This document shows, piece after piece, positions 1 to 64,000 of a stretch of DNA of 64,000 bases. Source of the stretch: Prevotella sp. HUN102 (GTDB taxonomy: Bacteria > Bacteroidota > Bacteroidia > Bacteroidales > Bacteroidaceae); the NCBI RefSeq assembly GCF_000688375.1, contig NZ_JIAF01000001.1, forward strand, positions 558,001 to 622,000, written 5' to 3'. Numbering within the stretch: the stretch's first letter is position 1; every line of letters starts with the position of its first letter. The position numbers were made by a program, and so were the translations under genes. The notes under the pieces were generated by a model. The model was not told where the DNA came from and ran no database searches. It saw only the letters and a program-made list of their open reading frames with translations.

Positions 1-419
1 TTGAGGCCAAGGGCGACCTCGACTTTGCCTACGCCTACGTGATTGCGCACGAGGTAGGCCACCACGTGGAGTATCTCCGCGGAATTCTCGGAAAAGCACA
101 CGCAAAGATGGCTCGCTTGGATAAGACAGAAGCAAACAAAATCAGCGTCAAGCTCGAGTTGCTCGCAGACTACTACGCAGGCTGTTGGGCACACTACGAC
201 AACGAGAAATACCAGAGTCTTTCGGACGGCGATCTCGAAGAAGCCATCGACTGCGCCGAAAAGATTGGCGACAATTACTTGCAGGAAAAAGCACAAGGCT
301 ACTCGCAGCCCGAAAGTTTCACGCACGGTACGTCTGAACAGCGTATGTACTGGCTGAAGAAGGGCATTGAAACGGGCAACTGGAACACTACGACCTTCGC
401 TCCGGGCGAATTGGACTAA
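1..419 (+). CDS. Neutral zinc metallopeptidase, YpfJ-like (C-terminal part, gene enters from the left)
   Basis: The reading frame is open from base 3 to a TAA at 417-419 and continues leftwards out of the window, so only the C-terminal ~138 residues are present. It contains the zinc-protease signature HEVGHHVEY (two zinc-binding histidines and the catalytic glutamate) near base 48. A downstream LLADYYAGCWAHY segment probably supplies the third metal ligand, and a FTHGTSEQRMYWLKKGIETG motif follows. This order matches the neutral zinc metallopeptidase family (YpfJ / Zn_peptidase), whose members are usually ~280-300 residues with an N-terminal membrane anchor; that anchor is outside the window. 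The substrate is not established for the family. A strong bidirectional terminator separates it from the convergent dnaB gene. Confidence 0.85.
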   Translation, partial: EAKGDLDFAYAYVIAHEVGHHVEYLRGILGKAHAKMARLDKTEANKISVKLELLADYYAGCWAHYDNEKYQSLSDGDLEEAIDCAEKIGDNYLQEKAQGYSQPESFTHGTSEQRMYWLKKGIETGNWNTTTFAPGELD

Positions 420-511
420 GGAGCATTCCATCCTCAAACCTGTTCTTTCGCCATCTTATGCCTATGGCTTCGGGCTGATTGCTAAGGCATACGCCAGATT
501 GAACACCATAG

Positions 512-557
512 AAAAAGACCATATCTCGTCCTTTGGGAACAGAGATATGGTCTTTTT
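512..557. terminator. Bidirectional rho-independent terminator between the metallopeptidase gene and dnaB
   Basis: Perfect inverted repeat with 16-bp arms (512-527 and 542-557) around a 14-base loop. The arms start and end in A5/T5 tracts, so the hairpin is followed by U residues on both strands. It lies between two converging genes. Confidence 0.85.
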
Positions 558-571
558 GGTATGTCAATATC

Positions 572-2116
572 TTAGAACGGAGGGCGTTCCGTGCCGGGAG
601 GAGGCAACGGTCCGTCGTCGAAACCGGGTGGAGGAGGCAGTATGTCGGGGCCGTTCATCTTACTTCCGACAATCTCGCCTCCCATATCAAACGGACTGGG
701 AAGCCCTGAATCATCTGGATTTGCAAACCTTGTGAACTCTCCTCTAAAGTTCAACAGCACGTCGCCGGTTGCACCTTTACGGTGTTTCGCAATGATAATC
801 TGCGCCATACCGCGAAGGTCGTTGCCCTTTTCATCCTGATAGATGTGATAATACTCCGGACGATGCACGAAGAGAACCATATCGGCATCCTGCTCAATGG
901 CTCCGGATTCGCGCAAATCGCTCAACTGCGGCCGCTTTCCCTCGATGCCGTCGCGCTGCTCAACGGTACGATTCAACTGCGAAAGTGCCAGAACGGGGAT
1001 GTTCAGTTCCTTTGCCAATCCCTTCAGCGAACGGCTGATGGTGGACACTTCTTCCTGTCGGCTGCTGAATCGCATACCGTTTGCGTTCATCAACTGGAGG
1101 TAGTCAATCATCAGCACCTTGATTCCGTGCTCCCTTACCAGTCGTCTGGCTTTCGTTCGTAACTCGAACACCGACAATCCGGGCGTGTCGTCCACGTAAA
1201 CGGGTGCTCCGTCCATCTTACGGATGTTCGTATCGAAACGTTCCCATTCGTCGGGTGTGAGCTGACCGTTCAGAATCTTGCTGCCGGGAATGGAACAAAC
1301 GTTGGAAATCAAACGATTGACCAACTGCACGTTGTTCATTTCAAGAGAGAAGAATGCAATCGGCGTCTGATAGTCTATCGCAATGTTCTTGACCAAACTC
1401 AAGGCAAACGAGGTCTTACCCATCGCCGGGCGGCCGGCAATAATCACCAAGTCGGAAGGCTGCCAACCGGCAGTTATCTCGTCGAGTTTGTAATATCCGG
1501 TCGGAACACCGGTCAGTCCTCCGTCGTTCTGCGATGCCTTGAGGAGAATCTCGTGCGCCTGCTTCACCACGGTGTCTATCTGAACGTAGTCTTGCGCCAT
1601 ATTCTTCTGCGAAAGCTCGAACAGGCTTCCTTCGGCGCGCTGCATCAGCTCATCGACATCGACCGTCTCGTCGAACGCATCTGTTTCAATCATTGAGGCA
1701 AAGTGTATCAACTGGCGCGCCAGAGACTTTTGCGCAAGGATTCGCGCGTGGTATTCTATGTTGGCAGATGATGCCACCTGCGAAGTGAGTTCGGCAATAT
1801 AAGCCGGCCCGCCTACGTCGGCGAGCGTTGCCTTACGCCTCAACTCCTCCGTAACGGTCATCATATCCACAGGGTTTTCCTGAAAATTCAGCGACTGGAT
1901 GGCTTCATAGACTTTCTGATGGCGAGGTTCGTAGAACGTTTCAGGGCGCAATATCTCTGAAACAACGGTAAATGCGTCCTTATCGACCATCAATGCGCCC
2001 AGAACCACACGTTCAATATCCGTGGCCTGTGGCTGCAAGTGTCCGAATGAGGTGTCAATAGGAGCCGACTGTCGTCTTCTGCTATTTCTTGTAGTGGTGG
2101 TATTCTTTTCTGCCAT
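572..2116 (-). CDS. dnaB: Replicative DNA helicase DnaB
   Basis: A 514-residue protein of the usual DnaB length. The N-terminal DnaB domain (about residues 28-135) precedes a RecA-like ATPase domain with Walker A GRPAMGKTS at about residues 228-236, a Walker B stretch LMIDYLQLM near 338, and the helicase segment LSQLNRTVEQR. DnaB forms the hexameric helicase that unwinds DNA at the replication fork and loads primase. The last ~30 residues are unusually rich in proline (runs of PPPP and PPP), a low-complexity tail outside the catalytic core. No intein insertion is seen. It is divergent from ispE. A TAnnTTTG-type -7 element lies only 8-15 bases upstream of the ATG, so the mRNA leader may be extremely short. 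Confidence 0.97.
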   Translation of the reverse strand: MAEKNTTTTRNSRRRQSAPIDTSFGHLQPQATDIERVVLGALMVDKDAFTVVSEILRPETFYEPRHQKVYEAIQSLNFQENPVDMMTVTEELRRKATLADVGGPAYIAELTSQVASSANIEYHARILAQKSLARQLIHFASMIETDAFDETVDVDELMQRAEGSLFELSQKNMAQDYVQIDTVVKQAHEILLKASQNDGGLTGVPTGYYKLDEITAGWQPSDLVIIAGRPAMGKTSFALSLVKNIAIDYQTPIAFFSLEMNNVQLVNRLISNVCSIPGSKILNGQLTPDEWERFDTNIRKMDGAPVYVDDTPGLSVFELRTKARRLVREHGIKVLMIDYLQLMNANGMRFSSRQEEVSTISRSLKGLAKELNIPVLALSQLNRTVEQRDGIEGKRPQLSDLRESGAIEQDADMVLFVHRPEYYHIYQDEKGNDLRGMAQIIIAKHRKGATGDVLLNFRGEFTRFANPDDSGLPSPFDMGGEIVGSKMNGPDILPPPPGFDDGPLPPPGTERPPF

Positions 2117-2123
2117 AACGCTA

Positions 2124-2131
2124 CAAATTTA
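2124..2131 (-). promoter_or_regulatory. Putative -7 promoter element for dnaB
   Basis: On the minus strand this reads TAAATTTG, a match to the Bacteroidetes TAnnTTTG element. No good -33 TTTG is seen at the expected spacing. It ends 8 bases before the dnaB ATG, implying a leader of almost zero length. Confidence 0.45.
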
Positions 2132-2174
2132 CAAAAAAGTTTTCAACTCGGGCGTTTTATCATTCAAGTTTTTC

Positions 2175-2182
2175 TATCTTTG
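2175..2182 (+). promoter_or_regulatory. -7 promoter element for ispE
   Basis: TATCTTTG, followed by CA, an exact TAnnTTTG match located 23 bases upstream of the ispE ATG. Confidence 0.6.
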
Positions 2183-2205
2183 CACTACATAAAATTACAT
2201 ACGAT

Positions 2206-3039
2206 ATGATTACTTATCCCTGTTGCAAAATCAATCTCGGACTGAACGTAGTGAGCAAACGCGAAGACGGCTATCATAATCTGGAAACGGTGTTCTATCC
2301 CATCCCACTCTGTGATGTATTGGAAATCAAAGAAGTAGACAACGCATCGCATTCCCTGTGTACATTGCAGATGGAAGGAAACGAGTTGGACTGCAACGCA
2401 CAGGACAATCTCATTGTGAAGGCCTACAACCTAATAGCCAAAGACTATAAACTGCCCTCTGTAAAGGTGTCGCTCGAAAAGCGAATACCGTCGCAAGCTG
2501 GACTGGGTGGTGGTTCGTCGGATGCCGCTTTTATGATAAAGTTGCTCAATGCGCAGTTCAATCTGAATATATCCATAGCTCAAATGGAGGACTATGCAGC
2601 CAGACTCGGCGCAGACTGCGCATTCTTTATTCAGGGAAAACAGACTTTTGCCACCGGCATCGGAAACATTTTCACACCACTGAATACGGACAAAGACCTT
2701 CTCAAAGGCTGTTACATAGCTATCGTGAAACCTGATATTCCCATCCCAACCTCCGAGGCTTTCAGAAACATCAAGCCTCAACACCCGGCTATTTCCTGCG
2801 AAAAGGCAATTCTCGAACCGATAGAGGACTGGAAGAATATGCTGAGCAACGACTTCGAGAACTCTATATTCGGGCTTCATCCTGAATTGCCTGCAATCAA
2901 GAACAAGTTATATGAACTGGGAGCGACATACGCACAGATGTCGGGAAGTGGAAGTTCGGTATTCGGAATATTCAAGAATGAACCTGAAAACTTGAAGCAA
3001 TGCTTCGATGGAGCATTTACCTTCACAGCCAAACTCTAA
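2206..3039 (+). CDS. ispE: 4-diphosphocytidyl-2-C-methyl-D-erythritol kinase
   Basis: A 277-residue GHMP-superfamily kinase of normal IspE length. It starts MITYPCCKINLGLNV, the N-terminal substrate-binding segment of IspE, and carries the GHMP glycine-rich ATP loop PSQAGLGGGSSDAA at about residues 95-108. A C-terminal QMSGSGSSVFGIF segment is the third GHMP motif. The enzyme phosphorylates CDP-methylerythritol in the non-mevalonate (MEP) isoprenoid pathway in the cytosol. It is transcribed away from dnaB from its own TATCTTTG promoter and ends at a hairpin shared with the convergent zinc-ribbon gene. No anomalies are seen. Confidence 0.95.
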   Translation: MITYPCCKINLGLNVVSKREDGYHNLETVFYPIPLCDVLEIKEVDNASHSLCTLQMEGNELDCNAQDNLIVKAYNLIAKDYKLPSVKVSLEKRIPSQAGLGGGSSDAAFMIKLLNAQFNLNISIAQMEDYAARLGADCAFFIQGKQTFATGIGNIFTPLNTDKDLLKGCYIAIVKPDIPIPTSEAFRNIKPQHPAISCEKAILEPIEDWKNMLSNDFENSIFGLHPELPAIKNKLYELGATYAQMSGSGSSVFGIFKNEPENLKQCFDGAFTFTAKL

Positions 3040-3048
3040 GAAAAACAA

Positions 3049-3076
3049 AAACGGAGCAGCTTGTGCTGTTCCGTTT
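3049..3076. terminator. Terminator hairpin between ispE and the zinc-ribbon protein gene
   Basis: 12-bp arms (3049-3060 and 3065-3076) with one G-T pair and a 4-base loop. Flanking A-rich (left) and T-rich (right) tracts make it usable from both converging genes. Confidence 0.75.
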
Positions 3077-3083
3077 CTTTATG

Positions 3084-4439
3084 TTACCAAGATATCGAAG
3101 TTATCTTTCCGTTCTGTAAAGTTGCATTAATCGTTTTATTTACTTTCGGACTTGTACCGTCTTTCTTGCTATATGCTATAAAGCCATTAATCGAAATTTT
3201 CAATGCAGAACTGCCGTCCTCCTTTTTCTCTACCGTAACATTTGCCGATTCTTTGTTGAGATTCCAAATCGCCTGACTCACATCTGCCTTGTAGAGGTCG
3301 ATACGGATATAGTCCATTACGTTTTTGGCTGTCGCGCCCGCTGCTCCTTTGAAGCTGAAAGTTTCTGCCACTTCTGCCTTAATCTTGTCTGCACTGCGGC
3401 TGTTGATACCCACGAGGAAATTCCGTACTGCCGAAACTGCCTTCGACTTGTCTTCAGAACTTGCCTCGGCAGGCAATGATGCCTCTGCCATATCCTTCAG
3501 TTTCTCTTCTGCTTCAGCCTTGTGCTTACCGTATTTCTGCTGCTCCACGAACAGGCAGTAATCAAGATACGACTTCTCCGTATCTTCGGCAGTAGCGTTT
3601 GCCCACGCAATCTCATCCATCTTGTCGAGGATTTCGTTCTTCTTATCCGAATCAGGATTCTTAGCCAAATATGCACGGTATGCCTCTATCGTGTTCTGAG
3701 CCTCGACCTTGGAGAGTTCGTCGTCTCCCTGCGTCAGGGTGGCAATGGCATTCTGCAAGGTTTCCTTCTGTTCAGCCGAAGCGTTCGGATGTTCCTTCAG
3801 GTATTTCAGAATCAGTTCAACGTCATTGCTCTTCAAAGCTACTGAATATTCGTCTGCCGCTTGGTCTGCCAGAAGCCCTTTATTATAGAAGAACAGGAAG
3901 ATTACACCTATCAGCACTGCCAACAGCAATGATACCAGCAGCGCAATATGATTGTTCTTCTTTGTTTCTTCGCTTGTAGCGTCGCTTATTTCTGCATCGT
4001 CATCGACTTCGGCATCAACAAAAATCTCTTTTTCCTTTTCCGACTCAACAACTTCTTCCAACTCAACGGCTTGCAGAACTTCATCGTCTGTTTCCGAAAC
4101 ATCCGCCGCCACTTCAGCACCGTGCATCGCTGCCGCCTCAACTACCGTCGTATCAGCCTCAGCCAGAGAAGCATCTGCACTGGATTCATTATCCATTACG
4201 ATTGCTTCGGCTGAAGATTCGTCAGCCTTTTCGGTATTCTCCAATCTGTCTTCTGCAATATTTTCCGAACCGGTCAATTCAGAATAATGACAATTCGGGC
4301 AGGATGTTTCAACATTGAGATAAGTTTCGCCACAGTTGGAACATTTAACCAAATGTCCTGCTATCTCCACTCCACAATGTGGGCACAATGGTGCCTTGTC
4401 GCTAATCTGATGTCCACATTCTGGGCACTTAATAATCAT
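3084..4439 (-). CDS. Zinc-ribbon protein with one membrane span and a repeat-like periplasmic region
   Basis: A 451-residue protein that starts with two zinc ribbons: cysteine pairs CPEC/CPHC at residues 5-22 and CSNC/CPNC at 33-50. An acidic low-complexity linker (about residues 55-160, rich in E, D, S and A) follows, then one hydrophobic helix at about 164-185. The C-terminal 260 residues are predicted helical (a TPR-like helical portion is an inference) and end in a small beta-rich domain. The layout resembles bacterial zinc_ribbon_2 membrane proteins, with the ribbons on the cytoplasmic side if there is no signal peptide. The function is unknown. The gene stands alone between two terminators, and the acidic linker makes an interaction platform more likely than an enzyme. 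Confidence 0.8.
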   Translation of the reverse strand: MIIKCPECGHQISDKAPLCPHCGVEIAGHLVKCSNCGETYLNVETSCPNCHYSELTGSENIAEDRLENTEKADESSAEAIVMDNESSADASLAEADTTVVEAAAMHGAEVAADVSETDDEVLQAVELEEVVESEKEKEIFVDAEVDDDAEISDATSEETKKNNHIALLVSLLLAVLIGVIFLFFYNKGLLADQAADEYSVALKSNDVELILKYLKEHPNASAEQKETLQNAIATLTQGDDELSKVEAQNTIEAYRAYLAKNPDSDKKNEILDKMDEIAWANATAEDTEKSYLDYCLFVEQQKYGKHKAEAEEKLKDMAEASLPAEASSEDKSKAVSAVRNFLVGINSRSADKIKAEVAETFSFKGAAGATAKNVMDYIRIDLYKADVSQAIWNLNKESANVTVEKKEDGSSALKISINGFIAYSKKDGTSPKVNKTINATLQNGKITSISW

Positions 4440-4485
4440 AACTCTATTAAAATTATATTTTGGAATCTATATTATTATCAGGTTA

Positions 4486-5202
4486 TCAGTTTCTTCGTCG
4501 CTTGGGGAATTTTATCTCCCTCATACTGTGCCGTCCCATCAATCGGCTCTTATCCACGTAGCCTTTCACGCCTCTGATTTTTCCCTTACCGGTATATTGC
4601 CAAGCGTAGATGTCTCTGCCATCGCTCAACACGGGTTCCGCATCGGAGTATTGGGCAATAAACAACTTATAGCCATCCAGACAGCCACCTGCCAAATGTT
4701 TATTGTAGAAATTGGTATAGGTATAGACCAAAGGCTTCACTCCGTACTCAGCAGTTACCAGTTCGAGGAACTTCGTGAGGCTGTCGCGCAGGGCATAACT
4801 GCTCAGACCGCCGTTGGTTTCGATGTCAATCATCGGAATCAAGTCCTGATCCTGCGGACGGCACTGCGCACGAAAGTTGCGCAACTGCAACACCTGCGGC
4901 ACCGTTGGTCTGTAAAAATGGTACGAACCCACGTTCATACCGTGTCTCTGCGCAGCCTGAATATTCTCATAATATCGCTTGTCGATATAATCTCTTCCCT
5001 CAGTCGCCTTCAGATAAACGTAATTCATCTTGTGATTACTGTTCTCTGCCACCTGTTCCCACCATACATCGCCCTGATAATGGCTCATATCCAGACCGTG
5101 AACGTGTGAACACGTATCTTCACACTGTATCGTATATTGTGCCTTTGCAGCAACAACGGCAAACGCACAGGCACAAATCAAAAGGAGTCGTTTTATCATC
5201 AT
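4486..5202 (-). CDS. Secreted GH25 family lysozyme (N-acetylmuramidase)
   Basis: A 238-residue protein with a signal peptide (MMIKRLLLICACAFAVVAAKA|Q). The GH25 fold is recognised from GLDMSHYQG (catalytic-site aspartate, about residue 38), YVYLKATEG, GSYHFYRP and the DIE triad at about residues 126-128. The C-terminal YAWQYTGKGKIRGVKGYVDKSRL is the usual end of the barrel. GH25 enzymes hydrolyse the beta-1,4 bond between N-acetylmuramic acid and N-acetylglucosamine. The signal peptide suggests periplasmic or outer-membrane action in cell-wall remodelling. A KRRR-type basic tail ends the protein. A TAACTTTG promoter element is only six bases upstream of the first ATG. Confidence 0.92.
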   Translation of the reverse strand: MMIKRLLLICACAFAVVAAKAQYTIQCEDTCSHVHGLDMSHYQGDVWWEQVAENSNHKMNYVYLKATEGRDYIDKRYYENIQAAQRHGMNVGSYHFYRPTVPQVLQLRNFRAQCRPQDQDLIPMIDIETNGGLSSYALRDSLTKFLELVTAEYGVKPLVYTYTNFYNKHLAGGCLDGYKLFIAQYSDAEPVLSDGRDIYAWQYTGKGKIRGVKGYVDKSRLMGRHSMREIKFPKRRRN

Positions 5203-5207
5203 ACTTG

Positions 5208-5215
5208 CAAAGTTA
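5208..5215 (-). promoter_or_regulatory. Putative -7 element for the lysozyme gene
   Basis: The minus strand reads TAACTTTG (TAnnTTTG) ending 6 bases from the first ATG, which predicts a leaderless or nearly leaderless transcript. No clear -33 element is present. Confidence 0.45.
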
Positions 5216-5658
5216 CTATTTTAAATCCACATATTAGTGTTTATTTAAACTTAGAAAAAATATTTAGCACTTTTTAGATAGCGTTCTGAAGCCGTAAAAA
5301 GGCACACGCTCAAAATACTGATAGAACAGAAGCCGCGCTGCTGACTGAAACTGCATTCGTTGAATCTTTATTGCCACGCATCGGCATTGCATCATTTCCA
5401 TTCCGAACGCTCTGAATATTCTTTACAAAAGGCTCTCCATAACTCGCTTATTTTGAACAAAAGAGTTTTATTTTTCAAATACGCGAATTTTGACTGTGCA
5501 TCCGTAAGCATCTATATTGCAACTATCTATGTTTGTCCATCAATTTTTGTGCATTAATTTCTCAATAATTATTTCTGATATAGATGAATAAATCCGACTT
5601 TCCGACCTCATTTCGCACATTATTCATCGCATTTTCGGATTGTGTCCGTGCGATAAAC

Positions 5659-5687
5659 GCTTTGCATTCTTCGCAAGAATGCAAAGC
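5659..5687. repeat. Palindromic intergenic repeat, copy 1
   Basis: Perfect hairpin with 13-bp arms (5659-5671 and 5675-5687) and a CGC loop, containing the TGCATTCTTCGCAAGAATGC core that recurs in five other intergenic gaps of this window. Confidence 0.8.
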
Positions 5688-5929
5688 AAACTTCGGTAGT
5701 TTGCTATCAGAAATTGCGAACAATGGATTTCAATCTTCAAAATATGCTTCCATTTTCTCTGTATTGCTGAAAAAATACGAGTGTTTTTCAGGATAATATT
5801 TTTACAAAAATATTGGAATCAGGATTAATGAACGAAGGAGGCAAGGAAACAAATTAGCAAGGATATTAAGTTGAAAAGAGGAAAGTTTAGAAGTAGGTTT
5901 ATTCGCCACTCATAGTTTAGGGCAAAAGA

Positions 5930-5955
5930 AAAGGGAACGCATTTGCGCTCCCTTT
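5930..5955. terminator. Terminator downstream of hisS
   Basis: 11-bp arms (5930-5940 and 5945-5955, one G-T pair), with T-rich sequence following on the minus strand (TTCTTTTG) and also on the plus strand. It lies 26 bases after the hisS stop codon. Confidence 0.75.
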
Positions 5956-5980
5956 CGTCTTTTTTGTAAATTGAAAATTT

Positions 5981-7342
5981 CTACTTGATTTTCTCCAAAA
6001 GCTCCTCCAGAGTTACCAGCAACTGTTCGCCGGTTGCCATTATCTTCAGAGTAATCTTGCCCTGCTCCATTTCATTGTCGCCTGCAAGCGCGACGAAAGG
6101 AATGTTCTTCGCATTGGCGTACGCCATCTGCTTCTTCATCTTCACGGAATCGGGGAAAATCTCAGTCCTGATATTGGCAAGACGGGCTTTGGAAACGATT
6201 GGCAAAACATAGTCGGTTTCCTTTTCTCCGAAGTTGATGAACAACAGTTGAGTGCCCTGCACGCTTTCCTTGGGATATAAATCCAATGCGTTCAACACGT
6301 CATAGATTCTGTCTGCACCGAAACTGATGCCTACTCCGGAAAGTCCCGGCATACCGAAGATGCCCGTAAGATTGTCGTAACGGCCGCCACCGGTAATAGA
6401 ACCGATTGCAACGTCGAGTGCCTTCACTTCAAAAATGGCACCGGTATAATAATTCAGACCTCTCGCCAAAGTTAAATCAAGCTGAATTTCATTGTTCAGG
6501 GCTGTCTTCTTCAAGGCATCAAGAATGTATCTTGTCTCTTCAACGCCTTTCAGACCTGTTTCGCTTTCAGACAACACGCTTGCGATGGTCTCGAGTTTCT
6601 CGTCGTTCGTTCCTTCCAACTTGAAGATTGGCTGCAATTTTTCGATGCCTTCCTTGGATATTCCTTCCTTTTCAAGCTCTTCGTTCACGCTTTCCAGACC
6701 AATCTTGTCGAGCTTGTCGATAGCCGTTGTAATCTGAACTATCTTGTCTTGCTCGCCCATTACCTCCGCCAGACCGGTAAGAATCTTACGATTGTTGATT
6801 TTTATCTGCACACGCACACCGAACTTAGTGAACACCGTGTCTATAATCTGCATCAGCTCTACTTCATTGAGCAGCGATTCGGAGCCAACCACGTCGGCGT
6901 CGCACTGATAGAACTCACGGTAACGGCCTTTCTGTGGTCGGTCTGCGCGCCAGACAGGCTGAATCTGGTAACGCTTGAAAGGCAACTGCAACTCTTCACG
7001 GTGCATTACAACATACCGTGCAAACGGTACCGTGAGGTCGTAGCGCAGTCCTTTCTCGGAAAGTTTTGTCTGGAGCTTCAGCGTGTTGCGACCAACGAGT
7101 TCCTCATCTGTGCATCCTTTGAGGAAATCTCCCGAATTAAGTATCTTGAAAAGCAGTTTATCGCCCTCTTCGCCATATTTTCCCATCAGCGTCTGAAGGG
7201 TTTCCATAGCCGGAGTTTCTATCTGCTGGAAGCCATAAAGTGCATAAACTTCCTTTATCGTGTCGAATATATAATTTCTTTTTGCCATCTCCACCGATCC
7301 GAAATCTCTCGTACCCTTTGGGATGGATGGTTTATTTGCCAT
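5981..7342 (-). CDS. hisS: Histidyl-tRNA synthetase
   Basis: A 453-residue class II aminoacyl-tRNA synthetase. Visible features are an N-terminal [12 protein letters not shown], motif 2 around [22 protein letters not shown] (the ATP/histidine-binding arginine), the HisRS-specific [14 protein letters not shown] (histidine-binding box near residues 283-298), motif 3 [12 protein letters not shown], and the C-terminal anticodon-binding domain. It charges tRNA-His with histidine in the cytosol. The gene is on the same strand as purA and the Fur-type regulator, 120 bases after purA, so it may be the last gene of that unit. It ends at a strong hairpin. Confidence 0.97.
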
Positions 7343-7462
7343 AGCCTTTTATTTTAATGGACGGAAAGACAAGTGAAGTAGTGAACCAATAAACTACCGA
7401 CTTGGACTTCAAGTAATTTACTTGCTCACCCCCACTTACCTGTCTTCGCATTATTTTTATAC

Positions 7463-8743
7463 TTATCTGTTTCTTTCAATCGTCTGTGCTCTGTCCGGAC
7501 CTATCGAGATTACGCCAATCTTTGTTTCAAGGAAGTTCTCTATAAAGGCCACATACTCCTTAAATTCCTGCGGGAACTGCTCTTCGCTTGTGAAGCCGGT
7601 CATATCTGTTTTCCAACCTTTGAACTCCTTATAAACAGGCTTTACATCGATAATCTCGTATGGCAGTTCCTCAGTAATTGTTCCGTCAGGCAGTTCGTAT
7701 GCGACACAAGCCTTGATGGTATCGAAATCATCGAGCACATCGCTCTTCATCATAATCAGCTCCGTTACGCCGTTTATCATTATGGAATAGCGCAGTTGAA
7801 TGAGATCCACCCATCCACAGCGACGCTCTCTGCCGGTTACTGCACCGTATTCGTGGCCGAGATCGCGGAGTTTCTCGCCTGTCTCGTCGAACAGTTCTGT
7901 CGGGAACGGACCGAAACCGACACGTGTGCAGTATGCTTTCATAATGCCATAGACGTTTCCTATCTTATTCGGACCGATGCCCAGACCAGTACAAGCACCT
8001 GCTGATATGGTGTTTGAAGAAGTTACGAACGGATAAGAACCGAAATCAACATCGAGCATTGTGCCCTGAGCACCCTCGCAAAGCAGGTTCTTTCCATCAC
8101 GGAGAATATGATTTATCTCGTGTTCGGAATCCACAAAACGGAAGTTCTTCATATATTCGATGCCTTCCAGCCACGTTTTCTCCACTTCCTCGAAGCCGTC
8201 AAAGTCTGTCCAACCCATCGAAGCCAGCATCTTCAGGTGGCGTTCCTTGTGCTGTGCGTATTTTTCCTCGAAGTTTTCGAGAATGTCGCCCACACGAAGA
8301 CCGTTCCTACTGGTTTTATCCGTATAGGCAGGACCGATTCCCTTGCCGGTAGTTCCCACCTTTCCATCGCCCTTTGCAGCTTCCAACGCACGGTCGAGCA
8401 CACGGTGTGTCGGCATAATAAGGTGTGCTTTCTTAGAGATATAAAGCCTTTCAGACAATGGATGCCCGCTCTTTTCCAAGTCCTTTGCCTCTCCCATAAA
8501 GAGATCCGGAGCCAATACCACGCCGTTTCCGATGATATTTACCTTGCCTCCTTGGAATATTCCCGACGGAATAGAGCGCAACACATATTTCTGACCTTCG
8601 AACTCCAAAGTGTGACCAGCGTTAGGACCACCCTGAAAACGTGCTATCACATCGTAGCGTGGAGTCAATACATCAACTATCTTTCCCTTGCCTTCGTCTC
8701 CCCATTGCAGTCCTAAGAGGACATCAACCTTACCTGTTTTCAT
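7463..8743 (-). CDS. purA: Adenylosuccinate synthetase
   Basis: A 426-residue protein with the N-terminal GTP-binding loop GDEGKGK at residues 15-21, the IMP-site segment QGGPNAGHT at about 36-45, and the downstream TGKGIGPAYTDK and TVTGRERRCGWVDL-like motifs (here GAVTGRERRCGW). It condenses IMP and aspartate with GTP hydrolysis to adenylosuccinate, the first committed step from IMP to AMP. Its start overlaps the end of the upstream Fur-type gene by 14 bases, which indicates cotranscription and possible translational coupling. Length and motifs are normal. Confidence 0.97.
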   Translation of the reverse strand: MKTGKVDVLLGLQWGDEGKGKIVDVLTPRYDVIARFQGGPNAGHTLEFEGQKYVLRSIPSGIFQGGKVNIIGNGVVLAPDLFMGEAKDLEKSGHPLSERLYISKKAHLIMPTHRVLDRALEAAKGDGKVGTTGKGIGPAYTDKTSRNGLRVGDILENFEEKYAQHKERHLKMLASMGWTDFDGFEEVEKTWLEGIEYMKNFRFVDSEHEINHILRDGKNLLCEGAQGTMLDVDFGSYPFVTSSNTISAGACTGLGIGPNKIGNVYGIMKAYCTRVGFGPFPTELFDETGEKLRDLGHEYGAVTGRERRCGWVDLIQLRYSIMINGVTELIMMKSDVLDDFDTIKACVAYELPDGTITEELPYEIIDVKPVYKEFKGWKTDMTGFTSEEQFPQEFKEYVAFIENFLETKIGVISIGPDRAQTIERNR

Positions 8744-9230
8744 TAGCTTTATCTTGTTTCTGTTTCAACTTGTTGCGTTCCCTCGACATCTTCGCCTGAC
8801 AGCGGGAGCATACACCGTAGATGTATAGCGAGAAACCGTCTTTCCTGAATCGCTGAAATTTGGTATTGGCTATAGCATCGGTTATTTCCACTGCCTCTAT
8901 CTCTGTAACGGCACCACATACCGTACAAATCTGATGTATGTGATCCTCGTTGTTGTAGCAGGCTTCGTATTTAGTCTGCCCGATGAAACGATGACGCACA
9001 ACCAAACGCAGCTCTATGAAAAGCCGCATCGTATTATACAGGGTGGCTCTTGACACTCTGAAATTTGAATTTTCCAACGCCAAGCTCAGCTCGTCGAGCG
9101 AGAAATGCCCTTGCATATCATAGACAGCGTCGAGAATAGCAAACCTTTCAGATGTCTTTCGATGATTGTTCATCTCAAGATATCCGTCAAGAATATCCCT
9201 TACCTTTTCTTTGACTATATTTTTAGTCAC
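8730..9230 (-). CDS. Fur family metal-responsive transcriptional regulator
   Basis: A 166-residue Fur/PerR/Zur-type protein. The N-terminal winged helix includes KTSERFAILDAVYDMQGHFSLDEL and the recognition segment SRATLYNTMRLFIELRLV. The C-terminal metal and dimerisation domain has HIHQICTVCG and a second CSRC pair, forming the structural Cys4 zinc site. A lysine- and arginine-rich tail (SRERNKLKQKQDK) follows. The gene overlaps purA by 14 bases on the same strand, and this linkage to purine synthesis is not the usual iron-uptake context. The metal or signal sensed cannot be told from the sequence. It has its own TAACTTTG promoter with a TTTG 21 bases further upstream. Confidence 0.9.
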   Translation of the reverse strand: MTKNIVKEKVRDILDGYLEMNNHRKTSERFAILDAVYDMQGHFSLDELSLALENSNFRVSRATLYNTMRLFIELRLVVRHRFIGQTKYEACYNNEDHIHQICTVCGAVTEIEAVEITDAIANTKFQRFRKDGFSLYIYGVCSRCQAKMSRERNKLKQKQDKANENR

Positions 9231-9252
9231 TGTTGTCTGATTAAATTTCCCA

Positions 9253-9285
9253 CAAAGTTAAATATTTTTAAGAACAAAATCCAAA
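9253..9285 (-). promoter_or_regulatory. Promoter of the Fur-type gene and purA
   Basis: Minus-strand -7 TAACTTTG (9253-9260) and -33 TTTG (9282-9285) with a 21-base spacer, 23 bases upstream of the ATG. Confidence 0.6.
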
Positions 9286-9431
9286 TAAGAAGTAGAAAAA
9301 AAAGTTAAATAAAAGGATTGGAAAGCAAGTAACCGAAGAAATAAGCTAACGCTTTGGAAAGACGCCTACCGTCTCATTCACACGAAAACATTTTCACGCA
9401 CAGCCGAGCCAGTCCGCCCAAAACGCAAAAA

Positions 9432-9460
9432 GGAGGCACTCTGACTGTCAGAATGCCTCC
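9432..9460 (-). terminator. Terminator downstream of htpG
   Basis: 13-bp arms (9432-9444 and 9448-9460) with one G-T pair and a 3-base loop. On the minus strand the stem is followed by TTTTTGCGTTTT. It lies about 110 bases beyond the htpG stop codon. Confidence 0.75.
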
Positions 9461-9572
9461 CGAGATTGATATAGAAGATTAGGTGTTCAAGATTAAACGT
9501 ACTTACTTTTTCCGTTTATTCTCTTCTAACTCTGCATCAAAAGATTTTGAACACCTGTCTCAATAAAACCTT

Positions 9573-11627
9573 TTACTTTATCAGATTCACCGAACGCTTG
9601 ATGAACTCATTGAGCGATGCGCCTTTCAGCATACCGTTCTGGAGCAATGCAAGGTCGATAAGCTGATGAATGGTGCCGTTGTCCTTCGCATAACCGGCAA
9701 TCACCTGCTTTTTCTCCTCACGCTGCTTGCTGAGGTTCTGTTCTGTATTGCTGAGGTCGTCCTTCTCCTCCTGCGTGATTTCCTCGGGCTTCTTCTTGCC
9801 CTGTTCCTGCTGAAGAATGGTCTGACGAGCCTGCAAACCCTTGATTTCGCTGAGGATAGGCTTCAGTGTTTCCTTCGTAGATGCTTCGCCCTCGGAGAGA
9901 ATCTTCTTCACGAGTGCGTGGTCGGAATTGAGCACGAGCGTATAGGTGTCGGGCATCTGACCATAGAAAGCCATTCCCTGCTGATAACGGCTCATTTCCT
10001 TCATACGGCGCATATACTCGTTCTGCGTGATTATCACAGGCTGAGCATCCACACCCATAGCCTGAACGTCTACCATAAACTCGCTTTTATCCAACTTAGG
10101 AACCTGAGACTGGAACGCTTCTGACAAAATGTCGCGCTGCGTCTCGTTCAGGTCAAGCTCCGGCGCATTGTCCTTTGCGATGATACGGTCGATGGTATCG
10201 GAATCGACACGCACGAAGCGAGACTTCTCGAACTTCTGTTCCAACATAGAAACGGCAGGCACGTCGAGCTGTCCGTCGGTCAGCAACACGCTGTATCCCT
10301 TAGCCTTGGCAGCCTCAATATATGAGAATTGCTCTTCCTTGTCGGTTGCATAGAGATAAACGAGCTGACCGTCCTTGTCGGTCTGATTATCCTTAATCAG
10401 CGTTTTGTATTCCTCGAACGTGAAATGCCTGCCGTCTACATCCGTAAAGAGCGAGAAGTCCTTTGCACGGTCGTAGAAGTCGTTTTCAGAAAGCATACCA
10501 TAGTTCACAAAGAGTTTCAGGTCTTCCCATTTTTCCTCGTAATCCTTACGGTTATCCTTGAAGATTCCGTTCAGTCTGTCTGCCACTTTCTTCGTGATGT
10601 AAGACGAAATCTTCTTCACGTTGGCATCGCTCTGCAAGTAGCTTCGGCTCACGTTCAAAGGAATATCCGGCGAATCTATCACGCCGTGCAGCAACGTAAG
10701 GAACTCGGGCACAATGCCCTCCACCTGATCCGTTACGAAAACCTGATTGCAATAGAGCTGAATCTTGTTGCGCTGCAGCTCTATGTTGTTCTTCACGCGC
10801 GGGAAGTAGAGAATACCCGTGAGGTTGAACGGATAGTCCACGTTCAGATGAATCCAGAACAGAGGTTCGTCGTTCATCGGGAAGAGCGTGCGGTAGAAGC
10901 TCTTATAGTCCTCATCCTTGATTTCAGATGGCGACTTCGACCACAACGGAGCCACGCTGTTGATTACGTTGTCCTCATCGGTATCCTGCATCTTGCCGTC
11001 CTTCCATTCCTGCTTCTTGCCGAGAATCACGGGCACTGCCATAAACTTGCAATACTTGTTGAGCAGTTCCTCTATCTTGCTCTTCTGAAGAAATTCTTTG
11101 CAGTCATCGTCGATGTGGAGCACGATGTCGCTGCCTCGGCTCTCCTTCTCGGTCTCCTCAAGCGTAAATTCAGGACTTCCGTCGCAGCTCCACTTCACGG
11201 CCTTCGCACCTTCTTTGTAGCTCTTCGTGATGATGTCCACCTTCTTGGCCACCATAAATGCCGAATAGAAGCCCAATCCGAAGTGTCCGATGATAGCCTC
11301 CGCCTTGTCCTGATATTTCTCCATAAAGTCGCTCACGCCGGAGAATGCAATCTGATTGATATACTTGTCAATTTCCTCTGCATCCATACCGATACCGTTG
11401 TCGCTGATGGTAAGCGTGCCTTCTTTCTCGTCGATCTTAATGCGTACAGCCAAATCGCCCTGTTCGCCCCTGAAGTCGCCTGTGATGGCAAGCGTCTTCA
11501 ATTTCTGCGAAGCATCCACAGCGTTCGACACCAATTCACGAAGGAAGATTTCGTGGTCAGAATAAAGGAATTTCTTGATAACCGGAAAGATATTCTCCGT
11601 TGTTACTCCAATTTTACCTGTTTGCAT
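9573..11627 (-). CDS. htpG: Molecular chaperone HtpG (Hsp90)
   Basis: A 684-residue Hsp90. The N-terminal GHKL ATPase domain has the ELVSNAVDASQK helix (catalytic glutamate and ATP-binding asparagine), DNGIGMD and GHFGLGFYSAF. The middle domain includes NVSRSYLQSD, with the conserved ATP-contacting arginine. The C-terminal dimerisation domain is preceded by a charged coiled stretch (QGKKKPEEITQEEKDDLSNTEQNLSKQREEKK). At 684 residues it is about 60 longer than the E. coli protein, the extra length sitting mainly in that charged C-terminal region. It refolds or stabilises client proteins in the cytosol. It appears monocistronic, with its own terminator; no CIRCE element is seen upstream. Confidence 0.97.
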   Translation of the reverse strand: MQTGKIGVTTENIFPVIKKFLYSDHEIFLRELVSNAVDASQKLKTLAITGDFRGEQGDLAVRIKIDEKEGTLTISDNGIGMDAEEIDKYINQIAFSGVSDFMEKYQDKAEAIIGHFGLGFYSAFMVAKKVDIITKSYKEGAKAVKWSCDGSPEFTLEETEKESRGSDIVLHIDDDCKEFLQKSKIEELLNKYCKFMAVPVILGKKQEWKDGKMQDTDEDNVINSVAPLWSKSPSEIKDEDYKSFYRTLFPMNDEPLFWIHLNVDYPFNLTGILYFPRVKNNIELQRNKIQLYCNQVFVTDQVEGIVPEFLTLLHGVIDSPDIPLNVSRSYLQSDANVKKISSYITKKVADRLNGIFKDNRKDYEEKWEDLKLFVNYGMLSENDFYDRAKDFSLFTDVDGRHFTFEEYKTLIKDNQTDKDGQLVYLYATDKEEQFSYIEAAKAKGYSVLLTDGQLDVPAVSMLEQKFEKSRFVRVDSDTIDRIIAKDNAPELDLNETQRDILSEAFQSQVPKLDKSEFMVDVQAMGVDAQPVIITQNEYMRRMKEMSRYQQGMAFYGQMPDTYTLVLNSDHALVKKILSEGEASTKETLKPILSEIKGLQARQTILQQEQGKKKPEEITQEEKDDLSNTEQNLSKQREEKKQVIAGYAKDNGTIHQLIDLALLQNGMLKGASLNEFIKRSVNLIK

Positions 11628-12515
11628 AGTTCTGTATTTTAATTCTATTTTCTTATTTTTCTTCCCAACTATTTACAAATACCGTGCCAACAGCAGCTCT
11701 TTTCGCAACAAAAGCACTATTTCCGAAAAACATCTTCCACGGAAATTATCTCCACTTTCCGCGAAAGCAAAATCAGAGTTTGTAAAAATCAGTTACCGAA
11801 AAAACGTACCTCTCCCATCCTCGTTTTAGAGAAAACAGAGCCATTTCAGCACGTTTCCTCCTCCATTTTCCGAGCTTTTCCCCAGAAATATCCGAAGATT
11901 GCGTTGCGTTCTTGCGAAGAATGCACTGCATCCATCCGAAGATTGCAAAGCGAATCTGCGAAGAATATATCGCAAAAACAGTCCTTTCTTTCCATTTTAT
12001 TTTCCCTTTTAGGAACAATTCAAGGAATTTATTATGCACAAAAAGAGCGTAACACAAGGCAAACCATTACGCTTCAACCACTTACATACGCACACTCATT
12101 TTGCCAATATTTGAAAAATAAAAATTACTGGCGCGAAATACGCGAATTATAGCGCAGCTTTTGTAAGAAATATTCATTGTGTGCCACAACCATTTTCCTG
12201 TGCCTACAAAGAGGATTTGGAATCAAGGAATCGCATACTATCAAGTTCGGATTTATCCCGAACCAAGGCAAGGAATAAAGATATGAAAGGACAAAAGATA
12301 AAGAAACGGGAGAACAAGGAAAAATCACAATAAAAAAACGCCCAATTACTCACGTAATCAGACGCTGAACATTTCTGACTCGAACCTCGCTTTTGTCCTA
12401 TTGAAGACCTTTTGGATTCGAGAATCAGAAAATTTTGAAAATTTGTAGAATCCGTCTCTCGTGGATTTTCAAGCAATCCAAACGAGAAAACAGATCAATA
12501 AAATCTAATATCAAT
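11628..12515. other. Gene-free gap between htpG and the IS982-family element
   Basis: About 890 bases without a convincing gene. It contains the htpG 5' region, one copy of the palindromic repeat family (11891-11972), and AT-rich sequence up to the insertion element. Small open frames here mostly translate the repeat. Confidence 0.6.
11891..11972. repeat. Palindromic intergenic repeat, copy 2
   Basis: A degenerate cluster of the recurrent units: CGAAGATTGC appears at about 11893 and 11937, with TTGCGAAGAATGC and TGCGAAGAATAT between and after them. It is less symmetric than the other copies. Confidence 0.65.
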
Positions 12516-13561
12516 ACGCCAGTTCGGGATAATAAATCTTAAAAAAGTTCCAGTTGTCTTTTATCTTCCACATATACTGACAGCCCATCCGGTTTATTTT
12601 CAAAGAAACAACATGCCGCCAATGCCGAGCATAAGTTCATGATGAAATTATGTATCGATCTGTGTCTTGAATGTACAAGGTTTGCCTTGTTTTTCAATAA
12701 CTCATTTATACACTCTATTATATATCTCTTTCGTAACATGATTTTATCATACACAGGCATAAGTTTGTTTTTCATCTTTGCCTTCAGTCCGTGTACAAGA
12801 TGTATTCCCTGCTCAAAGAGTCCCTCAAAGAGTTCCCGCTTGATATATCCCCTGTCTGCGAATACTTTTCCATAGAGCACTTTTGTAAAAAACAGACCAT
12901 ACCCTTCGATCTCTGTCGTCCACGTTGGCAGGTGTAAGACAGAATGTTATGATCTCTCCTGTGTCATTGCAAAGCAGATGCAGTTTGAAGCCATGGCACC
13001 ATCCCATTGTACCCTTCCCTCTCTTGGCAAAGCCCTCAAAAACCCTATTGAAATATCTTCTTACATTATGGCATACAGGTATCATTGTACTATCGACAAA
13101 GCTGATTCCCGTGCATTTGCCAAAGGCGTAAAGTTTCATAAAAGTAAGCATTGTAAAGAACTCCCGAGGCATAAGTTCCACAAAGCGATTGTAGGATACT
13201 GCGGTGGGAAAACATTGGGCAAGATGAACTTTCACAAAGAACAGATAATAATGTTTGAAGTTTCGGAAAGTCCCAAAATGGCAGCATAGCAAAATGGTCA
13301 TAATCTCACTTTCACACATACGCCCCTTACGGTGTCTGACATGCTTGTAGCCTTCGTCTGTGGGAGTTATTTGAAGGTTTTTATTCAATTCTGCGCCTAA
13401 ATTCTTGCAAAACTCATCAATAACACAGAAAATTTCTGTAACTTTGTCTTCGGTAATCATCGCTTATATTGTTTGTAATTAATTGATATTCAACTGTAAA
13501 GTTACAAAAAATAAGCGAGATTACCAACATTTTCAACAACTTTCTTATCCCGAACTGGCGT
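12516..13561 (-). mobile_element. IS982-family insertion sequence with intact ends and a frameshifted transposase
   Basis: The element is bounded by perfect 17-bp terminal inverted repeats (ACGCCAGTTCGGGATAA at 12516-12532 and its complement at 13545-13561), giving 1,046 bp, a normal IS982 size. The transposase occupies the minus strand. No target-site duplication is visible: the bases outside the left end (ATATCAAT) do not match those outside the right end (AGATTTTA). Instead AAAATCTA at 12500-12507 and TAGATTTT at 13561-13568 form an inverted pair around the element. Confidence 0.85.
12539..13460 (-). pseudogene. IS982-family transposase, broken by a one-base frameshift
   Basis: Two frames cover one protein. 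The upstream part (from the ATG at 13460) carries FVDSTMIPVCHN (a DDE aspartate region), GTMGWCHGFKLHL and LTPANVDDRD, the IS982 core. The downstream part in the +1 frame continues LYGKVFADRGYIK, HLVHGLKAKMKNK and the C-terminal RSIHNFIMNLCSALAA. The switch falls in a run of six T residues (minus strand; 12897-12902). Removing one T gives an uninterrupted ~300-residue transposase reading VFTKVLYGKVFADRGY. IS982 transposases normally come from one frame, and the shift needed is +1, so programmed -1 slippage is unlikely. A homopolymer mutation or a sequencing error is the best explanation. Confidence 0.85.
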
Positions 13562-13576
13562 AGATTTTAGACACAT

Positions 13577-13970
13577 TTACTCTAATATGACAAAAGTGTG
13601 CTTAAACCCCTTATTAATAGGAGTATGGGATTTAATAAAGTCTTGAATGAATAGTTTTATTCTTTCTGCGCTCATCCCCTTGTGCAAGGTTCAGTTTTGT
13701 CTTTAAATCAGCATTCAGCGATTCTATGACATTGTTGATATTTGGTAAGTTTACGATAGATGGACCTGATTAAGACTCCGTATTCTTCTGAAAGATTCCG
13801 GATAGTTAAATTGCCCTTAGAATAACTACCATTTACCATAGTTGGAGTAAATCGTTTATGTCCAACAAAGGTTCGGTTGTAGGACTTACAACACCAACGT
13901 TGTGCATCACGAAAATGACCACGCTTTACAGTTAGCTTTGAGCCACAATAAAAGCAGATTTTGTGCCATA
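13577..13970 (-). pseudogene. Relic of a zinc-ribbon transposase (IS256 'variant Zn-binding' / IS1595-like), internally deleted
   Basis: Translating the minus strand from about 13970 gives ICFYCGSKLTVKRGHFRDAQ, RWCCKSYNRTFVGHKRFTP and NLTIRNLSEEYGV, an N-terminal zinc ribbon plus helix-turn-helix. After about 13740 the sequence jumps to a C-terminal end, NNVIESLNADLKTKLNLAQG, then in another frame MSAERIKLFIQDFIKSHTPI, stopping at the TAA 13577-13579. The catalytic middle is missing and there is a frameshift, so this is a dead remnant. It stops 16 bases from the IS982 right end, so the two elements pile up at one spot. No terminal repeats were identified. The family name is a judgement from the zinc-ribbon pattern and the NNxIExxxxxLKxKL tail. 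Confidence 0.6.
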
Positions 13971-14073
13971 ATATATAAATGGAACAAAGATAATGATTAC
14001 AAGAAACTTACAAAGATTTTATGCAATTTTTTGTCATATAAGCCACAAACTTTCTATCATCGACCATAAAAAA

Positions 14074-14106
14074 GCAGTTGCTCTGCAAAAAGAGAAGAGC
14101 AACTGC
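14074..14106 (-). terminator. Terminator downstream of the pyrophosphatase gene
   Basis: Perfect 11-bp arms (14074-14084 and 14096-14106), followed on the minus strand by TTTTTT. It lies 75 bases after the hppA stop codon. Confidence 0.8.
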
Positions 14107-14180
14107 ACGAAGAAATCTACTTTACTTAGATTAATAATCTAATTTTAATCCAAATTACAAAATGTTGTTACCCGATTATG

Positions 14181-16382
14181 TTATAAAAAAGCAACAGTAA
14201 GCCCTGCCATTACAATACTGACCATTGACATCAATTTGATTAAGATGTTCAAACTGGGACCTGACGTATCCTTGAATGGGTCACCAACAGTATCACCGAC
14301 GATAGTAGCCTTGTGATTCTGCGATCCCTTGCCGCCATAGTGTCCTTCCTCTATCATTTTCTTTGCATTGTCCCAAGCACCACCTGCGTTAGACATAAAT
14401 ATCGCTAAGGTAAAACCTGCTGCCAAACCTCCCACGAGCAAACCGAGAACACCTGCCACGCCAAGCACCAAACCAACGATGATAGGGATTGCGATTGCCA
14501 GAAAACTGGGCAAAATCATTTCGCGCTGTGCGCTGCGAGTAGAAATCTCCACACAACGACCATAATCGGGTGTTGCCTTGCCTTCGAGAATACCTGCTAT
14601 TTCACGGAACTGACGACGGACTTCCTCTACCATTGACTGGGCTGCACGGCCTACCGAACCCATTGTGAGTCCACAGAAGAGGAAAGCTGTCATAGCACCT
14701 ATGAATGTTCCAACGAGCACTTTAGGATTCATCAACGTTACCTGAAAGAAGTCCATAAAGTCGGGCATTGTAGCTTTTGACGGTTCAAATACCTCTCCTG
14801 TCGGATAAAGAAACTGCTGACCACCCTCTACGGCACGAACCATTGCTATCTTTACCTCTTCAACATAAGATGCAAGTAATGCCAATGCCGTGAGTGCAGC
14901 ACTACCGATAGCAAATCCCTTACCCGTAGCCGCCGTTGTATTGCCAAGCGCATCAAGTGCATCTGTGCGCTGACGAACCTCCTCGCCCAAGCCACTCATT
15001 TCGGCATTGCCACCTGCATTGTCCGCAATTGGGCCGTAAGCATCGGTTGCCAAGGTAATACCGAGTGTGGACAGCATACCTACTGCCGCTATACCTATGC
15101 CATAGAGACCGTAGCTGATGGATTTCGTGTTCATACTGAGATCGAAGCCATTCGCACAAAGATAGCTCAACATAATGGCAACAGAGATTGTCAATACCGG
15201 GACACAAGTTGAAATCATACCAGTTCCAATGCCTTTGATAATAACGGTTGCCGGACCGGTTTCGCTGGATTCAGCAATCAACTGGGTGGGCTTATAGGAA
15301 TGTGATGTGTAATATTCCGTAGCCTGTCCGATAATGACACCTGCAACAAGGCCGGTAACTACTGAGAATGAAATGCCCATCCAGTTCTCCAGACCAAGCA
15401 GATAAAGGATAACAAACGATGCCGTTGCCACCAGAATGGCACTAACATTGGTTCCTAAGCCGAGTGAATGCAGCAAATCCTTCATCGTTGCGCCTTCTTT
15501 CGTCCGTACCAGATAGATACCAAACAATGAAAGGAAAATACCTACTGCCGCAATGATCATCGGAGTAATGACTGCTTTAAGCTGCATATCGGTATTCAAT
15601 GAGAAAGCCGTTGCACCAAGGGCAGCCGTAGAAAGAATGGAACCACAGTAACTCTCGTATAAATCAGCTCCCATTCCGGCAACATCACCCACATTGTCGC
15701 CCACATTGTCGGCGATAGTGGCAGGATTGCGTGGGTCGTCTTCAGGAATGTCAGCTTCCACTTTCCCCACAAGGTCGGCTCCAACATCAGCCGCCTTCGT
15801 GTAGATACCACCTCCAACACGCGCAAACAATGCCTGTGTAGAAGCACCCATACCAAAGGTAAGCATTGTAGTAGTGATGGTAATCATCGCCATTTTCTCA
15901 CCTGCATACACGGCACTCAATACAAGAAACCATATAGCAATGTCGAGAAGGCCAAGACCTACAACCACCAGTCCCATTACGGCACCACTGCGAAAAGCAA
16001 TCTTCAATCCTCTGTCCAATCCTTGGCGCGCTGCATTAGCCGTGCGGGCAGAGGCATAGGTGGCAGTCTTCATACCGAAAAATCCCGCCAACCCCGAGAA
16101 AAGTCCACCGGTAAGGAAAGCAAATGGCACCCAAGGGTTCTGCACGCGGAGCACATAAGCCATAAATGCAAAAATTACAGCTAAAACTATGAATACAATC
16201 AACACTACTCTATATTGTTGTTTCAGATAGGCCATAGCCCCATTACGCACATACTGAGCTATTTCTTTCATTTTAGGAGTACCCTCATCCTCACCTAACA
16301 TAGACTTGAAAAAGAACCAAGCCATACCCAATGCCACAATAGATGCTATCGGCACGAGCCAAAATACAGTTGGAATGTTCAT
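14181..16382 (-). CDS. hppA: Membrane-bound ion-translocating pyrophosphatase
   Basis: A 733-residue polytopic protein (about 16 membrane helices) of typical H+/Na+-PPase length. The pyrophosphate-binding loop is seen in GADLVGKVE and EDDPRNPATIADNVGDNVGD, with matching aspartate-rich segments near the C-terminus (GDTVGDPFKDTSGPSLNI). It hydrolyses cytosolic PPi and pumps Na+ and/or H+ outward. The potassium-specificity position reads GNTTAA, with alanine rather than the lysine of K+-independent enzymes, so this is predicted to be the K+-dependent type. K+-dependent enzymes from Bacteroides relatives have been reported to pump Na+, some Na+ and H+ together. It is monocistronic with its own promoter and terminator. 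Confidence 0.95.
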   Translation of the reverse strand: MNIPTVFWLVPIASIVALGMAWFFFKSMLGEDEGTPKMKEIAQYVRNGAMAYLKQQYRVVLIVFIVLAVIFAFMAYVLRVQNPWVPFAFLTGGLFSGLAGFFGMKTATYASARTANAARQGLDRGLKIAFRSGAVMGLVVVGLGLLDIAIWFLVLSAVYAGEKMAMITITTTMLTFGMGASTQALFARVGGGIYTKAADVGADLVGKVEADIPEDDPRNPATIADNVGDNVGDVAGMGADLYESYCGSILSTAALGATAFSLNTDMQLKAVITPMIIAAVGIFLSLFGIYLVRTKEGATMKDLLHSLGLGTNVSAILVATASFVILYLLGLENWMGISFSVVTGLVAGVIIGQATEYYTSHSYKPTQLIAESSETGPATVIIKGIGTGMISTCVPVLTISVAIMLSYLCANGFDLSMNTKSISYGLYGIGIAAVGMLSTLGITLATDAYGPIADNAGGNAEMSGLGEEVRQRTDALDALGNTTAATGKGFAIGSAALTALALLASYVEEVKIAMVRAVEGGQQFLYPTGEVFEPSKATMPDFMDFFQVTLMNPKVLVGTFIGAMTAFLFCGLTMGSVGRAAQSMVEEVRRQFREIAGILEGKATPDYGRCVEISTRSAQREMILPSFLAIAIPIIVGLVLGVAGVLGLLVGGLAAGFTLAIFMSNAGGAWDNAKKMIEEGHYGGKGSQNHKATIVGDTVGDPFKDTSGPSLNILIKLMSMVSIVMAGLTVAFL

Positions 16383-16988
16383 AGCGTTTTGTTTTTACGG
16401 TTAGTATTAATTGTTTGTCGATTAGTTTCTGCCCAACTCTCCACAGAATAATTACTTAGATAGTTGGCAGTATGTGAACAAAAGTACAAATAAAAATATT
16501 TTCTCTCCCTATTTCCATTTATTTTTAACATAAATAAATGCTATTGTCTTTCATTTTTATCTTTTTACCCTCGCCATAAGTAATCATCCATAACCTTATA
16601 TCAATTATACTAATCCTCACTCACAACTTACTTTTACCGTAGATTTCTTTTATCTAAAAATTATCGTTGGGAAAATTCAGTACCAGTAAGATTTCAACTA
16701 ATCTTCTTCTTTAAAACAAATTCCAGTATTCCGAACTTGAATTTGATGATAAAATCAAATGGACTAACTCAGAATGGACTGCAAAACAATAAAGTATATA
16801 GGACTGAGAATTTATTTCCTTAAAAGAAGAGTTTTTACTCTTCATTTTCGCTTATTATTATACAAGAATATTTACTATATTTGCAAATAATACTTAATGA
16901 AAGTGGCAACCAACAGAATAAAAGATTCACAACGAGACAGGTATCAAGCAGATCTGATTCAGCGAGAAGTTTCGCAAGAGTATAACAA
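16383..16988. other. AT-rich gap between hppA and the fic relic
   Basis: About 600 bases with no supportable gene. It contains the hppA promoter, and at 16876-16883 a plus-strand TATATTTG that could once have served the fic locus. A 26-codon open fragment ending near 16790 has no start codon and no recognised family. Confidence 0.5.
16479..16486 (-). promoter_or_regulatory. -7 element for hppA
   Basis: The minus strand reads TACTTTTG, matching TAnnTTTG, about 97 bases upstream of the ATG. Confidence 0.4.
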
Positions 16989-17290
16989 ATGCCAGAGAAT
17001 ACCTTTGACGAAATTATGAACAAGTATGTCAAGTATGCTAAAATGAACGTGCCTCATCCTTTTATGGAAAGCAATATTCGCAGCACTCGCATTTGGCTTG
17101 ACCTTATGCCAAAGTGTCCTCTCAAACGGTATATGGATTGGAGCCAGATAGGCAAGAAAGACTATCTAAATGCCATACGTGCGCGTGTAGCTGATAGCAT
17201 CATTTGGTACAGCCTGTGCTCATTACAAAGATTGATGACAGAGAAATGGTTAATAAGGATGTTCATATTATTACGAACAATAATGAATGA
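16989..17290 (+). pseudogene. Fic/DOC-family AMP-transferase, C-terminal fragment, frameshifted
   Basis: The translation DEIMNKYVKYAKMNV, HPFMESNIRSTRIWLDLM and DWSQIGKKDYLNAI follows the C-terminal half of short Fic proteins, whose active loop normally reads HPFxxGNGRxxR. Here the loop is HPFMESNIRSTR, so glycines needed for phosphate binding are lost. An in-frame stop lies two codons before the ATG, so the N-terminal half is missing. After ADSIIW the proper continuation (VQPVLITKIDDREMVNKDVH, ending at TGA 17288-17290) is in another frame. Fic genes of this type are commonly embedded in type I restriction loci of Bacteroidetes, and an hsdR fragment follows directly. It is a non-functional remnant. 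Confidence 0.7.
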
Positions 17291-17315
17291 TTATAAAATA
17301 AGACATAATTCTTTC

Positions 17316-17598
17316 AACGGAACTAAGTCTTTCCACAATGCCTTGATCAAGCCGCAAGCAATCCACTACTTTTATAGTAATGAAGAATTGGTTGCCAAGA
17401 CAAAGGAGTTTATTGACTCTTTGCGTAAAAATCGCACAATTGATTACTCCTGCCGGCATACGCAGAATGATTAAGCATCTTCTGAAGAGATACCATTACC
17501 CACCAGAAGAAGTTGCCAATGCATTAGAAACCATTATCAAGCAGTGCGAGCAGTGGGTGGATAATGAACAAGAGAATTATTCAACAAAATCTGCATAA
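17316..17598 (+). pseudogene. Type I restriction endonuclease R subunit (HsdR), C-terminal relic
   Basis: Only about the last 90 residues of HsdR remain: KSFHNALIKPQAIHYFYSNE, ELVAKTKEFIDSLRKNRTID, then in a second frame GIRRMIKHLLKRYHYPPEEV and ETIIKQCEQWVDNE up to the stop at 17596-17598. This matches the helical C-terminal domain of HsdR (DUF3387), where the order is SLRKNxTIDW followed by RxxVKRLLKKYGYPP. A short deletion at about 17450 shifts the frame. Together with the fic fragment just upstream it marks a type I restriction locus that has lost its methylase, specificity and motor parts. Confidence 0.7.
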
Positions 17599-17620
17599 TT
17601 TATGGGAGGACAAGCGAGAG

Positions 17621-18052
17621 TTATGAAACGCTTGTGTGATTTGTTTGCTGACAATCAGGACAAATGCCTTTATAGTATAGTTGGGCATCCTCGATTGTGA
17701 AGCCTTCCATCTGACCACTGACCATTCTCGGGGGACGCACGTCGTGGAAATCGAATACGCGGCCACAATGTTTGCAGCAGAAATGGGCGTGTGGGACTGT
17801 TGTTCCGTCGTAGCACACTCTGTGCTCATCAATCGTAATCATCAATGCTGCTCCCTTTTCGGAGAACATTCGCAATGTATTGTAAATCGTAGTTCTGCTG
17901 ACTGTCGGGATTCGCTTCTTGAGGTTCACAAACACTTCATCTACTGTCGGATGAGTGTGATGCGTTAGAAGATAACGCATAATCTCTATGCGCTGAACAG
18001 ATGGGCGTATGCCACAATCCATCAATTTCTGATATGCTGGGTCAATATTCAT
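17621..18052 (-). CDS. Fur family regulator, PerR-like
   Basis: A 143-residue Fur-superfamily protein distinct from the one near purA. It has the winged helix IRPSVQRIEIMRYLLTHHTHP and recognition region SRTTIYNTLRMFSEKG. The metal domain shows HAHFCCKHCGRVFDF, with the H-x-H-F-x-C pattern typical of PerR, and a second CPDC pair for the structural zinc. PerR senses peroxide through iron-catalysed histidine oxidation and represses oxidative-stress genes; in this anaerobe that role is an inference from the motif. It is a single gene, convergent with the hsdR relic, with its own promoter at 18072-18103. Confidence 0.85.
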   Translation of the reverse strand: MNIDPAYQKLMDCGIRPSVQRIEIMRYLLTHHTHPTVDEVFVNLKKRIPTVSRTTIYNTLRMFSEKGAALMITIDEHRVCYDGTTVPHAHFCCKHCGRVFDFHDVRPPRMVSGQMEGFTIEDAQLYYKGICPDCQQTNHTSVS

Positions 18053-18071
18053 AATCTATAAAAATCTTGCG

Positions 18072-18103
18072 CAAAAATAATTAATAATCTATGAATAACC
18101 AAA
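18072..18103 (-). promoter_or_regulatory. Promoter of the PerR-like gene
   Basis: Minus-strand -7 TATTTTTG (18072-18079) and -33 TTTG (18100-18103) with a 20-base spacer, 19 bases upstream of the ATG. Confidence 0.55.
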
Positions 18104-18332
18104 TAATTATCTGAAAAGATTCCAAATTTAACCATAGAATGGCTATTTGAGGGGACGAGTTTACAAGGAGACAAGTTTACAAGGAAATTACTTTTGTATG
18201 TGGAACAAGGAAACAAGGGGACGAGATTACAAGGGGAGATATTTAAAACTGATATAATTCAGGAATATAAAAACTAATCAACAACTCATTCCAACATCAT
18301 CTGATTCTCTTTCTTATCGGTTGATTCCTTGA

Positions 18333-18457
18333 TTCATTTACACGCATAATTCATTCAACTCGTAAAATTATAAATCTGTCCACTCGGCAAATCGCTCCTG
18401 CATCGGCTGCTCTCCTTGGTTCATTGACACGCATAATTCATTCAACTTGTAAAATTA
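18333..18457. repeat. Direct repeat pair (38 bp, two mismatches)
   Basis: Copies at 18333-18370 and 18420-18457 share ACACGCATAATTCATTCAAC and flanks, 36 of 38 bases identical, with an 87-base period. A third, decayed copy (TTCACTTATACACGG...CTTTCAACTAC) begins near 18490. Confidence 0.75.
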
Positions 18458-18593
18458 CACGAGTTGCTCTCCTATCAACTTCCCTCTCGTTCACTTATAC
18501 ACGGTCAAGTCTTTCAACTACAAACTTACAATACATAAACTATCAAAATCTTTTTCGTATAAATCTGAAAACGCATCAACCTATCCCCAATAC

Positions 18594-18632
18594 AAAAAAT
18601 ATGGCAGCACGAACTGTGCTGCCATATTTTTT
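18594..18632 (-). terminator. Terminator downstream of ppiD
   Basis: Perfect 17-bp arms (18594-18610 and 18616-18632) around a 5-base loop, including A6 and T6 tracts. The stem begins 24 bases beyond the ppiD stop codon. Confidence 0.9.
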
Positions 18633-18655
18633 ATGATGAAATTTGCTTTATAAAC

Positions 18656-20800
18656 TTAGAAGAACAAGTAACGCTTGTCTACTACCTGTGCCTTCAGCAC
18701 GAGATCCTGCATAAAGCCTCCTACGTGCTGCAAGTTAGCCTGTTCGCACTGCTGCATCATCTTGGCCTCGTCGTACTTAGAACCTGCACGCTGTGCCTTC
18801 TTTACAACTTGGAACGTATAAACTCCAGATTCGCCCTTTACAGGATTCTTGGAGAACTTGCCTGCCTGAGTTGCTGCAATGGCACCGGAAAGAGCCGGCT
18901 CAACAGAACCTGTTTCCTGAACAAATGCAGGAGCAGAGAAAGTTACCTGATTGAGTGCTGAAACCTTAGCACCCTTAGCCTGCGCACCAGCGATATTCGT
19001 AACGCCCTTCAGCTTAGCCATCAACTGTGCCGCCTTCTTGTCCTTCATAACTTCGCGCTTCAGCATTTCCTTAACCTCTGCATCGTCCCAAGAACGATAA
19101 CCCTGTGGGTGTATATTTGTGAGCGCAACTACCATAAAGTGGTCGTTGTTGCCACATTCATACAATGGAGAAACATCGCCTGTCTTAGCATCGAAAATCC
19201 ACTTCAGAGCCTCACGGGTTGAGCGAATGCCTACTACATTGTGAACAGTTGTTGCGATGTTGTTCTGACTCTGAACCTTGTAACCATACTTCGCAGCGTT
19301 CTTCTCGAGTTCTTCGATAGTCGTACCCTTTGCCACATATTCAGAGAACTTGTTGAATGCAGCCGATCTTGTATCATTGGAGAACTCGATTGGCTTCTTG
19401 ATGACAGCTGCCAGCGTCTTGCTTGAAACAGCACGCTTGTCAAGCACCTGAAGAATTACATTGCCCTGAGACAGAGCAAGATTCTGAACTGCATTCACTT
19501 CGCCATTCAAGACTGCCTCCACGTACTGACGGTTTTCAGGGCTGATGGTTGTTGCAGTTTCATACGCATTTGTAAACCAAGTCTTTTCGCCAGTCTGCGC
19601 ATAGCGTTTTGCAATCTCCTCAAAGTTTGCACCACCTGCCAAAGCCTTCTGAATAGAGTCGGCCTTCTGACGAGACTGCTCAACCGTCGCACCTGCTACC
19701 TGAATCTGACGAATCTGCACAGAATCTGGAAGCTGCACCTTAGACATCACACGGATGATGTTCAATGTGTTGTCGGCCTTATTCTCGATTACGCCTGTCG
19801 TTCCAACTGCAAGAGAATCAATCCTGCCTGCGATGTCAGGATATGCCACATAGGCTTTGCTGCTTACCGGCAAACCCAAATAAGAGATTATGCTACCACT
19901 CTTGCTGACAACCTGTGCAGGGTCGGCAGCAGAAGCCAACTGCGCCTGCAATGCTGTCATATTCTTATTGATAGCATTTCTGTCTGCCACACTTGGAAGA
20001 ATCTGATAGTCTACATATTTAATGTCGCGGGTTTCAACACTCTGCATAAAGAGCGGCTTCAACTCTTCGTACTTTGCCTTCAGGTCTTCGTCAGACACCT
20101 TGATGTCGGCATCCTTTACAGAGCTGTATGGCAAAGATGCAAGCTGAACGTCTGCCTCCTCGTTCTCATCCTTGAATGCGAGCTTCGCCTCCACCTTATT
20201 GGAAAGAACACAGCTTGCGAGCAAAGACTGATACTTCTGACCCAAAATCTGTGTACGGAGTGTCTTCTCCATAAAGAGCCAGTAGTCATAGAAAGACTGC
20301 ATCTGCTCCAACTCCGGAGAATTGCTTGCCTTTGCCTTGTTATAGCCGTCGAGGAACTGCTTCAGGGCATTTACATCAAAGCGTCCGGTCTGCTGATTTA
20401 CGAACGGAGACTGAACGAGCATAGGGTTAGTGCCTTCTTTAAGAACTTCATTAAGCTCATCTTCTGTTACAGCCAGACCCACTTTGGCAGCGTCTCTCTC
20501 AAGCACCTTGTTTGTAACCATCTGCTGCCAAACCTGATCCCTGAACTGATTCATTTCGTCCTCAGTAAAGTTATCACGCTGAGACATAATCTTATTGACG
20601 TTCTGGAACTCCTCAACCATTTTCTGGAATTCCTGAACATTCACTTTCTCCCCGAGCACCTCGCCAATATTCTGGCTCGCCTCGCCCTTAATACCATTGC
20701 AGGAGCGAACTGCTTCTTCAGCAATAAACGCAAAAAGACCCAGACCGATGATGATAATCAGCCAGGCACCTCTGCTTCTAATTTTTCCTAATGCTGCCAT
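18656..20800 (-). CDS. ppiD: PpiD-like periplasmic peptidyl-prolyl isomerase / chaperone
   Basis: A 714-residue protein anchored by one N-terminal helix (about residues 13-30, AWLIIIIGLGLFAFIAEEAV) with a short cytoplasmic lead. A SurA-N-like chaperone domain follows (about residues 35-260, with FQKMVEEFQNVNKIM and QVWQQMVTNKVLERDAAKVGL). A parvulin-type rotamase domain is centred on residues 345-450 (QIRQIQVAGATVEQSRQKAD, GGANFEEIAKRYAQTG). The C-terminal part is long and SurA/PpiD-like. It should assist folding of proteins emerging into the periplasm. The gene has its own promoter in the 104-base gap after the corC-like gene and a strong terminator. The exact orthology (PpiD versus another SurA-type protein) is inferred from the anchor and length. 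Confidence 0.85.
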   Translation of the reverse strand: MAALGKIRSRGAWLIIIIGLGLFAFIAEEAVRSCNGIKGEASQNIGEVLGEKVNVQEFQKMVEEFQNVNKIMSQRDNFTEDEMNQFRDQVWQQMVTNKVLERDAAKVGLAVTEDELNEVLKEGTNPMLVQSPFVNQQTGRFDVNALKQFLDGYNKAKASNSPELEQMQSFYDYWLFMEKTLRTQILGQKYQSLLASCVLSNKVEAKLAFKDENEEADVQLASLPYSSVKDADIKVSDEDLKAKYEELKPLFMQSVETRDIKYVDYQILPSVADRNAINKNMTALQAQLASAADPAQVVSKSGSIISYLGLPVSSKAYVAYPDIAGRIDSLAVGTTGVIENKADNTLNIIRVMSKVQLPDSVQIRQIQVAGATVEQSRQKADSIQKALAGGANFEEIAKRYAQTGEKTWFTNAYETATTISPENRQYVEAVLNGEVNAVQNLALSQGNVILQVLDKRAVSSKTLAAVIKKPIEFSNDTRSAAFNKFSEYVAKGTTIEELEKNAAKYGYKVQSQNNIATTVHNVVGIRSTREALKWIFDAKTGDVSPLYECGNNDHFMVVALTNIHPQGYRSWDDAEVKEMLKREVMKDKKAAQLMAKLKGVTNIAGAQAKGAKVSALNQVTFSAPAFVQETGSVEPALSGAIAATQAGKFSKNPVKGESGVYTFQVVKKAQRAGSKYDEAKMMQQCEQANLQHVGGFMQDLVLKAQVVDKRYLFF

Positions 20801-20852
20801 TTTTAATTTATTATTTTATTTTTAATTTTTTCCGTTTTTAGCAAATTGCCTA

Positions 20853-20860
20853 CAAAAATA
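20853..20860 (-). promoter_or_regulatory. -7 element for ppiD
   Basis: The minus strand reads TATTTTTG, a TAnnTTTG match 53 bases upstream of the ATG. Confidence 0.4.
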
Positions 20861-20904
20861 CAAAGAAAAACATAATTAGAGTAATATTTTACAAAGAAAA
20901 TGAA

Positions 20905-22164
20905 CTACTCTATTATTTTTAGCTTTACCAATTCAATCTTGGTCATTGTATTCTTGATGATTTTAAATTCAAGATTGTCTATCTTCACGACTTCGTTCAG
21001 CTTCGGAAAACTCTGAAACTCGTGCAGAATCAATCCGCTGATGGTCATATATTCGTCGCTCTCGGGCAATGCCAAATCAAACATATCGTTTACCTTGTCT
21101 ATCTCAAGTCGGGCAGACAGGAGGTATTCGTTCTCCCCTATCTTCTTGGCAATATACTTTGAATTGTCGTGCTCGTCTTCTATCTCGCCGAAAATCTCCT
21201 CAACGATATCTTCCAAAGACACGATTCCGCTCGTGCCTCCGAACTCATCCACCACCACTCCCAAGCTCTTTTTCTGTTGCAGTAGAATCTTCATAAGCCG
21301 TTGGGCAGCCATTGTCTCGGGCACGAACGGCATCTGACGGATATGCCCTTTCCACTCTTTCGGATTACGGAAAAGCTCCGACGAATGGATATAGCCCACG
21401 ATATGGTCGATATCGCCCTTGTAGACGATTATCTTCGAGTTTCCACTCTCTATGAACATCTGCTGAAGCTCTTCGACAGACGAGTTTTCCTCAACGGCAT
21501 TTATCTCCGTACGGGGAATCATACAGTCGCGCACCTTCGTTTCCGTGAACTCGAGAGCGTTCTGAAATATCTTCACTTCCTCCTCTATCTCTTCATCGTC
21601 TTTTGCATTGTCGATGGAGCTTTGCACAAGATAGTCGAGGTCCACCTTCGTAAAAGTGCCGTCGCTTTCCTCCTCGTTCATCTTCACGCCCACCAAACGC
21701 AGCATCAGGCGCGACACGAATGTGGAGAAACGGCTGATAGGCCACAACACGATAAAGAAAACGTAGGCCAACGGCGCAAAGATGGTAAGGAGCTTGTTGG
21801 GGTTGCTCCTGAAGAAAGTCTTGGGAAGAAATTCGCCCGTGAAGAGTACGATTATCGTGGAGAACACCGTGTCGAGAAAAACCTGTGTGCCCGGATCGAA
21901 ACCCCTGAATATGGTTTTATTGAACAGGTCGGCGAAAAGGATTCCGTAGAGTACAAGAACCATATTGTTTCCCACCAGCATTGTGGAGACGAAACCGTTG
22001 GGATTGCGATAGAAAACCTGAATGCACCGCTGCGAGAGTCCGTTTTTCTCCTTATCCATCTCTGCCAGCATTCTGTTGCTTGCCACGAAACCTATCTCCA
22101 TTCCCGAGAAGAATGCAGACAGAATAAGGGTTATGATAATGCCGATAACTATACTTATATCCAA
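20905..22164 (-). CDS. CNNM/CorC-type transporter-associated protein (DUF21, CBS pair, CorC_HlyC)
   Basis: A 419-residue protein with three parts in order. A DUF21/CNNM membrane domain (about residues 1-150, starting ISIVIGIIITLILSAFFSGMEIGF) is followed by two CBS domains (about 205-330, with MIPRTEINAVEENSSVEELQ and GVVVDEFGGTSGIVSLED). A C-terminal CorC_HlyC domain (about 340-415) contains ARLEIDKVNDMFD. Family members are linked to Mg2+ or Co2+ efflux; the older label 'hemolysin' is misleading. In Bacteroidetes a similar architecture occurs in GldE, but no gliding genes are nearby. The gene starts 4 bases after lptC stops, so they are cotranscribed. Confidence 0.88.
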   Translation of the reverse strand: MDISIVIGIIITLILSAFFSGMEIGFVASNRMLAEMDKEKNGLSQRCIQVFYRNPNGFVSTMLVGNNMVLVLYGILFADLFNKTIFRGFDPGTQVFLDTVFSTIIVLFTGEFLPKTFFRSNPNKLLTIFAPLAYVFFIVLWPISRFSTFVSRLMLRLVGVKMNEEESDGTFTKVDLDYLVQSSIDNAKDDEEIEEEVKIFQNALEFTETKVRDCMIPRTEINAVEENSSVEELQQMFIESGNSKIIVYKGDIDHIVGYIHSSELFRNPKEWKGHIRQMPFVPETMAAQRLMKILLQQKKSLGVVVDEFGGTSGIVSLEDIVEEIFGEIEDEHDNSKYIAKKIGENEYLLSARLEIDKVNDMFDLALPESDEYMTISGLILHEFQSFPKLNEVVKIDNLEFKIIKNTMTKIELVKLKIIE

Positions 22165-22168
22165 TTTT

Positions 22169-22816
22169 CTATCGTTTTAAGACCGGTCCCTGCATATTGT
22201 CCACCCTGCCAGTGTCGATTGGCATAGGAGCAAGTGCGGCACTATTCGACGAAGGCAGCTCCTTCTGTTCCATAATAGTCCAGCCCTTTGTTTTTCTTAT
22301 TTCATAGTTGCTCATCGTCTCATCGCTTCTGAACCAGTCGCCCTCGAGTTCCTTGTCGGGCGTTTTCAGATGCGAATAGACGTGCGACCATATTTCGTGA
22401 TTCAGTTCGTCCCAATGCAGCTCGTTGCTTTGGAACTCAACGCCTTGCGCCGTATGGATTCTCACGCGGCCTCGAAGCGTCCACCGGCGTTCCTTGTCGT
22501 AGTAGACAGCCGTGTCGCACTGGACATAGCCCACCACGTGCTTCTTCAAATCGAACTGCGTGAGCAGGATCCCCTTGTTGAAAGTCCACCGCGAAGGCTT
22601 CTTCACTTCGTTTACCTCCCACTCCTCAGCCACGATTCTGTACTTGATAACCCCCGAATCCGACACCAGCGTATTGACGCCATAGGTTGTCATCACAGGA
22701 ACGGAGTCGCGCTCGTGAATTGCAGGGGCGGTATGTGCCTTCTCTTCGCTGCACGAGGTTGCAAAAACAGAGAATAGAAACAACGAAAATAGTATGAAAG
22801 GAGCCGTTCCTTTCAT
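22169..22816 (-). CDS. lptC: LPS export periplasmic protein LptC
   Basis: The start is placed at 22816 because it gives a clean lipoprotein signal peptide, MKGTAPFILFSLFLFSVFATSC; an upstream ATG at 22855 would add 13 residues in front of it. The mature protein (~195 residues) has the LptC beta-jellyroll pattern: TLVSDSGVIKYRI, KPSRWTFNKGILLTQFD, VQCDTAVYYDKERRWTLRG and VEFQSNELHWDE. LptC passes lipopolysaccharide from LptBFG to LptA across the periplasm. It sits between the outer-membrane protein gene upstream and the CorC-like gene downstream, with small gaps consistent with one operon. The C-terminal ~30 residues are low complexity. Confidence 0.85.
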   Translation of the reverse strand: MKGTAPFILFSLFLFSVFATSCSEEKAHTAPAIHERDSVPVMTTYGVNTLVSDSGVIKYRIVAEEWEVNEVKKPSRWTFNKGILLTQFDLKKHVVGYVQCDTAVYYDKERRWTLRGRVRIHTAQGVEFQSNELHWDELNHEIWSHVYSHLKTPDKELEGDWFRSDETMSNYEIRKTKGWTIMEQKELPSSNSAALAPMPIDTGRVDNMQGPVLKR

Positions 22817-22896
22817 ACTACCCTTAGCCTTTAATATGCTGTTCAGCACCTGCATACAACGAGTTGAATTATCTTAATATGCTCTTTTTGAGAGGG

Positions 22897-24204
22897 TTAT
22901 TCAACCTTGAACTTCGCAAACCAACGCTCGTTGAAGGTCAGTCCCACGTTGATTCTGAACATATTCTCCTTAATCAGTCCCGGTGCACTCAGGTTCACCC
23001 ATTCTGCGCTCACGTTCAGGATGCTTCTGTTGTTGTAGCCGTTCACGATGGGAATGCCCACACCCAGACTGGCAGAGATTTCCTTCGGTCCGTCCTGTCC
23101 GTTTATCTTTAAATAAGGTGTAGCATAGCTCACGCCGGCACGATAGTGCATTCTGCTGAAGAATCCGCGGTAACGCTCGCCCTTGCAGTAGTCGCCGCCG
23201 AAGGTAAACTTCTGACGGTCGTTGAACTGGTTGCCCACGAGCGCGTATTTTCCGACGTTGTTCACTACGCTGAATTCCGGCATTTCTATGTCCTTCCACT
23301 TCTGCAACTCATAATCGAAACCCAGTTTCAAACGGTTGTTGTGGTTCCACATAAAGCCCACGCCGTAGGTATGGGGAATCGTCAGCGCATTGTCAATGGA
23401 AAACTTGGTAGTGTCTGCTACCATCGTCTGCGAATTTCTGGAAATCACATTGCATTCGGCGTCGGCTCCGAGCTTGTGCCCGAGCGTATAGGCAAGACCT
23501 ATCGTCAAGGCATCCTTCTTGGACAGTTTTGCTGTGTATTGCAAACCGAAGTTTGCATTGTAATTCCGCACGTCCATGCTGTACGTCTTCGAGAGCGTGT
23601 TCACATTCTCGTCGCTGTAACTGTTCACCACGCTTCTGTTCAGGCTGCCCCATAGATAGGAAACATTCGCACCGAAGGCAAATCCCCTGAACGGTTCCCA
23701 TCCTATACCGAGATAAAACTGATGCAAACCACCATCGCCGGAGTAGGTGTTGGAATAAGTCGCATTAGGTTTAGAAGTGCTTGGGAATGCGTTCACGTTC
23801 TGCGTGTTGCTGTAATTGTAGCCCACGTTCGTATAAGGCATAAGACCGAAGCTCACACCCACGTGCCTGAAGGCACGGAACGCCCCCACCACATATTCTA
23901 TATCTCCGTTGTTGGCATTCTTCTTACGGCCGTTTTCCTCGAAATTGGTCATCTGCAAGCTCACACCTGCATCAAAGATGAACGAAAGCGAATCGAGAGC
24001 CGAATAGGAAGCTGGGTTCTGATAGTTTATCTGGTTCCGCTCGTGGAAACCATAGGCAAGCCCGTTCATCCCCCGGTTGAAGCCCACTGACTGTGGTGCC
24101 AGCGTTCCCAGCCCAAATTGGCTGTATGGTGAGTTCGTGCCGCTCTGCGCCCAGACATTCAATGAAAGGACTCCCAATAGAGCAGTTGCAAGTAGTTTTT
24201 TCAT
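22897..24204 (-). CDS. Outer-membrane beta-barrel protein, FadL/TodX-like
   Basis: The ATG at 24204 is preferred over an upstream TTG at 24222 because it begins the signal peptide MKKLLATALLGVLSLNVWAQ. The 435-residue product starts SGTNSPYSQFGLGTLAPQSVGFNRGM, a hallmark of a Bacteroidetes family of outer-membrane proteins related to OmpP1/FadL/TodX transporters. It continues with alternating aromatic beta-strands and a final strand ending FNERWFAKFKVE. Such barrels carry hydrophobic molecules or serve envelope biogenesis; no substrate can be assigned. A TAACTTTG promoter lies 33 bases upstream. The gene heads the likely operon OMP-lptC-corC-like, a grouping that points to envelope assembly. 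Confidence 0.8.
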   Translation of the reverse strand: MKKLLATALLGVLSLNVWAQSGTNSPYSQFGLGTLAPQSVGFNRGMNGLAYGFHERNQINYQNPASYSALDSLSFIFDAGVSLQMTNFEENGRKKNANNGDIEYVVGAFRAFRHVGVSFGLMPYTNVGYNYSNTQNVNAFPSTSKPNATYSNTYSGDGGLHQFYLGIGWEPFRGFAFGANVSYLWGSLNRSVVNSYSDENVNTLSKTYSMDVRNYNANFGLQYTAKLSKKDALTIGLAYTLGHKLGADAECNVISRNSQTMVADTTKFSIDNALTIPHTYGVGFMWNHNNRLKLGFDYELQKWKDIEMPEFSVVNNVGKYALVGNQFNDRQKFTFGGDYCKGERYRGFFSRMHYRAGVSYATPYLKINGQDGPKEISASLGVGIPIVNGYNNRSILNVSAEWVNLSAPGLIKENMFRINVGLTFNERWFAKFKVE

Positions 24205-24660
24205 TCGTTTTTTATTTTTCAAGAATATAAACTGCGCAAAGTTATTAAAAAAAAATGATACTCCGAACGGTTCTATACATTAATTAAGTATTAAACATAA
24301 TCTTATATCTTCATTCAAAAAAACAATAAATCAGAACATAACTGTTTTTGAGTTCAGATTTTTCTTGAATCTGATAGACATTAAGACTATAAATTAACAG
24401 GTTACAATTAAGTCTTCTGTTATGCCCGGAGGAATGAACTAAAGAATAAGGATTGCAGCAATTAGGATAAATAAACAAAATTACCCGTTCATCCATTAAA
24501 TTATACATCTATGGATTTTTTGAATGTAGACAAATATTAAGAAAAATAAAAACTATAAATATTATGTAGAGTTATGAAAAAGAAAAGATTAATCATCATT
24601 TGTTTTGCGTTATAATTAATATGTGATATGTTCATTGATTAACCTCAAAAATAAACAATT
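24205..24660. other. Gap upstream of the recombinase gene (left edge of the accessory island)
   Basis: About 455 AT-rich bases. Beyond the OMP promoter no gene, tRNA or clear attachment site is seen, and no TAnnTTTG element could be placed confidently in front of the recombinase. Confidence 0.5.
24237..24244 (-). promoter_or_regulatory. -7 element for the OMP-lptC operon
   Basis: The minus strand reads TAACTTTG (TAnnTTTG), followed by CGC, 33 bases upstream of the chosen ATG. Confidence 0.5.
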
Positions 24661-25683
24661 ATGAAATTTAAATTTCTTTCATTATTCAGAATTAGAAAAT
24701 CGCAAGACAGCTTTCATACAAAGGCAAAGAAGGTACAAAAGACACCAACTACTTTCGGTTCCTTTCTAAATACAGCATCAAAAGGCCTCAGCATATCTAC
24801 AAAGCAAAATTATGAAACAGCTGTACGGTCATTCATCCGTTTCTCTAATGGGAAAGATATTTCCCTTGCTCAGCTCAGTAGTGAATATATCAAGGCTTAC
24901 GAACGATGGATGAGAGACAACAATGTCTGTCTCAATACATCTTCCTGTTATCTCCGCTCGCTACGTGCCATTTACAACAAAGCTGTGCTTCAACGGAAAA
25001 TCAAGGATTACAAGCCCTTTGACAAAGCTTTCACTGGCAATGAAAAAACTGCTAAACGATGCATCACCGAGAATGAGATACGAAAGATTAAAGCAACGGG
25101 TATCAACAACAAAAGTTTTAAAAGAAAGCTTACCTGCGATCTATTTTTATTCTCTTTTTATGCAATGGGAATGCCATTCGTCGATATGGCAAATCTTAGA
25201 CAGCATCAAATAAAAGACGGAATACTGACATATTATCGCCGAAAAACAGGCAAACAAGTGAGAGTGAAGATTGAACAATGTATGCAGGATATCATTTTAC
25301 GATATACCACAGAGAAGTCCGATTACGTTTTTCCTATTCTATATAAAATAATAAATAAGAAAATAAGAAAACGCACCTATTCCACTGCGCTCAACCTATA
25401 CAACCAAAATCTGAAACGACTTGCACACGAAGCGAATATAGGCGTAGCACTTACTTCTTATATTTCCCGACATTCATGGGCAAGCATCGCTTACAGCCAT
25501 AACGTAGAGTTACCAGTAATATCGCAGGCTATGGGACATACAGATACCCAAACAACACTTATCTATATAAATGAAATAGGCGATAAGCAAATCGCACAAG
25601 CCAATCATAAAGTTTTGGAGGAAATATTTTCAAGAACTCTTGGTAAGAGGTGTTACACATTCTTAAAAACAATGCAAAGATAG
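24661..25683 (+). CDS. Tyrosine site-specific recombinase (Bacteroidetes integrase type)
   Basis: A 340-residue protein with a basic N-terminus, a SAM-like core-binding domain (about residues 35-135, SISTKQNYETAVRSFIRF and NTSSCYLRSLRAIYNKAVLQ) and a catalytic domain. Catalytic elements seen are the beta-hairpin lysine in YYRRKTGKQVRVKI, the arginine/histidine box TSYISRHSWAS, the GHTDTQTT histidine and the nucleophile tyrosine in LIYINEI. The family motif usually read RGMxFVDM is MGMPFVDM here, so the arginine commonly placed there is missing. The last 15 codons contain the left arm of an inverted repeat whose partner lies 165 bases downstream. This suggests the enzyme acts on the adjacent invertible promoter rather than on an integrated element. 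Confidence 0.88.
   Translation: MKFKFLSLFRIRKSQDSFHTKAKKVQKTPTTFGSFLNTASKGLSISTKQNYETAVRSFIRFSNGKDISLAQLSSEYIKAYERWMRDNNVCLNTSSCYLRSLRAIYNKAVLQRKIKDYKPFDKAFTGNEKTAKRCITENEIRKIKATGINNKSFKRKLTCDLFLFSFYAMGMPFVDMANLRQHQIKDGILTYYRRKTGKQVRVKIEQCMQDIILRYTTEKSDYVFPILYKIINKKIRKRTYSTALNLYNQNLKRLAHEANIGVALTSYISRHSWASIAYSHNVELPVISQAMGHTDTQTTLIYINEIGDKQIAQANHKVLEEIFSRTLGKRCYTFLKTMQR
25637..25651 (+). repeat. Left inverted repeat of the putative invertible promoter segment
   Basis: CTCTTGGTAAGAGGT, inside the 3' end of the recombinase gene. Its exact reverse complement is at 25817-25831. The core is itself nearly symmetric (CTCTT-GGT-AAGAG), as expected for a site bound by two recombinase monomers, with an asymmetric GGT centre giving direction. 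Confidence 0.85.
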
Positions 25684-25706
25684 ACCTTTTTTTCCATACT
25701 TACAAA
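25675..25706 (-). promoter_or_regulatory. Promoter inside the invertible segment, facing the recombinase gene (OFF orientation)
   Basis: The minus strand reads TTTG (25703-25706), 20 bases, then TATCTTTG (25675-25682) and CA, a near-perfect Bacteroidetes promoter. As assembled it fires leftwards, antisense to the recombinase gene. After inversion between the repeats the -7 box would lie at 25786-25793, pointing right, about 66 bases before the ATG at 25860. Confidence 0.7.
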
Positions 25707-25816
25707 TAAATTCTGAAAAAATTACTATTCCACAATGAAATCCTAATATAAGAATATCCTAACTATACCTTAATATTATAACCAATTATTTTCTAGGTCA
25801 TTTAGAGATTATTCAT

Positions 25817-25831
25817 ACCTCTTACCAAGAG
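25817..25831 (-). repeat. Right inverted repeat of the putative invertible promoter segment
   Basis: ACCTCTTACCAAGAG, exact reverse complement of 25637-25651, ending 28 bases before the ATG of the 39-codon gene. The 9-mer CAAGAGGTA spanning its right edge recurs in the same orientation at 26045-26053. Confidence 0.85.
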
Positions 25832-25859
25832 GTAAACTAAATATTTTAACAATATTTCT

Positions 25860-25979
25860 ATGGAAAAAAATAAAAAACAGACATATCTCCAACCTCAAAT
25901 CAGCATTATAGCCGTAGAGAAAGAGACCCCAATGTTTGCCACTGAATGGAGTACACCACTCAAACAGAAAACAACATAA
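25860..25979 (+). CDS. Short peptide gene (39 residues), first member of a peptide pair
   Basis: ATG at 25860 to TAA at 25977-25979. The product begins MEKNKKQTYLQPQISIIAVE and ends EWSTPLKQKTT. Its centre, KxxYLxPQISIIAVE, resembles the 64-residue product at 29020 (KKKYIAPQTEIIQLN): a lysine-rich start, then Y-[LI]-x-P-Q, then an isoleucine/valine strand and an acidic residue. Similar very short proteins, with a lysine-rich start and a YxxPxxxVVxxE core, are frequent in Bacteroidales next to surface-protein genes and have no assigned function. There is no signal peptide or membrane helix. It is the first gene to the right of the invertible segment, so it would lead the switched transcript. 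The start is supported only by position and similarity. Confidence 0.55.
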   Translation: MEKNKKQTYLQPQISIIAVEKETPMFATEWSTPLKQKTT

Positions 25980-26051
25980 TCACTTGTAAACCATAGTAAC
26001 TACAAGAAAAGATCTGTATTACCAAAAGAAGTAAAAGTAGAGCACAAGAGG

Positions 26052-26080
26052 TAGCTGACAAGTACGATACTTGTCAGCTA
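26052..26080. other. Perfect hairpin between the short peptide gene and the HU-like gene
   Basis: 13-bp perfect arms (26052-26064 and 26068-26080), TAGCTGACAAGTA and its complement, with a 3-base CGA loop. No U-tract follows, so it is probably not a simple terminator. It could protect or process the RNA between the two genes, or be a protein-binding site. Confidence 0.7.
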
Positions 26081-26154
26081 TAAGTTGCATACTTATGAAG
26101 TACTACTTCCTTACTTGTTGAAAAGCTAACTAATAACTTCATAAAAATAAGATT

Positions 26155-26619
26155 ATGGCATTTTACAAAAAAGTATTGAAGAAAATCAACAACAAATGGT
26201 ACCCACAATCGGTACTCGTGGGTAAGCCTATTACAACCGAGCAAATTGCAAAGCGACTTGCCACAGAATCAACTGTAAGCCCTGCCGACGTACGAGCAGT
26301 GCTTACTGCTCTTGGCAGTGTGATGGGCGACTATATGGCACAGGGACGTTCCGTAAAATTAGACGGCATAGGTACATTCTATTTCACTGCTACTGCATCC
26401 AAGAATGGTGTAGAAACAAAGGAAAAAGTTACAGCCAATCAAATCAATGGCGTGCGAGTACGTTTCGTGCCGGAGACCTATTTCCGTCGTACATCAGGCA
26501 CCAGGATTGCCACACGCACCTTGACCGATACCAACATCTATTGGGAAGAATGGCATGAGACTGACGAACCAAATCACTCCAGTAAGGATTCTGAATCAGA
26601 AGAGGACTCTAATCCATAA
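26155..26619 (+). CDS. HU-like DNA-binding protein (HU-HIG type)
   Basis: A 154-residue protein. Residues about 1-125 are the Bacteroidetes HU-related domain: AFYKKVLKKINNKWYPQSV, LVGKPITTEQIAKRLATEST, SVKLDGIGTFYFTATASKNG, VRVRFVPETYFRR. A C-terminal acidic-serine tail (NHSSKDSESEEDSN) follows. HU-family proteins bend and compact DNA and often assist site-specific recombination. Location beside a tyrosine recombinase and invertible segment suggests it helps form the recombination complex or regulates the module, which is an inference. It lies 175 bases after the short peptide gene, separated by a hairpin. Confidence 0.85.
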   Translation: MAFYKKVLKKINNKWYPQSVLVGKPITTEQIAKRLATESTVSPADVRAVLTALGSVMGDYMAQGRSVKLDGIGTFYFTATASKNGVETKEKVTANQINGVRVRFVPETYFRRTSGTRIATRTLTDTNIYWEEWHETDEPNHSSKDSESEEDSNP

Positions 26620-26845
26620 CAAGGAAGGAAAAGCGTTTAGTTTCTCAATGAAAAGATCGATTTACAGCCAATTGGATATTCATAAAATGATTATTATCCA
26701 CTTGAAATCATTTTACTGGTTGTTAATATTTCCATATCAGAAAACTTACTGTAAATCAACACATTCCATTTACAAACAACTGTCATTCTGCAGATAATTT
26801 ACAAAACAATAAAATTTTATACAATATTCTTTTAAAACATCTTTT

Positions 26846-28996
26846 ATGAATAAAAATTATTTACAACGAGCGTTATTTTCGCTTATGCTTTTAGTTTCAG
26901 CAACATGGGCAAGAGGACAAGTCAATTCAGGGCAAGACCAGTTGATATTCCATGAGACATTCGATAAGAATTACAACATTGACTTTACCGGTACATCAGC
27001 AGGTTCTGGTTTCGGAGGCTTGTTCGGTGCTTGGACTTGGGACAGCGATGACTACTGGGTGAATAACAGAGACCATTCATCTGGAGGATGGGGGTTTTAT
27101 AAAATGGGACCTGGTCTGAATAGTGTCGTTATGAGAGAGAATGGTGGATACATTACAACTAAACAGCTTGGAGAGATAGATAAAAAAGTCAATGGACGAA
27201 CTTTTCCCGACAAGGATGACATTACGGTAAAGATTAAAATCGGAAAGCCTTTTGGATTGGTAAACTTGCAGGCAGGCATCATCTCAGCAATTTTCAAGAT
27301 ATTTCCTCGTATTACCAATATTAACCTCAAAGGAGCAGGACCCGACACGAAGTGTAGCGCAGACCATCTTTCGATGGGCGGTTGGCGTACAACCTTTTTC
27401 GGCTCTACAACCAAAACCTTCGAAATCAGAAATGCAACGCCGACAACACAGGTCCAGTTTGTAGGCAATATCCAAACCTGTATTTACGACATCCGTTTCT
27501 ATCGTGAAGGAAGACCAACTGACAAGATTTGGAATATTGATGACATAGATGGCAGCATCATAGGAGAAGCCTCTGGTTGGATGTATGGTTATGTGACCCG
27601 TGTAGAAACTCAAAAACATAAGGTTAAGGTCATGGAGGGCGGAAAGGAAGTAGAAAAAGATGAAAACATCTATACCTTGATTATCAGAAAAGACTTCAAC
27701 GATTTCAGTAAGGAAGTGGCAGTTCCTCTCTACAACAAGACATTTGAAATCAAGAAGAAAGCTATAACCTTAGAGGAAGCAAAAGAATTGCCTTTCAGTG
27801 CAGAACAGTATGTGGGTATCAATAAACTTAAAAACATTCATTCAGCTGGAGATTTAATAAACAGCAAGGTTCTGTTCCACGCAACATTCAACAAAGATAC
27901 GGGACAAAAACTCTACAGATGGCTTGATGACAAGAAAAAGAATTGGGAATATATAGACAACTGGAAAGAACCAGTAGCTGATGTCGACCGAATGCTCGTC
28001 ATGACCCCTCTATACTCTGAGTTGACAGATTATCGTATGAAGGATAGTGACATCAAATATATGAATTCCGTATTCTCATTCGATGGTAAAGGTGTCATAA
28101 ATGGAAAGGAATATGATGGAGTTTCAAAAAATCATCTGTTCTATGTCCTTAATACCTCCGATGATGCCGTACGCGAGATAGATAATGTTATTTCCGTTCA
28201 CTATGATGCCATAAATGCTGGAAACGACGATACTTCCTTGGCAAGTCTTCCTAATCAAGGGACAGCAACAAAAATTTCACTGACAGATGCGGGAAACAAT
28301 AAGGATTTTTGGAACTTGTACGACGCAGAGGTAGCCGGAAACCTTCCTACATTCGACCGTGACATCAGCAAGAATGGTTCTGTAAAATCTTTCATCTCTC
28401 CATTTGATGTAACTTACGACAAGGATGCTTTCACAGCATATTCATTCAACCCCTCCAACGTTTCCTATACCAAAAGTACAGCACGCATCATAATGAAAGA
28501 AACAATAGATAATCCACTTAAAGCCAATCATCCATATATGCTTGTGCCTAAAAATCCTAATGACGGATATCAAGTCATTGCAGCAAACAGCAAAATTGCA
28601 ATATCAGAGTTTCCGACAAAACGTACAGGTTGGACTCTCACAGGTACATTTCGTAAACTCAGCAATGCTGAAGCTGCAAAATATGGAGCAGTAGTGCTAA
28701 GCAATGGTAAGCTCTATGCAATTGAAAGTGGAACTGACAGCTATGTGCCTGCATTAAGAAGTTTCATAGAGAGTGCTCCTGGCTTTGAGGTAAAACCAAC
28801 AACTGCCGGTGTCAAAAGTTTTATCCTTTCTTTCCAGTCTCTCGATGCAGAGGGAACGACTAGTGTTGAGAATCTGTCGTTCGCAGACAAGAAGCCTTTG
28901 CCAATCTATTCCATCAATGGTGTTTACCTCGGAACTGATTTTGATGCTTTGCCCAAAGGCATATACATTGTAAATAACCACAAGATAGCTAAATAA
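26846..28996 (+). CDS. Large secreted protein of unknown function with a C-terminal sorting-like domain
   Basis: A 716-residue protein with a clear signal peptide (MNKNYLQRALFSLMLLVSATWARG|Q). The N-terminal third is rich in glycine, aromatics and beta-strands (LIFHETFDKNYNIDF, GGLFGAWTWDSDDYWVNNRD), reminiscent of a jelly-roll or carbohydrate-binding fold. The central region is lysine-rich. The last ~45 residues (VENLSFADKK, PIYSINGVYLGTDFDALPKG, IYIVNNHKIAK) look like the short C-terminal tails seen on Prevotella surface proteins and on type IX secretion cargo. No catalytic motif is recognised. It lies 227 bases after the HU-like gene and 23 bases before the second peptide gene, so it is probably the main exported product of the island. 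Confidence 0.75.
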   Translation: MNKNYLQRALFSLMLLVSATWARGQVNSGQDQLIFHETFDKNYNIDFTGTSAGSGFGGLFGAWTWDSDDYWVNNRDHSSGGWGFYKMGPGLNSVVMRENGGYITTKQLGEIDKKVNGRTFPDKDDITVKIKIGKPFGLVNLQAGIISAIFKIFPRITNINLKGAGPDTKCSADHLSMGGWRTTFFGSTTKTFEIRNATPTTQVQFVGNIQTCIYDIRFYREGRPTDKIWNIDDIDGSIIGEASGWMYGYVTRVETQKHKVKVMEGGKEVEKDENIYTLIIRKDFNDFSKEVAVPLYNKTFEIKKKAITLEEAKELPFSAEQYVGINKLKNIHSAGDLINSKVLFHATFNKDTGQKLYRWLDDKKKNWEYIDNWKEPVADVDRMLVMTPLYSELTDYRMKDSDIKYMNSVFSFDGKGVINGKEYDGVSKNHLFYVLNTSDDAVREIDNVISVHYDAINAGNDDTSLASLPNQGTATKISLTDAGNNKDFWNLYDAEVAGNLPTFDRDISKNGSVKSFISPFDVTYDKDAFTAYSFNPSNVSYTKSTARIIMKETIDNPLKANHPYMLVPKNPNDGYQVIAANSKIAISEFPTKRTGWTLTGTFRKLSNAEAAKYGAVVLSNGKLYAIESGTDSYVPALRSFIESAPGFEVKPTTAGVKSFILSFQSLDAEGTTSVENLSFADKKPLPIYSINGVYLGTDFDALPKGIYIVNNHKIAK

Positions 28997-29019
28997 TAAC
29001 ATTAAAATATAGAACAATT

Positions 29020-29214
29020 ATGAACAAGAAAAAATATATAGCACCACAGACAGAGATAATACAGCTGAATACTGGAGAAATTCTCGAAGGGCCTTTGGAC
29101 TTAGGCTCCATTCAAGGTGATCCGAAAGGGCTTGGAGGTGAAGGCAGCACTCATCCCGTTGATGCCAAAGAAAACAACTTTCAGTACGAACCATATGAAG
29201 TGTGGAAGGATTAA
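29020..29214 (+). CDS. Short peptide gene (64 residues), second member of the peptide pair
   Basis: Product starts MNKKKYIAPQTEIIQLNTGE, then a glycine- and acid-rich tail (GPLDLGSIQGDPKGLGGEG, AKENNFQYEPYEVWKD). The first ~20 residues match the pattern of the 39-residue peptide at 25860 (lysines, Y-[LI]-x-P-Q, I-I). A conserved head with a variable Gly/Asp-rich tail is the layout of many small Bacteroidales proteins of unknown role, and superficially also of a leader-core peptide. No modification enzyme is encoded nearby, so a RiPP role is not supported. It starts 23 bases after the secreted-protein gene and is followed by a strong hairpin. Confidence 0.7.
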   Translation: MNKKKYIAPQTEIIQLNTGEILEGPLDLGSIQGDPKGLGGEGSTHPVDAKENNFQYEPYEVWKD

Positions 29215-29236
29215 ACTGAAACACTAATAAAAACTT

Positions 29237-29279
29237 ATCCCTTATGGTTTGCCAAAACAATCTGCAAATCATAAGGGAT
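29237..29279 (+). terminator. Hairpin between the second peptide gene and the lipoprotein gene (partial terminator or attenuator)
   Basis: 16-bp arms (29237-29252 and 29264-29279) with one G-T pair and an 11-base loop, followed by TACATTTATTC. The U-tract is weak, so it may attenuate rather than stop transcription into the lipoprotein gene that starts 16 bases later. Confidence 0.6.
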
Positions 29280-29295
29280 TACATTTATTCACAAA

Positions 29296-31167
29296 ATGAA
29301 ACAACTAAAGAAATATATTCTCAATTCAGTGATCATCCTGACAGCCGGGATGACTTTCTACGCCTGTTCCTCTGACAAAGATGAGCTTTTTGACAAAATT
29401 TCTACAACACAGGAAACAACGACAGTCAGCAATATAACAGGAACAATACTGACACCAAAGACTGATTATCCTGATTCTAAAACACACAAAATGCCAACAA
29501 AGGCGTTTCTCATAGGGGCTGATGCCGATGTTCCTGGAATACTGTCAAGTAGTCGATTCACAGCACATTGCCTTATCAAGGTAGCTGGCGATGATGGCAT
29601 AAAACACACAGAAGTAACTATGTCGGCTAAGAGTTCTTCTGACGGTAAGTATACCATTATCGTACAGGATGCCGGAAAAGTGTTCCATAACGCCGTAAAG
29701 CGTAATCCATATGCCAATGAGGAATGGGAAATGGCTATCATTGCCGGTGGTGGAAAATGGGACGAGAGCAGCAAGCGTGTAATCTTCGCAATAGAAGGAA
29801 ATGACGGTGTTTCATCTCACGAAGTCAATCACTTGATTGCACCGTTGACAACAAATTGGACGAAAGTTACAACCAATGGCGATGGCAGCTACAATGTAAA
29901 GTTGATTTTTTCCATCAGAGGAACACTCGTGAGATTAAATGTCAACAACGAGCGTACAGAGGCCTTTCGTGGTGCCGTACGTCTGAATTCAAAGGCACTC
30001 TGCCGTAATATATATTTTGACATGAGTTCGCCAAGTCACAACGGACAATTGGTATGGAAACCACTTGCAAAATATGATAAACCGACCATAGTGACCAACA
30101 GTGCTGTTCCTGCACGCTACGCAAAGCAATTTATATTTTGGGGTATGCCTACAAATGAGCAGACAGAGGCTGAAAATGAATTTACGCCAGATCAGTATGG
30201 TTATACATTCATAAATGAAACCAACGATGAACTGTATCGGCGCAAGGGTGATTTCAAGGAAGGGAAATCAACCAATCTTTCCTTACGCATCGCCAATATC
30301 AAACTGCCGATTGAATACTTTGATAAGAATAACTATACGAGGCATTCCAAATGGGCATTTACAAACACTTCATATAATAACCAGTCATATTATGTCTACA
30401 ACCGGGCCTTGGACATTCTTACCGACTTAGACAAGCAGAATAAGGACTGGCATGTGCCAAGCGTTTTTGAATGGGCTGCCATTGTCCCGCGTTCACACGG
30501 GTATACAGAAGAAGCTGCTTCTCGTCCGCTCATTTATCTTGATGGTAAGAGCAATCATCGTAAACGTATGGAGCAAAATGAGGAAGTGGAAAGTCCACGA
30601 AATAACTTTACCACTTATCGTTCAGAATATATCAACATTAGAAAGGGTGTAAACTATGCCGTACGATTTGCACCCCCAACTGCAAAGGTACGTTGGCGAA
30701 GTGCTGCGAGCTACAATGCTTCCTTCCATTCCAAGCCAATACCTTTTGCCAAAGATTATCGATACTATTCAGCTTATAAATATGAAGTTGTAGAGGATGC
30801 CGGAAACGGGCAGCGAGGGCTTCTTGTTACCGTACGCTATTTAGGAGAAGGTGGGAAGCATATAACCTTAAAAGATATTAACGATGAATTCTGGAACAAT
30901 CCTGCACCATCGGGTATCAATGATGTTAAGATATCTTTCCCCTTCTATGGCTATATGGATCAAGGCATCATTAATAAGAAAGTGAAGCAACAAGGAGAAG
31001 CCTGCTATTATTGGACGGTTACTCCCGGAGGCTCACTTGTTCCTCTGGGAGGTTGGATGACTTACATTACTGCTGCGCGTTCTATCAGTTTGCGAGACTA
31101 TCAACTCAATGAAACTCACGACGGCCGACAATACAGATATCTGCTTCGACTTGTGTCCTCTAAATAA
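29296..31167 (+). CDS. Putative surface lipoprotein, possibly fimbrial-associated
   Basis: A 623-residue protein with a lipoprotein signal (MKQLKKYILNSVIILTAGMTFYAC|SSDKDE). The acidic residues after the cysteine resemble the surface-export signals of Bacteroidetes lipoproteins. The N-terminal half is beta-rich (SNITGTILTPKTDYPDS, NLSLRIANIKLP). The C-terminal half contains KDWHVPSVFEWAAIVP and later VRWRSAASYN, reminiscent of the FISUMP/fimbrial tip-type domains where an 'xxPTxxEWxxA' motif is common. No enzyme motif is seen. Position at the end of the switched cluster suggests an exported or adhesive component; a fimbrillin-like or tip role is inference only. Confidence 0.65.
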   Translation: MKQLKKYILNSVIILTAGMTFYACSSDKDELFDKISTTQETTTVSNITGTILTPKTDYPDSKTHKMPTKAFLIGADADVPGILSSSRFTAHCLIKVAGDDGIKHTEVTMSAKSSSDGKYTIIVQDAGKVFHNAVKRNPYANEEWEMAIIAGGGKWDESSKRVIFAIEGNDGVSSHEVNHLIAPLTTNWTKVTTNGDGSYNVKLIFSIRGTLVRLNVNNERTEAFRGAVRLNSKALCRNIYFDMSSPSHNGQLVWKPLAKYDKPTIVTNSAVPARYAKQFIFWGMPTNEQTEAENEFTPDQYGYTFINETNDELYRRKGDFKEGKSTNLSLRIANIKLPIEYFDKNNYTRHSKWAFTNTSYNNQSYYVYNRALDILTDLDKQNKDWHVPSVFEWAAIVPRSHGYTEEAASRPLIYLDGKSNHRKRMEQNEEVESPRNNFTTYRSEYINIRKGVNYAVRFAPPTAKVRWRSAASYNASFHSKPIPFAKDYRYYSAYKYEVVEDAGNGQRGLLVTVRYLGEGGKHITLKDINDEFWNNPAPSGINDVKISFPFYGYMDQGIINKKVKQQGEACYYWTVTPGGSLVPLGGWMTYITAARSISLRDYQLNETHDGRQYRYLLRLVSSK

Positions 31168-31204
31168 GACATACATATTTTCTAACAAAGATTAGTCATC
31201 AGGG

Positions 31205-31267
31205 GCGAAGGTGTGATAATAGTTTTTAAATTGTATAAACTAACCGTAAAATCTTTTCAGCCTTCGC
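31205..31267 (+). other. Structured leader in front of a small membrane-protein gene
   Basis: Nested inverted repeats: GCGAAGG (31205-31211) with CCTTCGC (31261-31267), enclosing TAGTTT (31220-31225) with AAACTA (31237-31242). It lies 20 bases before the ATG at 31288 and could be a structured 5' leader or the end of the lipoprotein transcript. Confidence 0.4.
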
Positions 31268-31287
31268 TCCATTATATCTAAAAAATT

Positions 31288-31437
31288 ATGGCTAAAAGAT
31301 ATACCAGTTTTATTTATGAAAGAAGAATGAGGAAAAGACAAAGAATACATAAGATAAAACTATTTGTTTTTTATTTCCTGATTATCATTTCAATCATTAT
31401 CCTGTTATGGTGTGCCTATCTTTACAGCTATGATTGA
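31288..31437 (+). CDS. Small single-span membrane protein (49 residues)
   Basis: ATG at 31288 to TGA at 31435-31437. The product has a strongly basic N-terminus (MAKRYTSFIYERRMRKRQRI) followed by one hydrophobic helix (FVFYFLIIISIIILLWCAYL), and ends SYD. By the positive-inside rule the basic part should be cytoplasmic. No family is recognised. It is the last gene of the island and lies 120 bases after the lipoprotein gene. Small basic one-helix proteins include regulators of envelope complexes and type I toxins, but no antisense RNA or other support for a toxin is seen. It is too short to be certain that it is translated. Confidence 0.45.
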   Translation: MAKRYTSFIYERRMRKRQRIHKIKLFVFYFLIIISIIILLWCAYLYSYD

Positions 31438-31639
31438 GAATTCATTTCATCTTTCAGGACACTAATCTCGTACTATCTGACAATTATATTCAACCAAACT
31501 TACCAGAACTTAACTACCTACAACTTTCTTTTGATGAATATCTCTTTCTGTCTAATTGCCTTTTGAGAGAGAATGAATCATTGACTCCTCATATTTTACA
31601 ATAAAACAGTATCTTCTTTGCGATGTCATTCTTTTTAGC

Positions 31640-31647
31640 TACCTTTG
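31640..31647 (+). promoter_or_regulatory. -7 element for the DUF4105 gene
   Basis: TACCTTTG, followed by CG, ending 9 bases before the chosen ATG at 31657. This also argues against a TTG start at 31645, which would lie within the promoter. Confidence 0.5.
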
Positions 31648-31656
31648 CGACGCAAA

Positions 31657-32829
31657 ATGAAGAAGAGTACACTATATATAATGTTATGCGCCTTGCTTTC
31701 AGTATTCCAACTGGGTGCAAAGGCTCAGAACCTATCGTACTCTGACTCTGTCGAGATTTCCTTGCTTACTTGTTCGCCGGGCAAAGAGGTATGGGCGCAA
31801 TACGGTCATACGGCCATCAGATACAATGACAGGATTAACGGCAACGACCTCGCCGTAAACTATGGTCTGTTCTCGCAGGACCAGCCCAACTTTATCCTCC
31901 GTTTCATCTTCGGACTGACCGACTATCGTGTCGGCATTCAGCCTATGGCACTCTTTATGGCACAGTATGCTTACGAGGAAAGGGGCGTCGTGGAGCAGGT
32001 TCTCAACCTTACAGATGATGAAAAGTTAGCCATCTATCGGGCTTTGGAAACGAATCTCCGTCCGGAAAACGTGGTGTATCGCTATAATTTCTTCTACGAC
32101 AACTGCACCACAAGAGCGCAGCACGTGTTGCTGGACTCCTTGAATAGCGGCGTCGTAAGCGACTGGAACAAAGCACACAAGATGCCTACCTATCGTGAGA
32201 TGATTCACGAATGGAACAAGGATTACCAATGGGCGCAGTTCGGCGAAGACCTTCTGATAGGTCTGAAAGCCGATATGGCATTGGAGAAAGAAGAGCGGCA
32301 GCTCTTTCTGCCCGATAATCTCAGGAAATACATCGGTGCCGCCACACACAACGGCCGCGCTCTGGTAAGGGAAACGAATGTGCTCATAGAAACGCCTGCG
32401 ATGGTTCCGGAAAAGGGGTTTCCACTTTCGCCTCATCAGGTGGCGTCTATCTTTGCTTTCATTTCGGCAATAATCCTCGCATACGAATGGAAAACAAGGA
32501 AACTGCTGTGGGGCTGGGACTTGTTCCTGATGCTTGTTTCGGGCATCATCGGGCTTGTTCTGTTTGCAATGATTTTCTCAGAGCATCCCTGTGTCAGCCT
32601 GAATATGATAATCTTTTTCTTCAATCCTCTTCCGCTGCTGTTCCTTTACAGAGCCATCAGAAAAGAGAGGAAGAGAGAACGCGACTGGTGGTGGCTGCTT
32701 TGGGGCGTGCTCATCGTCATCGGAATCGGCGGAGCGTTTTTCCAACGCATTCCCATTCCGGTACTGATTGTGGCACTGTTCTTGCTTTTAAACTGTATCA
32801 CGCATCACGCAATACAACAGAAGAGATAA
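31657..32829 (+). CDS. DUF4105 / Lnb N-terminal periplasmic domain protein with C-terminal membrane helices
   Basis: The start at 31657 gives a 390-residue protein with signal peptide MKKSTLYIMLCALLSVFQLGAKAQ. The Lnb-type periplasmic domain (about residues 25-260) shows SLLTCSPGKEVWAQYGHTAI, NYGLFSQDQPNFILRFIFG and YRYNFFYDNCTTRAQHVL, with the Cys-Thr-Thr-Arg and His residues conserved in this papain-like family. The C-terminal ~130 residues form about four membrane helices. The family is related to the chaperone/maturase domain of lacto-N-biosidase systems; its substrate in Bacteroidetes is unknown. A small secreted-protein gene follows 11 bases later in the same operon. Confidence 0.82.
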   Translation: MKKSTLYIMLCALLSVFQLGAKAQNLSYSDSVEISLLTCSPGKEVWAQYGHTAIRYNDRINGNDLAVNYGLFSQDQPNFILRFIFGLTDYRVGIQPMALFMAQYAYEERGVVEQVLNLTDDEKLAIYRALETNLRPENVVYRYNFFYDNCTTRAQHVLLDSLNSGVVSDWNKAHKMPTYREMIHEWNKDYQWAQFGEDLLIGLKADMALEKEERQLFLPDNLRKYIGAATHNGRALVRETNVLIETPAMVPEKGFPLSPHQVASIFAFISAIILAYEWKTRKLLWGWDLFLMLVSGIIGLVLFAMIFSEHPCVSLNMIIFFFNPLPLLFLYRAIRKERKRERDWWWLLWGVLIVIGIGGAFFQRIPIPVLIVALFLLLNCITHHAIQQKR

Positions 32830-32840
32830 AATAACTGTCA

Positions 32841-33200
32841 ATGAATAAGTATATTACCGCGCTGCTCGTAGTTTTGGCAGCAACTGGCGTAGAAGCACAG
32901 ACCTATCAGTCTGCGCTCAAAGCGGCATTGGGTAATTGCAGCATTGAGGAAATCTGCCATCAGGTTGAGCTTCGGGGCGTAGAAACAGACATTCTGTCAG
33001 TCATCGAGGCTTACAAGAACATATCTAAAGAGGAAAAGAAAGAGCCGTCCGGCAAAAATGCACTTGCACTCTCCGACAGAAACGAGGCGAAACGCATTGA
33101 GGAAGGCGTCTTTACACGTTATAAGAAAGAATTGTCCCTTTATCTTCCGAATCCTTCTGTCAATTCGGGAATTATTATCCGTGCGCCGAGTGCAGCCTGA
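32841..33200 (+). CDS. Small secreted protein of unknown function
   Basis: A 119-residue product with signal peptide MNKYITALLVVLAATGVEA. The mature part is mostly helical and charged (YQSALKAALGNCSIEEICHQ, DILSVIEAYKNISKEEKKEP), with two cysteines that could pair, and ends NPSVNSGIIIRAPSAA. No domain is recognised. It is 11 bases after the DUF4105 gene and 79 bases before secA, so it is probably cotranscribed with the DUF4105 gene. Confidence 0.6.
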   Translation: MNKYITALLVVLAATGVEAQTYQSALKAALGNCSIEEICHQVELRGVETDILSVIEAYKNISKEEKKEPSGKNALALSDRNEAKRIEEGVFTRYKKELSLYLPNPSVNSGIIIRAPSAA

Positions 33201-33279
33201 CATTTCGGGTATCGCAGCACAAGGAGCTGCACAATAAAATTATAAACAAAGGAAATACTTTTCTTAAAGCATACAAACA

Positions 33280-36200
33280 ATGAATTTCAATAAAATATTA
33301 AAGTCGCTTTTCGGCGACAAGTCCACACGTGATATGAAACTTATTCAGCCTTTCGTAGAGAAAGTAAAGGCTGAATACCCTGCAATCAAGGAACTTAGCA
33401 ACGACGAACTTCGTGCCAAGACCAAGGAAATACAGCAGTATGTGCAGGATGCAGGCAAGGCACAGCGCGAGGAAATTGAGAAACTGCGCGAGGAAATAGA
33501 GAAAACGCCTATCGATGAGCGTGAAGAAATCTTCAACAAAATCGACAAACTCGACAAGGAAGCACTCGAAAACTACGAGACTGCCCTCAACGAGGTAATG
33601 CCGGTGGCCTTCTCCATCGTGAAGGATACAGCACGCCGATTTGCCGAAAACGAAGAAACCATCGTAACGGCGACTGATTTCGACCGCGAACTCGCTGCCG
33701 ACCCACGCAAGGACTTCATCACGATAGACGGCGACAAGGCTATCTATCACAATCATTGGACTGCCGGAGGCAACGACCTGAAGTGGGAAATGGTTCACTA
33801 CGACGTGCAGCTCTTCGGTGGTACGGTGCTCCATCAGGGTAAGATTGCCGAAATGGCAACGGGTGAGGGTAAGACACTTGTGGCTACGCTGCCGGTGTTC
33901 CTCAATGCACTGACGGGCAACGGCGTTCACGTCGTAACCGTGAACGACTATCTTGCAAAGCGCGACTCCGAGTGGATGGGTCCGCTCTATATGTTCAACG
34001 GTCTTTCGGTAGACTGTATCGACAAGCATCAGCCTAACTCTGAGGCACGCCGCAGGGCATATCAGGCCGACATTACTTTCGGTACGAACAATGAGTTCGG
34101 TTTCGACTACCTCCGCGATAATATGGCTGTGTCGCCTTCCGACCTCGTTCAGCGTCAGCACAACTATGCCATTGTCGATGAGGTGGACTCCGTTTTGATT
34201 GACGATGCACGTACACCTCTTATTATTAGTGGTCCTGTGCCGAAGGGCGAAGACCAGATGTATGAGGAATATCAGCCATTGGTGCAGAAACTGTTCGAGG
34301 TTCAGCGCAAGCAGGCAACAGAACTGCTTTCCGAAGCTCGCCACAAGATAGCAGAAGCAGGCAAACTGACAGACGACAAGGCACGCTCTGCAATGCTCGA
34401 AGAGGGATTCCTCGCACTCTATCGTTCTCATAAGGCGTTGCCAAAGAATAAGGCACTCATCAAATTCCTGTCGGAAGACGGCATCAAGTCGGGAATGCTC
34501 AAGACCGAGGAGTTCTATATGGCAAACAACAACCGTGAAATGCCGAAGGCTATCGAACCGTTGTTCTTCGTTACCGACGAAAAGATGAACTCAAGCGACC
34601 TTACCGACAAGGGTGCTGCGTGGTTGGCGAAGGAAGTTAATGACGATAAACTCTTCGTTTTACCTGACATTACGACAGAATTGTCGCTCCTTGAAAAGGA
34701 AAAGGACGAGAAGAAAATCGACGAACAGACCTATATCGACAAGAAAGACGACCTGATGAGCTTCTATGGCGTGCAGAGCGAGCGCGTCCATACGCTTCAG
34801 CAGCTCCTCAAGGCATACACAATGTTCAACAAGGATGATGAATACGTGGTTCTTGACGGCGAAGTGAAAATCGTAGACGAGCAGACAGGCCGTATTATGG
34901 ACGGTCGCCGATGGAGCGATGGTCTGCATCAGGCCGTTGAAGCCAAGGAACACGTGAAGGTGGAGGCTGCAACGCAGACTTTTGCCACAATCACTTTGCA
35001 GAACTACTTCCGTATGTACCACAAGCTCGCAGGTATGACCGGTACTGCTTCCACCGAGGCAGGCGAGTTCTGGGACATTTATAAACTCGACGTTGTTGAG
35101 ATTCCTACCAACCGTCCTATCGCCCGTAAGGATATGGACGACCGTGTCTACAAGACTGCACGCGAGAAATACGCAGCCGTAATCGAGGAAGTGGAAGCAA
35201 TGCGCAACAGCGGCCGTCCTTGCCTTGTGGGTACAACATCCGTTGAAATCAGCGAACTCTTGAGTAAGATGCTGAATATGCGCAAGATACCTCATCAAGT
35301 ATTGAACGCCAAGCAGCACCTGAAGGAAGCACAGATTGTTGCCGACGCAGGCCGTTCTATCGACGGCAAGGGTGCCGTAACCATCGCTACCAATATGGCG
35401 GGCCGTGGTACGGACATCAAACTCTCACAAGAGGTTAAAGACGCAGGTGGTTTGGCAATCATCGGTACGGAACGCCACGAGAGCCGCCGCGTAGACCGTC
35501 AGCTGCGTGGCCGTGCCGGTCGTCAGGGCGACCCGGGTTCTTCCGTATTCTATGTTTCGCTCGAAGACAAACTGATGCGTCTGTTCGGTTCAGAACGCAT
35601 TGCAAAGGTAATGGACAGGCTCGGTTTCGACGAAGGAGAGCGTATCGAATCCTCTATGATTTCGAGCAGCATCGAGCGTGCTCAGAAGAAAGTCGAGGAA
35701 AACAACTTTGGTATTCGTAAGCGTCTGTTGGAATACGATGACGTTATGAACAAGCAGCGTACCGTTATTTACGAAAAACGTCGCCACGCCTTGATGGGAG
35801 AGCGCATCGGTATGGATATTTCCAACGTCATTTGGGACCGTTGCGTGAACATCATACAGAACAACGACTACGAAGGTTGCAAGGAAGAGTTCCTCAAGGT
35901 ATTGGCAATGGAATGCCCATTCTCTGAAACAGAACTTGCAACAGCAAGCAAGGACGAGCTTGCAGAGCGCAGTTTTCAGGCTGCCATCGATACTTTCGAG
36001 CGCAAGACTGAGCGAATCCAGACTGTTGCGTGGCCGGTTATCAAGGATATTTACGAGAATCAGGGCGCAATCTACGAAAGAATTATGGTGCCAATCACAG
36101 ACGGCAAGCGCGTCTACAACATTCCTTGCAACCTCAAGGAGGCATACGACTCTGAAGGTAAGGATGTTGTGAAGCAGTTTGAAAAGGTCATCCTCCTCCA

Positions 36201-36636
36201 TCTCATCGACGACGACTGGAAGGAGAACCTCCGTCAGCTCGACGAGCTACGCCATTCCGTTCAGAACGCATCCTATGAACAGAAGGATCCGTTGCTCATC
36301 TTCAAGCTGGAGAGCGTGAAACTGTGGGACAATATGATCAACGACCTGAACAACCGTACTGCAAGTGTGCTTATGCGTGGGCAGATTCCGGAAATGCAAC
36401 CTGCCGAAGAGGTCAAGGAAGCAGCTCCGGAGGAAAGAACCCAGCGTTACAATGAGCAGAAGGATGACTTGATTGATCCTAACCAACAGGCGGCTGCCCA
36501 TCACGATACACGCGAAGGTGCGCAACAGCCGCAGCGTGTGCCTTATCAGGCCGAAAAAATGCCACGTCCGAATGATCCATGCCCTTGCGGTAGTGGAAAG
36601 AAGTTTAAGAATTGCCACGGTCGCAACTTGCGATAA
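33280..36636 (+). CDS. secA: Preprotein translocase ATPase SecA
   Basis: A 1118-residue SecA, larger than the ~900 residues of proteobacterial versions, as is usual in Bacteroidetes. A charged, coiled-coil-like stretch at about residues 55-100 ([20 protein letters not shown]) and an insertion in the region 330-500 account for the extra length. NBD1 has Walker [10 protein letters not shown] at about 193-201 and [20 protein letters not shown] near 305-325. NBD2 has NMAGRGTDI and [10 protein letters not shown]. The C-terminus carries the zinc-binding SEC-C motif [14 protein letters not shown]. It drives protein export through SecYEG at the inner membrane. It is followed by a strong terminator. 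Confidence 0.98.
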
Positions 36637-36654
36637 ACGGCAAATCATACGAAC

Positions 36655-36689
36655 AAAAATGGTGTTTGGAAATTCCAAACACCATTTTT
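36655..36689 (+). terminator. Terminator downstream of secA
   Basis: Perfect 17-bp arms (36655-36671 and 36673-36689) including A5 and T5, followed by further T. The stem begins 18 bases after the secA stop codon. Confidence 0.85.
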
Positions 36690-36837
36690 TATTATCTCTT
36701 CTTTGCATCCACTAAAAACAAATATCTGCATTCATCTCGAACAGATACAGTAAAAATGCCTCTGCTTCCTCTATGCGAGGAAAAAACCGTGATTCCGTGA
36801 AACCTGTGCGAAATAAAATCGCCACACCAAGAGGCTA

Positions 36838-37332
36838 TCAATCGCCAAATTTATTCTGCCAAAAACGATTCGTAATGTCTTCCAAGGAACCGTTCTCCCC
36901 CACTCTATACATTCTCTGATTCGTTTTACGGCTGTCAAGCCCACCGAGATGTTTGATATACGGTCCCACCTTTATATAATCGAAGTTCCGTTTTTCAATC
37001 TGACTGGCTATCATCGTGCGCCCCGTGTACCATCCGATTTTCAGTTCCGGATGCCTTTCTCTTACCTCTTTCGCCAAGACATTCACGGCATCGGGTTCAG
37101 CGTCGCCACCCATTATTCCCAGACAGGTAAGCCTGTTGTTGCTCGACTGCAACATAGTCTCAACGGCATCGATGGTCAATAGTTCCCCAACGTCTTTCCA
37201 AAGAAACGTGCTGTGGCAACCGGGACACCTGCAAGGACAGTTGGAGAGATTGATTGCCAGCGTTACTTCGTCGGGAAATTCCTGAAAAACGATGTCGGAA
37301 TTAATGTATTTCAGCATAGAGATTACAGACAA
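36838..37332 (-). CDS. nrdG: Anaerobic ribonucleoside-triphosphate reductase activating protein
   Basis: A 164-residue radical-SAM enzyme of normal NrdG length. The cluster-binding motif CPCRCPGC (CxxxCxxC) lies at residues 32-39, followed by LGIMGGDAEP and a C-terminal YIKHLGGLDSRKTNQRMYRV. NrdG uses a 4Fe-4S cluster and S-adenosylmethionine to create the glycyl radical on NrdD. A second in-frame ATG (MLKYINSD, five residues on) is an alternative start. It lies 102 bases downstream of nrdD on the same strand, the usual nrdDG arrangement. Confidence 0.95.
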   Translation of the reverse strand: MSVISMLKYINSDIVFQEFPDEVTLAINLSNCPCRCPGCHSTFLWKDVGELLTIDAVETMLQSSNNRLTCLGIMGGDAEPDAVNVLAKEVRERHPELKIGWYTGRTMIASQIEKRNFDYIKVGPYIKHLGGLDSRKTNQRMYRVGENGSLEDITNRFWQNKFGD

Positions 37333-37434
37333 TAAAGACGTGAAAGGAATACAAAATCGTGTTTAAAAGGGAGAAAGCGATGGAGTGAAGAAGCGAAAAA
37401 ACTTCACTTCTTCACTACCATTACCCGTGTTTTC

Positions 37435-39540
37435 CTAAACAGTATATTTCTCTTTCGTTGCGTAATATCTGCGCTCAGCCTCGGCCTGACGCGGAGCAGA
37501 GAAGTTGCTGACACGCTTCATATAACCAATGACACGAGTGAGATAATCCAAATTCTTGGAATGGCAATGCGGACACTCCTTCAGATTGCGCTTGTCTATG
37601 TGCCCACAATCGTTGCAGACCGTGTTCGGGATATTGAACGTAAAGTAGTTGCAACCTTCCTGTGCTGCCACCTTCAGCAACTGGCGATACTGTGGCTGTG
37701 TAAGATGCTCGTCAAGATTCATGTGAAGTGCCGAACCACCCGTCAGATGCTCGATATACGGCGCACCGTGCAGACGGAACTTGTCGAGAATCGTCAGCGA
37801 ATTGTCTTCCACACGATAGAAATAACTGTTGTAGCAGTCGCGTGGAACGAAATAGCCGTCGGTCTTATCCCATTTTGCGTGCTTCACACCCACATTCTCG
37901 GCAGGTATCATTTCGCAGTTGAACATAGCTTCCTTGGTGCGATAGCTCTTGTTGAACTTCTCTACCAGACCGAGCACACCCTGCACAAATTCCTTATACG
38001 CATCGTTCGGAGTGATGTCCAGTCCCATAAATTCCGCCGCTTCCACCAAACCGTTGATACCGATAGTGAGATACTGTCGGTCGATGTTGATATAGCCGGC
38101 ATCGAACAACGGCAGCATACGGTTGCGCAGCAAATCCTTCAGATTCTCATTGTAAGCCAACTGCACCTTGTGGCACACATCAATCACGTGCGAAAGATAT
38201 TCCTTATAGTCCATCCCACGATTGACGGCATACTGAATGCAACGGTTCAGATTGATGGTGAGCACACTCTTCGAGCCCGTTGAAACACCACCTGCACCGA
38301 GCGTATAGGAGAAACCATTGTCCTGAATCTCGTTACGGAGACGGCAGCAAGAACTGAGTGAGTCGGCATTGTCGCTCATATAAGTGAAGAAGCTGTGCCC
38401 TTCGGCATACATCTGCGCAGCATAATCGCCCCATTCCGCATCGCGGCACTCTCCGTTGTCGGCGAGCAGAGCCATTGTTTCCACCGGGAACGTGAGCACG
38501 GCCTTCGTTCTTTCCTGATTGAACCATTTCATAAAGCGTTTCTGCAACCACGACACGCCTTCCCAATCAGGCTTTGAACCGTCGGGGAAATAGAAATTCT
38601 CGAAGAGCGATTCAAAATAATACTTGTCGTAATACGAGATATTCCAGAAAACAGCCTGATAATTGCGTGCACCGGTCGGTTGGTTCAGCGAATAGACAAT
38701 CTGCTCAAAGTAATCCGTGATAATCTTGTCAATCGTGCGCTGCTTCAAACTCAGGTCCACCACCTTGTCGGAATGCTGCCAATAGTCCTTTCCATACTCT
38801 AATTGGATGAAATAGTTCATATACATAAGGAACTCCGGCGTGGCGCAGGCACCGGCCAACATACTGGAAACCATAAACACCATATTGATGAAGCCCCCGC
38901 AGAAGCTCCTCAGATTGGTAGGTGCCGTAGAGTTGCCTCCGATGGAAGTTGTGCCGCCAATCAGCCAAGGATACATCGTGATGGATGCACAATAGTTCGC
39001 CAGATTCGTTTCGTCGTTCTTATAGATAAAATGATGAGTGAGCAAGTGAACATACTCTTCTGCCAGCTCCTTTCCGTACATCTTCTTGATTCTGTCCGTC
39101 AGCAGACGACGGTTCAGACGAATGAAACCCTGCTTCGGCAATTCGCCAATCAATGTAGCGATATTCTTGTTTTCCACATTGGCATTCGCATCAAATTTTG
39201 AACCCGTTGCGGCATTCTCTGCCATACAATAGTCTGTCAGGAAGCGCATCTTCTCCAAAACCTCTCGGTCTTCGGTGTGCTGCTGACGATACACGATGAA
39301 GCTCTTGGCTACGTTGTAATACCCCTCCTTCATCAGTGCCACCTCCACCTGATTCTGAATATCCTCTACCTTAATATCATTGTGAATGTCAAGATTAGCC
39401 AACACCTTAGACACCGTTCCGAGATCCGTCGGTTCATTCACACTTTCAAATGCCTTTACGATGGCATTCATAATCTTGTCGAGCGAGAAACGCTCCTTAG
39501 TTCCGTCACGCTTAGTAATCGTGAAATTCTTGATTTCCAT
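37435..39540 (-). CDS. nrdD: Anaerobic ribonucleoside-triphosphate reductase (class III)
   Basis: A 701-residue protein with an N-terminal ATP-cone (about residues 1-95, TITKRDGTKERFSLDKIMNA), the 10-strand barrel core, a C-terminal zinc site (CNDCGH and CPHC) and the glycyl-radical loop RVIGYMKRV near residue 675. It reduces ribonucleoside triphosphates to deoxyribonucleotides under anaerobic conditions, activated by NrdG encoded next door. The ATP-cone implies allosteric control by ATP/dATP. A good promoter lies 130 bases upstream. It fits an obligate anaerobe. Confidence 0.97.
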   Translation of the reverse strand: MEIKNFTITKRDGTKERFSLDKIMNAIVKAFESVNEPTDLGTVSKVLANLDIHNDIKVEDIQNQVEVALMKEGYYNVAKSFIVYRQQHTEDREVLEKMRFLTDYCMAENAATGSKFDANANVENKNIATLIGELPKQGFIRLNRRLLTDRIKKMYGKELAEEYVHLLTHHFIYKNDETNLANYCASITMYPWLIGGTTSIGGNSTAPTNLRSFCGGFINMVFMVSSMLAGACATPEFLMYMNYFIQLEYGKDYWQHSDKVVDLSLKQRTIDKIITDYFEQIVYSLNQPTGARNYQAVFWNISYYDKYYFESLFENFYFPDGSKPDWEGVSWLQKRFMKWFNQERTKAVLTFPVETMALLADNGECRDAEWGDYAAQMYAEGHSFFTYMSDNADSLSSCCRLRNEIQDNGFSYTLGAGGVSTGSKSVLTINLNRCIQYAVNRGMDYKEYLSHVIDVCHKVQLAYNENLKDLLRNRMLPLFDAGYINIDRQYLTIGINGLVEAAEFMGLDITPNDAYKEFVQGVLGLVEKFNKSYRTKEAMFNCEMIPAENVGVKHAKWDKTDGYFVPRDCYNSYFYRVEDNSLTILDKFRLHGAPYIEHLTGGSALHMNLDEHLTQPQYRQLLKVAAQEGCNYFTFNIPNTVCNDCGHIDKRNLKECPHCHSKNLDYLTRVIGYMKRVSNFSAPRQAEAERRYYATKEKYTV

Positions 39541-39670
39541 TTCTTAGTATATTGTATTAATAAATATTATTCTGATTCTCAAAAAGGTCAGACAAGGCAT
39601 CCTAAAAAGAGAATTTAATCAAACATAAAATCCGATATAGTTTTCAGTTTTGGACAACTTTTCCCATTTG

Positions 39671-39700
39671 CAAAGGTATAAAGTTTTCCCAAATAAACAA
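39671..39700 (-). promoter_or_regulatory. Promoter of nrdD-nrdG
   Basis: The minus strand reads TTG (39698-39700), a 19-base spacer, then TACCTTTG (39671-39678). It leaves a leader of about 125 bases; no convincing NrdR box was found in it. Confidence 0.5.
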
Positions 39701-40132
39701 TTAATAATTTCACTAAGAAATATAGAACATTTCTATTATAAAACTATAACAAACTGATACACAATAGTTTGTGAATTCACAAAAACAAGAATAACATAGA
39801 AAAATTTTCCATATTTATTACAAACTTTATTCGCAATGACAATTCATAAAATATTATTTTGGAAAACTTTTATATTTCAAATAAAACAATATAGTATTCA
39901 TTTTACTCATTCAAGAAGAAAAACACAGCCTAAAAATATATTTATATAAATACCTCTGAACCTGAAACTATCCTATATCTCCCTTTGATTTTGTGTTGAT
40001 ATCAAACCCGGGCGAACTCATTTTCAATCCTAAACCCGAACAATTTTATGGGCACAAATCAACGAACAAACCATCAGAACAGCATCTTCAATCCATCAGA
40101 ATATCTCCCTTGTTTCAGACCCACAAAAACTC

Positions 40133-40220
40133 GTTTTGCATTCTTGCGAAGAATACATTCCATTCTTCGCAAGAATGCAAAACAAACGTGCGAAGATTGC
40201 CTTACAATCTTCGCACGTTT
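40133..40220. repeat. Palindromic intergenic repeat, copy 3 (two adjacent perfect hairpins)
   Basis: Hairpin A has 22-bp perfect arms (40133-40154 and 40162-40183) with a 7-base loop and contains TGCATTCTTGCGAAGAAT. Hairpin B follows at once with 16-bp perfect arms (40184-40199 and 40205-40220), AAACGTGCGAAGATTG and its complement, loop CCTTA. The two units differ (GAAGAAT versus GAAGATT) and recur elsewhere separately. Confidence 0.9.
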
Positions 40221-40373
40221 GAAAAATAAAAGTTTGCCTATTGATTTTCAACCACTTACAAGCAACCTGACATTGTCAATATTTCATCTGCCAACATTAC
40301 TGTATAACAAGGCTATAAATGCCCAAATGATGGTTCACTTGCAGTATAGAAAGGTTTGTTTTTCTTACAAATA

Positions 40374-41285
40374 TCAGATGCCTTTCGCCTTATTGGCAAC
40401 GAACACGCCCAAAAGGATGAGGGCACAGCCGACAAAGGCCATCAAGGTCATTGGTTCGTCGAGGAAAAGGGCACTGGCGAGAACCGTTGTAACGGGGCTG
40501 AGATAGATGTAGTTGGATGATTTCAGCGCACCGAGCTTCACGATAACCCACGTCCACGATACAAAACATACAAAGGATGCAATGCAGCCGAGGAAGAAAA
40601 GATTGCCCCAGATATTCACATCAAGGAATCCACTGAGAGGGAAGGTCCAAGGATTGACAATATAGATGGGCAGTATCGACAGCACTCCATAGAAAAACAC
40701 TTTGCGGGTAAGAAATACTGACGAATAACGGCCGGAGACATTCTTCATCAGCAACGAATAGAAAGCCCAGCTTACCGCAGCAGCCAGTGCAAGAAGGTCA
40801 CCGAGAGGGTTAAGTTTAAGATTGAACTGACCATTGTAAATCACAAAACCTACACCCAGAACCGCCATTGCCGAACCAATCGTAAGCAGCCAACTTGCCT
40901 TGACGTTCTTATAAATCATCAGCGCAATCATTACCGTGATAAGCGGCGCAATGGAAACGATGAAGCTCACATTGTTTACAAAGGAGTATTTGATAGCCCA
41001 ATTCTCGGTGCAGAAGTAAAGCGAACCACCGAAAACACCGAGCAGAAACATCAGGAACTCGTCTTTCCACGAGTCAGCAAAGAGCTTCTGGGGGGAGATA
41101 AACCATATACAGATATATGCAATGAAGAAACGAAGCACGAAGATGTCTTCCGGTTTCAGCCCTCCGTCCATCAGCTTACGCGTGTTTACAAAAGTTATAC
41201 CCCATATCATTGCAGTAACGATAGCCACGATATGGTAAACGATAGTGCGCATTGCGCCAGATTCTTTTTTTGTCTTCAAATTCAT
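40374..41285 (-). CDS. DMT-superfamily permease (EamA family)
   Basis: A 303-residue protein with about ten membrane helices arranged as two EamA repeats: VTAMIWGITFVNTRKLMDGG and FVLRFFIAYICIW in the first half, LAAAVSWAFYSLLMKNVSGR and YIYLSPVTTVLASALFLDEP in the second. Members export or import small metabolites such as amino acids or nucleobases; the substrate cannot be inferred here. The ATG at 41252 (MRTIVYHIVAIV) is an equally good start, eleven residues in. The gene has no partners. Confidence 0.85.
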   Translation of the reverse strand: MNLKTKKESGAMRTIVYHIVAIVTAMIWGITFVNTRKLMDGGLKPEDIFVLRFFIAYICIWFISPQKLFADSWKDEFLMFLLGVFGGSLYFCTENWAIKYSFVNNVSFIVSIAPLITVMIALMIYKNVKASWLLTIGSAMAVLGVGFVIYNGQFNLKLNPLGDLLALAAAVSWAFYSLLMKNVSGRYSSVFLTRKVFFYGVLSILPIYIVNPWTFPLSGFLDVNIWGNLFFLGCIASFVCFVSWTWVIVKLGALKSSNYIYLSPVTTVLASALFLDEPMTLMAFVGCALILLGVFVANKAKGI

Positions 41286-41474
41286 AGTTATAAAGATAGG
41301 AAAAAAGGAAAAGAAAATTTCATTGAAAAGAAGGAAAAGGTTGTGTTATTTCAGAACCGATTCCTGTCAGATTCATTTAATTTACGCTGTTTTATTTATT
41401 ACCTTACTAAATTATTCATCATTTTACAACCACATCCCCCTCTGCCAAAGCGAAGGGGGATGAGGAGATTTGTA

Positions 41475-43589
41475 TTATTTCATTTTCATTCCGAGATGAT
41501 ACATTATGAATCCATAGATATCGGCACTCTCTTCGAGCTGCTTGCTCAATGGTTTTCCGGCACCGTGGCCTGCCTTGGTGTCGATTCTGATGAGCGTTGG
41601 TGCGCTGCCCTTCTGGCAATCCTGCAAGGTAGCGGCAAACTTGAACGAATGGGCGGGAACCACACGATCGTCGTGGTCGCCCGTCGTTACGAGTGTTGCA
41701 GGATAGGCTGTGCCCGGTTTGAGGTTGTGCAACGGAGAATAACCCTTCAGGTATTCAAACATTTCCTTGCTGTCCTCGCTTGTTCCATAGTCAGGTGCCC
41801 AGTTCCATCCGATCGTGAACTTATGGTAACGGAGCATATCCATTACGCCCACCTGCGGCACACACACCTTGAAGAGGTCGGGACGCTGCGTCATACAAGC
41901 ACCGACGAGCAAACCACCGTTGCTGCCACCCACGATGGCAATCTTTTCGTTCGAGCTGTATTTGTTGGAAATGAGCCATTCTGCCGACGCAATGAAGTCG
42001 TCGAACACGTTCTGCTTGTTCATCTTCGTGCCGGCCAAGTGCCATTCCTCGCCATATTCGCTTCCGCCGCGCAGATTTACCTGTGCATAGATGCCGCCAT
42101 TCTCGAGGAACGGAATGCGCATTGACGAGAATCCGGGAGGCAACGATACGTTGAAGCCACCATAACCGTAGAGATAAACCGGATTCTTTCCATTGCGTTT
42201 CATACCCTTCTTATAGGTAAGGAACATCGGAACCTTCGTTCCATCCTTGCTCGTAATAAACACCTGTTCGGTGTGATAGCCATCCGACTTGAAATTAACT
42301 TTCGGAGAAGCGAATACCGTGCTCTTATTACTGTTTACATCGTAGGCATAAATCATTCCCGGAACGGTAAAGGAAGAGAAGGTGTAGAAACATTCCTTGC
42401 GTTCGCGCTTGCCCGAGAAGCGAGCCGTACCAACGGTAGGCAACTGAATTTCGTGCAGCCGCTGTCCGTCCATATTATAAAGGTAGGCGTGGCTTGAGGC
42501 ATCCTTGCTGTAAGAAAGAATCATCTTTCCGTCCACAAAAGTTACGTCTTCCAGCACGTCCGACGTTTCGGGAATCAGCTCTTTCCAGTTTTTCATTCCC
42601 GGATTCTTCACGTTTGCCACCATCAACCTGTTGCGTGGCGCACCATCGTTGGTGTAGATGTAGATATTGTCGCCGATGATCTCGATGGGCATATACTGCA
42701 AATCCATATTGGAAGTCATCTGAATGAACTGCGAATTGGGCACACGGAGGTCGCGGACGAAAAGATTGTTGCCTGCACCTCCTCCACTTTCGGTAAGGAA
42801 CATCATTGTTTCCTCCTCATTCACGCTAACGCTGTAAAAGCGAAGGGGCTGCGAAGGATTCTGATAGAAAAGCACATCCTCGCTCTGGGGCGTCCCCATC
42901 TTGTGATAATAGATCTTATGCACCTCGTTCTTGCTGCTGAACTCCCTGCCCTTTTCGGGAGCATCGTAGGCACTGTAATAGAAACCGTCGCCACACCAGA
43001 CTGCACCCGTGAACTTTGCCCACACGATATGGTCGTCGAGCACCTTTCCAGTAGCCACGTCCTTCACGTAGATTTCGTTCCAATCGCTGCCACTTCTTGC
43101 AATCACATAGGCCATATACTTGCCATTATGCGAAAACGATGTGCCTTGCAGAGCCACCGTACCGTCCGTACTCAACTGATTGGGGTCCAAGAACACACGC
43201 TGCGTGCCATTCAACTCGTCCATCTGATAGAGCACGCTCTGGTTCTGCAAGCCATTGTTGCGATAGATATACCATTTTCCGTCTTTCTCGAAAGGTGCTC
43301 CCACCTTTTCGTAGTTGGCAACTTCAGTAAGTCGCTTCAGGAGTTTGCCACGAAACGGAATCTTTTGCAGATAAGCATTCGTCAGTCCGTTTTCAGCCTG
43401 TACCCAAGCCGTCGTTTCTGCACTGCGGTCGTTTTCCAACGGTCGGTAAGGGTCGGCCACTTTCGTACCGAAATACTCATCGACTGTATTGTCGCTCGGA
43501 GCTTTTGGATACTTAATGCCTACACCCGTTTGTCCCATCATAGTTGTTGATGTCAGCATAAGAGCCGACAATAGGAATGTCTTCTTCAT
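41475..43589 (-). CDS. Prolyl oligopeptidase family serine peptidase (S9A)
   Basis: A 704-residue secreted peptidase with signal peptide MKKTFLLSALMLTSTTMMG. The N-terminal beta-propeller (PYRPLENDRSAETTAWVQAE onward) caps an alpha/beta-hydrolase domain with the nucleophile serine in GGSNGGLL near residue 555, the aspartate in TGDHDDRVVP near 640 and the histidine in KAGHGAGKP near 674. S9A enzymes cleave short peptides after proline. A periplasmic role in peptide catabolism is expected for a proteolytic gut or oral anaerobe. It is monocistronic with a TAACTTTG element 60 bases upstream. Confidence 0.93.
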   Translation of the reverse strand: MKKTFLLSALMLTSTTMMGQTGVGIKYPKAPSDNTVDEYFGTKVADPYRPLENDRSAETTAWVQAENGLTNAYLQKIPFRGKLLKRLTEVANYEKVGAPFEKDGKWYIYRNNGLQNQSVLYQMDELNGTQRVFLDPNQLSTDGTVALQGTSFSHNGKYMAYVIARSGSDWNEIYVKDVATGKVLDDHIVWAKFTGAVWCGDGFYYSAYDAPEKGREFSSKNEVHKIYYHKMGTPQSEDVLFYQNPSQPLRFYSVSVNEEETMMFLTESGGGAGNNLFVRDLRVPNSQFIQMTSNMDLQYMPIEIIGDNIYIYTNDGAPRNRLMVANVKNPGMKNWKELIPETSDVLEDVTFVDGKMILSYSKDASSHAYLYNMDGQRLHEIQLPTVGTARFSGKRERKECFYTFSSFTVPGMIYAYDVNSNKSTVFASPKVNFKSDGYHTEQVFITSKDGTKVPMFLTYKKGMKRNGKNPVYLYGYGGFNVSLPPGFSSMRIPFLENGGIYAQVNLRGGSEYGEEWHLAGTKMNKQNVFDDFIASAEWLISNKYSSNEKIAIVGGSNGGLLVGACMTQRPDLFKVCVPQVGVMDMLRYHKFTIGWNWAPDYGTSEDSKEMFEYLKGYSPLHNLKPGTAYPATLVTTGDHDDRVVPAHSFKFAATLQDCQKGSAPTLIRIDTKAGHGAGKPLSKQLEESADIYGFIMYHLGMKMK

Positions 43590-43648
43590 ATAGATTTATT
43601 GCCTTTTCAGTATCTTAGGTTTATGTTTTTGCTAAATTCGATTTGGCG

Positions 43649-43656
43649 CAAAGTTA
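43649..43656 (-). promoter_or_regulatory. -7 element for the prolyl oligopeptidase gene
   Basis: The minus strand reads TAACTTTG, matching TAnnTTTG, 60 bases upstream of the ATG. No exact -33 is seen. Confidence 0.45.
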
Positions 43657-43740
43657 GTAAATTAATCGGAAGAAACAGAAAGGAAAGGTAATTTTAAATG
43701 TAAAAAAAACAATGTATTATATATTTTTAACAAAGAAAAC

Positions 43741-43771
43741 TTGCAATAATAAATTATTACTCTTAATTTTG
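43741..43771 (+). promoter_or_regulatory. Orphan promoter upstream of a candidate small RNA
   Basis: TTG (43741-43743), a 20-base spacer and TAATTTTG (43764-43771) followed by CATCG. No gene follows; a terminator lies about 40-70 bases downstream. Confidence 0.5.
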
Positions 43772-43777
43772 CATCGT

Positions 43778-43842
43778 GTTTTTCATGGTATTAGATTATT
43801 AAGGTTTAAGATTGGTTGTCGTGAGACAGTCAATCTTTTTTT
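43778..43842 (+). ncRNA. Candidate small RNA (about 65 nt)
   Basis: A well-formed promoter is followed about 35 bases after its predicted start site by a terminator-type hairpin. AAGATTGGTTGTC (43808-43820) pairs with GACAGTCAATCTT (43825-43837) around a GTGA tetraloop, with two G-T pairs, followed by T7 in total. The only ATG between them opens a 5-codon frame. The transcript would be about 65 nt. No known RNA family was recognised. It could also be the attenuated leader of a gene that has been lost. Confidence 0.45.
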
Positions 43843-44265
43843 GCTCCAACGGACAGTTGGGGCAATTTTGTTTATATTCGACAAGGCAAAACACGCCTGT
43901 CAGACCTATAAACCTCGCCTACCGAAAACTCTCTTCGCCCTCATCCACACCCGATTTCGGGATGAATTGATGCTGAGAAAAACACTATTCACAAGCGCAC
44001 AAGGTAAGAGCTCCACGAGGCAATCAATCAGTCGTGATACGAAATTGCAACAGATTTGTCAAGTTGCTATTATTTCAGCCCTACTCCCATTTCACTCTTT
44101 GACTTAAATTGAGGTGGTATTATTCCAAGCCTACCTGTCTCCTGTCCTTTAACTACGGAGTTCGGAACACGCCTTGATTCAACTAATCCGTATCCCTTTT
44201 CCCAAAAATCCCAAGCATATAAAAACAAAAAATCCTGCAAATCAATGATTTACAGGAACTGTTTG

Positions 44266-44337
44266 TAGTCGGTACGAGAATCGAACTCGTATGCCAAGAT
44301 TGAGAATCTTGTATCCTAACCGTTAGATGAACCGACC
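44266..44337 (-). tRNA. tRNA-Glu (anticodon CTC)
   Basis: The minus strand folds as a cloverleaf: acceptor GGTCGGT/ACCGACT, D-arm with CTAACGGTTAGGA, anticodon stem CAAGA/TCTTG with loop TTCTCAA (anticodon CTC, reading GAG), T-arm ACGAG-TTCGATT-CTCGT. No CCA is encoded. Relatives always carry a TTC glutamate tRNA; this CTC isoacceptor would be additional. Confidence 0.88.
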
Positions 44338-44360
44338 GAATGGCATCCCCAAAAGGGTGG

Positions 44361-44447
44361 CGGAAGGAGGGGGATTCGAACCCCCGGTACGCTTACGCGC
44401 ACGGCAGTTTAGCAAACTGCTGGTTTCAGCCACTCACCCATCCTTCC
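44361..44447 (-). tRNA. tRNA-Ser (anticodon GCT)
   Basis: Class II tRNA of 87 bases on the minus strand. Acceptor GGAAGGA/TCCTTCC, anticodon stem GCAGT/ACTGC with loop TTGCTAA (anticodon GCT, reading AGC/AGT), a long variable arm (CGTGCGCGTAAGCGTACC), and T-arm GGGGG-TTCGAAT-CCCCC. It lies 23 bases upstream of tRNA-Glu, so the two are probably cotranscribed. Confidence 0.93.
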
Positions 44448-45120
44448 AGTCAGGGCTCGTTTACCGAGTTGCCAAGCATCCGTTTTTTCAAATGCGTTGC
44501 AAAGTTAGTGTTATTTTTTCTATCCCACAAACTTTTAAAGGAGTTTTTTTACAAAAAATATTACAAGATGTGTGTTTGCATCAAGCCTCAACGAAAAGAC
44601 CAAGGAGCTAAGACAGACAGATTATGATTCATTCGCGCTTCAGCCGTTCAAGCCACAGCCTTGATCTTCTGCCGAAACTCGGACACGCTCAAAGCAAACA
44701 TTGTAAAAACAGATTACCAAAAATCGAACAATTTTTTTCTGCAATCCAGAGATTTTCAGGCGTTATAAGGATGGTTGAATTTCATTTTTCTGCCATTCGG
44801 CTACTCTTCAACCGAAGATTGCATTCCATTCTTGCGACAAACGCATTGCGTTCGTCGCAAGAACGAAAGATGACTGTGCGAAGATTTCACGCAAAAAAGA
44901 GGTTGAAAAATCGGATTTATTCGTCTGTTCGGGAAGTATTTCGGGCTTTGCCGATGCACACGCTCACACTAATTAGTCATAAACAACAGAATGATAACCT
45001 TTTACATTTGCACGTTAAAAACCTGCATATTTGAAAAACAAAAATATCTTTCTCAAAATAATCGAATTATGAAGGGACTTTTGTCAAGATTATTCACACG
45101 AAATCCTGTGCAGCAGACGG
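44448..45120. other. Gap between tRNA-Ser and the AddB-like gene
   Basis: About 670 bases with no supportable gene. The palindromic repeat copy 4 is at 44811-44890. A short plus-strand frame beginning near 45069 runs into the 3' end of the AddB-like gene and is not supported. Confidence 0.55.
44811..44890. repeat. Palindromic intergenic repeat, copy 4 (diverged)
   Basis: Arms TTCTTGCGAC and GTCGCAAGAA flank a second inner hairpin AACGCA/TGCGTT, with CGAAGATTGCATT before and TGTGCGAAGATTTC after. GAC has replaced GAAGA in the core on both arms, so pairing is kept although the sequence has changed. Confidence 0.7.
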
Positions 45121-48000
45121 CTATCTGCCACACAGTTGTCTGTACGGACAATACTCACAGGTGCGCAACGTTTCGGTGGGTTTGAAAGGAATGTCCTTGT
45201 TGAATATCTCTTCCATCTTCGCTTTCAGCAGCGTAAAAAACTCATCGGCGTAGTCTTCGGCTCTGTCGATGCGTTTCTTGCCGAGCGAAAGCACCGGCGA
45301 ATAGTCGTCGCCACCGGCGTGCTGTATGAAAAGCAGAGCCGGACTTACGGGCAGATGGGCGAGATTGTGTTCCTCGTCGTCGGTAGATTCTATGATGCTG
45401 TAAAGCAAAGCCTGAAGCGTGTAGTCGCTCTTCTTGTCGTGAATGTTGGCCGGATTAAAGATTTCCTCCACACTTCCGAGTTCCTTTGCCACCTTGTTGC
45501 CCGTCTTGTAGTCCACCACACGCAACCGAGGTCGGCTCGTTCCCGTTCCCACTTCGTCGAGCCTGTCCACACGTCCTCCTATCTTCAGTTTCTTTCGGGT
45601 GCCATTTACCTCGATTTCCACCTCTTTAAATATATCGAACTCGTGCTTTATGACGCGCATCGGCGCAATCCTTGCATCGAGACGGAGCAACTGTCGGAGA
45701 TACTTCTCCACCACTTCACGGTTAATCAGTTGCAGACCATTGAGCTTAGGATGCTGCTTTGTGCCCTTTTTCTGAAGGAAAAGCTCGCGCGCAAAGGCTT
45801 CGGAAATCACGTCGTCGAAGGTGGATTGATGGTTGCCCGTGGTAACGGATTGTGCCGACTTGCCTGTTTTCAGCACATATTCTATATTTTCCCGCGTGAT
45901 GACCTCACGAGGCAGCAACTGCTCGTACATCAGTTCGGCAGCCAGATGGAAGATGTTTCCGAAGACACGGCCGTCTATGTCGTCCTCGTCGCTGTCGTCG
46001 CTTTCCGCCAGTCCTCCTATGTATTTATAGTAGAACATCAGTTGGCAACGCTGATAGGTGTTGAGTGCCGTCGGCGAAAAATAGGATATCTCGTTGAGTT
46101 TCTCCACCACAACGGCGTCTTTCGCAATGTCGGTTGCAGTGCCCTGCATCGGTTCCTGTCCGGCTTGCAGTGCCAATCGGCGAATCGGCTGTCCGAGTTC
46201 CACCATCATCTGCAACATAAACCGGCTCATTTCGCCTGTCTTGCTGCCCTGTGTGGAGTTGTTGTAGAGTATGGTTACGTCCTTGGCACGCTGCAACAGA
46301 CTGTGGAAATAATAGCTGTAAATCGCCACTTTGTTGTCGATGGTGGTAAGTTCGTAGGCCTTACGGATGAAGTGAGGGATAAACGACGTATCGTCTACGC
46401 CCTTCGGCATATTGCCCTCGTTGCAGGAGAGCAGCAGCACGTGGTCGAAGTCGAGATTTCGCGTTTCCAGCACGCCCATTATCTGCACGCCTCGTGCAGG
46501 TTCGCCGTGGAAGGGAATGTTTGTCGATGCGATGAGTTGGTTGAGCAGGCGTCTGAATATCGTGAAGTTGGCTTCCAAGTCGCCCGCAGCCATCAGTTCG
46601 GCAAGCCTGTTCAGCAGGGTGTACATTCGGAAAACAGACTCGCTGAACAGTTGGTCGTCCTGCATTCTGCCGTTTTTTGCAATCATCCGCACGATTTCAG
46701 ACAGCCACGCAACGAATTGTTGGAGGTGTTGCCTGTCGTGCTCAACGTGTCGGAATATGGAGTTTTCGGCTGCCTTGATGTAATACTGCTTCGTGGAATT
46801 GAATTTGCGCAGCAGCGCATCGGCCTCATCAGTAATGAATTTTCCGTAAGGATGGCGCAGAACCCGGTTGATGTGGTGCAGCCGATAAGCATTTTCGCGC
46901 TGCGAATAACCCTCGGTCTGCAGATTGATGAGCTGCGCCACCATCGATGCTATCGGTGTTTGCTGCAACGGATAGCCCGTGGTTACGTTCACATCCTCTA
47001 CGTTTTCGCCCGGAATACAATGTATCACGGTCTGTAAAAGATTCTCATCGCACATCACAATAGCCGTGCGCTTGCCGTCGAGATAGCGTTTGTTTTCCTC
47101 CAGCCAATGCGTGATGTAGCGTGCTTGGAGGTTTTCCGTCGGGGCAGAAATGAAGGTAATGTCTTTCTTTTCCTTAAAGTTGTTGTAGAGTTCTTCCTTT
47201 ACCTCGCTGAGTTCGTTCGGGAAAATGCTCAGCCATTTACGGATATATGCGCCGGCTTCATTCATCGGCTGGAGATAATAGTCGTCGTAATCCCAGTAGA
47301 ACAGAGCCTTGCCTTCCTTTCGCAAAGCCTTGAAGAGTTTCTGCTCAACAGTCTGCAACACGTTGAAACCCACGAAAATGTACTTTTCATACTGGTCGGG
47401 AAGGTTCTGACTTTCCACTACTTCGCGATACAACATACCTTCGTAGGCCAGATTCTGCGCACGGAGGCGTTCCTTAAAGTCTGTGAACACGGCGTGCAGC
47501 TTGCTCCATAGGTCGATGAACTTGCGGCGGATGCCCTCGTCGCTGCCGGTAAAGTTCGAGAAGAATCGCTTCAGCTCGGCCTTCTGCTCGTCTGTGAGAT
47601 AGCTGACCGTGTCCAGTTCGTGGATATCCCTTATGTTTCTGAACACCAATTCGGCATCGGCCATATTCTTGTCTATGTCGTCGAAGTCGCCTAACAGCAG
47701 TTGTCCCCAACCATAGAACTGGTCGAGGTCTTCCGTGCTGCCCGTAATCTTGGTGTAACTCTTGTATAAATCGCACAGACTCTTGATGGGGTCGGCCACC
47801 GTAAACGTGGATTGCTGACGGAAAAGTTCGGAAATAGTGATGTAAGCAGGGCTCCACATAGGGCCTTCCGACAGCTTCGCCAGTTCGCTATTGAGGAAGA
47901 GCGAGGCGCGCTTGTTCGGGAAAACCACTGCTATGTGGGCGAGGTCGGTGCCGTGTTTCTGTATCAGGTCTTTTGCTACTTGCTTGAGAAATGTCTGCAT
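45121..48000 (-). CDS. AddB-like helicase/nuclease subunit with iron-sulfur nuclease domain
   Basis: Starting at the ATG at 48000 (MQTFLKQVAKDLIQ) gives 959 residues. The N-terminal part resembles a degenerate UvrD-like fold (HIAVVFPNKRASLFLNSELA; FVGFNVLQTVEQKLFKALR) without a clear Walker A, as in AddB. The C-terminal ~270 residues are a PD-(D/E)XK nuclease, with LRVVDYKTGNK as the D-x-K part. One cysteine in LNTYQRCQLMFYYKYI and three in the terminal CEYCPYRQLCG form the iron-sulfur staple typical of AddB-type nucleases. It should act with the adjacent AddA-like helicase in processing double-strand breaks. The two genes are 97 bases apart on the same strand. Length is shorter than Bacillus AddB. 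Confidence 0.8.
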   Translation of the reverse strand: MQTFLKQVAKDLIQKHGTDLAHIAVVFPNKRASLFLNSELAKLSEGPMWSPAYITISELFRQQSTFTVADPIKSLCDLYKSYTKITGSTEDLDQFYGWGQLLLGDFDDIDKNMADAELVFRNIRDIHELDTVSYLTDEQKAELKRFFSNFTGSDEGIRRKFIDLWSKLHAVFTDFKERLRAQNLAYEGMLYREVVESQNLPDQYEKYIFVGFNVLQTVEQKLFKALRKEGKALFYWDYDDYYLQPMNEAGAYIRKWLSIFPNELSEVKEELYNNFKEKKDITFISAPTENLQARYITHWLEENKRYLDGKRTAIVMCDENLLQTVIHCIPGENVEDVNVTTGYPLQQTPIASMVAQLINLQTEGYSQRENAYRLHHINRVLRHPYGKFITDEADALLRKFNSTKQYYIKAAENSIFRHVEHDRQHLQQFVAWLSEIVRMIAKNGRMQDDQLFSESVFRMYTLLNRLAELMAAGDLEANFTIFRRLLNQLIASTNIPFHGEPARGVQIMGVLETRNLDFDHVLLLSCNEGNMPKGVDDTSFIPHFIRKAYELTTIDNKVAIYSYYFHSLLQRAKDVTILYNNSTQGSKTGEMSRFMLQMMVELGQPIRRLALQAGQEPMQGTATDIAKDAVVVEKLNEISYFSPTALNTYQRCQLMFYYKYIGGLAESDDSDEDDIDGRVFGNIFHLAAELMYEQLLPREVITRENIEYVLKTGKSAQSVTTGNHQSTFDDVISEAFARELFLQKKGTKQHPKLNGLQLINREVVEKYLRQLLRLDARIAPMRVIKHEFDIFKEVEIEVNGTRKKLKIGGRVDRLDEVGTGTSRPRLRVVDYKTGNKVAKELGSVEEIFNPANIHDKKSDYTLQALLYSIIESTDDEEHNLAHLPVSPALLFIQHAGGDDYSPVLSLGKKRIDRAEDYADEFFTLLKAKMEEIFNKDIPFKPTETLRTCEYCPYRQLCGR

Positions 48001-48097
48001 AATTCTATCTTTTGGCTTGTGGGAAAACATCATTGGATTTGTGGAGGAACTTCATTAAGATTATGAAAATCTTTATTAAGCTTATGGGAAAAGTTCA

Positions 48098-51000
48098 TTA
48101 AGACTGCGGAAGAACTTCATCTATCTGATTGCGCATCACATACCAGAGATAGCCCTTCACGTTTCGGTATCCCATCTTCGTGAGCATATTCATATATCCC
48201 CGCACCTGTTCGGAATATTCATCGCGGGGAATGCCGAACTTGAAGTCTACAACGATGGTTTCCTGTCCGTCTGTCATCACTCTGTCGGGCCGCCGCGATT
48301 CTACGGTTTCGGTTTCCTCATTGTACTCTATGATGGCACATTCGTTGAAAATCTTCCATTTCGGCGAGAACCAGTCGCGCACCTGTGGGGTGTCGATGGC
48401 TGTTTCTATCTTTCGGCGCAGTTCGCTCGTGGTCACCTCATCGTTGTAAATGATGCCTTCCTGTTCCAATTCGGCGAGCTTTGTAGGAATATCGTCGGTC
48501 GTATAGATGGTGGAGAAAAGCTGATGGAGAATATTTCCCACCTTTATATATCTGTCCCTGTCCGACATTTCCAAATCATCGCTCTCCACAAACTCCCTGC
48601 TTTTCCCGCTCTGCCTGAATCCGAGAATGTGTGGGAAAGTCTTGATTTCCACCTGAAAATTCGTTGAATCCACCAAGAAAGGATTGTCCTGACTGTTCTC
48701 CTTCGCCTTGTCCGTACCGTTTTCCAACTGTCCGTACTCAAAGATTATCGGTTCTTTTTCCGATGCCGGTTTGTCCAATACGCTGCCTGTGAGCCTTGCG
48801 GCAATGGCTTCCAAAGCCAGTTCCATTCCCTGCGAACGGTTGGATGTGCCCGGATTGGCCTGCTGTTCCTTGAAAGTCTTGTCCGTCATACGCTTACCCG
48901 TAACGAAAAGGTTCTTCGCAGCACGTGTGAACGCCACGTAAAGGAGGTTCATATTGTCGATGGTGTTCTGAAAATGCTCTTGCTTGTAGTCGTCCTCATA
49001 CACCGTTCCCTGCATAGCATTCTTGGAAAAGTCCACCGGAACGAGTGGAATTTCGTTGAAAGGTGCTTCCTTTCCTTCCGTCTTACACCATATTATATTG
49101 CCTTTTTCCAGCGTCCAGTCGCAGAACGGAATGAGAACGTTGTCAAATTCCAGTCCCTTGCTCTTGTGAATGGTAATCAGTCTGATGCCTTCTATCTCGT
49201 CGCTCTGTATCGTCTTGGCGGAAAGGGTGCTGCTCCACTCCTTGATAAAGTCGTCTATGTCGGCGGGATGGTCGCGAAGATACTCGTTGAGCGTGTCGTA
49301 GAAGGTGCAGACATACGTATTCTGTCCTTTCAGCGTATCAAGATTGAAGAGTGTGAAAAGCTCATCCACAAGGTCGATGATAGGCATTCCGAGCAGTTTC
49401 TCCCCGTTTTTCACGAAGTTATCGGGAAGAGATTGGTTCAGTTTGCGCATCTGGTTCTCTTGCGACAGTCGTATCAGTTCCTGTTTCTCGGCCTTTGCCT
49501 TAATCTCTTCGTCGAACTTATTGAGATTCACAAGTATATCGCTGTCGGTAATGTTCTGTTTCAGCACCTTCTGCGTATAGGTTTTGGCGAGCTTTCCACG
49601 CGTGAGCAGGTCATCGGGATGCGTGAGCAGGTGGAGCGCATCAATGATAATGTTTACGGCGAGCGACGCATCGAGACGGAATGCCTCATCGGAAACAATG
49701 CTCACACGGCTGCCCAGACGCCTGACAAACGTGTCGGCAATGTCCTGTATCACGCCTTTTGAGCGCACCAATATGGCAATGTCTTTCTGTTTATAACCCT
49801 TTTCCAGCAGCATTTCAACCGTATTGGTAAGTGTTTCCAACACAGCTTCCCTGTATCCGTCCTTACTGCTCGGCAACAGTTCCATTCTCACGTAGCCGTG
49901 TCCATCTTTCCTATTCGGAATCTGCCTTACGTCCGCATAGGCTTTCCTCAACAGTTCCGAATCGGCAATGCCGTCGTTTTCCAGTTCGGCTACGGTGGTA
50001 TTGATGACTTCTTCAAAGAAAACATTATTGAAGTTCACAATGTTCTCTTCGGAACGGAAGTTATGCTCCAGCGTCTGCACGTCCACCACCTCATCGTGGA
50101 AGCCCCGTGCATCAGGATTGTCAATATCGTTGAGCAGTTTCCAGTCGCCTTCGCGCCAACGATAGATACTCTGCTTGATGTCACCCACGATGAGGTTGCG
50201 GGATTCGGCCTGCGAGATGCAGTTGTCGAGCAACACCCTGAAGTTCTCCCACTGAATGGTGCTCGTATCCTGAAACTCGTCTATCATTATATGCTTCAGG
50301 CGTGCGCCGATTTTCTCGAAAACGAAAGGTGCATCGCTGTCGACAATGAACTTACGGAGCAGCGACTGCGTGTTGCTGAGCATAAACCTGTTGCTGTCCT
50401 TGTTCAGTTCGTCCACCTGATTGGCAATGGCGTTCAGCAAACGCAACTGCGACAGATGGGCAAGTGTGAGAATGCACGACTGGTATTCGCACCAACTGCC
50501 GATTCTTGCTTCTTCCAACTCCTTGAGCATTTCGCACAAATGCGACGATGCGAGGCTTACGACAATGTCCTTTTCGGCTGCCGGACACGATTTACTCACC
50601 CATTTTTCAGCTTTTTCAATGCAGCCCAACACGTATTTAGGGCTGTCTTCATTGCTGATTCTGCCAGTAGAACGCTTCACGATGTAGTCGTAAAGCCAAC
50701 GCGTAAAGTAAGAGGAATCGTCCACACACGCATCACGAATCAGCCGGAGCATCTTCTGCGCAATGTCGTTCATCGATTTCTGAAGCTGATTTCGCTTTTT
50801 ACGAAGCATATTCGTGTACTCCTTGAAGAAATCCTCATCGCCGAATAGTGCCTGCAAACGGTCTTTCTCGTCCTTGTAGAAGTCCTTGAAAATATTGAGA
50901 CCGAAGTCCTTTATCTTCCCGATTACGTTCCATCCGAGGTCGTCTTCAATGCTCTTGTCAATGTAATCGCGAATCCATTTCAGCACATCCTGTCCCGGTT

Positions 51001-51457
51001 CAAGCCCTTCAATCATCTGGTCCACGGCGTTGTTTTCCACCTGTTCGTCGTTAAGGTCCACACGGAGATTGGCCGAAAGGTCAAGCTCGTGCGCCAGATT
51101 GCGGAGCACGTGCTGAAAAAAGGCATCAATGGTCTGCACACGGAAGTCGTTGTACTTATGAATGAGCAGCGACATTGCCGCCTTTGCGTTGTTCCGAATC
51201 ACAATCTCTTCCAGTCCTGTCTTCTCCTTAACTTTCTCCAGATAGCTGTCCGACGATTCCAGCCCATTGGCAATGCCATAAAGCTGCGACAGGATACGCA
51301 TTTTCATTTCCTGCGTAGCCTTGTTAGTGAAAGTAACGGCGAGTATTTTCCGATAATTCTCGGGATCTTTTACCAAGATTGAAATGTATTCCACGGCCAG
51401 CGTAAACGTTTTTCCCGACCCTGCCGATGCCTTATACACAGTGAGCGACTTGTTCAT
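48098..51457 (-). CDS. AddA-like UvrD/Rep-family helicase-nuclease
   Basis: A 1119-residue superfamily 1 helicase. Walker A ASAGSGKTFT is at residues 10-19, then VTFTNKATQEMKMRI (motif Ia), IMIDEFQDTSTIQWENFR (Walker B), VGDIKQSIYRWREGD (motif III) and LITIHKSKGLEFDNVLIP and LLYVAFTRAAKNLFV (motifs V-VI). The C-terminus has a RecB-type nuclease segment, with DRVMTDGQETIVVDFKFG followed by the YSEQVRGYMNML helix. It is therefore the helicase-nuclease partner of the AddB-like protein downstream, forming a RecBCD-type recombination and DNA-repair enzyme. The pair forms a two-gene unit, and no Chi sequence can be inferred. Confidence 0.9.
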   Translation of the reverse strand: MNKSLTVYKASAGSGKTFTLAVEYISILVKDPENYRKILAVTFTNKATQEMKMRILSQLYGIANGLESSDSYLEKVKEKTGLEEIVIRNNAKAAMSLLIHKYNDFRVQTIDAFFQHVLRNLAHELDLSANLRVDLNDEQVENNAVDQMIEGLEPGQDVLKWIRDYIDKSIEDDLGWNVIGKIKDFGLNIFKDFYKDEKDRLQALFGDEDFFKEYTNMLRKKRNQLQKSMNDIAQKMLRLIRDACVDDSSYFTRWLYDYIVKRSTGRISNEDSPKYVLGCIEKAEKWVSKSCPAAEKDIVVSLASSHLCEMLKELEEARIGSWCEYQSCILTLAHLSQLRLLNAIANQVDELNKDSNRFMLSNTQSLLRKFIVDSDAPFVFEKIGARLKHIMIDEFQDTSTIQWENFRVLLDNCISQAESRNLIVGDIKQSIYRWREGDWKLLNDIDNPDARGFHDEVVDVQTLEHNFRSEENIVNFNNVFFEEVINTTVAELENDGIADSELLRKAYADVRQIPNRKDGHGYVRMELLPSSKDGYREAVLETLTNTVEMLLEKGYKQKDIAILVRSKGVIQDIADTFVRRLGSRVSIVSDEAFRLDASLAVNIIIDALHLLTHPDDLLTRGKLAKTYTQKVLKQNITDSDILVNLNKFDEEIKAKAEKQELIRLSQENQMRKLNQSLPDNFVKNGEKLLGMPIIDLVDELFTLFNLDTLKGQNTYVCTFYDTLNEYLRDHPADIDDFIKEWSSTLSAKTIQSDEIEGIRLITIHKSKGLEFDNVLIPFCDWTLEKGNIIWCKTEGKEAPFNEIPLVPVDFSKNAMQGTVYEDDYKQEHFQNTIDNMNLLYVAFTRAAKNLFVTGKRMTDKTFKEQQANPGTSNRSQGMELALEAIAARLTGSVLDKPASEKEPIIFEYGQLENGTDKAKENSQDNPFLVDSTNFQVEIKTFPHILGFRQSGKSREFVESDDLEMSDRDRYIKVGNILHQLFSTIYTTDDIPTKLAELEQEGIIYNDEVTTSELRRKIETAIDTPQVRDWFSPKWKIFNECAIIEYNEETETVESRRPDRVMTDGQETIVVDFKFGIPRDEYSEQVRGYMNMLTKMGYRNVKGYLWYVMRNQIDEVLPQS

Positions 51458-51611
51458 ATTGCGTTCTTCAACTAATTTTTATGTAAAGTTAGCGATAAAT
51501 TCCCGAAACGCCAAAACTTTTTTCACAGTTAAAGCCACATCTGTTGTCTCAACAATGAAGGCAACAGACGTAGCTTTATTGCATTTTCAAGAGAATAAAG
51601 ACTGCAAAAGT

Positions 51612-53522
51612 CTATCTCTTCATCATCTTTTTTATACTGCCGTCTGAATATTTCACGATATTGATGCCGCGCACAGGTGCAGGTATCCGTTGTCCGTTGA
51701 TATTATAATAGCCAACAACATCTGCGTTTCTCTCGTTGGACACCGTTCCGTCAATGGCAGTTGTTTCGTTAGCCACGAGGCGCAATACGATTCTTTCATT
51801 GGATTCCCCTGCTGCGTTCTTCACGATTTGAGACGGAATCACAAGGAAATACTCTATGTTTTCATTGAAGTTATAGAGCTGAACGGCACCGTCTGCATCA
51901 CCTGCCCATACGTTTACCGATTTTTGGTCGGAGTTGAGCGTTACGTGCCAACTGCCGTCAGCCGTGAAAACGTTCGGATAGAATACTGCATTCTTTCTGA
52001 GCGTAACCTCCGGTGTTTCTGTCGCCACCGAAACTTCTTCGTCAAATGTAATCTTGAAAGTCATAGGCTTGTATCCCTCCATCACAGAACCGTCGCTCGG
52101 ATCCGTGCCGACCGGACTTAAAACGCCCAGTTCGCTTTCCACAATGGCAAAGTATTCATCCCAATGCGCCTCCTTAAAAGCCTCGAAACAACCCTTCGGA
52201 ACAACGAGTTCCACACCTGAAGCAATGTTGTAGAACGGGCTGTAATAATCTTCACTGTAATCAATTATTTCAGGAACTTTCTTTCCCTTATAAATCACTT
52301 TCGCCAATTTCGCATCGAAACCGAATGCAAGATTGTCTATCTCCTCTATTGAAGAAGGCAACGTTACAGTGATTAAATTCTCGCATTTGCCGAAAACTCC
52401 CTTGGAAAGGAGAGTTACATTTTCGGGAATTACAACTTCCGTCAATTTTGTTTCGGCAAATGCCTGCTGCCCAATAAAGGTAAGCGAGTTTGGAAGATCA
52501 ACCTTGGTCGCCTTTATGCCGAAGAAAGAATGGTCGCCGATGGCCAACAATGTATTCGGAAGAGTAAGCTGCTCTATCTCGCTGCCCCAGCAGGCTCCAC
52601 CGTTGATACCCACGCATTCATCTTCTACAACAAGATTTGTAAGCCCACGCATCAGCACCAGATACAACACCTTCTGCTTCTTTCCATAAAGTGCATTATT
52701 GTCTTTCAGATAAAAATACTCCGAGTTCGGGTCTACGGTTATCGAGGAAATAGAGGTTGCAGCCATAAAACTGTCGCCAAGTTTCTCCACGCTTGCAGGG
52801 ATATTCACTGTGGTAAGACCAGAACAATTCAGGAAAGCCTCCGTTCCTATAGTCTTCAACTTGTTGGGAAGCGTTACATTGCTCATTTTTGCGCATCCCA
52901 TAAATGCTGCATCGCCAATGGAAATCAGTTCTTCGGGGAGCGTCAGCGTCTTGAGAGCCGTACACTTGCTGAACGCTGCATTGCCGATTGTCTCGAGTGT
53001 CTTTGGCAAATGCAATTCAGTCAATTTCGGAAGATGATAGAATGCACCTGCCGCAATCGTTTTCAGACCGTCGTTAAACTTTATCCTTTCAAGATTAGAA
53101 CAGCTCAAGAAAGCATTTTCGCCAATTTCAACAACCGATGTCGGAATTTCCAGTTCAGTTATTTTCGCCGACGAATAAGCCGATTTTCCTATCTTCTTTA
53201 AATTCTCAGGCAACTTTACCGTCTTGATTTCTGCATACTGGAAAGCCTTGTCTCCGATGCTTTCAATCGTAGAAGGCATATCCGCTGATTCTACCTTAGT
53301 CCACGAAAATGACTCTGCACCAATCGCCGTAACGGTATAGGTCTTGCCATTATTCTGCACTTTCTCAGGAACAACCACCGAAACCTCAACGCCATTATAT
53401 TTCTGCGTTTCAACCGTACTCTCGCCAGTTATCAAATAGACAATCTGGTTTGACTCAAAAGTATCCTGTGCGCTTGCAAAAAGCGACAGAAACAGGAATC
53501 CAATAAGTAGAATTTTCTTCAT
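51612..53522 (-). CDS. Secreted BspA-like leucine-rich repeat protein
   Basis: A 636-residue protein with signal peptide MKKILLIGFLFLSLFASA|Q. Residues about 55-430 hold some 14 LRR_5/BspA repeats with a period of about 23 (examples: TIESIGDKAFQYAEIKTVKLP, LETIGNAAFSKCTALKTLTL, LKTIGTEAFLNCSGLTTVNI). A beta-rich region (about 440-590) and a terminal segment NADVVGYYNINGQRI...PVRGINIVKYSDGSIKK follow. That segment is the type of tail seen on surface proteins of Prevotella and Porphyromonas, some of them type IX secretion cargo. BspA-like proteins bind host matrix proteins and mediate coaggregation in oral species. It is monocistronic, with a TATCTTTG element 155 bases upstream. Confidence 0.88.
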   Translation of the reverse strand: MKKILLIGFLFLSLFASAQDTFESNQIVYLITGESTVETQKYNGVEVSVVVPEKVQNNGKTYTVTAIGAESFSWTKVESADMPSTIESIGDKAFQYAEIKTVKLPENLKKIGKSAYSSAKITELEIPTSVVEIGENAFLSCSNLERIKFNDGLKTIAAGAFYHLPKLTELHLPKTLETIGNAAFSKCTALKTLTLPEELISIGDAAFMGCAKMSNVTLPNKLKTIGTEAFLNCSGLTTVNIPASVEKLGDSFMAATSISSITVDPNSEYFYLKDNNALYGKKQKVLYLVLMRGLTNLVVEDECVGINGGACWGSEIEQLTLPNTLLAIGDHSFFGIKATKVDLPNSLTFIGQQAFAETKLTEVVIPENVTLLSKGVFGKCENLITVTLPSSIEEIDNLAFGFDAKLAKVIYKGKKVPEIIDYSEDYYSPFYNIASGVELVVPKGCFEAFKEAHWDEYFAIVESELGVLSPVGTDPSDGSVMEGYKPMTFKITFDEEVSVATETPEVTLRKNAVFYPNVFTADGSWHVTLNSDQKSVNVWAGDADGAVQLYNFNENIEYFLVIPSQIVKNAAGESNERIVLRLVANETTAIDGTVSNERNADVVGYYNINGQRIPAPVRGINIVKYSDGSIKKMMKR

Positions 53523-53676
53523 AGATTTGATTATAGTAAATTAAATATTAAGTGATTAAAACACATCTCTATTTCTCGAACATTCATCAAGATTGTAAGG
53601 TGCGACATACAAACAACTTTCCATAATGAACCATTAAGCTTATCTACGGAAAAGGACTGCATCTAATCACACTTGA

Positions 53677-53684
53677 CAAAGATA
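53677..53684 (-). promoter_or_regulatory. -7 element for the BspA-like gene
   Basis: The minus strand reads TATCTTTG, preceded by sequence lacking a clear -33 and leaving a leader of about 150 bases. Confidence 0.4.
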
Positions 53685-53990
53685 CGACAAAAAATCAATA
53701 TCATCATATCTTTCCACCAAAAAATATGTATTTACTATTTAAAACACCCAAATAATTCTGATTTGCCATAATTTTTAAAAACTCAAACTAACAAATATAC
53801 GCACATTTCTATGAGCAATTATCTTCATTTCAACTTCAGCTCTTCATATCCCTTTTGTAGATAACAAATTATTACTATTCAATTCTCCTTGAATCAATGG
53901 ACGCTCCTGTGTTCTTTTCTAAGTGGCTCCGAATTAATAAGCACAACACTACAATTAAAATTATAAACAACTGAAATCAATTATTTAAAA

Positions 53991-54100
53991 CCATTCTTCA
54001 TTCTTGCGAAGATTGCATTTCATTCTTCGCAAGAATGCAGGGCAATCTTCGGACAAATGGAATGCAATCTTCGCACATTTGCAAATCGCATTTCCGAAGC
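53991..54100. repeat. Palindromic intergenic repeat, copy 5
   Basis: 14-bp perfect arms CATTCTTGCGAAGA (53999-54012) and complement (54024-54037), followed by GCAATCTTCGGACAAATGGA and TGCAATCTTCGCACATTTGC as a tandem pair of the second unit type. Both unit types seen in copy 3 are present in the same order. Confidence 0.8.
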
Positions 54101-54266
54101 AGGTGTTCAGGGATTGATTGACAGAGTGAGGACGAAACTGAAACCGATAAGCAGAAGGTGTATGGAGAATAATAAAGAACTTCCGTCCGAGACTGCCTGC
54201 TCCTTATCAATACGCATTGAACCGTATATAAACAAGAAAGTGCATCATTGCTGATACACTTCAATG

Positions 54267-54340
54267 CGGTGCGTACGAGACTCGAACTCGTGACCTCCTG
54301 CGTGACAGGCAGGCATTCTAACCAACTGAACTAACGCACC
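54267..54340 (-). tRNA. tRNA-Asp (anticodon GTC), copy 1
   Basis: 74-base cloverleaf on the minus strand: acceptor GGTGCGT/ACGCACC, anticodon stem CCTGC/GCAGG with loop CTGTCAC (anticodon GTC), T-arm ACGAG-TTCGAGT-CTCGT. Confidence 0.95.
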
Positions 54341-54366
54341 TTGGTGCTGATAAAGAATGATAACTG

Positions 54367-54440
54367 CGGTGCGTACGAGACTCGAACTCGTGACCTCCTG
54401 CGTGACAGGCAGGCATTCTAACCAACTGAACTAACGCACC
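54367..54440 (-). tRNA. tRNA-Asp (anticodon GTC), copy 2
   Basis: Identical in all 74 positions to the copy at 54267-54340, with a 26-base spacer. The pair is a recent or gene-converted tandem duplication and is likely cotranscribed. Confidence 0.95.
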
Positions 54441-54527
54441 AAAATGATGGTCGCAAGCTACCATTTCTGTTTAGCGAGTGCAAAGATAGCAATTTTATTT
54501 ATATTGACAAAGAACTGAACCTTTTTT

Positions 54528-55046
54528 TTATAAAAAAAATTGCATAACCACTGCGTCTTTAAATTCTCCCTGCACAAAGAACCAGTCCTTCAACTGGGCT
54601 GTTTCCCTGAAACCAACCGAAGCAAGGCATCTTATGGAGTCTTTATTGTCTGTGTCGATATAGGCATAGACCTGCCGCAGATGGAGCACCTTGCGGGAAT
54701 GGTCCAGTATTTTCGTTATCGCCGACTGTCCGTAGCCTTTGCCGCGGTGTGCCTTCAATATGATTATGCCCAGTTCCGCACGCTGACTCCGTGGGTCGAA
54801 GTTCACTAAGTCGAGTACTCCCACCGTGATTCCGTCAGCATTGTCTATCAGGAGCCGCACCTGTCCGTCCTCGTAGATGTCGTTACGGGACGAGGCAATG
54901 TAGTCTCTCAGCACATACTTGCTGTAAGGAACATTGGAAACTCCGACGTTCCACGCCTCATCATTGTTTTCTATCTGATAAAGAAGCTCCAAATCCTCGG
55001 GTTCCATCGCACGGAGGCGCACCTGTACATTGTCGTTGTCCATCAT
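54528..55046 (-). CDS. GNAT family N-acetyltransferase
   Basis: The ATG at 55046 overlaps the stop of the upstream glycosyltransferase gene as ATGA, so the products are translationally coupled; longer frames upstream are not needed. The 172-residue protein has a GNAT fold of the RimJ/RimL/SpeG type: VQVRLRAMEPEDLELLYQIE at the start, AELGIIILKAHRGKGYGQSA as the acetyl-CoA loop (Q/RxxGxG/A), and LHLRQVYAYIDTDNKDSIRC. It transfers an acetyl group to an amine; SpeG-like polyamine or protein N-terminal targets are possible but not decided by sequence. Confidence 0.85.
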   Translation of the reverse strand: MMDNDNVQVRLRAMEPEDLELLYQIENNDEAWNVGVSNVPYSKYVLRDYIASSRNDIYEDGQVRLLIDNADGITVGVLDLVNFDPRSQRAELGIIILKAHRGKGYGQSAITKILDHSRKVLHLRQVYAYIDTDNKDSIRCLASVGFRETAQLKDWFFVQGEFKDAVVMQFFL

Positions 55047-56239
55047 CTCAGCACTTCTTTTGGTGTAATGATGCAACCCGTTCGGGCACTATACGTGCCT
55101 ATCAGCACGTTGTGTTTGGGCGACTGGGAGAAGAACTCCAGTATCTGTTCGTATGAGAATGTTTCGGCATCATACACTATATAGTTCAGCCGCTTGGGGG
55201 CTATGATGTGTTCGAGCGTCCGGTGGCCTGCCGCTTTCAGCCTGTCGTCGGCAATAAGGAACTCGGAAGACAGTCCACGCCTGTCGGAAATCCGTCTGCA
55301 ATCGTCTATTGCCGACCGACTGCCTATGAAAACATAGTTTGGAAAAGCCTCTCTGGATATTCTGACGAATCCCAGGGAACGGCTGGTTTTGTCGTAAAGC
55401 ATCTGCATCAGGGAGACAAACGCCTTCAGATAGATGGCCAACTTGATAGGAATGCTGAGCAAAAGCGACATACCACTGTAATGCTTACGGAAGAATATCA
55501 GCATCGCATCGTAGAAAACGTGTACGTATCGGAAGCTCGACTTCTTGGTGCTTTCGCCTTTGTAATGCAGAATCGCAGCCGGGATATACCAGTTTTGGTA
55601 TCCTCCTTTAAGAATCCTGTAACTCAAATCCACGTCTTCGCCATACATAAAGAAGTCTTCGTCGAGCAGTCCCACCTTGTCCAACGCCGAACGGCGCAGC
55701 ATAAAATAGGCTCCGCTGATTACTTCTATGCGTCCCGGCTCGTCCCACGAAAGGTTGCCCATATAATAATGTCCGAACTTGGGATGATTGGGGAAATGCT
55801 TACACAGACCTATCATCTTGTAGAAAGCCACCTTCGGAGAGGGAAGTCCGCGCCGGCTTTCCATCGCCTTGCTCCCGTCGGCGTTCAGCATACGCAGCCC
55901 CAATGCGCCGGCTTCGGGATGGGAATCCATAAACTGCAGGGACTTTACAATGGTTGATTCTGCCACCAACGTATCGGGATTCAGCAGCAGCACGTATTCG
56001 CCCCTGCATTGTCTGATGGCGAGATTGTTGGCACGCGAGAATCCGAGATTATGGAGCGACGAAATGCACCTAACGTCGGGAAAACGCTGTTGGATATGTT
56101 CCACGGATTCGTCCTTGGAATGGTTGTCCACGACGATGATTTCGGCATCAACGCCCTCTATTGCGCGCTTCACGCTCAGTATGCACTGCTCGAGAAAGAA
56201 CTTTACGTTGTAGCTTACGATGATAACACTCAGTTTCAT
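55043..56239 (-). CDS. Family 2 glycosyltransferase
   Basis: The start at 56239 (MKLSVIIVSYNVKFFLEQCI) is the canonical GT2 N-terminus; an open frame extends further upstream into the neighbouring gene but is not used. The 398-residue protein has an IIVVDNHSKDES nucleotide-binding strand, LNLGFSRANN-like HNLGFSRANN, the catalytic DXD-type LLLNPDTLV and FMYGEDVDLSYRI. It resembles rhamnosyltransferase-type enzymes that extend surface polysaccharide from nucleotide-sugars at the cytoplasmic face. A ~100-residue C-terminal extension is unlike the GT2 core. It is cotranscribed with recR, a small membrane protein and the acetyltransferase. Confidence 0.88.
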   Translation of the reverse strand: MKLSVIIVSYNVKFFLEQCILSVKRAIEGVDAEIIVVDNHSKDESVEHIQQRFPDVRCISSLHNLGFSRANNLAIRQCRGEYVLLLNPDTLVAESTIVKSLQFMDSHPEAGALGLRMLNADGSKAMESRRGLPSPKVAFYKMIGLCKHFPNHPKFGHYYMGNLSWDEPGRIEVISGAYFMLRRSALDKVGLLDEDFFMYGEDVDLSYRILKGGYQNWYIPAAILHYKGESTKKSSFRYVHVFYDAMLIFFRKHYSGMSLLLSIPIKLAIYLKAFVSLMQMLYDKTSRSLGFVRISREAFPNYVFIGSRSAIDDCRRISDRRGLSSEFLIADDRLKAAGHRTLEHIIAPKRLNYIVYDAETFSYEQILEFFSQSPKHNVLIGTYSARTGCIITPKEVLR

Positions 56240-56249
56240 AACTCCTTGA

Positions 56250-56717
56250 TCAAGCTGTTTTGTTGTTATCACCCGCACCCGTTCTCCCGTTTTCTCCGAA
56301 TGAAGTTTCGCGTTTGCACCGGTCTTCCGAAGGATATACAAAATAGAGAGCAAGGAAAAGCACCACGGCAAGATAGAAGAATCCTACTTCCGAACCGTAA
56401 AGATAATAGAAAAGAATGTTCAGCACCAACGGAACGCAGAGCATCAGCATCCTTACCGAAGCCCAAAGGATATATATTCCCTCAGACCGTGCGCCCACAA
56501 CGGATTTCTTCACGATGCCGTTGCGCAGCAGATAAAGCCCGGTGGGAATCACGAAGAGCGTTGTAAGCTGCATAGCCATCTGAACATAATAGAGCGAACC
56601 GTGCCCCGACAGGCTGCCGGGCATCAGCAAACCGAATTCGAATGCTATCACAATGAGCAGCGTCAATAAGATTGCCGCTGCCAGTTCTCCTAAAAGTATT
56701 TTCCTACTTTTATTCAT
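56250..56717 (-). CDS. Conserved membrane protein of unknown function
   Basis: A 155-residue protein with about four membrane helices (ELAAAILLTLLIVIAFEFGLL; MQLTTLFVIPTGLYLL; MLMLCVPLVLNILFYYLYG; FFYLAVVLFLALYFVYP) and a charged C-terminal tail (SEDRCKRETSFGENGRTGAG). No family of known function is recognised. It starts 12 bases after recR ends and stops 10 bases before the glycosyltransferase start, so it belongs to the same operon; a link to envelope synthesis is inferred from that alone. Confidence 0.7.
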   Translation of the reverse strand: MNKSRKILLGELAAAILLTLLIVIAFEFGLLMPGSLSGHGSLYYVQMAMQLTTLFVIPTGLYLLRNGIVKKSVVGARSEGIYILWASVRMLMLCVPLVLNILFYYLYGSEVGFFYLAVVLFLALYFVYPSEDRCKRETSFGENGRTGAGDNNKTA

Positions 56718-56729
56718 TTTTTTTTGCCA

Positions 56730-57338
56730 TCAAGTGTCAAGCGTCGTGCGGTTGAGGATGCTTCTGCCCAGCGTTATCTCATCGGTGTACTCCAATTCGT
56801 CGCCGACGGAAATACCTCTTGCAATAACCGACAGTTTCACCTGCGTATCCTTGAGCTTGCGCGATATATAAAAATTAGTGGTGTCGCCCTCCATCGTGCT
56901 GGCCAGAGCCAATATCACTTCCCGGACGTCATTAGTCTTAACGCGTTCCACCAACGAATCGATCTCCAAATCATTGGGACCAATCCCGTCAATCGGCGAG
57001 ATAATGCCCCCGAGGACGTGGTAAAGCCCGTTGAACTGCTGGGTGTTCTCGATTGCAAGCACGTCCTGAATATTCTCCACGACACAAATCAGCGACGCAT
57101 CGCGCCGTTCGTTGGAACAGATGGAACACACATCGGTGTCTGAAATGTTATGACACACCTTGCAATACTTCACGTCGTGGCGCAGCCGCGAAATGGAATC
57201 CACGAAAGCCTCCACGTCGTCGGTCGTGTCTCTCAGTATATGAAGTGCAAACCTGAGAGCCGTTTTCCTGCCTACTCCGGGCAAGCGCGTGAGTTCATCA
57301 ACTGCCTTTTCGAGCAACTGCGACGGATATTGCTGCAT
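56730..57338 (-). CDS. recR: Recombination protein RecR
   Basis: A 202-residue protein of normal RecR length. It begins with the helix-hairpin-helix segment [20 protein letters not shown], then a four-cysteine zinc finger ([16 protein letters not shown]) and a Toprim domain with [15 protein letters not shown] and the [17 protein letters not shown] region. RecR works with RecF and RecO to load RecA at gapped DNA. It lies 16 bases after an outer-membrane protein gene and is followed by membrane-protein and glycosyltransferase genes in one operon; the partners are unrelated in function. Confidence 0.96.
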
Positions 57339-57354
57339 ATTTTATCGAACGGTA

Positions 57355-57849
57355 TTAATCGTCGAAGAGATAAACGCCCACACCTATCTTGAATCCGATG
57401 GTGGAATAGTCGGAATCGTTGAACGAATGGTCGTAGTAGACAGCCGGCTCTACCGTTACCGAACGGTTGATGAAGAATGCGTAGCCCACTTCCGCGCCGG
57501 GCATAACGTCGTTGTAGTTGTGGTTGGCGTGGATGAACTTGGCATTTGCGCCGAGATACAAGCCGTTCTGCGTGATGTAGTAGCGTGCGCCGGCACCGGC
57601 CATAATGTGGTCGGCCACAGCTTCCGAGCCGTTATGGTTTGCGCTCAGCATTCCGAGCACCATTATGTCGTCCCACAGGAAATAACCACCCTTTGCTTCC
57701 AAGCCGAAGTTGAATCCGTCGCGGCCGTTATAGTGCAGGTCAAGTCCCGTAAGAGACGCTCCCACATAGCCTTTACCCTCCTGAAACTGCGCATTTGCAG
57801 TCAGAACCATCATTAAAGCTGTTACCAGCATTGCCAATTTCTTAGTCAT
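57355..57849 (-). CDS. Small outer-membrane beta-barrel protein
   Basis: A 164-residue protein with signal peptide MTKKLAMLVTALMMVLTANA|Q and eight or so amphipathic strands (KGYVGASLTGLDLHYNGRDG; GFNFGLEAKGGYFLWDDIMV; AGAGARYYITQNGLYLGANA). It ends YSTIGFKIGVGVYLFDD. This pattern fits the OmpX/OmpA-N-like eight-stranded barrels common in Bacteroidetes. The function is unknown. It is the first gene of the operon leading into recR and has a promoter about 145 bases upstream. Confidence 0.78.
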   Translation of the reverse strand: MTKKLAMLVTALMMVLTANAQFQEGKGYVGASLTGLDLHYNGRDGFNFGLEAKGGYFLWDDIMVLGMLSANHNGSEAVADHIMAGAGARYYITQNGLYLGANAKFIHANHNYNDVMPGAEVGYAFFINRSVTVEPAVYYDHSFNDSDYSTIGFKIGVGVYLFDD

Positions 57850-57992
57850 ACGTTATAATTTTTGATGTTAATATTCCAACACGTATAAAGTATTCTATTT
57901 ATAAGAGTATAACGAAAACAAACGCTGAATAGTATTTTGAAACGAATCAAAACGACAGATTGAAATGTTATAATTAATCTTATAATCCAAGA

Positions 57993-58022
57993 CAAAGGTA
58001 GTGCAAATATTTGGATTACAAA
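57993..58022 (-). promoter_or_regulatory. Promoter of the OMP-recR operon (divergent)
   Basis: The minus strand reads TTTG (58019-58022), an 18-base spacer and TACCTTTG (57993-58000). It overlaps the divergent GHL10 promoter. Confidence 0.55.
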
Positions 58023-58040
58023 AATTATTACCTATCTTTG
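58010..58040 (+). promoter_or_regulatory. Promoter of the GHL10 gene (divergent)
   Basis: TTTG (58010-58013), exactly 19 bases, TATCTTTG (58033-58040), a full consensus match. It interleaves with the leftward promoter at 57993-58022, so the two should compete. Confidence 0.7.
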
Positions 58041-58096
58041 TAACGCAATCGCTCAGGCTAACTGCCTGTCAAACATATATGTACAAAGAAAAAACG

Positions 58097-59803
58097 ATGA
58101 AGAAAATATTCTGTGCAGCCATCATAAGCTGTCTGGCTCTCAACGCATTTGCCCAATACGGCTACAACGCAGTTCCATTCAATATAAACGGCACGCCGAA
58201 GAATGAGATAAGGGCAGTATGGCTCACCACGCTTGCCAATCTCGACTGGCCAAAGACCCACGCAACATCAGAATACACCATAGAACAGCAGAAGCGCGAA
58301 CTTACCGACATTCTCGATAAATACGCAGCAGCCAACATAAACACCGTGCTGCTCCAGACACGTGTGCGTGCCGCAACCATCTATCCTTCGTCCATCGAGC
58401 CTTGGGACCAGTGCATTACCGGACAGGAAGGCGGCAATCCCGGATTCGGCTACGACCCTTTGAAGTTCGCAGTCGATGAATGCCACAAGAGAGGTATGGA
58501 ACTCCACGCGTGGATAGCTGCCATACCCGTCGGCGCATCGAAATCATTGGGATGCAGAATGCTGAAACAGAAAGGATTCAGCATAAGAAGCTACTCAACA
58601 GGCTCTTACGTGAACCCTGCCGACCCGAAGATAGCCGACTATCTCGCCGAAATCTGCGGAGAAATCACACGAAACTACGATGTAGACGGCATCAATCTTG
58701 ACTACATACGATATCCGGACGGATGGCCGAAGCCGAGCAACAGAGACGGAGATACGCCCGACGACAGAAGATACAACATAACAAAGATTGTCAAAGCCAT
58801 TCACGACAAAGTGAAAAGCATCAAGCCGTGGATAAAGATTTCCTGTTCGCCAATCGGCAAGCATTCCGACCTGAGCCGATACTCCTCAAAGAACTACAAC
58901 GCAAGGGAGCGTGTATCGCAAGACGCACAACTGTGGCTCGAGAAAGGATATATGGACCAACTCTACCCGATGCAGTATTTCAGGGGCGACAACTACTATC
59001 CCTTCTGCGCCGACTGGATGGAAAATTCAGACGGAAAGGACGTTGTTACCGGTCTCGGCACTTACTTTCTCGACCCTCGTGAAGGCAACTGGACGCTCGG
59101 CGAACTGAAAAGACAGATGCACGTGAGCCGTTCGCTCGGAATGGGGCACGCCCATTTCTGTTCCAGATTCCTTACCGAGAACCTCCAAGGGGTCTACAAC
59201 TTCGAGAAGGAATTCAATTCAAACCTCGCCCTTCCTCCCGCAATGACGTGGATGGGAAAGCGAAAGCCCGCAACGCCCACCTACGACAAGCGGCTGAACG
59301 ACCTGAAAACCATCGGCAGCGACAACAGGGTTTCGCTCTCGTGGTCGGGAAATTCTCCTTATTATAATATATACGCAAGCTACAACTACCCCGTAGACAT
59401 CAGCGATTCACGCAATCTTGTCTTCGCCCGATTCAGCGGCAACAGCCTTTCCTTTACCGAAAAGGGACACCACGACCTGCATTTTGCCGTTACATCAATG
59501 GACAGATTCGGCAACGAAAGCTCTGCGCTGCAAGAGTACAAGGCGAGCTACGAAGAATTTGAAAGCCATTTCATCGAGAACGACGGCAAAACGCTCCACC
59601 TTTCAAAGCAGGCACAGCGCATAGACATCGACTACTTTGAAATCAAATCCCTGTCGGGCAACACCATCAGACGCATCTATCCAGTCGCAAAGCGAATGCA
59701 GGTCGATATTTCTCTCCTCCCCAATGGTGTCTACACCGTTTACGGGCACTCCAAGAAAAAGGACATCAGCCACCGCCTGGGCTATTTCATCATCAAAAGA
59801 TAG
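58097..59803 (+). CDS. Secreted glycoside hydrolase-like protein, GHL10 (DUF187) family
   Basis: The start at 58097 is chosen because it gives the signal peptide MKKIFCAAIISCLALNAFA|Q; upstream codons lie in the promoter and leader. The 568-residue protein has a GHL10 TIM-barrel (about residues 30-390): EIRAVWLTTLANLDWP, ANINTVLLQTRVRAATIYPS, CHKRGMELHAWIAAIPVG, YDVDGINLDYIRYPDG and the late YMDQLYPMQYF. The acidic residues in DGINLDYIRYP are likely catalytic. A beta-sandwich of fibronectin type III type and a terminal tail (GNTIRRIYPVAKRM, SLLPNGVYTVYGHSKKKD) follow. The family is thought to attack glycans or peptidoglycan. It is monocistronic. Confidence 0.88.
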   Translation: MKKIFCAAIISCLALNAFAQYGYNAVPFNINGTPKNEIRAVWLTTLANLDWPKTHATSEYTIEQQKRELTDILDKYAAANINTVLLQTRVRAATIYPSSIEPWDQCITGQEGGNPGFGYDPLKFAVDECHKRGMELHAWIAAIPVGASKSLGCRMLKQKGFSIRSYSTGSYVNPADPKIADYLAEICGEITRNYDVDGINLDYIRYPDGWPKPSNRDGDTPDDRRYNITKIVKAIHDKVKSIKPWIKISCSPIGKHSDLSRYSSKNYNARERVSQDAQLWLEKGYMDQLYPMQYFRGDNYYPFCADWMENSDGKDVVTGLGTYFLDPREGNWTLGELKRQMHVSRSLGMGHAHFCSRFLTENLQGVYNFEKEFNSNLALPPAMTWMGKRKPATPTYDKRLNDLKTIGSDNRVSLSWSGNSPYYNIYASYNYPVDISDSRNLVFARFSGNSLSFTEKGHHDLHFAVTSMDRFGNESSALQEYKASYEEFESHFIENDGKTLHLSKQAQRIDIDYFEIKSLSGNTIRRIYPVAKRMQVDISLLPNGVYTVYGHSKKKDISHRLGYFIIKR

Positions 59804-59924
59804 TGCGTGAGGGAGGAATGAACGCCCAAAATGAGAAATCACACATACAGTCTGTTATCATCATCTGATGATGACGGACTACATAATACTCCCAAAGAAA
59901 TACATCCTATAAGTACCTGAAAAT

Positions 59925-60020
59925 CAATGGGTAAAACGTTGATTTCCAAACGTGCGAAGAATGCAGTGCAATCTTCGCACGTTTGCATTGCATTTTTGCG
60001 AAGATTACAAGGCATTCTTC
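59925..60020. repeat. Palindromic intergenic repeat, copy 6
   Basis: 14-bp perfect arms CAAACGTGCGAAGA (59947-59960) and complement (59972-59985), then TGCGAAGATTACAAGGCATTC-like units with mixed spacing. The sequence to the left, read in reverse complement, continues CTTCGCACGTTTG...ATTGATTTTCA, matching the right flank of copy 3 (ATTGATTTTCA near 40240). Confidence 0.8.
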
Positions 60021-60287
60021 GGTCAGTTGCAAAGCTTATCAACCTTCGAGATAACTCCAAGTTTATTTTTGCTTTTGCTTCTCACTTATTTTACAGAACC
60101 ACAGGCTTTTCCCTTCGGTATTTGACAGCCTGAATCTATTGCGTTTTTGTAAATTTGGCTCGAAATCGGATTGCAAATCTGTTCTAAATTGCATTCCACA
60201 CAGGAGAAAGAGAATGGTTGTGGAATGAAAGTGTCCGACAAAGCGCAAAAAACAGTCAAAAGATTGCATATAAATAAAATCTTTTCT

Positions 60288-60295
60288 TACCTTTG
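60288..60295 (+). promoter_or_regulatory. Promoter of the acidic-protein / plug-protein operon
   Basis: TACCTTTG, with TTG at 60264-60266 (21-base spacer), 30 bases upstream of the ATG at 60326. Confidence 0.55.
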
Positions 60296-60325
60296 TCTAC
60301 ACATTCTTTCCAAAACTCTTAAACT

Positions 60326-60763
60326 ATGGAAGTTATTGAACAAACACAGCAGCAAGTGGAGCGATTTCTAAGAAAAGTGGCTCAGAAGTTTCCTAATTCA
60401 GAAGAAACGGACCTTATGACCGATATTCATCTGAGGGTTTCGCAGGACAGCGGCGACCTAATGGCATTCGATGATGACGGAACGGAAATTACCCGCTGCG
60501 TTGTGGACGAATGGATTGAAAACAAAAACGACAACTTCAACGAGCTTGTTACGGCCTTTCTTCGTCAGGATATGATTCGGCTGAAGGACGTTGTGGACAA
60601 TCTCGGCATTATGAAGCCTTACAGCTTCGTTTTGGAAGACGAGGAGGGAGAGAACATTGCCGAACTCTACCTTGCCGACGACGACACCATCATCATAAGC
60701 GACGAGCTGCTTCCCGGCTTGGATGAAGAGCTGGACGACTTTCTGAAACACCTAATCGACTAA
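60326..60763 (+). CDS. Conserved acidic protein of unknown function
   Basis: A 145-residue cytoplasmic-type protein with no signal peptide or membrane helix. The N-terminus is helical (EVIEQTQQQVERFLRKVAQK), followed by a beta-rich middle (HLRVSQDSGDLMAFDDDGTE, EDEEGENIAELYLADDDTII) and a strongly acidic C-terminus (LLPGLDEELDDFLKHLID). It is not recognised beyond being a likely Bacteroidetes-specific family. It starts the operon with the T9SS plug protein, 5 bases apart, which suggests a shared expression but not necessarily function. Confidence 0.75.
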   Translation: MEVIEQTQQQVERFLRKVAQKFPNSEETDLMTDIHLRVSQDSGDLMAFDDDGTEITRCVVDEWIENKNDNFNELVTAFLRQDMIRLKDVVDNLGIMKPYSFVLEDEEGENIAELYLADDDTIIISDELLPGLDEELDDFLKHLID

Positions 60764-60768
60764 CGCCG

Positions 60769-62019
60769 ATGACAAGAAAAAGCCTTGTCCTTGCATTACT
60801 GCTGCTACTGGCCAACGTAGTTTCCGCACAGCAACACCAGATTTACAGCGACAATATTAAGTCGTTGCAGGTGGTTGCAAACGGCGATTGGCTTTCGATG
60901 CCCGTAATGGAACTTGGCAACGGCTCTGTAACCATCGATTTCGACGACATCACGCACGAATACCATCGCTACACCTACGCCATTGAGCACTGCGAAGCCA
61001 ACTGGACGCCGTCGGCGCAGCTTTTTGAAAGCGACTATCTGCTCGGTTTTTCAAGAGACAACACCATCGACGATATTCAGGAGTCCACGCTCACAAACAC
61101 GATTTACACGCACTATCGCATCAGCATTCCCAATGAGAAATGCAGTCCGAAGATATCGGGGAACTACATACTGACGGTATATGACAATGAAAATCAGCCT
61201 GTGCTGAGTGCCTGTTTTATGGTAACCGAACCTAAATTTCAGGCTATGGGCGTAGGGCTTTCCGTAACCACAAACACGGATGCCACCATCAACAACGCCC
61301 ATCAGCAGGTGGAAATGGAACTGAACTACGGCAACTACAACGTTTCCAATCCTCAAACGCAGATAAAGACCGTGGTGCTGCAAAACAGAAGATGGGACAA
61401 CGCACGGTGGAATGCCAAGCCGCAGTACGTGATGAGCGACGGGCTGAAGTGGAGCCACAATCAGAATTATATCTTCTGGGCGGGCAATGAGTACCGGAAG
61501 TTCGAGATTCTCTCTACCGACGTGGCATCAATGGGCATCGACCATATCAGTTGGGACGGCAGGGAGTTCCACGCCTACCCTTTCATTGCCACTCCCCGAC
61601 CCAACTATCTCTACGACGAAGATGCCGACGGTGCCTTCGTTATTCGCAATTCGGACAACGTCAGGAATGCTTCCGAAAGCGACTATATGCACGTTCACTT
61701 CCAGTTGGACCTCCCACGGATGAAAGACGGAGAGATATTCGTGAATGGCGATTGGACCAACGGCAGCTTCTCCGAGGAATACAAGATGGAATATGACGAG
61801 GCGTCGAAGCTCTATCAGCTCACGATACCGCTGAAACTGGGCTATTACAGCTATCAGTATCTGCTGCGCGACCAGTATGGACAAATACAGCCGCTGCCTT
61901 CCGAGGGCAGTTTCTATCAGACAGAGAACAGCTATCAGGCATTGGTCTACTATCGGGAACAAGGCGGCAGGACGGACAGACTGGTGGGATACAGTTCCGT
62001 CAAGTTTCTGCCGAGATAA
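60769..62019 (+). CDS. Type IX secretion system plug protein (DUF5103)
   Basis: A 416-residue protein with signal peptide MTRKSLVLALLLLLANVVSA|Q. The N-terminal beta-sandwich (IYSDNIKSLQVVANGDWLSM, HEYHRYTYAIEHCEANWTPS, SDYLLGFSRDNTIDDIQEST) and the C-terminal region (FVNGDWTNGSFSEEYKMEYD, YYSYQYLLRDQYGQIQPLPS) match the DUF5103 family. That family includes Plug, the protein that seals the SprA pore of the type IX secretion translocon at the outer membrane. It supports the reading of C-terminal tails on exported proteins in this window as T9SS-type sorting signals. The rest of the system is not in the window. Confidence 0.85.
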   Translation: MTRKSLVLALLLLLANVVSAQQHQIYSDNIKSLQVVANGDWLSMPVMELGNGSVTIDFDDITHEYHRYTYAIEHCEANWTPSAQLFESDYLLGFSRDNTIDDIQESTLTNTIYTHYRISIPNEKCSPKISGNYILTVYDNENQPVLSACFMVTEPKFQAMGVGLSVTTNTDATINNAHQQVEMELNYGNYNVSNPQTQIKTVVLQNRRWDNARWNAKPQYVMSDGLKWSHNQNYIFWAGNEYRKFEILSTDVASMGIDHISWDGREFHAYPFIATPRPNYLYDEDADGAFVIRNSDNVRNASESDYMHVHFQLDLPRMKDGEIFVNGDWTNGSFSEEYKMEYDEASKLYQLTIPLKLGYYSYQYLLRDQYGQIQPLPSEGSFYQTENSYQALVYYREQGGRTDRLVGYSSVKFLPR

Positions 62020-62103
62020 AAAATCAAATCTGATTTGATTGGAAACACAAGTTTTCCGAGCAATTTTTAGAACTTTCAATGACAGAAATTACATTATTAT
62101 TTG

Positions 62104-62111
62104 TAATTTTG
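62104..62111 (+). promoter_or_regulatory. -7 element for the 5'-nucleotidase gene
   Basis: TAATTTTG, a TAnnTTTG match, followed by TAGC, 26 bases upstream of the ATG at 62138. Confidence 0.45.
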
Positions 62112-62137
62112 TAGCTTATTATAGTTATAATATTTTT

Positions 62138-63895
62138 ATGATTAGATTTATCTTTGCTATTATGGCAATACTATTGTCAGGTGCCGACGGATTTGCACAA
62201 AAGAAAGAAATAACGATTCAGCTTGTAGAAACCACTGATGTTCACGGTTCGTTCTTTCCATACGACTTCATCAACAGAAAGAATATGCCCGGCTCAATGG
62301 CAAGGGTTTCTACGTATATCAACAACCTGCGCAGGGAAAAGACTCCGGACAACGTATATCTGATGGATAATGGCGACATTCTCCAAGGGCAGCCCATATC
62401 CTATTACTACAACTATGTAAAGCCGGAAAAGAAAAACATAGCGGCGAGCGTGCTCAACTATATGAAGTACGACGTTTCTACGGTGGGAAACCACGATGTG
62501 GAAACGGGGCACAGCGTGTACGACAAATGGATTAAAGAACTCGACTGCCCGATGTTGGGGGCAAACATCATCGACACCAAGACCAACAAGCCCTATCTCT
62601 TACCTTATTATAATATAATAAAGGGAAACGGAGTGAAGGTAACCGTAATCGGAATGCTGACGCCTGCCATCCCGAACTGGCTGGAAGAACGGCTGTGGAG
62701 TGGTCTGAGGTTTGAGGAAATGGTGGCGTGCGCACGCAAGACCATCGAAGAGGTAAAACAAAAGGAGCATCCAGACGTGATAGTCGGGCTGTTCCATTCG
62801 GGTTGGGATGGCGGCATCCGTACACCGGAATACACCGAAGACGCAGCAAAGATGGTGGCAGAGCAGGTTTCGGGCTTCGATGTTGTATTCTTCGGACACG
62901 ACCACACGCCGAGAAACACCACCGTGCTGAATCCTGACGGCAAGGAAGTGCTCTGCCTCGACCCTGCAAACAATGCGCAGAAAGTGGCTGTTGCCGAGAT
63001 TACCTTGCAGGCAAACCCACGGAAGATGGCGAAGAAAGGAAAACGATTCAGCATCGTGAAGAAGGAAGGAAAGCTCATCGACGTGAGCAAAATGGAGATA
63101 GACAAGGCGTTTATGGCTCATTTCCAAGATGATATCAACGAAGTGAAGCAATGGGCAGACAGAGAAATCGGCACATTCGAGCAGACCATCTACTCCAAGG
63201 ACTGCTATTTCGGCAGCTCGGCATTCAACGATCTGATTCAGGAATTGCAGATGAAGATTACCAATGCAGACATCTCCTTCAATGCGCCGTTGCAGTTCAA
63301 CTCTTCCATCAAAGCCGGACCGATAACCGTTGCAGAGATGTTCAAACTCTATAAGTACGAAAATCAGCTCTACGTAATGCGAATGACGGGAAAGGAAATA
63401 CACAATTATCTGGAAATGAGCTACAACCTTTGGGTGAACACGATGCAGTCGCCAGACGACCATATCCTCTTATTGTCCGACACAAAGAACGACGCACAAA
63501 GGCTCGGCTTCAAGAACTTCTCGTTCAATTTCGACTCGGCAATGGGCATAGACTACGAGGTGGACGTAACGAAACCTGAAGGTGGGAAAGTGAAAATCCT
63601 GAAAATGACGAACGGCGAACCATTCGACGAAAACAAATGGTACAACGTTGCAGTAAACAGTTACAGAGGAAACGGTGGAGGAGAGCTGATGACGAAGGGA
63701 GCAGGCATACCGAAAGATTCGTTGCAGAGCAGAATCGTATGGCGAAGCGAGCTTGACCAACGGCACTATCTGATGGATGAGATTTCAAAAGCAGGAAAAT
63801 TGAATCCCCAACCTCACAACAACTGGAGGTTTGTGCCCACGGAATGGACCGAACCTGCCATTGCCCGCGACCGGAAACTGCTCTTCGGAGAATAA
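62138..63895 (+). CDS. Secreted metallophosphatase / 5'-nucleotidase
   Basis: The start at 62138 (MIRFIFAIMAILLSGADGFA|Q) gives a signal peptide and 585 residues; the longer frame runs upstream through the promoter. The N-terminal calcineurin-type domain has TTDVHGSFFPYDF, MDNGDILQGQP, TVGNHDVETG and VVFFGHDHTPRNTT, the metal-binding residues of the family. The C-terminal 5'-nucleotidase domain (about 330-560) includes FNAPLQFNSSIKAGPITVAE, FKLYKYENQLYVMRMTGKEI and WYNVAVNSYRGNGGGELMTK. It hydrolyses nucleotides or 2',3'-cyclic nucleotides in the periplasm for purine scavenging. It ends 54 bases before the next gene. Confidence 0.92.
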   Translation: MIRFIFAIMAILLSGADGFAQKKEITIQLVETTDVHGSFFPYDFINRKNMPGSMARVSTYINNLRREKTPDNVYLMDNGDILQGQPISYYYNYVKPEKKNIAASVLNYMKYDVSTVGNHDVETGHSVYDKWIKELDCPMLGANIIDTKTNKPYLLPYYNIIKGNGVKVTVIGMLTPAIPNWLEERLWSGLRFEEMVACARKTIEEVKQKEHPDVIVGLFHSGWDGGIRTPEYTEDAAKMVAEQVSGFDVVFFGHDHTPRNTTVLNPDGKEVLCLDPANNAQKVAVAEITLQANPRKMAKKGKRFSIVKKEGKLIDVSKMEIDKAFMAHFQDDINEVKQWADREIGTFEQTIYSKDCYFGSSAFNDLIQELQMKITNADISFNAPLQFNSSIKAGPITVAEMFKLYKYENQLYVMRMTGKEIHNYLEMSYNLWVNTMQSPDDHILLLSDTKNDAQRLGFKNFSFNFDSAMGIDYEVDVTKPEGGKVKILKMTNGEPFDENKWYNVAVNSYRGNGGGELMTKGAGIPKDSLQSRIVWRSELDQRHYLMDEISKAGKLNPQPHNNWRFVPTEWTEPAIARDRKLLFGE

Positions 63896-63949
63896 AAAAG
63901 AACACGAACCAACCGGAAACAACGGTTCGGGAAATATAAAGATAGACGT

Positions 63950-64000
63950 ATGAAGTGTTATTGGTTTATATTCTGCAAGTCGGACTTGGTGCTTGAGAAA
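63950..64000 (+). CDS. Start of a gene running off the right edge (first 17 codons)
   Basis: ATG at 63950 opens a frame that is still open at base 64000, giving MKCYWFIFCKSDLVLEK. The start is 54 bases after the 5'-nucleotidase stop and follows GATAGACGT. This opening resembles the N-terminus of some Bacteroidales NUDIX hydrolases (NAD diphosphatase type), but 17 residues are too few for an assignment. Confidence 0.45.
   Translation, partial: MKCYWFIFCKSDLVLEK

Follow-up and report, generated by a model that had tools for sequence, protein, structure and literature searches.

Positions 25637 to 25831 of the 64,000-nucleotide stretch of Prevotella sp. HUN102 DNA analysed here (the window) constitute, with a probability that we put at roughly 0.87, an invertible promoter, operated by a recombinase and assembled in its OFF orientation, that serves a phase-variable surface locus to the right. 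A sequence-only reading of the window had proposed such an OFF promoter, worked by the adjacent tyrosine recombinase, and comparison with related loci strongly supports it. What that reading overlooked is that the left repeat and the −7 box both sit inside the recombinase open reading frame (ORF), and the segment is therefore not purely intergenic. Promoter switches of surface genes are well known in this bacterial group; the unusual part here is that a link between the state of the switch and the recombinase is built in. Comparison also documents this phase switch in a genome of the Prevotella type, where it lies apart from the usual capsule loci. Its features are collected in Table 1; labels beginning with L denote individual loci.

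Table 1. Features of the switch locus and of the genes to its right, in window coordinates
Feature	Position	Strand	Basis or remark
Tyrosine recombinase ORF, 340 aa as assembled (OFF)	24661–25683	+	Phage_int_SAM_5 4e-15, Phage_integrase 5e-12; end within the putative invertible segment
Left putative recombination site, CTCTTGGTAAGAGGT	25637–25651	+	Core CTCTT-GGT-AAGAG at 25637–25649; codes for LGKR of the recombinase
Putative invertible segment, 195 bp, 165 bp between arms	25637–25831	.	Homologous segments in relatives
Promoter TTTG-N20-TATCTTTG, aimed into recombinase (OFF)	25675–25706	−	Stop codon of the recombinase (CAA AGA TAG) comes from the −7 box read in reverse
Predicted place of promoter once inverted (ON)	25762–25793	+	Computed flip; −7 box at 25786–25793
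Right putative recombination site, inverted copy of left	25817–25831	−	Palindrome reaches 25833
39-aa gene, first past the switch; loose family of short YxxP peptides	25860–25979	+	Comparable first peptides in L085, L087, L088, L093
Strong RNA hairpin, 14-bp stem, between 39-aa and HU genes	26051–26081	+	−25.7 kcal/mol, z −6.45
HU-family DNA-binding protein (HU-HIG), 154 aa	26155–26619	+	PF18291 9e-23; TIGR01201 1e-31
Exported protein, 716 aa	26846–28996	+	Pfam: no match
Short YxxP peptide gene, 64 aa	29020–29214	+	Sequence pattern
Putative surface lipoprotein, 623 aa	29296–31167	+	Lipobox FYAC-SSDKDE by eye; Fib_succ_major weak, sub-threshold

The inverted repeats

Perfect 15-bp inverted repeats had been noticed at 25637–25651 and 25817–25831, and both the coordinates and the full complementarity hold. 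So does the description of a near-palindromic core with an asymmetric GGT/ACC centre: the right arm reads ACCTCTT-ACC-AAGAGGT, and the left arm falls short of this by one mismatch. In 2000 dinucleotide shuffles of a 660-bp region, a 15-bp inverted repeat with arms 60–500 bp apart did not arise once (0/2000), and the pair is not, on this measure, a product of chance. The window contains further 15-bp inverted repeats within 2 kb, mostly short hairpins together with one pair about 1 kb apart, and the significance of the pair at 25637–25831 therefore comes from its context, not from length alone.

Could the repeats be, instead, attachment sites, the ends of a mobile element, or simply a palindrome bound by a regulator? 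The enzyme is integrase-like, and relatives of it (under 60% identity) occur in 46 plasmid and 16 phage-labelled records. The repeats are inverted, however, not direct; no gene lies between them apart from the tail of the recombinase; the motif ACCTCTTNNNAAGAG, sought across the whole genome, occurs at the switch locus and nowhere else; and two of the plasmid relatives, by their annotation, stand at the head of capsule loci with upxY and have repeats of the invertible type. No relative of the recombinase was found in viral contigs. We consider explanations of this kind extremely unlikely, and an invertible segment by far the better account of the repeats.

The promoter and its orientation

The promoter is on the minus strand, with its −33 box, TTTG, at 25706–25703 and its −7 box, TATCTTTG, at 25682–25675, aimed back at the recombinase gene just as first described. 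It has the form TTTG-N19-21-TAnnTTTG; the available text of one survey prints the Bacteroidales consensus as −33 TTTG and −7 TANNTTTGY (PMC8748976), and the −7 consensus appears likewise in that of PMC4747536. No other consensus Bacteroidales promoter lies near the segment. One on either strand turned up in 69 of 2000 dinucleotide shuffles of the 660-bp region, so its presence inside the segment is unlikely to be due to chance; the 64-kb window holds seven TTTG...TAnnTTTG promoters, both strands together. When the segment is flipped by computation, the −7 box lands at 25786–25793, 66 bases ahead of the ATG at 25860 that begins the 39-codon gene, as had been calculated before. Scans for sigma-70 promoters (30, against 22.9 in shuffles) and for terminators (8, against 5.3) were set aside as evidence.

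From this arrangement, the working of the switch can be sketched. The adjacent tyrosine recombinase most likely binds both CTCTT-NNN-AAGAG sites and inverts the DNA between them. In the OFF orientation, as assembled, the promoter would fire leftward, with the right-hand genes silent and antisense transcription passing over the recombinase. In the ON orientation, it would drive the 39-codon gene from 66 bases upstream and, probably, transcription on through the HU gene and those of the exported protein and the lipoprotein, up to 31167; the recombinase tail would be shorter, and the antisense transcription gone. The flip is argued from comparison with relatives, and its regulatory consequences are what we infer from the flip.

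Related loci

A search of the genus covered 398 genomes, 120 of them with a match at 1e-40, and a smaller search covered 60 genomes. The scan of genome contigs yielded 41 loci, and all searches together 96 for a rule-based repeat test. Short or second copies (L002–L013, L031, L051–L053, L079–L084), pattern hits (L076–L078), fragments (L124, L125) and two loci unmatched at 1e-5 (L026, L027) were dropped before the tally; near-copies arriving from both collections stayed in it. The test found a repeat in 36 loci and none in 56; the other four were too short. Conservation of the repeats in relatives, on which the sequence-only reading had staked its proposal, is upheld where the recombinases are closest: at scores of 330 bits or more, paired sites are present in 14 of 14 loci, the window included. 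At 140–330 bits a repeat accompanies 21 of 68 (45 without, two too short), and below 140 bits one of 14, that one without a promoter (11 without, two too short). With 45 of 68 mid-score relatives repeat-free under the rule, either many homologues lack the local arrangement, therefore, or the rule missed it; L037 has a repeat pair beyond the range of the rule, with a rightward promoter.

The 14 best-scoring loci all have CTCTT-NNN-AAGAG core sites downstream of a homologous recombinase. Within a locus, the three-base centre is the same at both sites in all 20 of the site pairs (20 right-hand sites were read), while six different centres, GGT, GGG, GGC, GCT, GCG and ACG, occur among the loci. 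Matching within loci and varying between them is how a crossover region would be expected to behave. In each of the 14, 38–46 nt separate the end of the −7 box from the outer edge of an arm, with promoter-like matches at 8–10 of 10 positions, and two or three right-hand sites are present in L085, L087, L088, L091 and L097. The recombinase ORF encloses the whole left site at 12 of these 14 loci; the site spans the stop codon in L091 and follows it in L092. Switches of this kind, with a crossover site in the recombinase gene, are found in Prevotella, Alloprevotella, Phocaeicola and Bacteroides heparinolyticus. The inside-ORF label clusters when mapped on a tree of 82 recombinases (seven changes, against 18.2 in shuffles), and it occurs outside the main group too, for example in L108 and L121/L123.

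Both orientations are represented among these relatives. Of the 36 repeat loci, all but L054, L112, L118 and L028 could be given an orientation; of these 32, 29 are OFF and three, L091, L060 and L098, are ON. Two OFF calls are narrow ones: in L094 a rightward match far from the arm scores equally, and in L114 a rightward match near the arm scores slightly lower. Some of the loci share a genome (five belong to G024, five to B. heparinolyticus, and two other genomes supply two each), and L085 and L087 nearly duplicate each other; with such dependence among loci, the binomial P of 3e-6 overstates the bias toward OFF.

Several of the loci have peculiarities of their own. The single-contig genome G024 has 15 recombinase matches; the five that were read (L046–L050) use a different site, TTACTTTGTAAGTAA or TTACTTTGCAAGTAA, and are OFF in five cases out of five. 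L088, from Prevotella sp. DNF00663, has three right-hand sites, the outer two separated in the assembly by a stretch of N, which could stem from mixed orientations breaking the assembly. In another genome (G008), the genes immediately downstream of the switch L042 are very large and resemble, by eye, a defence system of helicase or restriction type.

Inversion between paralogues

B. heparinolyticus DSM 23917 carries five paralogous loci, L089–L092 and L095. The recombinase genes of L091 and L090 are identical at 900 of 966 nt, and their segments align with a score of 164 (159/234) when one of them is flipped, against 51 (120/224) when it is not. The segments of L090 and L092 have the same orientation (283 unflipped, 36 flipped), and that of L091 likewise aligns far better flipped with those of L089, L092 and L095. 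L091 is in the ON state, its promoter facing an operon that looks fimbrial. The comparison of L091 with L090 speaks for inversion of the element within the family, the window's own strain lying beyond its reach.

In that strain the repeats might be relics, with sites that no longer recombine and a promoter fixed leftward; there is one assembly, in a single orientation. Against this, the arms are perfect, their centres match, the fixed spacing is kept, and the recombinase ORF is open, with its RHSW, GHT and Tyr motifs aligned. We think decay very unlikely, and a switch that still inverts the probable state of affairs.

The DSM 23917 switches have four centres, GCT, GCG, ACG and GGC, and at least three of them stand ahead of operons that are, by eye, fimbrial-like. 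Possibly the differing centres insulate the five paralogous switches from one another. Homologous sites with differing three-base centres in one genome are, in effect, a natural test of crossover specificity.

The recombinase and its predicted alternative tails

The recombinase gene directly adjoins the segment and runs into it. Because the left site is within the ORF, inversion would swap the last 10 residues of the enzyme for two, and would take the antisense promoter off the 3' end of the gene. In the computed flip the C-terminus changes from ...LGKRCYTFLKTMQR (340 aa) to ...LGKRYE (332 aa), 10 residues beyond LGKR in the OFF state becoming two in the ON state. The flip was computed for seven loci, the window and six relatives, and alters the tail in every one of them; the overlap of −7 box and stop codon recurs in L085, L087, L088, L093 and L097. 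The AlphaFold model of the recombinase (mean pLDDT 79.1) continues beyond helix 308–323 with a helix, 325–339, of low confidence; the final two ten-residue blocks score 61 and 57. Past LGKR, the sequences of the tails are poorly conserved. Several of the proteins keep KR and Q eight codons apart, and on this account a role for the OFF tail at the protein level was considered; it was rejected, since the residues in between vary and the constraint is more simply the promoter's.

A further idea is that the state of the switch is written into the recombinase, two C-terminal isoforms and antisense silencing in the OFF state together setting the rate and direction of flipping and so giving the bias toward OFF. 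We offer this tentatively, and think it unlikely. A related version is that the switch mainly regulates the recombinase, whose activity would be lowered by the antisense RNA and long tail in the OFF state and raised by sense expression and the short tail in the ON state, bringing about a return to OFF; phase control of the genes to the right would then accompany this bias. The wholly in-ORF left sites of 12 of 14 close loci are what such a purpose might call for, as are the leftward promoters within or beside the recombinase gene in OFF loci, and the 29-to-3 tally; B. fragilis IVp-I, too, is mostly OFF, according to the available text of PMC4747536, and loses this bias upon plasmid complementation. 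The tails, however, are poorly conserved and, in the model, of low confidence, and the OFF bias may come instead from selection or shared descent, several loci sharing one genome. We are doubtful of this version, and retain the promoter switch for the right-hand genes as the primary reading. If the tails of the enzyme or the antisense promoter do matter, the locus would allow a direct test of how a switch biases its own direction, and it is this rewriting of the recombinase by the flip that is worth testing.

The protein cluster of the recombinase is confined to a single contig, the window's own. Members of the family share an AMG.PF.D stretch (residues 168–175), in which P172 is invariant among 23 aligned sequences. 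In most tyrosine recombinases the first catalytic arginine occurs at this position; to our knowledge, IntDOT-like Bacteroides integrases are likewise without it.

Genes to the right

The genes behind the promoter include putative surface and exported ones, recognized by eye from signal and lipobox sequences. The C-terminal tail of the 716-aa protein is one that we take, by eye, to resemble type IX sorting tails. This protein has a match in one of 398 genus genomes, the window's own; the 623-aa lipoprotein has one in the same single genome of the 398 and in one of 399 family genomes, with three other homologues in the protein database (1e-5). One homologue, P0124, and the recombinase P0002 have an equal longest contig (10970), a hint that the two may be linked. 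When both large proteins were compared with the large ORFs that follow the switch in 11 relatives, neither had a match. An HU-like gene is also found near L089, L090 and L093. The remaining cargo of the relatives, judged by eye without family searches, comprises fimbrial operons (L081/L096, L089–L091), BspA-like or T9SS-tailed proteins (L031, L082), and lipoproteins after short YxxP peptides (L085, L087, L088, L093).

These short peptides have Y-x-x-P near the N-terminus, and are often encoded first past the switch or directly ahead of a lipoprotein gene. The window's two match nothing in Pfam or NCBIfam; the window as a whole has seven NCBIfam matches. The 39-codon peptide is 31–34% identical to those of relatives, and aligning four of the peptides leaves five columns invariant, a likeness of pattern only that gives modest support to the gene as real.

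Each of the window's YxxP genes is followed by a hairpin without a U-run. The first, at 26051–26081, was the only copy found in the genome with up to three mismatches; the second, at 29237–29279, after the 64-codon gene, is also very strong (z −7.20). Possibly the two act in attenuation or mRNA processing. The first bears on how far transcription from the switch might extend: the segment could invert and yet its promoter serve the 39-codon gene only, the hairpin ending or attenuating the transcript and the later genes having promoters of their own. The exceptional stability of a hairpin directly after that gene fits this account, and the gaps of 175 and 226 bp ahead of the HU and exported-protein genes would leave space for promoters. 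The hairpin has no U-run behind it, however; a plus-strand TAnnTTTG, looked for across 25601–31400, was absent; and in B. heparinolyticus, P. brunnea and P. abscessus large exported-protein genes stand behind the switch, with no YxxP leader gene noticed. We judge so short a reach unlikely. That the segment is a phase switch for the genes to its right, as the sequence-only reading had it, is likely in view of the missing plus-strand box and of the fimbrial and lipoprotein cargo of relatives; its extension past the strong hairpin is the less secure part of that claim.

Relationship to known systems

In the E. coli fim switch, as in the window, a recombinase gene lies beside an invertible promoter element, and expression of fimE depends on orientation, an analogue of what is proposed here. 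The fim repeats are outside the recombinase genes. Fim has two recombinases, FimB and FimE, and type 1 pilus genes; the window has a single recombinase and other cargo. Mpi, the serine invertase of B. fragilis, also inverts promoters for surface variation, but it is a serine recombinase that acts on seven capsule promoters, whereas the window's enzyme, with its Phage_integrase match, is a tyrosine recombinase with one local pair of sites.

The nearest studied system is B. fragilis Tsr19 (PMC4747536, as far as its available text goes). The two have in common a local tyrosine recombinase, a TAnnTTTG promoter between inverted repeats directly downstream, and surface genes behind it, and OFF is the commoner state of IVp-I as well. 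The same text describes lower expression in B. fragilis where additional repeats stand between the promoter and the gene, and several relatives of the window, too, have two or three right-hand sites. Unlike the Tsr19 system, the window has one local switch, and it carries, in place of exopolysaccharide genes, genes for HU, an exported protein and a lipoprotein. The window's left site lies within the recombinase ORF, a possible further difference from Tsr19.

Inversions within coding sequences are reportedly the subject of work by Chanin et al. Overlap of an inverton with a gene is not new in itself, since 952 of 1837 invertons intersect a coding sequence in one survey (PMC11892184, available text), which notes new protein isoforms, and invertons near surface genes and invertases. 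A crossover site of an invertible promoter in its own recombinase gene is not described in that part of the survey, and no description of one was found in the available text of PMC4747536, PMC8748976, PMC11868660 and PMC2845655, the last two of which describe the fim switch in general terms, or in the accessible portion of the open-licence PMC literature. In at least one survey, invertible regions were discarded if they contained a coding sequence or overlapped one (PMC8748976, available text), and in-gene switches can therefore be missed.

Homologous recombinases (39–40% identity) are found at UpxY capsule loci in two Bacteroides plasmid records, L128 and L130, where inverted repeats span 208–227 bp, much as in the window. 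One pair in L128, ATCTCTT-AGC-AAGAGAT, has the window's pattern with the outer bases changed; the other pairs are looser variants. Unlike in the window, the left repeats of these loci are 136–667 bp past the stop codon, and two segments in tandem precede upxY; in place of the upxY antiterminator and glycan genes, the window has HU, exported-protein and lipoprotein genes. Two unannotated loci, L132 and L133, also have repeats past the stop codon, and L129 has none under the test. In L131, from an Alistipes plasmid, an arm at −62 to −44 is inside the ORF, and the in-ORF site is thus typical of the window's relatives without being confined to them.
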